Source: a virus. Taken from it: a stretch of DNA of 21,092 bases. The notes under the pieces are model-generated. The model worked only from the letters and a program-made list of their open reading frames with translations, did not search any database and was not told the origin of the DNA. Each line of letters starts with the position of its first letter. Positions within the stretch are counted from its first letter, which is position 1. Positions 1 through 21,092 of the stretch are shown one piece after another. The translations under genes were made by a program, and so were the position numbers. Location: the IMG/VR virus record IMGVR_UViG_3300040806_002438, positions 1 through 21,092 of that record. The stretch is one strand, 5' to 3'.

Positions 1-297
1 GTCTTCACGTTTACGAACTTTGCCTGTGTCTGGATCGATCTTAGCAAAATTAGTTTTCATAACTTCTTCCCAAGCACCTTCACCGTCGAAGCCGCCGGCT
101 CTAACAGCACCTAGTGTAACAACAAGAATGTCGATAAGAGCATCTAGTTGTTCTACACGATCGTTTGCTTCAACTGCTTCTTGTAGTTCTTCAAACTCTT
201 CCTTGATAAGTCCCAAGTACATATCATAGTTTTCTTTGCTCATTACTTGATCACAAGCCGCATGAAACTTGTTAATATCGTTAAATGGATTTGTCAT
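1..297 (-). CDS. mazG: MazG-like / PRA-PH-type nucleotide pyrophosphohydrolase, 3' end cut by window edge
   Basis: A minus-strand ORF opens at ATG 297 and stays open for 99 codons to base 1, so the C-terminus is missing. The all-alpha NTP pyrophosphohydrolase pattern is visible. An acidic helix with KEEFEEL (EExxE type, about residues 32-38) is followed by a second acidic helix with EQLDALIDIL (about 54-63), which would supply the Mg2+ ligands. Next come the AGGFD and GAWEEVMKTN segments and a KIDPDTGKV stretch, as in phage proteins of the MazG/phosphoribosyl-ATP pyrophosphatase superfamily. Such enzymes hydrolyse nucleoside triphosphates or related nucleotides; the exact substrate cannot be read here. 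The ATG overlaps the stop of the GroES-like gene (TAATG), with a GGAG ribosome site inside that gene's end, so the two are probably translationally coupled. The superfamily is fairly sure; the MazG name is looser. Confidence 0.8.
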   Translation of the reverse strand, partial: MTNPFNDINKFHAACDQVMSKENYDMYLGLIKEEFEELQEAVEANDRVEQLDALIDILVVTLGAVRAGGFDGEGAWEEVMKTNFAKIDPDTGKVRKRED

Positions 298-698
298 TAT
301 TTTGCTCCAAACTCTTCTGGACGTATTGTTGCTGGACCATCTGAGTACTCTTTACCAATCATATGACCGGAGGGTTTCTCATCTGATGTTGCTAACATCG
401 CTTTGTTTTCAACCATTCTGATAGTTGTTTTAACTTCTTCACCTTCAACATCGTCAATTAAATCTATACCACGTGTCCAGCGACCGTGTTCAATTAACAC
501 CCATTCGCCTACTTTAACATCTTTTTGATCAGGCCCTACAGCATATACCTTACCCCAACGAGGGTAAACACCGTGTGCCTTGCCATCATCACTGTTAATG
601 ATAATGCCTCCGGCAGTTTTTTGTTCACCAAAATCCATGTCTGAAACAAGAACTCTGTCTTTGATGGGACGAATTTTTTGATTACGAAGTGTTGGCAT
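297..698 (-). CDS. GroES/gp31-like co-chaperonin
   Basis: The 133-aa product has the GroES layout. IRPIKDRVLV (9-18) matches the N-terminal strand. A glycine-rich loop with GEQKTAGGIII (24-34) resembles the GroES mobile loop that binds GroEL. Then follow GKVYAVGP (49-56) and VKVGEWVLIE (61-70), as in the GroES core barrel. By analogy with T4 gp31, it would cap host GroEL and let the chamber fold the phage capsid or other large virion proteins in the cytoplasm. It is longer than bacterial GroES (about 97 aa) because of a roughly 35-residue hydrophilic tail after NKAML, which has no recognised role. A GGAG ribosome site precedes the ATG. The gene lies 3 bases after the 79-aa ORF and its stop overlaps the MazG-like start. 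The family call is strong; equivalence to gene 31 is inferred. Confidence 0.9.
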   Translation of the reverse strand: MPTLRNQKIRPIKDRVLVSDMDFGEQKTAGGIIINSDDGKAHGVYPRWGKVYAVGPDQKDVKVGEWVLIEHGRWTRGIDLIDDVEGEEVKTTIRMVENKAMLATSDEKPSGHMIGKEYSDGPATIRPEEFGAK

Positions 699-701
699 CT
701 A

Positions 702-941
702 TTATTCTCCGTCGTTATCTGGAACCATTTTATTATCAGGCTGTACAGCGTTTTTATTACGCTTGTCGTAGAAATCTTTCATAATTTCTTCTCTAGTCTT
801 GATAATTTTACCACCTGGACCAAGTTCATCACCGCGAGCATTAACCTTTACGTTTCCAACCGCAGGTGTTAATTCATTAGCCATTTGTAGTTTTTCCATA
901 TCAATTTCTTTACCTTGCATTGTTCTTACAACTTTTGCCAT
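702..941 (-). CDS. small conserved-looking phage protein of unknown function
   Basis: This 79-aa hydrophilic protein starts MAKVVRTMQGKEIDM and holds a glycine-rich core, VNARGDELGPGGKII (about 33-47), followed by a helical stretch KTREEIMKDFYDKR and an acidic tail. Very similar short proteins, with the 'TMQGK...NARGDELGPGGKI' pattern, are familiar to me from marine T4-like phages, but I know of no assigned function. The ATG has a strong AAAGGAG ribosome site that lies within the last codons of the polymerase-III-like fragment, one base downstream of that gene's stop. The GroES-like gene follows after 3 bases, so it is co-translated with a chaperone gene. No catalytic motif, membrane segment or cysteine pair is visible. 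Confidence 0.85.
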   Translation of the reverse strand: MAKVVRTMQGKEIDMEKLQMANELTPAVGNVKVNARGDELGPGGKIIKTREEIMKDFYDKRNKNAVQPDNKMVPDNDGE

Positions 942-942
942 A

Positions 943-1419
943 TTATTCTCCTTTAAAGAATTCGTTAATTGGTAGATCGTATTTTAAACTATCAATCTTA
1001 TGTATCCCTATTAGGTATAGACTATAGCAAGAAACGGAACTGCCTCTTCCTACACCCCATACGATATTCTGTGATCTTAATGTATCTACAATGTATAACA
1101 TTACATTAAGTATGTCAGCCATATTATGTTTTTCAAATAAACCAAGTTCTAAATTAACACGATCTATCTGTTCTTGTGTTTGGCATTTTTCAATTAACCA
1201 ATCACGAATGTTTAAATTTTTGTACTCTTTTGGGATAAACCATTCTCTGGTCGTTGGAATATCAACCATAGGCATTGGATAGTTTAATTTTTCTTGAATA
1301 CATCTATCAACGTACTTTTGGATATTTTCAGATAAATCCTTTGTGTACGCATTTTCTAACACACTAGGACCGTGCGTTAGGATACCTGTAATTAAATCTT
1401 TGTTTTTATTTGTCAACAT
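943..1419 (-). CDS. DNA polymerase III alpha-like palm fragment without catalytic aspartates
   Basis: The 158-aa product matches one slice of C-family DNA polymerase (DnaE/PolC). The segment DRVNLELGLFEKHNMADI (86-103) resembles the 'RLEYELEVI..MGFAGYFLIV' helix. VWGVGRGSSVSCYSLYLIGI (120-139) resembles the palm motif 'VGPGRGSAAGSLVAYCLGI'. KIDSLKYDLPINEFF (141-155) resembles 'DIDPLRYDLLFERFLNPER'. In DnaE the metal-binding 'PDFDIDF' motif comes a few residues later, but here the protein ends at KGE and the next gene's ribosome site occupies that position. It therefore cannot catalyse synthesis alone. It could be a decayed remnant, a nucleotide- or DNA-binding module, or a partner or inhibitor of a polymerase. 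It overlaps the preceding 90-aa gene by 14 bases, the normal spacing of this operon, and has no internal stop, which argues for a maintained gene. Confidence 0.75.
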   Translation of the reverse strand: MLTNKNKDLITGILTHGPSVLENAYTKDLSENIQKYVDRCIQEKLNYPMPMVDIPTTREWFIPKEYKNLNIRDWLIEKCQTQEQIDRVNLELGLFEKHNMADILNVMLYIVDTLRSQNIVWGVGRGSSVSCYSLYLIGIHKIDSLKYDLPINEFFKGE

Positions 1420-1678
1420 TTACTAATTGATCCAAGTCACCCTTCTCCATTTCTTGAGCAGAGTTTTTCATTGTTTCTCTATACCTTCGAGCCATCTCTT
1501 CTCTGTATATTGTAACAAATGTTTGTACTTGTGTCAATAGTTCATGATTACCAATTCGTTGTGCTACCAAATATTTGTTAGAAAGTTCGGAGATTTTTTG
1601 TTCAATCTCCTGGTCTTTCAATTTGGTTAGGTCTTGTGAAAATGGATGAAGCATATTATGCCTGATAAGATCCTTCAT
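1406..1678 (-). CDS. small helical protein, unknown function
   Basis: The 90-aa protein is almost all predicted helix, rich in Glu, Lys, Gln and Arg. A heptad-like stretch runs from LTKLKDQEIEQKISELSNKY through the IYREEMARRYRETM segment, so a short coiled coil is likely. No enzymatic motif, signal peptide or membrane segment is seen. It overlaps the upstream fibre-like gene by 23 bases and the downstream polymerase-III-like fragment by 14 bases, so translation of the three is probably coupled. Similar short helical proteins occur after structural genes in marine T4-like phages, from memory and not verified. A role as a virion or assembly accessory protein would fit the position but is only a guess. 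Confidence 0.8.
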   Translation of the reverse strand: MKDLIRHNMLHPFSQDLTKLKDQEIEQKISELSNKYLVAQRIGNHELLTQVQTFVTIYREEMARRYRETMKNSAQEMEKGDLDQLVNVDK

Positions 1679-2264
1679 ATTTTAATAGAACAGTTGCTGG
1701 TAACGGAAATGCTGTGCCGTCCTGTCTATTACGATACTTGATTTTTACGATATGAATTACGTTTGATTGCTCAACAGTAAATGATGCTGGCCAGTTATTA
1801 TCTTTCAATAAAGCATAGTCGCCGTTGGTTGAGAAAGATACTGATCTTTGAGTTCCGTCACCACGCAATTCGATTTCAAATTCTTGTAAATTTCCACCTT
1901 CCAAAAAGTTACTTACTTGAAAATTAAAATTAACATTAGTTTGAAGTTGAAAAACTTGATAATCACCGTTTCCTGGATTTAATTCGACAGACGCTTGTGT
2001 TACGCCTCCCCCGTTTACGATGCTTTTGCTGTTTTCTTTTGTAACGGCATTACTAATAATTTGACCGTTAAAGTCGCCTCCGTCAGTAATAGACCCAACA
2101 TTAAGACCTGCTGTCTTATTTTGAAGGGTTGTAATTTCTGAAGCCGTTGTAGTTAGTGCGGTTTTGATGTAATTAAAATTATCTCTAAAACCCTGTGTAT
2201 CATTATCTTGCCCTGCGACCGGATAAGTTTCATCAATTGGTGTTGCGTTTACATTACTTGTCAT
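1656..2264 (-). CDS. tail fibre-like structural protein with short N-terminal module
   Basis: The 202-aa product begins with INATP-like DETYPVAGQDNDTQGFRDNF (11-30), then NYIKTAL and a short helix. This is a variant of the N-terminal module seen in other fibre proteins of this window (NDGTGD..R..F.KVN.NF). The rest (60-200) is beta-rich, with alternating polar and hydrophobic residues such as YQVFQLQTNVNFNFQVSNF and FTVEQSNVIHIVKIKYRNR, as expected for a small fibre or knob domain. No enzyme motif is visible. The ATG overlaps the stop of the 854-aa gene (TAATG) and has a GGAGA ribosome site. A degenerate late-promoter box lies 34 bases upstream. A minor baseplate or fibre component is likely; the precise identity is unknown. 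Confidence 0.8.
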   Translation of the reverse strand: MTSNVNATPIDETYPVAGQDNDTQGFRDNFNYIKTALTTTASEITTLQNKTAGLNVGSITDGGDFNGQIISNAVTKENSKSIVNGGGVTQASVELNPGNGDYQVFQLQTNVNFNFQVSNFLEGGNLQEFEIELRGDGTQRSVSFSTNGDYALLKDNNWPASFTVEQSNVIHIVKIKYRNRQDGTAFPLPATVLLKYEGSYQA

Positions 2265-4828
2265 TATACTTTTTCTCCACGTTGCGGAAATGCAAGATAT
2301 TTATCACCTGCCACAGTGTCAAGATTATCAATCTGATATCTATCAACTACAAAGTCGATTATTTTGAAATCAAATCCGCTATTTTTTATATTTAATATTA
2401 AATCATCAGCTTTGCCTGGTTTACAGTAGCAAACGGGCATAGCACTTACAAAACCTGGCTCAACAAAACTATCTTCTTGTATGCTTCTCATCCATAAAGG
2501 TAAGAAAAGCCTGTCTCTCTTACCGACACTTTTGATTCTTTTACGCATATTTTTAATGCTGTTAGGCCAAATTCTTTGATGATCTCTATCACTTGCTAAA
2601 GGTATATCACTGTCTACATTAATATTATCTATACTAATTCTTACAGGACTATTAATTTTGTCAGGTAAATTAACAAGTGTACTAATTGACTTTCCATTTT
2701 TTTCTAAATCATCTATAATATCAACATACACAACTTCATATTCTACCTGTTGTGTAATTTGGTTTTTTGCTACTGCTTTTTTAATAGCACCAAATTTAAG
2801 TCTTTTATTATAATGGTTGCGTGTCATAGCATTTACAAATGTGTACGCATCTTTAGATTCGATTCCGGCATACATCAACATCTTTAATTCTTGTTGTATG
2901 CCAAAAGCAGGATCACCATACCTATATATTAATGATGGATCAAAAATAGAAGTGTCATTAATAAACTCATTAAATTTAATTCTTTTACTTTGTTTTTGTA
3001 ATACTTTAAAAAATAGATTACTGTAGCTAGTATCAGCCGCACTATCAATAGTAATTTGGAAAGTTTTTGAACTTTCAGTGTAATTAAAAATATCTCTAGC
3101 GGCAACTACAAAAGTATATACTCTATCGAAACTTGTTAGATTGCTGTCATAGGTTGTGGTGGTATAATCTAATTGACTACTACCGTCATCATTATAAAAT
3201 CTTGTGAGACCATCTAGTTCTACAGTTCCTATTTGGTTTACCTTTCCAACTATTTCGCCACTAGTAATTAATTTTAAACCTGGAGGAAGTTTTCCCGATT
3301 CAAGTATAAAAACTGTAGTACCGCCTCTTAATTTACTAACAGCATCAACATAAAAAGTACTATTGATATTAGGTGCTATACTTCCTAGATTGGTATCTGA
3401 AATCCATTCGATGCCACTTTCTATTTCACCTATAATTTGAATTGTAAATGTTCTAGGTGTACTGGCTTTTACTTCGCCTTCGTAAATTGCTTTTGCGGTT
3501 ACTGTAAATTTATATTCTTGTGTAATGCGAGGCTGATAAGGAATCTTTCCGGTTAATTCTCCGTTTAGTGTATCAACAGTAAGTCCAGGAGGTAGTTCAC
3601 TACTATCACCTATGATTATTTCTTGGTTCTTGCTAATTTTTTCTACTAACTGCGGATCTAGATGAATTCTAAATTGTCTCTTTGCTTCGTTAAGAGTTTC
3701 AACTCTGTTAATAGTGTATGTACCTAGTGTACTATCAACAAAATCGTAAACATCTTTAATAGCAACTTTCTGATTTCTTTTAGGCATACTCCAGCGACCT
3801 TTTGAATCTAGTTCAATTTCAATATCTAAATAGGTTCTATCTACTAAACTAATAGCAATAGTTTTAGCATAGATTTCTGGATTAACTGTTTCGAATTGAT
3901 AAGTGATTAGTCCGGCCAACGTAGGCGGATCATATACATCTAAAAATACAGTTACATAATTATTAGCACGTTTTATTCCTAGATCGGGATCAGTAATCCA
4001 AACTGGATTTCTATAAAATGTATTGTCAGCACGGAATACACCAGTTGCTACTTGCATTATAGTGTTATCTGATCTTAAGAAACTTTCACTTACAACATAA
4101 ATTTGGAATGTTCTACGTATTTCATGAATGCCGTCTGATGCAGCAATAATAAACTGATAGTATCTTGTTAGTCTGCGTGGAAAATTAGTTTCTTCGAAAT
4201 AGTCAAAAGTGGCACCATCAAAGTCAAAAGTATCAAAACCACTATCTGGCCTTGCTCCTAAATCATATGGTTCGGTATCAAATAAGTTTAAATCGAAGTT
4301 TCCAGAAAGTATCTTATAGTCTAGACTAAAAATAGGATCAGTAAAACCACTTATTCTACCTTTTTTAGATAGACTAAGTCCGGGAGGTAAACTTCCTCCA
4401 TTAAATGGAATATAATATTCAATGGTATCGCCTGCTGGAATGTCTGGGTCTAATACTTGTAATTGAAAGTCTACTTTATCATTGTCTAAAACAAAGTAGG
4501 TATCGTTTGGTCCTACTGGAAGTAGTCCTTCTGGGGTAGCCCACGTAGGCTCATCGGCTCCTTCGACGGTGATTGAAAAAGTTCTATCGCCTATGTCGTT
4601 AGTGTCTTTGGCTCTTACTACAAATTTACTAGTTGTGGCTTTGGCAACTTCTAATGGAGTTCCGACAATTTTTCTGTCTTCAATCCTTAGACCTCTTGGA
4701 ATACTACCAGCAATTATTTCTATTGTATAATCACCAGTATCAGAACTTACATCTAGTAGTATGTTCTGTTTTTCTCGCTCATTAATTGTTCCTAATGAGC
4801 CTGATGGAGTATTCCATGTAATAGCCAT
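2264..4828 (-). CDS. large virion protein with Ig-like (He_PIG/cadherin-type) repeats
   Basis: The 854-aa protein carries at least four copies of the 'lPpGL.l...G.i.G' signature of putative Ig domains: SIPRGLRIEDRKIVGTP (42-58), SLPPGLSLSKKGRISG (146-161), ELPPGLTVDTLNGELTG (411-427) and KLPPGLKLITSGEIVG (513-528). Each is followed by a strand such as 'F.V.A.D......FTI.I' (for example 66-88, 439-466, 571-594). Such domains bind carbohydrate or protein on cell surfaces in many phage appendages. Residues 600-854 form a different, less repetitive region ending with a compact segment (PVCYCKPGKADDLI... DTVAGDKYLAF). No protease or lyase motif is seen. An AAGGA ribosome site precedes the ATG, and the stop overlaps the next start. 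A long fibre or baseplate-associated adhesin is the best guess. Confidence 0.85.
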   Translation of the reverse strand: MAITWNTPSGSLGTINEREKQNILLDVSSDTGDYTIEIIAGSIPRGLRIEDRKIVGTPLEVAKATTSKFVVRAKDTNDIGDRTFSITVEGADEPTWATPEGLLPVGPNDTYFVLDNDKVDFQLQVLDPDIPAGDTIEYYIPFNGGSLPPGLSLSKKGRISGFTDPIFSLDYKILSGNFDLNLFDTEPYDLGARPDSGFDTFDFDGATFDYFEETNFPRRLTRYYQFIIAASDGIHEIRRTFQIYVVSESFLRSDNTIMQVATGVFRADNTFYRNPVWITDPDLGIKRANNYVTVFLDVYDPPTLAGLITYQFETVNPEIYAKTIAISLVDRTYLDIEIELDSKGRWSMPKRNQKVAIKDVYDFVDSTLGTYTINRVETLNEAKRQFRIHLDPQLVEKISKNQEIIIGDSSELPPGLTVDTLNGELTGKIPYQPRITQEYKFTVTAKAIYEGEVKASTPRTFTIQIIGEIESGIEWISDTNLGSIAPNINSTFYVDAVSKLRGGTTVFILESGKLPPGLKLITSGEIVGKVNQIGTVELDGLTRFYNDDGSSQLDYTTTTYDSNLTSFDRVYTFVVAARDIFNYTESSKTFQITIDSAADTSYSNLFFKVLQKQSKRIKFNEFINDTSIFDPSLIYRYGDPAFGIQQELKMLMYAGIESKDAYTFVNAMTRNHYNKRLKFGAIKKAVAKNQITQQVEYEVVYVDIIDDLEKNGKSISTLVNLPDKINSPVRISIDNINVDSDIPLASDRDHQRIWPNSIKNMRKRIKSVGKRDRLFLPLWMRSIQEDSFVEPGFVSAMPVCYCKPGKADDLILNIKNSGFDFKIIDFVVDRYQIDNLDTVAGDKYLAFPQRGEKV
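2298..2305 (-). promoter_or_regulatory. near-consensus late promoter box before the 202-aa gene
   Basis: GATAAATA on the minus strand lies inside the last codons of the 854-aa gene, 34 bases before ATG 2264. Transcription from it would give a leader of about 28 bases containing GGAG. It has the same one-base variant as the box at 6967, so it may be a real internal late promoter, but coding DNA can produce it by chance. Confidence 0.3.
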
Positions 4829-4839
4829 TAATTAAATCC

Positions 4840-6255
4840 TTACCAAGCAACATGAGCCGATCTAGTCCAAATTTCTGTTACACCATCGTAAACACCACGG
4901 CAAACATAAATGTAGTTAGCATCAGCAACCATCAGACCTGCGACATCGCCTGGTCTTCCTATGCCGGTAGCAGGAACATCATCTGTGTAAACCATATTAG
5001 GACGTGGCGGATTGTAAAATGTAATAGGATCTCCACCATTACCGCCTGACGCTGTCCATGAAGTAGTAGTAGTTACAACTCCAGCGGCAACACTTTGTAC
5101 TACAAGTTCGGCTGTGCCCGGTAGTCTAAAAATAGCACCGTTTTGAATGTTTGAATCATTGTTAATAGCAACGGTAGTTCTTGAAACTCCAATTTGAACA
5201 TTACCATTTAGTGTAGTAGTTACAGCAGGTCTTGTTACTACCCCTGACTTAACACTTAGTCTATCAAGTCCTAAAACATTTTCAGTTCTGATGTTTACAT
5301 TGTCATATGCTCCGATATAAATCTTTCCTCTAATATGAGCATCAGAGAAACCGTTAAGTGAACCACCTAACTCGTAAGCATTATCATTATCGGTTCTTAC
5401 ATTGCCTTTAATTGTTCCGTCTAGATTGATTGACGATTCTGTTTGATCGATTAGTCTGGTTGAATCATCACCAAAGATTGAACCTCTCATGTCACCGAGA
5501 AGTGTACCTACAAATAGCGTACCACCAGCTACACCCGGATCGTTAATTGAAACAACAGTTGTACCATTGCTATCAACAATATTACCTGTTAAGTCGCCAG
5601 TAACATCACCAGTAACATTACCTGTAACATTACCTGTTAAGTCGCCAGTAACATCACCGGTAACTGTAGCACCAGTCAAGTCAACATTTCCTGTAAACAC
5701 AGCATTTTCGCTTGTTTCGATAGGTCCAACAATTCTGCTAGCAATGGCGTCAATTAACGGAGTAGAATCTTCGCCAAACACTGAACCTTTAACATCACCA
5801 TCTAATGTACCTGCGATTGTGTTACTTGTGATTGCGTCGGCCTGAACGCTCTTAATAACAGCAAGGTTCCATCGATTGTTAGTTGATCCTAAAGCGTAAG
5901 TGTCTGTTTGATCAGGTATAATATCAGAAGTTAGTTCAGCATTTAAAGTAATGCCATCTGTGTCAGCATCACCTAGTGTTAAATTTCCATCTGCTGTAAT
6001 ACTTCCTTGAGCATGAATATTACCTGTAACATCTATGTTTCCAGTAATGTCTATATTACCTGTTCCTGTAATATCGTTGCCGTTTAAAACAATATCACTG
6101 ATTATTGTAGTACCACTAGCAAGTAACTTACCTCCTACTAGAGTTCCGTCACCCACATAGAGTGCTTTTGTATCTGTTGTGTAAATGAGTTCACCTGCGG
6201 CAGGAGTTATTGATTGTCTTTCTGCGTCGGTTCCTCTTCTGATTCTTAAGGCCAT
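4840..6255 (-). CDS. tail fibre protein with Mtd-like N-terminus and TGN/TGD repeats
   Basis: The 471-aa protein opens with RIRRGTDAERQSITPAAGEL (4-23) and IYTTDTKALYVGDGT (24-38), the pattern of the N-terminal domain of major tropism determinant-type phage receptor-binding proteins. Then follow TGN-type strands (62-80), an ALGSTNNRWNLAV segment (121-133), and two copies of a GD-[VM]-[KR]-GS-[VI]-FG-[ED]-DST module (153-169 and 254-270). Between these copies lies a run of four-residue TGN/TGD units (about 199-225). The C-terminal part (300-471) is beta-rich and non-repetitive and ends with YIYVCRGVYDGVTEIWTRSA, a likely tip domain. A GGAG ribosome site precedes the ATG. The gene probably forms a trimeric fibre that binds the host; no reverse transcriptase or template repeat was seen nearby. 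Confidence 0.88.
   Translation of the reverse strand: MALRIRRGTDAERQSITPAAGELIYTTDTKALYVGDGTLVGGKLLASGTTIISDIVLNGNDITGTGNIDITGNIDVTGNIHAQGSITADGNLTLGDADTDGITLNAELTSDIIPDQTDTYALGSTNNRWNLAVIKSVQADAITSNTIAGTLDGDVKGSVFGEDSTPLIDAIASRIVGPIETSENAVFTGNVDLTGATVTGDVTGDLTGNVTGNVTGDVTGDLTGNIVDSNGTTVVSINDPGVAGGTLFVGTLLGDMRGSIFGDDSTRLIDQTESSINLDGTIKGNVRTDNDNAYELGGSLNGFSDAHIRGKIYIGAYDNVNIRTENVLGLDRLSVKSGVVTRPAVTTTLNGNVQIGVSRTTVAINNDSNIQNGAIFRLPGTAELVVQSVAAGVVTTTTSWTASGGNGGDPITFYNPPRPNMVYTDDVPATGIGRPGDVAGLMVADANYIYVCRGVYDGVTEIWTRSAHVAW
5578..5664 (-). repeat. 12-base-unit repeats in fibre shaft, including a 30-bp exact duplication
   Basis: This stretch encodes TGD/TGN-V/L units. A 30-base sequence at 5581-5610 recurs exactly at 5629-5658 (period 48 bases), with related 12-base units between. 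It is coding DNA for a beta-structured shaft and a natural site for unequal recombination. Confidence 0.8.
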
Positions 6256-6271
6256 TTGTTTTATATCTCCG

Positions 6272-6949
6272 TTATATTATTGTTCCAAGGTCAACTTCAT
6301 TGTCAGAAGGTGCCAAAACTGTTCCAAAGTCATAGTCGCTTATCTGATAAAGTGCTTGAACAGCATTTTGAGGATCCTGATTAATTCCTCCAAAATCATT
6401 ATCAAACAGTGCTCCGAGTATACTTACTTGTGAAGCACCACCGTAATTACCTATAAAGTTAGTGGCATTTACATTACCACTTATGTTTATTGTACCAGTT
6501 CCTGTAATACTCTGACCATTAAGATCTAAAGGACCTGTAAGCTGAGCATTAATAAGATCGGCACTAATAGTAATAGACTTGCCTGATGTTTGAATATTAA
6601 CATTACTACCCTCAAGTAATTGTAATGTATCAGCACCATTAGTTGCTATCACTGTTCCATTGTTAGTAACAATAGAACTAAAAACATTTTGTAATGTGGT
6701 TCCGATTTCAATATCGTTAGTATTTTCTGTAACACTAATATTAGGACCAGCACTAATTGATCTGTACTTTAAAATGTTATTTGTTTTTTCAACAAATATC
6801 TCAGATCCTGAACCTAAATTTTGCCCAGTAACAGCTAGTTCGTTACTAAGCGATGTAAAGTTTTCATTAACTTTACGGAAAGCGGTTCTTAGATCGTCGC
6901 CTGTGCCGTCGTTAACTAAATTGCCGATATTAATTTCTTGTATTGCCAT
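6272..6949 (-). CDS. short fibre-like structural protein
   Basis: The 225-aa product starts with EINIGNLVNDGTGDDLRTAF (5-24) followed by RKVNENFTSL, nearly the same as the start of the 2456-aa fibre (EINIGVEGNDGTGDSIRDSF, SKVNDNFQEI). The remainder is beta-rich, with TGTGTINISGNVNATNF (150-166) resembling fibre shaft strands of the 471-aa protein. It ends NEVDLGTII, the beginning of the 'DLGS...RW' motif seen complete in its neighbours (ALGSTNNRW, DLGTPTQRW), so it may be a shortened fibre paralogue that lost its tip. The ribosome site is AGGAG, 8 bases before the ATG, and a near-consensus late-promoter box lies just upstream. A baseplate or fibre adaptor role is plausible but unproven. Confidence 0.85.
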   Translation of the reverse strand: MAIQEINIGNLVNDGTGDDLRTAFRKVNENFTSLSNELAVTGQNLGSGSEIFVEKTNNILKYRSISAGPNISVTENTNDIEIGTTLQNVFSSIVTNNGTVIATNGADTLQLLEGSNVNIQTSGKSITISADLINAQLTGPLDLNGQSITGTGTINISGNVNATNFIGNYGGASQVSILGALFDNDFGGINQDPQNAVQALYQISDYDFGTVLAPSDNEVDLGTII

Positions 6950-6966
6950 TAAGTGCTCCTACTAAC

Positions 6967-6974
6967 TATTTATC
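6967..6974 (-). promoter_or_regulatory. near-consensus late promoter box before the 225-aa fibre gene
   Basis: The minus strand reads GATAAATA, one mismatch from the T4 late consensus, at the junction of the protease stop and the 225-aa gene. Transcription would begin near 6961, leaving only a 12-base leader that still contains the AGGAG ribosome site. It is plausible as an internal promoter but unproven. Confidence 0.35.
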
Positions 6975-9900
6975 CTAACGCCTAATTCGTGACCTTGGGT
7001 ATGCTTGACCGCTTTCGGGTCTTGCTTTAAAGTTCCTCTTAGGAAAAGTAGTTCCTTCGGTTTTTCGTTGCTGTCTGTAGCGTACTATTAGGTTAGGCGC
7101 TCCAAGTAATGCTCCAGTATCTTCATAGTTTCCTGACTCAGTATCACTCAATGATCCTTTCTCTGCCATTTGTACTATTAGATCACGTGCTTGTTCGCAG
7201 GTCATTTCAGGATAAGTTTGTGCTAAACAGGCAATTATCCCAGCAACTTGTGGACTAGCCATGCTAGTTCCGGATATTTTAGCAACCCTATATGCTGCAT
7301 TTCTTGGCTCTGAAAACGGACTGGCTGCAGAATAAGCACTTTGAACATAGGTTCCTGGAGCCCAAATTGTTACTCCAGGTCCTCTATCGCTATAATCAGC
7401 CGGACCTTCGTCGAGCGATGCTTGGTCACCCATTGCTCCAACAACAATAGTAGGCAAGTCATAACCACCAGTTGCTGTAGTATCGTATCTTCCCGGTGAA
7501 CTTCCTCTCATATAGTAGTAGGGAAAGTTTACTGAATCAGGATAGCGAATACCCATTTCAAATGTATTGTCCCAATCTTGATCACCAGGTTCGGCATGAT
7601 ACCATTGTCCGTTACCTGCTGAACTTACGTTTATAATACCTTCATCAATAGCATCTTCAATATCACCATCCAGAGCATCAACAGGAACTGGTATTCGTTT
7701 ACCTGCGATAAATCCAAAGTCGTTAAGTTGTTGTGTTGTAAAAGGAGATGAAATTTCATTAAATTGATTATTTTCTTCTATTGTTACTCTAAAATTTGTA
7801 GGATTCTCTTCATCGAATCTAACCTCCCAACGTATTCCTGGATCACCAAGAGTTCCTGTCGAAGCTCCATTTCCTTCAAATACAACTCTATAATAGCTTG
7901 TACTTGGATTTGCCTGTACAACAATAGTTCCATTCATCACAGTGTGATTAGCACAGTTATAATAAAATGTTCCTGCTGTGTTTGGGGTCCAAGATATAGT
8001 ACTACCTCCAAATGCTCCGTTATTAGTAACACCCGGCACCTGATCTCCTGTTCCGGTTGATTGTACGGTCTTAATATACAATGGATGAGCAAAGTTTGAA
8101 TTGACTGTCATTTCTAAAGTATCACCTACAAGCATAGTAATAGTAGGACCGTCGCCGCTAACAGCACCATTTCGATCAGTTCCGTTACTAAACGTCCAAG
8201 CAACATTACTATTATTAACAACATCCATTGAATATGTATTAACTGGTGTAGCAAAATTTCCTGTAGGTTCACTTCCGTAATATATTCTTTGACAACTAGT
8301 AAAAGGACTACCGCCTGCGGTATTTCGATTCCCACTTCCAATCATAATTTTAGGAAAAGGAATATTTTCCGGAAAAAGATTAGGTTCTGTTGACGACCCG
8401 CCACCCATTGTTATGTAACTGTTAGTTCCAATACCGATTTCTGTATAATCCACTTGAAACATTGTAACAGTAAAAGGTAAAGTTAAATCCCAATGTCCGT
8501 CATCGTTATTACCTGACGTTGGAGTTGTTAACACATTTAGTCCTGATACGTCTCCAATGCTAACATTCCCTTCTCCGGATGCGACTCTTGTAGCAGTAGC
8601 AGAAGGTGTTGATTCTTGTGTAATATTGAGCGTAACGGAAATGTTAGTATCAAAAGTACAGTTAGGATTAGGTTCAGTACCGTAATTGGTTATGATTGAA
8701 ATAGTCCATCTACCGTCCTTGTTTATAGTAATAGTTTCGTCAATTACAGCATTTACAGAAGCACCTGTTAAGATACCGTCTGTATAAGTTGCTACCAAGA
8801 TATTATCTGGATCTCTAACTTCAACTCTAAGGTCTAGATCAACAGTCCCTGTAGGTGTAGTGTATGTTATATCTTGTAGGATATCTACAGTGAAGTCACC
8901 GTATCTTACTCCATCTTCCGGAAGTGTCTCTACGTATACAGTATTAGTAGTTTGTACTTTTCTAGTATCGTCGAGGAAACATCTTCTACCTCCTGAAATT
9001 GTCCATCCAGCCCCGCCATCAAATCCACCACTAGGAAATGGATTTAATGCGCCTTCTGGATCACCGGGATTTTCAGTTCCTGATGTTGTACAATTATATT
9101 GTGCCCAAGAGTCTACCACTTCTGTTCCGTTATTATATCTAAAAGTTGCTAATTCTGTGTCATTACTTGAATCATATATTCCTGAAAATCCGGCAGCCTT
9201 CTGTTGAGTAGAAGTCGCAGTATATCTAGTACCTCTGTAAGTAACGGCAGTAATATTTGAAAATGTCCATTGGCTTGGAAATATACTCATACCCCAACTA
9301 CTGTTTACTACTGTGGGATTTTTTACTCCAGTGTCAGGGTTAATTGCTTTTCGCTTGTGGAATTCTCTTACATAATCATAAACATAAGGAAAATTAGAGT
9401 TATTAATATCTCCAGCATAGTAAAAGATATTGTATAAGTTAGCATCTCTAGCCCAACCTTGTGTGTTACCACCTACAGTTCCCATTACGTGAATAGCATG
9501 ATAATTACCGCTGGTATACTGACCGTAGTTATATGTATTACCTTCCTGTCCACCAACGACGTCGTTATATAGATCATACCAGTCAATTAGGTTTACTCTA
9601 GAGCCACCTGTGCCGTCAACGTTAACAGCGAATTCTGGATGACCCACTGCTTGGCCGTCAGCATCCATAATGATACAGTCTACATTTTTTCCTGTTTCAG
9701 TTAATGTAATTGTTTGTGTATTATCTCCAGGCCAGTCTGCGTGTACACCGCCCTCAACACATCTTAGTAATCCCCAGTTTTTGTGGTTACTGTTTTGACC
9801 AACACCTCTATTAAAGTTAGATGTTTGCGTTACTTCATGTGCTCCAAGACGTACACCTATTTCTTCTGGATGAGGTTGTACAGCTTTTACGTCAGGATGA

Positions 9901-10106
9901 CTCTTTAAATTTAATGCTTCTTTTGAAGTTAGGAAATATGTTGTAGATCTACTTGCTGGGCGTTCTTCAGCTATCATAGCTGATCTTTCTATTGTTGTAT
10001 TAGTTGGAGTAATACCGTCAGTGCTTAATTCATCATGTAAGCGATTCATGCCTTCCATGGTTTTAGCAGTTACAATATAACGTCTTTGTGTAACGTCTCT
10101 TCCCAT
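6975..10106 (-). CDS. subtilisin-like (S8) serine protease with inserted cupredoxin domain, virion-associated
   Basis: All S8 landmarks are present in the 1043-aa product: Asp148 in IIMDADG, His203 in YHAIHVMGT, oxyanion-type Asn832 in SSAGNG, and Ser948 in SGTSMASPQVAG. Residues 8-82 (RYIVTAK... HPDVKAVQPHPE) resemble an inhibitor I9 propeptide, so self-cleavage near residue 82 is likely. No signal peptide is seen. Between VVNSSWGMS (267-274) and the Asn832 region lie about 550 extra residues. They comprise a beta-sandwich-like part (370-500), a domain with GIGTNSYITMGGG (558-570), and a cupredoxin-like part (about 622-732) with His674, Cys718, His721 and Met724 in the amicyanin-type C-x2-H-x2-M spacing. 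The gene sits among fibre genes, 4 bases from the preceding one, so it may process fibres or digest host surface protein. The protease call is strong; the role is inferred. Confidence 0.92.
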   Translation of the reverse strand: MGRDVTQRRYIVTAKTMEGMNRLHDELSTDGITPTNTTIERSAMIAEERPASRSTTYFLTSKEALNLKSHPDVKAVQPHPEEIGVRLGAHEVTQTSNFNRGVGQNSNHKNWGLLRCVEGGVHADWPGDNTQTITLTETGKNVDCIIMDADGQAVGHPEFAVNVDGTGGSRVNLIDWYDLYNDVVGGQEGNTYNYGQYTSGNYHAIHVMGTVGGNTQGWARDANLYNIFYYAGDINNSNFPYVYDYVREFHKRKAINPDTGVKNPTVVNSSWGMSIFPSQWTFSNITAVTYRGTRYTATSTQQKAAGFSGIYDSSNDTELATFRYNNGTEVVDSWAQYNCTTSGTENPGDPEGALNPFPSGGFDGGAGWTISGGRRCFLDDTRKVQTTNTVYVETLPEDGVRYGDFTVDILQDITYTTPTGTVDLDLRVEVRDPDNILVATYTDGILTGASVNAVIDETITINKDGRWTISIITNYGTEPNPNCTFDTNISVTLNITQESTPSATATRVASGEGNVSIGDVSGLNVLTTPTSGNNDDGHWDLTLPFTVTMFQVDYTEIGIGTNSYITMGGGSSTEPNLFPENIPFPKIMIGSGNRNTAGGSPFTSCQRIYYGSEPTGNFATPVNTYSMDVVNNSNVAWTFSNGTDRNGAVSGDGPTITMLVGDTLEMTVNSNFAHPLYIKTVQSTGTGDQVPGVTNNGAFGGSTISWTPNTAGTFYYNCANHTVMNGTIVVQANPSTSYYRVVFEGNGASTGTLGDPGIRWEVRFDEENPTNFRVTIEENNQFNEISSPFTTQQLNDFGFIAGKRIPVPVDALDGDIEDAIDEGIINVSSAGNGQWYHAEPGDQDWDNTFEMGIRYPDSVNFPYYYMRGSSPGRYDTTATGGYDLPTIVVGAMGDQASLDEGPADYSDRGPGVTIWAPGTYVQSAYSAASPFSEPRNAAYRVAKISGTSMASPQVAGIIACLAQTYPEMTCEQARDLIVQMAEKGSLSDTESGNYEDTGALLGAPNLIVRYRQQRKTEGTTFPKRNFKARPESGQAYPRSRIRR

Positions 10107-10110
10107 TTTA

Positions 10111-11259
10111 TTATGCCTCTAATTGAACTAGTGTAAGTGTAACAGTTATTGCTTGAGATGATCCTGATTTATTTGTAACCGCTATAGGTATTACATCAGT
10201 TACTGGGTTTTCGTTGTTGAAACCTAAAACTGCCGGACTAATTAAAACAGTATCAGCTCCTGTTGTAATTGTTTCTACAACAACACCTGCTCCTGGTGAT
10301 GGATCATCTGTTTCTGCTCTTGAAGCATCTGCTGTTCTGCTTGCTGTGTCTGTGTAAATTCTGACCCAAGCCGCGGCATCAACTTGTAACTTTAACACCA
10401 TGTAAGATTTGAAAGCACCTATAACATTTGTATTTCCTATAGTACCGTCAGCAATAATTGAAGTCGAAGCAGATTTAGTTGTACGACTGCCAAGGCCTGT
10501 GCCTCCACCGCCACCTGCTACTGCTCCTGGTTGCCATCTTGAGTTACCAGCATCCCATACTAGAGCTTCTCCGTCAGCGGCTCCTACTTGATCTAGCTTG
10601 TATGTATTAAGTACACCTTGTAAGCCATCAACTAGCACACCTGAACTATCTTCAGAATAAACACTTCCAGTTATATCTCCGTCTAGATTACCTAAAACGT
10701 TTCCTACAACTCCGCCAGTGTGTGTGCCTTGTGTATTACCTACAATAGTATTTGAAAATGTTTTCACGCCAGCAATCGTTTGATCACCTGTGATATAAAC
10801 ACCATTTGTTACTGTTCCGGCATTTCCGGTAACGTTACCTGTAACATTGCCTGTAACATCACCAGTCAAGTCACCTGTAACATCACCTGTGACATTACCA
10901 GTTAAATTTCCTGTGACATTACCAGTTAAGTTTCCTGTTAGTGTTCCTTCAGTAGCATCAACAATAATTGAACTATCATCAGCAAACACAGAACCTTTTA
11001 AGTCACCAGTTACATCTGCTGTTAATGAGTTAACTGAAATATTATTTGCGTATAGGTTATCCCAGCGTTGTGTTGGAGTACCTAAGTCCCAAGCACCAAC
11101 AGCATTTGGTGTAACGTCTTGTGAAAGATTTTGTAGCACACCAGTGACTGCCTGTGAGTTAACAAATGTAAAGTTATCATCAATTACTTTTAAAGTTTCG
11201 TTAACCTTATCCCAGGTTAGTGGGTGATTGGTTGAATTGTAAAGTGTTGTTATTGCCAT
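10111..11259 (-). CDS. tail fibre protein with TGN/TGD repeats and conserved C-terminal tip domain
   Basis: The 382-aa protein has an N-terminal helix WDKVNETLKVIDDNFTFV (16-33) related to the N-terminal module of its neighbours, then WDLGTPTQRWDNLYANN (57-73). Two GD-[LI]-[KT]-GSV-[FY]-[AS]-[DE]-DSS modules follow (85-101, 193-210), flanking a run of ten or so TGN/TGD units (107-147). A glycine hinge AVAGGGGGTGLG (246-257) leads to a C-terminal domain (260-382) with AWVRIYTDTASRTADASRAE (297-316), a pattern I associate with marine phage fibre tips. The DNA of the shaft is itself repetitive. The ATG overlaps the stop of the giant fibre gene (TAATG) with a GGGGAG ribosome site inside that gene's end. 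It is likely a trimeric fibre or fibre-tip protein; the receptor is unknown. Confidence 0.87.
   Translation of the reverse strand: MAITTLYNSTNHPLTWDKVNETLKVIDDNFTFVNSQAVTGVLQNLSQDVTPNAVGAWDLGTPTQRWDNLYANNISVNSLTADVTGDLKGSVFADDSSIIVDATEGTLTGNLTGNVTGNLTGNVTGDVTGDLTGDVTGNVTGNVTGNAGTVTNGVYITGDQTIAGVKTFSNTIVGNTQGTHTGGVVGNVLGNLDGDITGSVYSEDSSGVLVDGLQGVLNTYKLDQVGAADGEALVWDAGNSRWQPGAVAGGGGGTGLGSRTTKSASTSIIADGTIGNTNVIGAFKSYMVLKLQVDAAAWVRIYTDTASRTADASRAETDDPSPGAGVVVETITTGADTVLISPAVLGFNNENPVTDVIPIAVTNKSGSSQAITVTLTLVQLEA
10819..10941 (-). repeat. 12/24-base-unit repeats in second fibre shaft
   Basis: The region encodes about ten four-residue TGN/TGD units. A 20-base segment at 10886-10905 recurs exactly at 10910-10929 (period 24 bases). 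The unit is the same type as in the 471-aa fibre gene, so the two loci share homology blocks. Confidence 0.8.
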
Positions 11260-14200
11260 TATAGTCTCCCCACCGCTACTTCAATTAATCCTATTCGATC
11301 ACTGTCATATGTTTCAATTGCTTTACCAATAATTGTACCTGGTTTAGCATCACTGCCTGCGCTTGTAGCAACACCTGGAATGCCACTAGCAATAATCAAG
11401 TCGCCCTTTTCGATTTTACCTACAACCTTACAAGGCACTCTACCTTGTAACGCAACTAGTACTTTCTCTCCAGGACAATCTTTATTCATTGTGTAAGCCG
11501 CTTCAGCACTCACTACTCCAGCAACTTTATGTGTTCCTAGTTTAGATGCTTCTGTAACTTCTTTATCGCCTCCGAATTCTAACACTGTTCCTGTTTCATA
11601 CTGTGTATCGCCTTCGTAATATTCAGCTAAGTCAGCCCAAGTAGCTTCAAGTCTACTACCTTGTACTAATTGCCAGTTACCTTCAATATAACCAATAGCT
11701 GAAGCGTTATTCTTTTCAGCGGTTAAAAATCCACCACTGCCAACTTCAACGTAACCAGCACTACCGCCTTCTGTTCTAAATTTATGTGTGCCTGCTAGGT
11801 ATTCAGTAAAATGATTAGTAGAAACATTACTAAACTGTGCTTTAATGGCCGGCTGTCCATTACCGTTTCTAAACATCGTATAGTACGCATTGTCTGCTGA
11901 ACTTTGTTCGTGCTTGGTAATAGTCGGAGTTGAAGATGCTCCGTAAGTTAACCACAAGCCTTCTAAGTCTGCTTGGTTACCAGATTCAACACCGTCGCTA
12001 ACATCTAATATAATATTACCATCACCGGTAATACTTTCAAAATTAGATGTACCAGCAAAGTCAGCACTACCTGTTCCACTTCTTCTTACCATAGTGTCGG
12101 CACTATTAGAAGAAGTATATTCAATAGTACCAAAGTCAGATGCTTCGTTACCTGTAGCATTTAGTCTGACCATAACACCAGCGCCAGCAAAGTCAGGTCT
12201 TCTACAACCTAAACCATCGTCAACGATTGTTTTAGCATCAATTGGAACTGGTGGTCCGTCAATTGCTTGACCAATACCACCTGGTGATGATCTTCTAGCA
12301 AGAACTTTTGTGTTTGAACCAACAGCAAGATTTGTTTCGTCTGTTGGATCAACAACAGCAACATCGATATGTCTTAGTTTTTCAAAACCGATACCGTCAT
12401 AGTAAGCGCCTGCTCTTGTAGTACTAGTTGAATCTTTAAGTTCTAAAAATCCATTTACAAGTGTAAATTCTAATTCTTGAGCACCGCTTATTAAACCATA
12501 CTGTCTTGCTTTACCGCCAGTAATAACTCCTCCTGCGGAAGTGTCTGCTGGAATTCTAAATTGATTTGGTAAAATAACAGTTACTTGCCAATCACCGTTA
12601 AGTGCTGTAACTACTGTTTCTTCTGAAATAACAACAGCATCGCCTGTAGTAAATCCATGATTTTCATTTGTAGTAATAACTGTGTAATCATCACCTGCGC
12701 CTGGACTAGTTTCTGCTACGTAGGTATAACCTTGAATTGGAATGCCTTCAAATTCACTTACTCTAGCAGTGTTCAAAGATAGTTTATGTTGTTCAATTCC
12801 AGCATCGTAATTAACATCTGCGTTAACAATAACATTGTCATTAATTGTTGCTACAATTTGTGGATCAGGGAAGTTTGTTACTGTGGGTGCTACAGCATCC
12901 GCCACACCAGGAGCATTCTGCTGGAATGTAAATGTTAAAGCACCAACAACAGTTGCGTTAGTAAATTCACTACTTCCGTTTGTTGTAAACGCTAAAATAT
13001 CAGCACTATCAATGTAACTGTAGTCCGGCTGTCTCTTAAGATTTGGATCACTTGGATCTTCTTCAAACATCCAACCTTCTGGAGCATCTTGAAGATTACC
13101 TATCTTCATATAAGATTTTCTAACTGCTTCTGTTTCGCCTTCAATACCTACATCAGGATCAGGAAGACCTGTAACAGGACTGTTACTCATATCAATCGGA
13201 CCAGTCATTTGACGTGAACCGTCACGTGGTAAGTAACCTGGGCCAATTAATACAGTTTGAATTCCACCTTCATGTGTTAAACCTAAACGTCTGTCAATGT
13301 ATGATCTAACGGCTGCCTCTGTTGGTAGTGCTTGGTTACTTGCTTCACCAGCACCGCCCAGTGTCACATCACCTGTAAATTCACTAACAGTTTCACCTGC
13401 CGCAAGCCTCAGGCTTGTAATACCCTGTAGATCAATCTTAGCATCAAGTGTAACTTTACCAGTACCTTGATCAACAGCAAAGAATTCACCAACTCTAAAG
13501 TTACCTGATTGGTCTGAGGATACCCAGAACACACGTCCGGTTCCTTGTTCAACTGCTTCTTGAGATTGTTGTGGAGTATTATTAGGAGGTCCAAAAATGT
13601 TTGCTGGATAGTTTGTATCTGCGTATGAACCTGTACCAATATCAAGGAAGTCATGACCTGTTGCTCTCATGGTTGAGATGTTAACAGTAACTTCACCTTG
13701 GGCACCGGATCTTAATCCTGCTTTAAGTTGTACATTTTCTAAAGAAGCATTAAAGTCAGCAGTTGCTCCTCCAAATAATTCTACTGAACCACTTGTAGCA
13801 TTAGAACCGAAAGTGCTACCGTCTACAAGTGTAGTTAGATTTTTATCACTATATAAATCAAATGTAGTTCCTGTAACATTTCCAGCATAGTATAAACCAT
13901 CAAAGCTAGCATTATCTGCGCCTGTTATTCTAATTTGTCTGCCTGGTCTTAACTCAGCAAGTGAACCTGAGACTGTAACAGTAATAGTACTAGTCGCAGT
14001 TGCTCCGGTTATTGTATAAGTTCTATTAACAAGAGTTTCGTTTGTGTCTGAGATATTTTTAATACCTACTACACCATAACTACCAATCTTTGTGCCGCCA
14101 CCATCTAAAATATCAACATCTTGATAGCTAGTAACTTCATAAAGACTGTCTTGATAACCAAAAATCATTCCACCTGTAGCAGTACTACTACCGTCATAGA

Positions 14201-17200
14201 TTGTGAAACCTGTAGTTTGCTTTGTTAATCTTGCTGATTGCTCTGGTAAAATTGATTGAACAACGATAGCATCGTCGCCAATACCATTAGCCCAAGTCGG
14301 CGGAGTAAATCCAGGATCTAGTTTTCTAACATTCAAGTTAACATAAGGAAATCCATCCTTAGTTGAAATAGTTTGATCACCTTGTACAGCATCAACTCCA
14401 GTATAACCATTAAATGATAACACTCGAATTACGGCATTATCAACAGTGGAGCTTTCGTCAAATACCAAAGCAGTTGAAGGTCTAGTACTAACAACCTGAA
14501 CTTTGTCAGCAATAGTAAATTCTTCAAACGCTCTAATAATTACAGGCTTTCCTGCTGGAACATCTGCGGCAAGTCCACCGTCACTGATATCAGTATCAAT
14601 TGACATTTCGTAAGTACCACTTGGCAATCCGCTTGTGCTTATGGCTGTAATTTTGTACGCTCTTAATCCTACAGTACTATTTGGTCCAGTTCTTTGAGGA
14701 TCATTAGAGTGATCAATTTCAACAAAACATCCTGGGAATGGCGGGTAACTTACGTTTGCTACATAAACTTTAGCAATAGTTTTATCGTTAACAACGTCAA
14801 CAGGTCTATCTTCGTATACAGTACCTGTTTGTATTAGTGGAAATTTAAGTGATACTCTATCTGGTACTTCGTTTGGATCAGCACCGTTTGCTCGAATACC
14901 GTATACACCATGTGCTGACGAACCGTTTAGTGATCTAATCTGCGCACCATTGTTAGCAAAATAAGCAGTGTAACAATAGTATGTAAACATAGATACTGAT
15001 TCTACAAGTCCGTTATTGGTAGCAAATACACCATAACCCATATCGTTAACTTGTGTAAAGTCATTACCAAGCATTGATTTATTACCTGGTGTAGCAAGTG
15101 TAATTTTACCTGCGGTCATCTGCTCGTATGGATTATCAAGTACACACTCATATAGTGGATAAACACTAGGAACACCAGTTGAATCTCCAAACGATGCGTA
15201 TGTCTCTCCGGCCGCGGCATCGTCACCAGCAATAAGGGTTTTCATATAACCTATTGAAGTTCCAATAGCATCGCTAATACCTGAGTCAGCTAAATCACTA
15301 GCAGTTAGTGTTACATCTTGTGTTACAGACCAATTAATAGTATGAGTTGTTCCAGTTCCACTATCCGCAATATCAATAGCAAATGTCGAGCCTGGTTCTC
15401 TTTCTTGTGCTCTTACAAGTTCTAAAGTTGTATATAATTTAAATCTGTTATCGTCAACTTTGTATGTAAAATAAGTTCCACTGTTTACTAAAGTTCCGCC
15501 GTCAGCAGTTCCGATAGATGTACCACCACCGTTATTATAAACTACTCTAGACCCAGTATTGAATCCATGATTTACAATAGTAAATTCGTTTGAAGCAATA
15601 TCTAATACAGTTGCGGGATCAAATGTTTGTCCTACATATGGATTTGACGGAGCGGTATTATTTAAAATCTCTCCAATTCTAATTCTAATATGTTCAACAG
15701 CATCAAGAGTTGCTGGTAATTGGTTAACTGTTTGTGGATCGCCAGAGGAAGGTATAAGTTTTTTACCTGCTCTGTAATAACTATAACCTGCTCTAATTGA
15801 GTTATTAAAGTTACCTTGGTTTAAATCACTTGCTCCTGCGTTAGGAGCATTACCAAACAAGTCAATACTTAACGCATCAACAATAAATCCTGTATCTCTA
15901 AAGCATGTTGCTACATTATATTCTAAGTTAGGATAATTTACAGCAAGGTATCCAATTGTATCAGCTTGAATAAACTCTTTGTTTTCCTGTAAAAGCCTTT
16001 TAGCGATATACATTTTTTCGCCATAGCTAATAATATTTGATACAATATCAAAACAGTTTTGTACTTCTTGTTGTGCGCCACCCTGATCAGCATTTGTAAT
16101 AGAAGCGATTTTAGTTTGTGCTATGTTACCTAATGCTGGCCATGTATTTTGTTGTACACAAGTAATAGCAATATCACGTGCTTTAGTAACAGCCGCCGCA
16201 GTTGCCGCAACCTGTCCTGCTACAACAGTAAGACCACCAGAGAAATATAATCTACCTGCTCTGGTTGATTCTTCGTAGCCTCCGTATAATACGTCACTAA
16301 CAACAGCGTCAACAATTAATCCAACGTCCCTTCTACACTTAGTCTCATCAAAGGTAAAGCCAAGATTTTGTGTTGCTAGCCATTGTATAGTTTCTTCTTG
16401 AATAAATGTTCGGTTTTGTTCGATCAAAACTTTAGCATCAAAGAAAGCAGATTCAACTCTATTTGTAAGTGTAATTCTATAAATGTCTTCGCCAATGTTA
16501 AACGAAGTAGGTAGTTGTGGTTCACGTTGTAAGCCACCGATTACAATTTTACTATCATCTCCGCCTTCTGGATTACGTGTAAGTGCTCCTGATTCATCAG
16601 CTCTATACAATAGAATACCATCTAGGTTACCCATGAATCCATCAACAAACTGTCCACCAGCAAAGTTTTTAACATTAATACTTTTAGAGAAAGAAGAACC
16701 TGTTTGACAATAAGGTGATTTAGAGTTAACCTGATTGTTCGGATCTAGTACCATCATAAATCCGCCGTGTCCTTGAACACTAACGTTTCTTACGATTGTA
16801 GCGTCCGCACATAGGAACACATCCATTTCATCGTTGTTCTTAGGTTGACTTGAGAAATCCAAAGGATCAGTTAGGTATTGGTAACCAAATTCATAAGGTG
16901 TAACTCTTAGACCGTCAATAATTGTGTCTCTACGGAAGAACACTCTTGCCCAAGGAGATTCTGAAACTCCTTGTTTTGGTCTAATGATTGTACGTCTAAA
17001 TTCATCACCTCTTAGTGATACGTTTGGTGATAATCTAATAGGAAATTGTTCATAGTAGATACCAGTTTCAACTTGAATTGTAATTTGTACGTTTTGAGCA
17101 GGATCTCCATATTGGATTACTTCACCTATTTGGAAAGTTCCTTGTAATAGTTCAACTTCAAAAATTTCTCTACCTTGAGCATCTCTTTGAGCATCATGAG

Positions 17201-18629
17201 AAATAATTTTAGCAATGGCATCTGAATCAATACCTCTTAGTAACTGACCTTCTCTTAAATCGTCCGTAAAGTCTGTTCCTTTATTTTCTGTTTCCAACAG
17301 CATTCTTGGTAAGAATATCTGTATTGTTGGAATACTAGTGTATCCAGAACCTTTTCTAAGAATTCCTACTTCTTTAATTTCACCAGCAATTTCAAGTGTG
17401 TTTGCTTCTGCCGCCGAAGTCGGATTGCCTCCGGAGAAAATAACCGAAGCACTACCGTAATTAGATCCACCTGCGGTTACTAAAACTCTGTTAACACTAA
17501 ATTTAACACTAAATTTAGCAGTACCACTTCCTGATACTGCTGATACGTGACCTACGTCAGTAATGTCTGTAGGTAGCACACTGTAAATACCTGGATCTAC
17601 AATAGCTACTTGTGTTATACTTCCAGCAAAGTCTTTAGCAACGACCCTTAAAACAGCAGGAACCACTACATTTCCGCCTGTTAGTGTAAGTTCAGTTCCG
17701 ATTTCGTAATCTGTACCACCATTAACAATTTCAATTACTTGCTCTTCGTCAAGTTGCATTTCTACAGTACCTGTAGCACCATTACCTGATAAAGGTGATT
17801 GTATTAGACTGATAAGTGTACAATCTTGTGTACCGTTATCATAGGTAAGTGTTTTCTGATAAGGTCCAAGTTCAACCGGTGCCGCCAATACTAGTTGTTC
17901 GGCAATCTCTGCCGCTTTTCTAATAGAAGCAAATGCTGTTGAAGGAGAACGCCCTTGTTGACTTAATGGAATATCTGTTCGAGTATCTGACCCATTCGTA
18001 GCAACATATAAATTATTTGCTGAAATAAATGTTTTACTGTCAACGTATGCTTTAGTAGAAGCAACTAATCCGCCATAGTTAACATCATCTGAATCAATTG
18101 GATTACGTGAAAGGATCAATGGTCCACTCATTGTACCCCAATCTGGTTCAACATTACCGTTTTCGTCAATAGCATCAACACCAGCAAGTGACAATTTAGT
18201 ATCTACATATCCTTTATTTGGCGCATCACTGTCTAATTGTGCGTCAGCAACGTTTGTAATACGCTTTTGATTAGCATCCATATCCGCGGCAAGTGTCGGA
18301 TCCGGGTCATTAATAAGCGCCGACGCTAGTGAACTGAACTTAATTACGCCAGGAACACTAGAGTCAATAACAATAGTTTCATTGCTATCTAGTTTTGTAA
18401 ATTGAATTTTTTCGTTATTTGAGTCAACTGTAAGAATCTTATTGTTATCTTCTGTTCGATAACTATTCTGTGCTACATCGTCTAGTCCAATAAAACTTAG
18501 GGCGCCACCTAGGCCTAATACGGCATAAATTTCTTGGAAATTGTCATTTACTTTACTAAATGAATCGCGAATACTATCGCCGGTGCCATCATTGCCCTCA
18601 ACACCGATATTAATCTCTTTTCTTGCCAT
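11259..18629 (-). CDS. giant tail fibre / appendage protein, 2456 aa
   Basis: At 7.4 kb this is the largest gene here. In order the protein has: the shared N-terminal module (EINIGVEGNDGTGDSIRDSF, 5-24); two YVD(T/S)K connector segments (141-145, 195-199); a region starting NNLYVATNGSDTRTDIPLSQ (205-224), continuing to about 670 with PNVSLRGDEFRRTIIRP, that looks like a right-handed beta-helix; a duplicated helical module (731-800 and 875-957); a second beta-helix-like stretch around 1260-1350; further shaft; and a distinct C-terminal domain (2332-2456) beginning ADLAEYYEGD and containing ALQGRVPCKVVGKIEKGD. That last domain is widespread in marine T4-like phage fibres by my recollection and recalls chaperone or autocleavage ends of fibres. 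No enzyme site is recognised. The start has GGAG and lies about 42 bases below a perfect late promoter. Confidence 0.92.
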   Translation of the reverse strand: MARKEINIGVEGNDGTGDSIRDSFSKVNDNFQEIYAVLGLGGALSFIGLDDVAQNSYRTEDNNKILTVDSNNEKIQFTKLDSNETIVIDSSVPGVIKFSSLASALINDPDPTLAADMDANQKRITNVADAQLDSDAPNKGYVDTKLSLAGVDAIDENGNVEPDWGTMSGPLILSRNPIDSDDVNYGGLVASTKAYVDSKTFISANNLYVATNGSDTRTDIPLSQQGRSPSTAFASIRKAAEIAEQLVLAAPVELGPYQKTLTYDNGTQDCTLISLIQSPLSGNGATGTVEMQLDEEQVIEIVNGGTDYEIGTELTLTGGNVVVPAVLRVVAKDFAGSITQVAIVDPGIYSVLPTDITDVGHVSAVSGSGTAKFSVKFSVNRVLVTAGGSNYGSASVIFSGGNPTSAAEANTLEIAGEIKEVGILRKGSGYTSIPTIQIFLPRMLLETENKGTDFTDDLREGQLLRGIDSDAIAKIISHDAQRDAQGREIFEVELLQGTFQIGEVIQYGDPAQNVQITIQVETGIYYEQFPIRLSPNVSLRGDEFRRTIIRPKQGVSESPWARVFFRRDTIIDGLRVTPYEFGYQYLTDPLDFSSQPKNNDEMDVFLCADATIVRNVSVQGHGGFMMVLDPNNQVNSKSPYCQTGSSFSKSINVKNFAGGQFVDGFMGNLDGILLYRADESGALTRNPEGGDDSKIVIGGLQREPQLPTSFNIGEDIYRITLTNRVESAFFDAKVLIEQNRTFIQEETIQWLATQNLGFTFDETKCRRDVGLIVDAVVSDVLYGGYEESTRAGRLYFSGGLTVVAGQVAATAAAVTKARDIAITCVQQNTWPALGNIAQTKIASITNADQGGAQQEVQNCFDIVSNIISYGEKMYIAKRLLQENKEFIQADTIGYLAVNYPNLEYNVATCFRDTGFIVDALSIDLFGNAPNAGASDLNQGNFNNSIRAGYSYYRAGKKLIPSSGDPQTVNQLPATLDAVEHIRIRIGEILNNTAPSNPYVGQTFDPATVLDIASNEFTIVNHGFNTGSRVVYNNGGGTSIGTADGGTLVNSGTYFTYKVDDNRFKLYTTLELVRAQEREPGSTFAIDIADSGTGTTHTINWSVTQDVTLTASDLADSGISDAIGTSIGYMKTLIAGDDAAAGETYASFGDSTGVPSVYPLYECVLDNPYEQMTAGKITLATPGNKSMLGNDFTQVNDMGYGVFATNNGLVESVSMFTYYCYTAYFANNGAQIRSLNGSSAHGVYGIRANGADPNEVPDRVSLKFPLIQTGTVYEDRPVDVVNDKTIAKVYVANVSYPPFPGCFVEIDHSNDPQRTGPNSTVGLRAYKITAISTSGLPSGTYEMSIDTDISDGGLAADVPAGKPVIIRAFEEFTIADKVQVVSTRPSTALVFDESSTVDNAVIRVLSFNGYTGVDAVQGDQTISTKDGFPYVNLNVRKLDPGFTPPTWANGIGDDAIVVQSILPEQSARLTKQTTGFTIYDGSSTATGGMIFGYQDSLYEVTSYQDVDILDGGGTKIGSYGVVGIKNISDTNETLVNRTYTITGATATSTITVTVSGSLAELRPGRQIRITGADNASFDGLYYAGNVTGTTFDLYSDKNLTTLVDGSTFGSNATSGSVELFGGATADFNASLENVQLKAGLRSGAQGEVTVNISTMRATGHDFLDIGTGSYADTNYPANIFGPPNNTPQQSQEAVEQGTGRVFWVSSDQSGNFRVGEFFAVDQGTGKVTLDAKIDLQGITSLRLAAGETVSEFTGDVTLGGAGEASNQALPTEAAVRSYIDRRLGLTHEGGIQTVLIGPGYLPRDGSRQMTGPIDMSNSPVTGLPDPDVGIEGETEAVRKSYMKIGNLQDAPEGWMFEEDPSDPNLKRQPDYSYIDSADILAFTTNGSSEFTNATVVGALTFTFQQNAPGVADAVAPTVTNFPDPQIVATINDNVIVNADVNYDAGIEQHKLSLNTARVSEFEGIPIQGYTYVAETSPGAGDDYTVITTNENHGFTTGDAVVISEETVVTALNGDWQVTVILPNQFRIPADTSAGGVITGGKARQYGLISGAQELEFTLVNGFLELKDSTSTTRAGAYYDGIGFEKLRHIDVAVVDPTDETNLAVGSNTKVLARRSSPGGIGQAIDGPPVPIDAKTIVDDGLGCRRPDFAGAGVMVRLNATGNEASDFGTIEYTSSNSADTMVRRSGTGSADFAGTSNFESITGDGNIILDVSDGVESGNQADLEGLWLTYGASSTPTITKHEQSSADNAYYTMFRNGNGQPAIKAQFSNVSTNHFTEYLAGTHKFRTEGGSAGYVEVGSGGFLTAEKNNASAIGYIEGNWQLVQGSRLEATWADLAEYYEGDTQYETGTVLEFGGDKEVTEASKLGTHKVAGVVSAEAAYTMNKDCPGEKVLVALQGRVPCKVVGKIEKGDLIIASGIPGVATSAGSDAKPGTIIGKAIETYDSDRIGLIEVAVGRL
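15759..16439 (-). repeat. diverged internal duplication of a helical module in the giant fibre
   Basis: Residues 731-800 and 875-957 align by eye: AKVLIEQNRTFIQEETIQWL with AKRLLQENKEFIQADTIGYL, then CRRDVGLIVDAVVSDVLYGG with CFRDTGFIVDALSIDLFGNA, then STRAGRLYFSGG with SIRAGYSYYRAG. The copies lie at 16439-16230 and 16007-15759. Each has a conserved Cys and an R-D pair. The module looks helical and interrupts the beta-helix regions. Confidence 0.75.
17491..17514 (-). repeat. perfect 12-bp tandem duplication in giant fibre
   Basis: Two head-to-tail copies of a 12-base unit (ttaacactaaat on the plus strand) encode the doubled peptide KFSVKFSV (residues 372-379). The repeat is in frame and exact, consistent with a recent slippage event in a beta-helix-like part. 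Confidence 0.85.
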
Positions 18630-18670
18630 TTATAAACTCCAAAATAAGGATAATCTGCTTCTTGTAATGA

Positions 18671-18678
18671 TATTTATA
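18671..18678 (-). promoter_or_regulatory. T4-type late promoter (TATAAATA) driving the fibre operon
   Basis: The minus strand reads TATAAATA, the exact consensus of T4 late promoters recognised by gp55-type sigma factors. The expected start of transcription is about 6 bases further (near 18665), giving a leader of roughly 35 bases with a GGAG ribosome site before ATG 18629. It lies in the 81-base gap between divergent genes and is the only perfect copy I found directly upstream of a gene. Confidence 0.75.
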
Positions 18679-18710
18679 CAAATCTTTTATAAGCCGAATG
18701 TAAATACTAT

Positions 18711-18998
18711 ATGTTCATAAAGGAATATATTTTAAAAAAGATGTACGAGCGGTACAGTAAACTAGGCACAAAGCATCAATATTATAGAGATGTTGCTATG
18801 GTAGTATTACGCTGTGATAATTGTGATACTGAATTTGAAAGGTCACGCAGTAAAATGGATCATAGACGCATGAGTAATAATTATTTTCATGTGTGTAGTA
18901 ACTGCGATGCTAAAAGATTCGCACAAAGAAAGGGTATAGAACGCAAGAAAATATGGGATATGCCTGCTAGCAGTGACTTACCAGTAAGCAAGTACTAA
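18711..18998 (+). CDS. small zinc-ribbon protein, unknown function
   Basis: The 95-aa basic protein has two CxxC knuckles, CDNC (35-38) and CSNC (62-65), separated by 23 residues that include KMDHRR, a treble-clef or zinc-ribbon layout. The pattern resembles short phage proteins distantly like HNH nucleases, but a clear catalytic HNH set is not visible. From memory, similar proteins occur in marine T4-like phages with the same N-terminal KEYILKKMYERY helix, which favours ATG 18711 over the internal ATG at 18741; neither has a good ribosome site. It is transcribed away from the fibre operon, and its stop overlaps the iscA stop by 3 bases in tail-to-tail fashion. A nucleic-acid-binding role is plausible; function is unknown. 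Confidence 0.82.
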   Translation: MFIKEYILKKMYERYSKLGTKHQYYRDVAMVVLRCDNCDTEFERSRSKMDHRRMSNNYFHVCSNCDAKRFAQRKGIERKKIWDMPASSDLPVSKY

Positions 18999-19315
18999 AT
19001 GTGAAAACTTTCACCACAACCACAGCGACCTGATTCCATAGGATTTATAAAGTCAAAACCTTCCTGAAATTTTTCTTTTTTGTAGTCGATAGTAATATTG
19101 TTTAGATATACTGTAGATTTCGGATCGACATATACCTTAATGTCGTTAATTTGATGTAATTCGTCATCGTTATTAGGGGTGTCTACATATTCTAACACAT
19201 AAGAAAGACCGTTACACCCTGTGGTTTTAACACCTATTCGTATACCAATAGTATTACTACGTTTACTCATAAATGTTTTAATTTTATTATCGGCTGTTTC
19301 AGTTATCTGGATCAT
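18995..19315 (-). CDS. IscA/HesB-family A-type iron-sulfur carrier
   Basis: The 106-aa protein has the A-type carrier pattern. An N-terminal ITETADNKIKTFM helix leads to GIRIGVKTTGCNGLSYVLEY (24-43) with Cys34. The protein ends in GRCGCGESFHI with Cys98 and Cys100, the C-terminal CxC(G)-type motif. The three cysteines are those that hold a 2Fe-2S or 4Fe-4S cluster for transfer to client proteins. In IscA, SufA and HesB the length is about 105-120 aa, so this is full length. Phage copies may keep host Fe-S enzymes or phage Fe-S proteins supplied during infection. The start overlaps the end of a TTG-started ORF by 17 bases, which suggests translational coupling. Whether it is closer to IscA, SufA or ErpA cannot be decided here. 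Confidence 0.93.
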   Translation of the reverse strand: MIQITETADNKIKTFMSKRSNTIGIRIGVKTTGCNGLSYVLEYVDTPNNDDELHQINDIKVYVDPKSTVYLNNITIDYKKEKFQEGFDFINPMESGRCGCGESFHI

Positions 19316-19478
19316 GTTTCTTTAACTCTATATACGCATTATTAAGTTCTTTATATTTTTCTGTAAGATATCTATCTTTTATTTTATGCGTTTTAATTTC
19401 GTCCTCACCAACTTTAATCATTTCATTGAGTAGTGCTATACGTTCTTTAATATTTTCAACCTTTTTTTCAATCTTCAA
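19299..19478 (-). CDS. 59-aa coiled-coil protein with TTG start
   Basis: Translation of the minus strand from TTG 19478 gives 59 residues, beginning MKIEKKVENIKERIALLNEM and ending KKHDPDN before a TGA. It is very rich in Lys and Glu with hydrophobic residues at heptad spacing (I, V, I, I, L), so a coiled coil is likely. The TTG is preceded by AGGAG with a 9-base spacer. The stop of the preceding ORF (TGA) overlaps the TTG as TTGA, a typical coupled junction, and an in-frame TAA lies just upstream, so no earlier start is possible beyond two codons. Its end overlaps iscA by 17 bases. Function is unknown. Confidence 0.7.
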   Translation of the reverse strand: MKIEKKVENIKERIALLNEMIKVGEDEIKTHKIKDRYLTEKYKELNNAYIELKKHDPDN

Positions 19479-19642
19479 TTCGGTTTACTCCTACGTCTAA
19501 CTTTTCCCACTTGTTGAGATATAGACTTAGGTGGAGATTGTAATTTTAACCTTCGATTGTATTCATAATAGGACGCAGGCAAATCACTTTCACTCCACCT
19601 TTTAATCAAGAGGTCTTGATTTATAAGTCTATGAAACTTCAA
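19475..19642 (-). CDS. 55-aa basic protein, unknown function (TTG start preferred)
   Basis: The reading frame ends with TGA at 19475-19477, overlapping the TTG of the coiled-coil gene. An ATG at 19690 would give 71 aa but lies 47 bases inside the membrane-protein gene. A TTG at 19642, one base after that gene's stop and 11 bases after GGAAG, gives 55 aa and fits the tight packing here. The protein reads MKFHRLINQDLLIKRWSESD, then LPASYYEYNR, and ends with a strongly basic GKVRRRSKPN. The basic tail could bind nucleic acid. No family is recognised. Confidence 0.55.
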   Translation of the reverse strand: MKFHRLINQDLLIKRWSESDLPASYYEYNRRLKLQSPPKSISQQVGKVRRRSKPN

Positions 19643-19643
19643 A

Positions 19644-19817
19644 CTATTCAGACTTCCAAATAGTCCAAGCACCGTATGCGATAGCCGCATAGGCTAGCAA
19701 GCCTGCGAGTGGCTTAGCAATTAATACAATAATTCCAAGGGCAATTAATGCCGCACCGTCCCAAGATGTTCTTTCTGTGAAACGTTTTGAAACCCAACCT
19801 TTAAATTTATCTAACAT
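19644..19817 (-). CDS. 57-aa small membrane protein
   Basis: The minus strand from ATG 19817 encodes 57 residues: MLDKFKGWVSKRFTERTSWD, then GAALIALGIIVLIAKPLAGL, then LAYAAIAYGAWTIWKSE and TAG. After a basic amphipathic N-terminus, residues 21-53 are hydrophobic and could form one long or two short membrane helices around KP (35-36). A GGAG ribosome site sits 11 bases before the ATG. Small proteins of this kind occur in marine T4-like phages by my recollection, with no known function; inner-membrane insertion is the natural inference. It is divergent from the AT-hook gene across a 70-base gap and heads the short minus-strand series ending in iscA. Confidence 0.78.
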   Translation of the reverse strand: MLDKFKGWVSKRFTERTSWDGAALIALGIIVLIAKPLAGLLAYAAIAYGAWTIWKSE

Positions 19818-19855
19818 ATTTTTTTAGTCTCCATTTTAGTTGTGTCACGCAAACA

Positions 19856-19868
19856 TATTTAGTAAATA
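19856..19868. promoter_or_regulatory. 13-bp palindrome in divergent gap, possible bidirectional late-type promoter
   Basis: TATTTA-G-TAAATA is a perfect inverted repeat centred on base 19862. Read on the plus strand it gives AGTAAATA 20 bases before the AT-hook ATG. Read on the minus strand it gives ACTAAATA 39 bases before the membrane-protein ATG. Both match TATAAATA at six of eight positions. It could serve both genes or be an operator site, but it may be chance in AT-rich DNA. Confidence 0.35.
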
Positions 19869-19887
19869 AATCACAGGAGGAAAAATT

Positions 19888-20055
19888 ATGTTTAAATGGT
19901 TAAAAGAACTTTTTGGCTTTGATACTCCGGATACTCCGGAAATTGCTAAAACAGCACCTGCTAAAATAGCACCGGCCAAAAAGAAAACACCTGCTAAGAA
20001 GCCTACGACAAAGAAGGCTCCAGCAAAGCGTGGTCGTCCAAAGAAGAGTTCGTAA
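19888..20055 (+). CDS. 55-aa lysine-rich AT-hook protein
   Basis: ATG 19888 has a perfect AGGAGG ribosome site (19875-19880) at 7 bases. The 55-residue product begins MFKWLKELFGFDTPDTPEI, a short amphipathic helix, and continues with Ala-Pro-Lys repeats (KTAPAKIAPAKKKTPAKKP) like a histone H1 tail. It ends in KRGRPKK (47-53), the canonical AT-hook that binds the minor groove of AT-rich DNA. Such a protein could coat or bend phage or host DNA, or tether DNA to a membrane or protein through its N-terminal helix. Its last 53 bases overlap, antisense, the 3' end of the UVDE gene. The ribosome site and motif make it convincing despite the length. Confidence 0.8.
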   Translation: MFKWLKELFGFDTPDTPEIAKTAPAKIAPAKKKTPAKKPTTKKAPAKRGRPKKSS

Positions 20056-21079
20056 ATTCTTCGTACAGTTTAATGCTGGCAAGATTCTTAGCCTTAGATT
20101 CTACCATAATGTCGGCATAATCCCTAAAACTAAGAGCCCATTCATTAACTGCTTTATTCCACATAAAGTCTGAATGAGCTCTTAGTTTCTGTTTTTTATA
20201 TCCTAGCTCTAATAATACATCCATATCAGGTTTTACAAGATGATCGTGATCGGTAAGTAGGTCTTCACGGCTAACACTGTAATGAATTACAGGACGCACA
20301 CCCCGCCAACTATCTACTATGCGAGCAAATCTATCGTCGGTGGGTTGAATGTATTCTCCTGTACGGACCCAGTGATGGTGTATGTCAAGAACGAGGGCGA
20401 GGTCGTTGGCAAGTTCGAGACTTGCGTCGACACCCCACGACATTTCGTCGTTCTCAATCGTAATAGTGTTTCTCGCTTCTTGAGATAGTCTTGGGAGGAC
20501 TGCTTTGATACCGGCTGGACCCTGTCGGCCCGATATGTGGACATTACATTTTGCGTCTTGGAACGTCTGTCCATATCCCATCCAGCGGAAGACATCGGTG
20601 TGATATTCAAATTCTTCTATGCTCCTCTCAACAATCCCTGGATTATCAGAAGCAAGAACAGTGAATTGCCCAGGGTGCATACTAACCCTAACATCAAGTT
20701 CCCTCGCTCTACGACCGACGTTGGCAAAGTTCCTCTCGCAATAATCGCGGACGTCAGGCTTGCGCCAAAAATAAGACCAAGTAGGCTCAGTATAAACAGG
20801 AAGAACATCGCTGCCAAGCCTAACCATTCGTAAATCATTCGGTAATCCTCCAACGTAACAGATAAGGTTCATGTATGACTGAATGTTATGAACCATGATA
20901 TCCCAAAGCCGCTGTTCTGCAACGTCCTTGGGTTGATTATTTAACCACCTAACGGTAGTTGCCTTTGTGTTTAATGGACGCTGAATCTCCTCGAGAAGTT
21001 TCTTCTTCTGAGTCTGATCAGGATGCATATATTTACAGGCAAAGCCTATACGTTTAGTCTGGGTTTGAGAATTCGTCAC
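20003..21079 (-). CDS. uvsE: UV damage endonuclease (UvsE/UVDE family), start near window edge
   Basis: The 358-aa product has the UVDE TIM-barrel signature: RIGFACKYMHP (10-20), VSMHPGQFTVLASDNPGIVE (132-151) with His135, VHISGRQGP (180-188) with His181, ITIENDE (206-212) with Glu209, LVLDIHHHW (229-237) with Asp232 and His234/235, IHYSVSR (265-271) with His266, AHSDFMW (301-307) with His302, and a late Glu327. These correspond to the metal-binding His/Asp/Glu set of the family, which nicks DNA 5' of UV photoproducts and starts an excision repair independent of UvrABC. The listed start is GTG 21079, but the frame remains open to base 21092, so the true start may lie outside. The 3' end overlaps the AT-hook gene by 53 bases. 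Confidence 0.93.
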   Translation of the reverse strand: MTNSQTQTKRIGFACKYMHPDQTQKKKLLEEIQRPLNTKATTVRWLNNQPKDVAEQRLWDIMVHNIQSYMNLICYVGGLPNDLRMVRLGSDVLPVYTEPTWSYFWRKPDVRDYCERNFANVGRRARELDVRVSMHPGQFTVLASDNPGIVERSIEEFEYHTDVFRWMGYGQTFQDAKCNVHISGRQGPAGIKAVLPRLSQEARNTITIENDEMSWGVDASLELANDLALVLDIHHHWVRTGEYIQPTDDRFARIVDSWRGVRPVIHYSVSREDLLTDHDHLVKPDMDVLLELGYKKQKLRAHSDFMWNKAVNEWALSFRDYADIMVESKAKNLASIKLYEEFTNSSLDDHALLEPSLS

Positions 21080-21092
21080 GTAATATTTTCCA

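What the first reader, a model, noticed from the sequence alone, without database searches (positions are those of the whole stretch)
7911..8243. Amicyanin-like copper-site motif embedded in a phage subtilase
Residues about 622-732 of the protease end in AGTFYYNCANHTVMNGTIVV. Cys718-x2-His721-x2-Met724 with upstream His674 in FAHPLY is the type-1 copper ligand set, with the short loop spacing of amicyanin. A copper or electron-transfer-like domain within an S8 protease in a fibre cluster is unusual. It may instead be a structural beta-sandwich used for adhesion, but all four ligands are retained.
Basis: partly seen in the sequence, partly recalled or inferred. Interest (0 to 1): 0.7.

Follow-up and report, generated by a model that had tools for sequence, protein, structure and literature searches.

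The report
Plastocyanin-like copper module in phage tails
The tail proteins of marine phages, including those of many cultured T4-like cyanophages, carry a small domain with the fold and the four metal-gripping residues of blue copper proteins, which suggests, though no experiment has shown it, that many marine phage particles carry copper.

Summary
Protein 10106..6975(-) is a 1043-aa subtilase, and residues about 624-731 hold H674, C718, H721 and M724 with amicyanin spacing. Profile searches, an AlphaFold model (pLDDT 95) and Foldseek all place the domain in the cupredoxin fold. Ligand distances could not be measured, but the ligand columns align with those of plastocyanin. Among 145 homologous domains less than 70% identical, 137 keep all four ligands (mean pairwise identity 36%), with spacing variants C-x2-H-x2/3/4-M. 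In four clusters the three equatorial ligands are lost together.

The domain is not special to this protease. It is a mobile module, absent from most orthologous subtilases (a clean empty site), C-terminal in others, and present in tail fibres, spikes and the gp9/gp10-like baseplate connector. Three single-domain queries matched 46, 323 and 332 phage records, nearly all cyanophages. Some bacterial copies look like surface lipoproteins. No matching paper was found in the library searched.

Best reading: a virion-surface accessory beta-sandwich with a type-1 copper site, probably used for adhesion and stability. Copper loading and any redox role are inferred; electron transfer has no support beyond the ligand set.

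The parts
6975..10106 (-). Subtilase gene, 1043 aa: predicted I9-like propeptide fold (res ~8-78), S8 catalytic core split by a ~500-residue insertion (res ~276-794), which carries several beta domains
   Evidence: Pfam S8 2.2e-19; secondary structure; Foldseek hits to proteinase K/subtilisins
7914..8237 (-). Cupredoxin-like domain, residues ~624-731
8085..8087 (-). H674, first ligand (HP motif)
7953..7955 (-). C718, thiolate ligand
7944..7946 (-). H721, second His ligand
7935..7937 (-). M724, axial ligand
7893..8270 (-). Inserted segment (res ~613-738) relative to orthologues that read QRIYYGVEGTAPNRTYRVRVEG straight through
   Evidence: empty-site alignment
9663..9665 (-). D148 catalytic Asp of the S8 core (invariant in 38 orthologues)
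   Evidence: assignment by motif
9498..9500 (-). H203 catalytic His
   Evidence: assignment by motif
7611..7613 (-). N832 oxyanion-hole Asn
   Evidence: assignment by motif
7263..7265 (-). S948 catalytic Ser (GTSMASP)

Best explanation
The region is a genuine cupredoxin module that can hold one type-1-like copper ion between H674, C718, H721 and M724. It is an accessory virion domain that moves between the tail fibres, spikes, baseplate connectors and tail-cluster proteases of marine phages. In this protein it sits in the turn of a beta-hairpin inside the large insertion of a subtilase that keeps its catalytic residues. I think the site takes up copper at or after release into seawater, and that the metal-locked loop makes a stable, exposed surface for attachment to the host or to other virion parts. 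Shown by computation: fold class, ligand retention, mobility, and genomic place in tail clusters. Inferred: copper as the metal, the time of loading, and adhesion/stability as the benefit.
For: Fold: AlphaFold model of res 616-742, pLDDT 95.1; the 50 PDB hits listed are rusticyanin, AcoP, two-domain laccases, copper nitrite reductase, multicopper oxidases and a CuA/amicyanin-loop chimera (E to 2e-5, TM about 0.5). Sequence: profile reaches plastocyanin E=2.7e-6 with all four ligands aligned. Conservation: 137 of 145 clusters keep all four ligands at 36% mean identity; 29 of 35 in the set that matches neither search pattern; loop length varies (x2, x3, x4) while the ligands stay. Co-loss: four clusters lose H, C and H together. 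125 of 145 domains have a single Cys, so the Cys is not kept for a disulphide inside the domain. Mobility: empty site in most orthologues, internal in some, C-terminal in others. Tail context: gp9/gp10-like connector, tail spike, tail fibre. Some bacterial copies have lipoprotein-like N-termini, read by eye, so the domain probably works outside cells too.
Against: No metal has been measured. TM-scores of about 0.5 to known cupredoxins are modest. H-P replaces the H-N usual in plastocyanin, amicyanin and azurin (from memory). Phage virions assemble in the cytosol, where free copper is extremely scarce (general knowledge), so the site may be empty at release. One of 21 phage records tested has no match (S-CREM1), so the module is not indispensable.
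Confidence: 0.62

Rival explanations
1. Copper acquisition or Trojan-horse role: the copper-loaded tail domain is recognised by a host copper or surface protein, or the site strips copper from the host surface, as proposed for iron in tail fibres.
For: Iron in phage tail fibres and the Trojan Horse idea are published (PMC11705849); the module sits in tail and fibre proteins.
Against: No host receptor evidence; the same module sits in proteases and in the baseplate connector, not only in receptor-binding tips.
Confidence: 0.14
2. True electron transfer or redox sensing: the site cycles Cu(I)/Cu(II) to oxidise something on the host surface or to trigger the tail or the protease.
For: Complete type-1 ligand set including the axial Met.
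Against: No partner redox enzyme seen; the module is permuted among unrelated proteins; the protease keeps its catalytic residues with or without it.
Confidence: 0.1
3. A purely structural Ig-like beta-sandwich in which the ligands are relics of a cupredoxin ancestor and bind nothing.
For: Beta-sandwich accessory domains are common in virions (general knowledge); a few copies have lost the ligands and persist.
Against: Ligand columns are four of the five most conserved; losses are concerted; loop length changes preserve the ligands.
Confidence: 0.08
4. The four residues bind another metal (Zn or Fe) in vivo.
For: Iron sites are known in phage tails (PMC11705849); cytosolic assembly favours metals other than copper (general knowledge).
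Against: The Cys-His-His-Met set on this fold is a copper set in the solved structures that match.
Confidence: 0.06

Closest known systems
Amicyanin (TIGR02657)
   Same: C-x2-H-x2-M loop, upstream His, single-copper cupredoxin fold; best NCBIfam match of the isolated domain (E=2e-4)
   Different: Score 21.7 bits against a cut-off of 110.2; HP instead of HN (from memory); fused into virion proteins, no methylamine dehydrogenase partner seen
Plastocyanin / phage PetE (TIGR02656, PF00127, phrog_515)
   Same: Fold and ligands; some family members have the C-x2-H-x4-M spacing (L031, L065, L071, L084)
   Different: In P-SSM2, syn9, S-RIM2, P-RSM6 and S-SCSM2R short separate frames of 118-136 aa, which I take to be true PetE, match the virion profile only weakly (19-25 bits) beside virion copies of 69-132 bits
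Rusticyanin and AcoP
   Same: Top Foldseek hits
   Different: Electron carriers of iron-oxidising Acidithiobacillus (from memory), about 20% identity
Iron-binding HxH tail fibres (T4 gp37, Alteromonas phage R22Y; PMC11705849)
   Same: Metal sites built into tail proteins
   Different: Different fold, ligands and metal
phrog_677 'baseplate wedge tail fiber protein connector'
   Same: All 62 aligned members match it; its C-terminal part is this domain
   Different: The name comes from the rest of the protein; the cupredoxin part is not named

Membership tests
Cupredoxin superfamily | Greek-key beta-sandwich cupredoxin fold | tested here: met
   pLDDT 95; the 50 listed PDB hits are cupredoxins or cupredoxin-domain enzymes
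Cupredoxin superfamily | Sequence homology to cupredoxins at family level | tested here: met
   profile E=2.7e-6 to plastocyanin; single sequence below Pfam/NCBIfam cut-offs
Type-1 (blue) copper site | His, Cys, His plus axial Met in the right strand/loop positions | tested here: met
   secondary structure puts Cys at a strand end and Met just before the next strand
Type-1 (blue) copper site | Ligands converge within bonding distance | not testable with these tools
Type-1 (blue) copper site | Binds copper; band near 600 nm | not testable with these tools
   needs purified protein
Amicyanin | C-x2-H-x2-M spacing | tested here: met
Amicyanin | Equivalog score above the curated cut-off of 110.2 bits | tested here: not met
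   21.7 bits
Plastocyanin (PetE) | Equivalog score above the cut-off of 87.85 bits | tested here: not met
   18.7 bits
CuA domain | Two bridging Cys | tested here: not met
   125 of 145 domains have one Cys
Peptidase S8 (host protein) | Asp/His/Ser triad and oxyanion Asn | tested here: met
   D148, H203, N832 in 38 of 38 rows, S948 in the 36 rows covering it

The most novel reading that the evidence does not exclude
A type-1 copper site is a common part of the baseplate and tail fibres of T4-like cyanophages, and copper loading of the virion, in seawater or from the lysing host, controls adsorption or tail triggering, which would make phage particles a notable pool of organic copper ligands in the ocean.
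Probability: 0.15. Interest if true: 0.88.

Novelty: new variant of a known kind. Interest (0 to 1): 0.66.

Why it matters
If copper is bound, T4-like cyanophages, which are abundant in the sunlit ocean, would carry one or more copper sites in their tails. That would add copper to the metals known in phage tails, touch the marine copper budget, and give a direct chemical handle on adsorption. It also warns that some 'PetE' annotations in phage genomes may be tail proteins and not photosynthesis genes (S-SCSM2R).

Tried and rejected
A disulphide role for Cys: rejected, most domains have one Cys. CuA site: rejected for the same reason. Chance motif: rejected by conservation and fold. Recent capture of a cellular plastocyanin gene: not favoured, since the virion family forms its own high-scoring profile group and putative true PetE genes coexist with it at low score. 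Two independent insertions at the same subtilase turn: suggested by the quick tree (two changes forced by starred branches), but one clade is not rejected (AU p=0.56), so left open. The profile search of viral contigs with the divergent alignment A1 failed; degenerate DNA patterns for GHPFYIxT and GTYYYxCxxH were used instead. Paper searches with cupredoxin, blue copper, copper-binding, plastocyanin or plastocyanin-like plus phage terms gave nothing on virion cupredoxins; the library holds open-licence PMC papers only and no bioRxiv preprints, so prior reports elsewhere are not excluded.

Full report
1. What is there. The ORF 10106..6975 on the minus strand encodes a 1043-aa protein. Pfam finds Peptidase_S8 (E=2.2e-19); Foldseek with the full-length model (pLDDT 77) returns keratinase, proteinase K, aqualysin and subtilisins. 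D148, H203 and N832 are kept in all 38 aligned orthologues and S948 in all 36 that cover it, so the protease is probably active. The N-terminal ~80 residues have the beta-alpha-beta-beta-alpha-beta pattern of an I9 propeptide (fold assignment from memory). The catalytic core is split by an insertion of about 500 residues built of beta domains.

2. The observation. The isolated domain matches amicyanin (2e-4), plastocyanin (1.8e-3) and PF00127 (4e-3), all below cut-off. The profile of 62 homologues reaches solved plastocyanins (2.7e-6), amicyanins (7e-5) and rusticyanin (9e-5); in the printed plastocyanin alignment the HP histidine falls on the ligand His and C/H/M on C/H/M. AlphaFold gives pLDDT 95 for residues 616-742, and the 50 listed PDB matches are cupredoxins or enzymes built of cupredoxin domains. 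I could not measure ligand distances, because the tools give no coordinates.

3. Conservation. Iterated HMM search over the loci gathered from IMG/VR and phage records gave 329 domains, 304 distinct. Of 145 clusters below 70% identity, 137 keep H, C, H and M: 129 with C-x2-H-x2-M, 7 with x3 and 1 with x4. Mean pairwise identity is 36%, and the ligand columns rank 1, 3, 4 and 5 of 109. Most of these loci were found with DNA patterns that name H or C/H, so I split the set: of 35 clusters matching neither pattern, 29 keep everything; of 41 matching the upstream-His pattern alone, 40 keep C, H and M; of 63 matching the C-x2-H pattern alone, 62 keep the upstream His and Met. Four clusters lose H, C and H together while keeping the Met; the association of upstream His with C-x2-H has Fisher p about 1e-5 without correction for relatedness. 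That is the pattern expected of residues that serve one metal.

4. It is a module. In most orthologous subtilases the sequence runs QRIYYGVEGTAPNRTYRVRVEG without a gap; in the window and its close kin the cupredoxin sits in exactly that turn, and another set (L266, L267, L269, L270, L279) carries a different subtype there. In L294, L308 and L309 it is at the C-terminus of the same kind of protease, as it is in S-H9-1 and ACG-2014 phages. Elsewhere it is in the P-SSM2 tail spike (two copies), the Bellamy protein annotated tail fibre/baseplate wedge initiator, the very large P-HM1, P-HM2 and MED4-213 proteins, a Prochlorococcus podovirus and an Actinomycetia phage. It also forms the C-terminus of the gp9/gp10-like baseplate connector of cyanophages.

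5. How widespread. Three single-domain tblastn queries were run against the phage collection: the window domain gave 46 records at E 1e-2, the S-H34 domain 323 and the P-SCSP2 domain 332 at E 1e-5. These lists overlap and were not merged, so I give no combined total; nearly all are cyanophages. The rows shown are a spread of each ranking. I opened and read ten more records, chosen by hand, mostly connector-type: the best copy in each keeps H, C, H and M. Whole-record searches found a match in 20 of 21 chosen phages, 1-5 each, though some of the weakest are short separate frames that look like true PetE; S-CREM1 has none. What share of all cyanophages carry the module was not measured. The window itself has one copy.

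6. Bacterial relatives. One capped scan of genome contigs with the GHPFYIxT pattern returned 118 stretches, in which 33 domain hits in 31 ORFs matched the profile. I printed the N-termini of eleven of those ORFs. Seven (L404, L438, L392, L424, L364, L334, L353) read to me as lipoprotein signal peptides with a lipobox-like Cys; L382 looks like a signal peptide without one; L356 starts in a Gly/Ala-rich repeat, and L430 and L440 show no readable start. No signal-peptide predictor was run. One of the seven (L424) is from Polaribacter irgensii. L425 carries a domain almost identical to one in viral contig L056 and may be viral. So surface lipoproteins are one bacterial setting of the domain; how common they are among all bacterial copies was not measured.

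7. How it probably works. The ligand set says a single type-1-like copper; adhesion or stabilisation of an exposed virion surface is my inference from its placement in tail and baseplate proteins and, in bacteria, in likely lipoproteins. Cytosolic assembly makes loading before lysis doubtful. Electron transfer has no support beyond the ligands.

8. Against the known. It is a cupredoxin by fold and ligands, but not amicyanin or plastocyanin by curated score. Phage PetE (phrog_515) is a different gene; the S-SCSM2R 'PetE' is a 168-aa tail-cluster protein next to an S8 protease and belongs to the virion family. Iron in tail fibres is published (PMC11705849). I found no paper in the library on a virion cupredoxin; preprints and most subscription journals are not in it.

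Noticed in passing
L451:2794-3300: Synechococcus phage S-SCSM2R gene annotated PetE is a virion-type cupredoxin protein beside a tail-cluster S8 protease, likely misannotated.
   Followed up: partly
L031, L065, L071, L084: Virion cupredoxins with plastocyanin-like spacing C-x2-H-x4-M.
   Followed up: partly
L404, L438, L392, L424, L364, L334, L353: Bacterial ORFs with the same domain and lipoprotein-like N-termini, read by eye; L392 and L424 also seem to carry a CHRD-like region (from memory).
   Followed up: partly
window 4840-18629: A 2456-aa fibre protein and neighbours with Mtd_N and T4_gp9_10_N matches make this a tail-fibre cluster.
   Followed up: no
window 943-1419: 158-aa ORF with GRGSSVSCYSLYLIGI, reminiscent of a DnaE polymerase fragment (from memory, not searched).
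   Followed up: no
window 18995-19315 and 20003-21079: Likely IscA/HesB-type Fe-S carrier and UvdE-type endonuclease (by eye, not searched).
   Followed up: no
L289, L296, L298, L320: Two adjacent S8 protease genes in tandem in some viral contigs.
   Followed up: no
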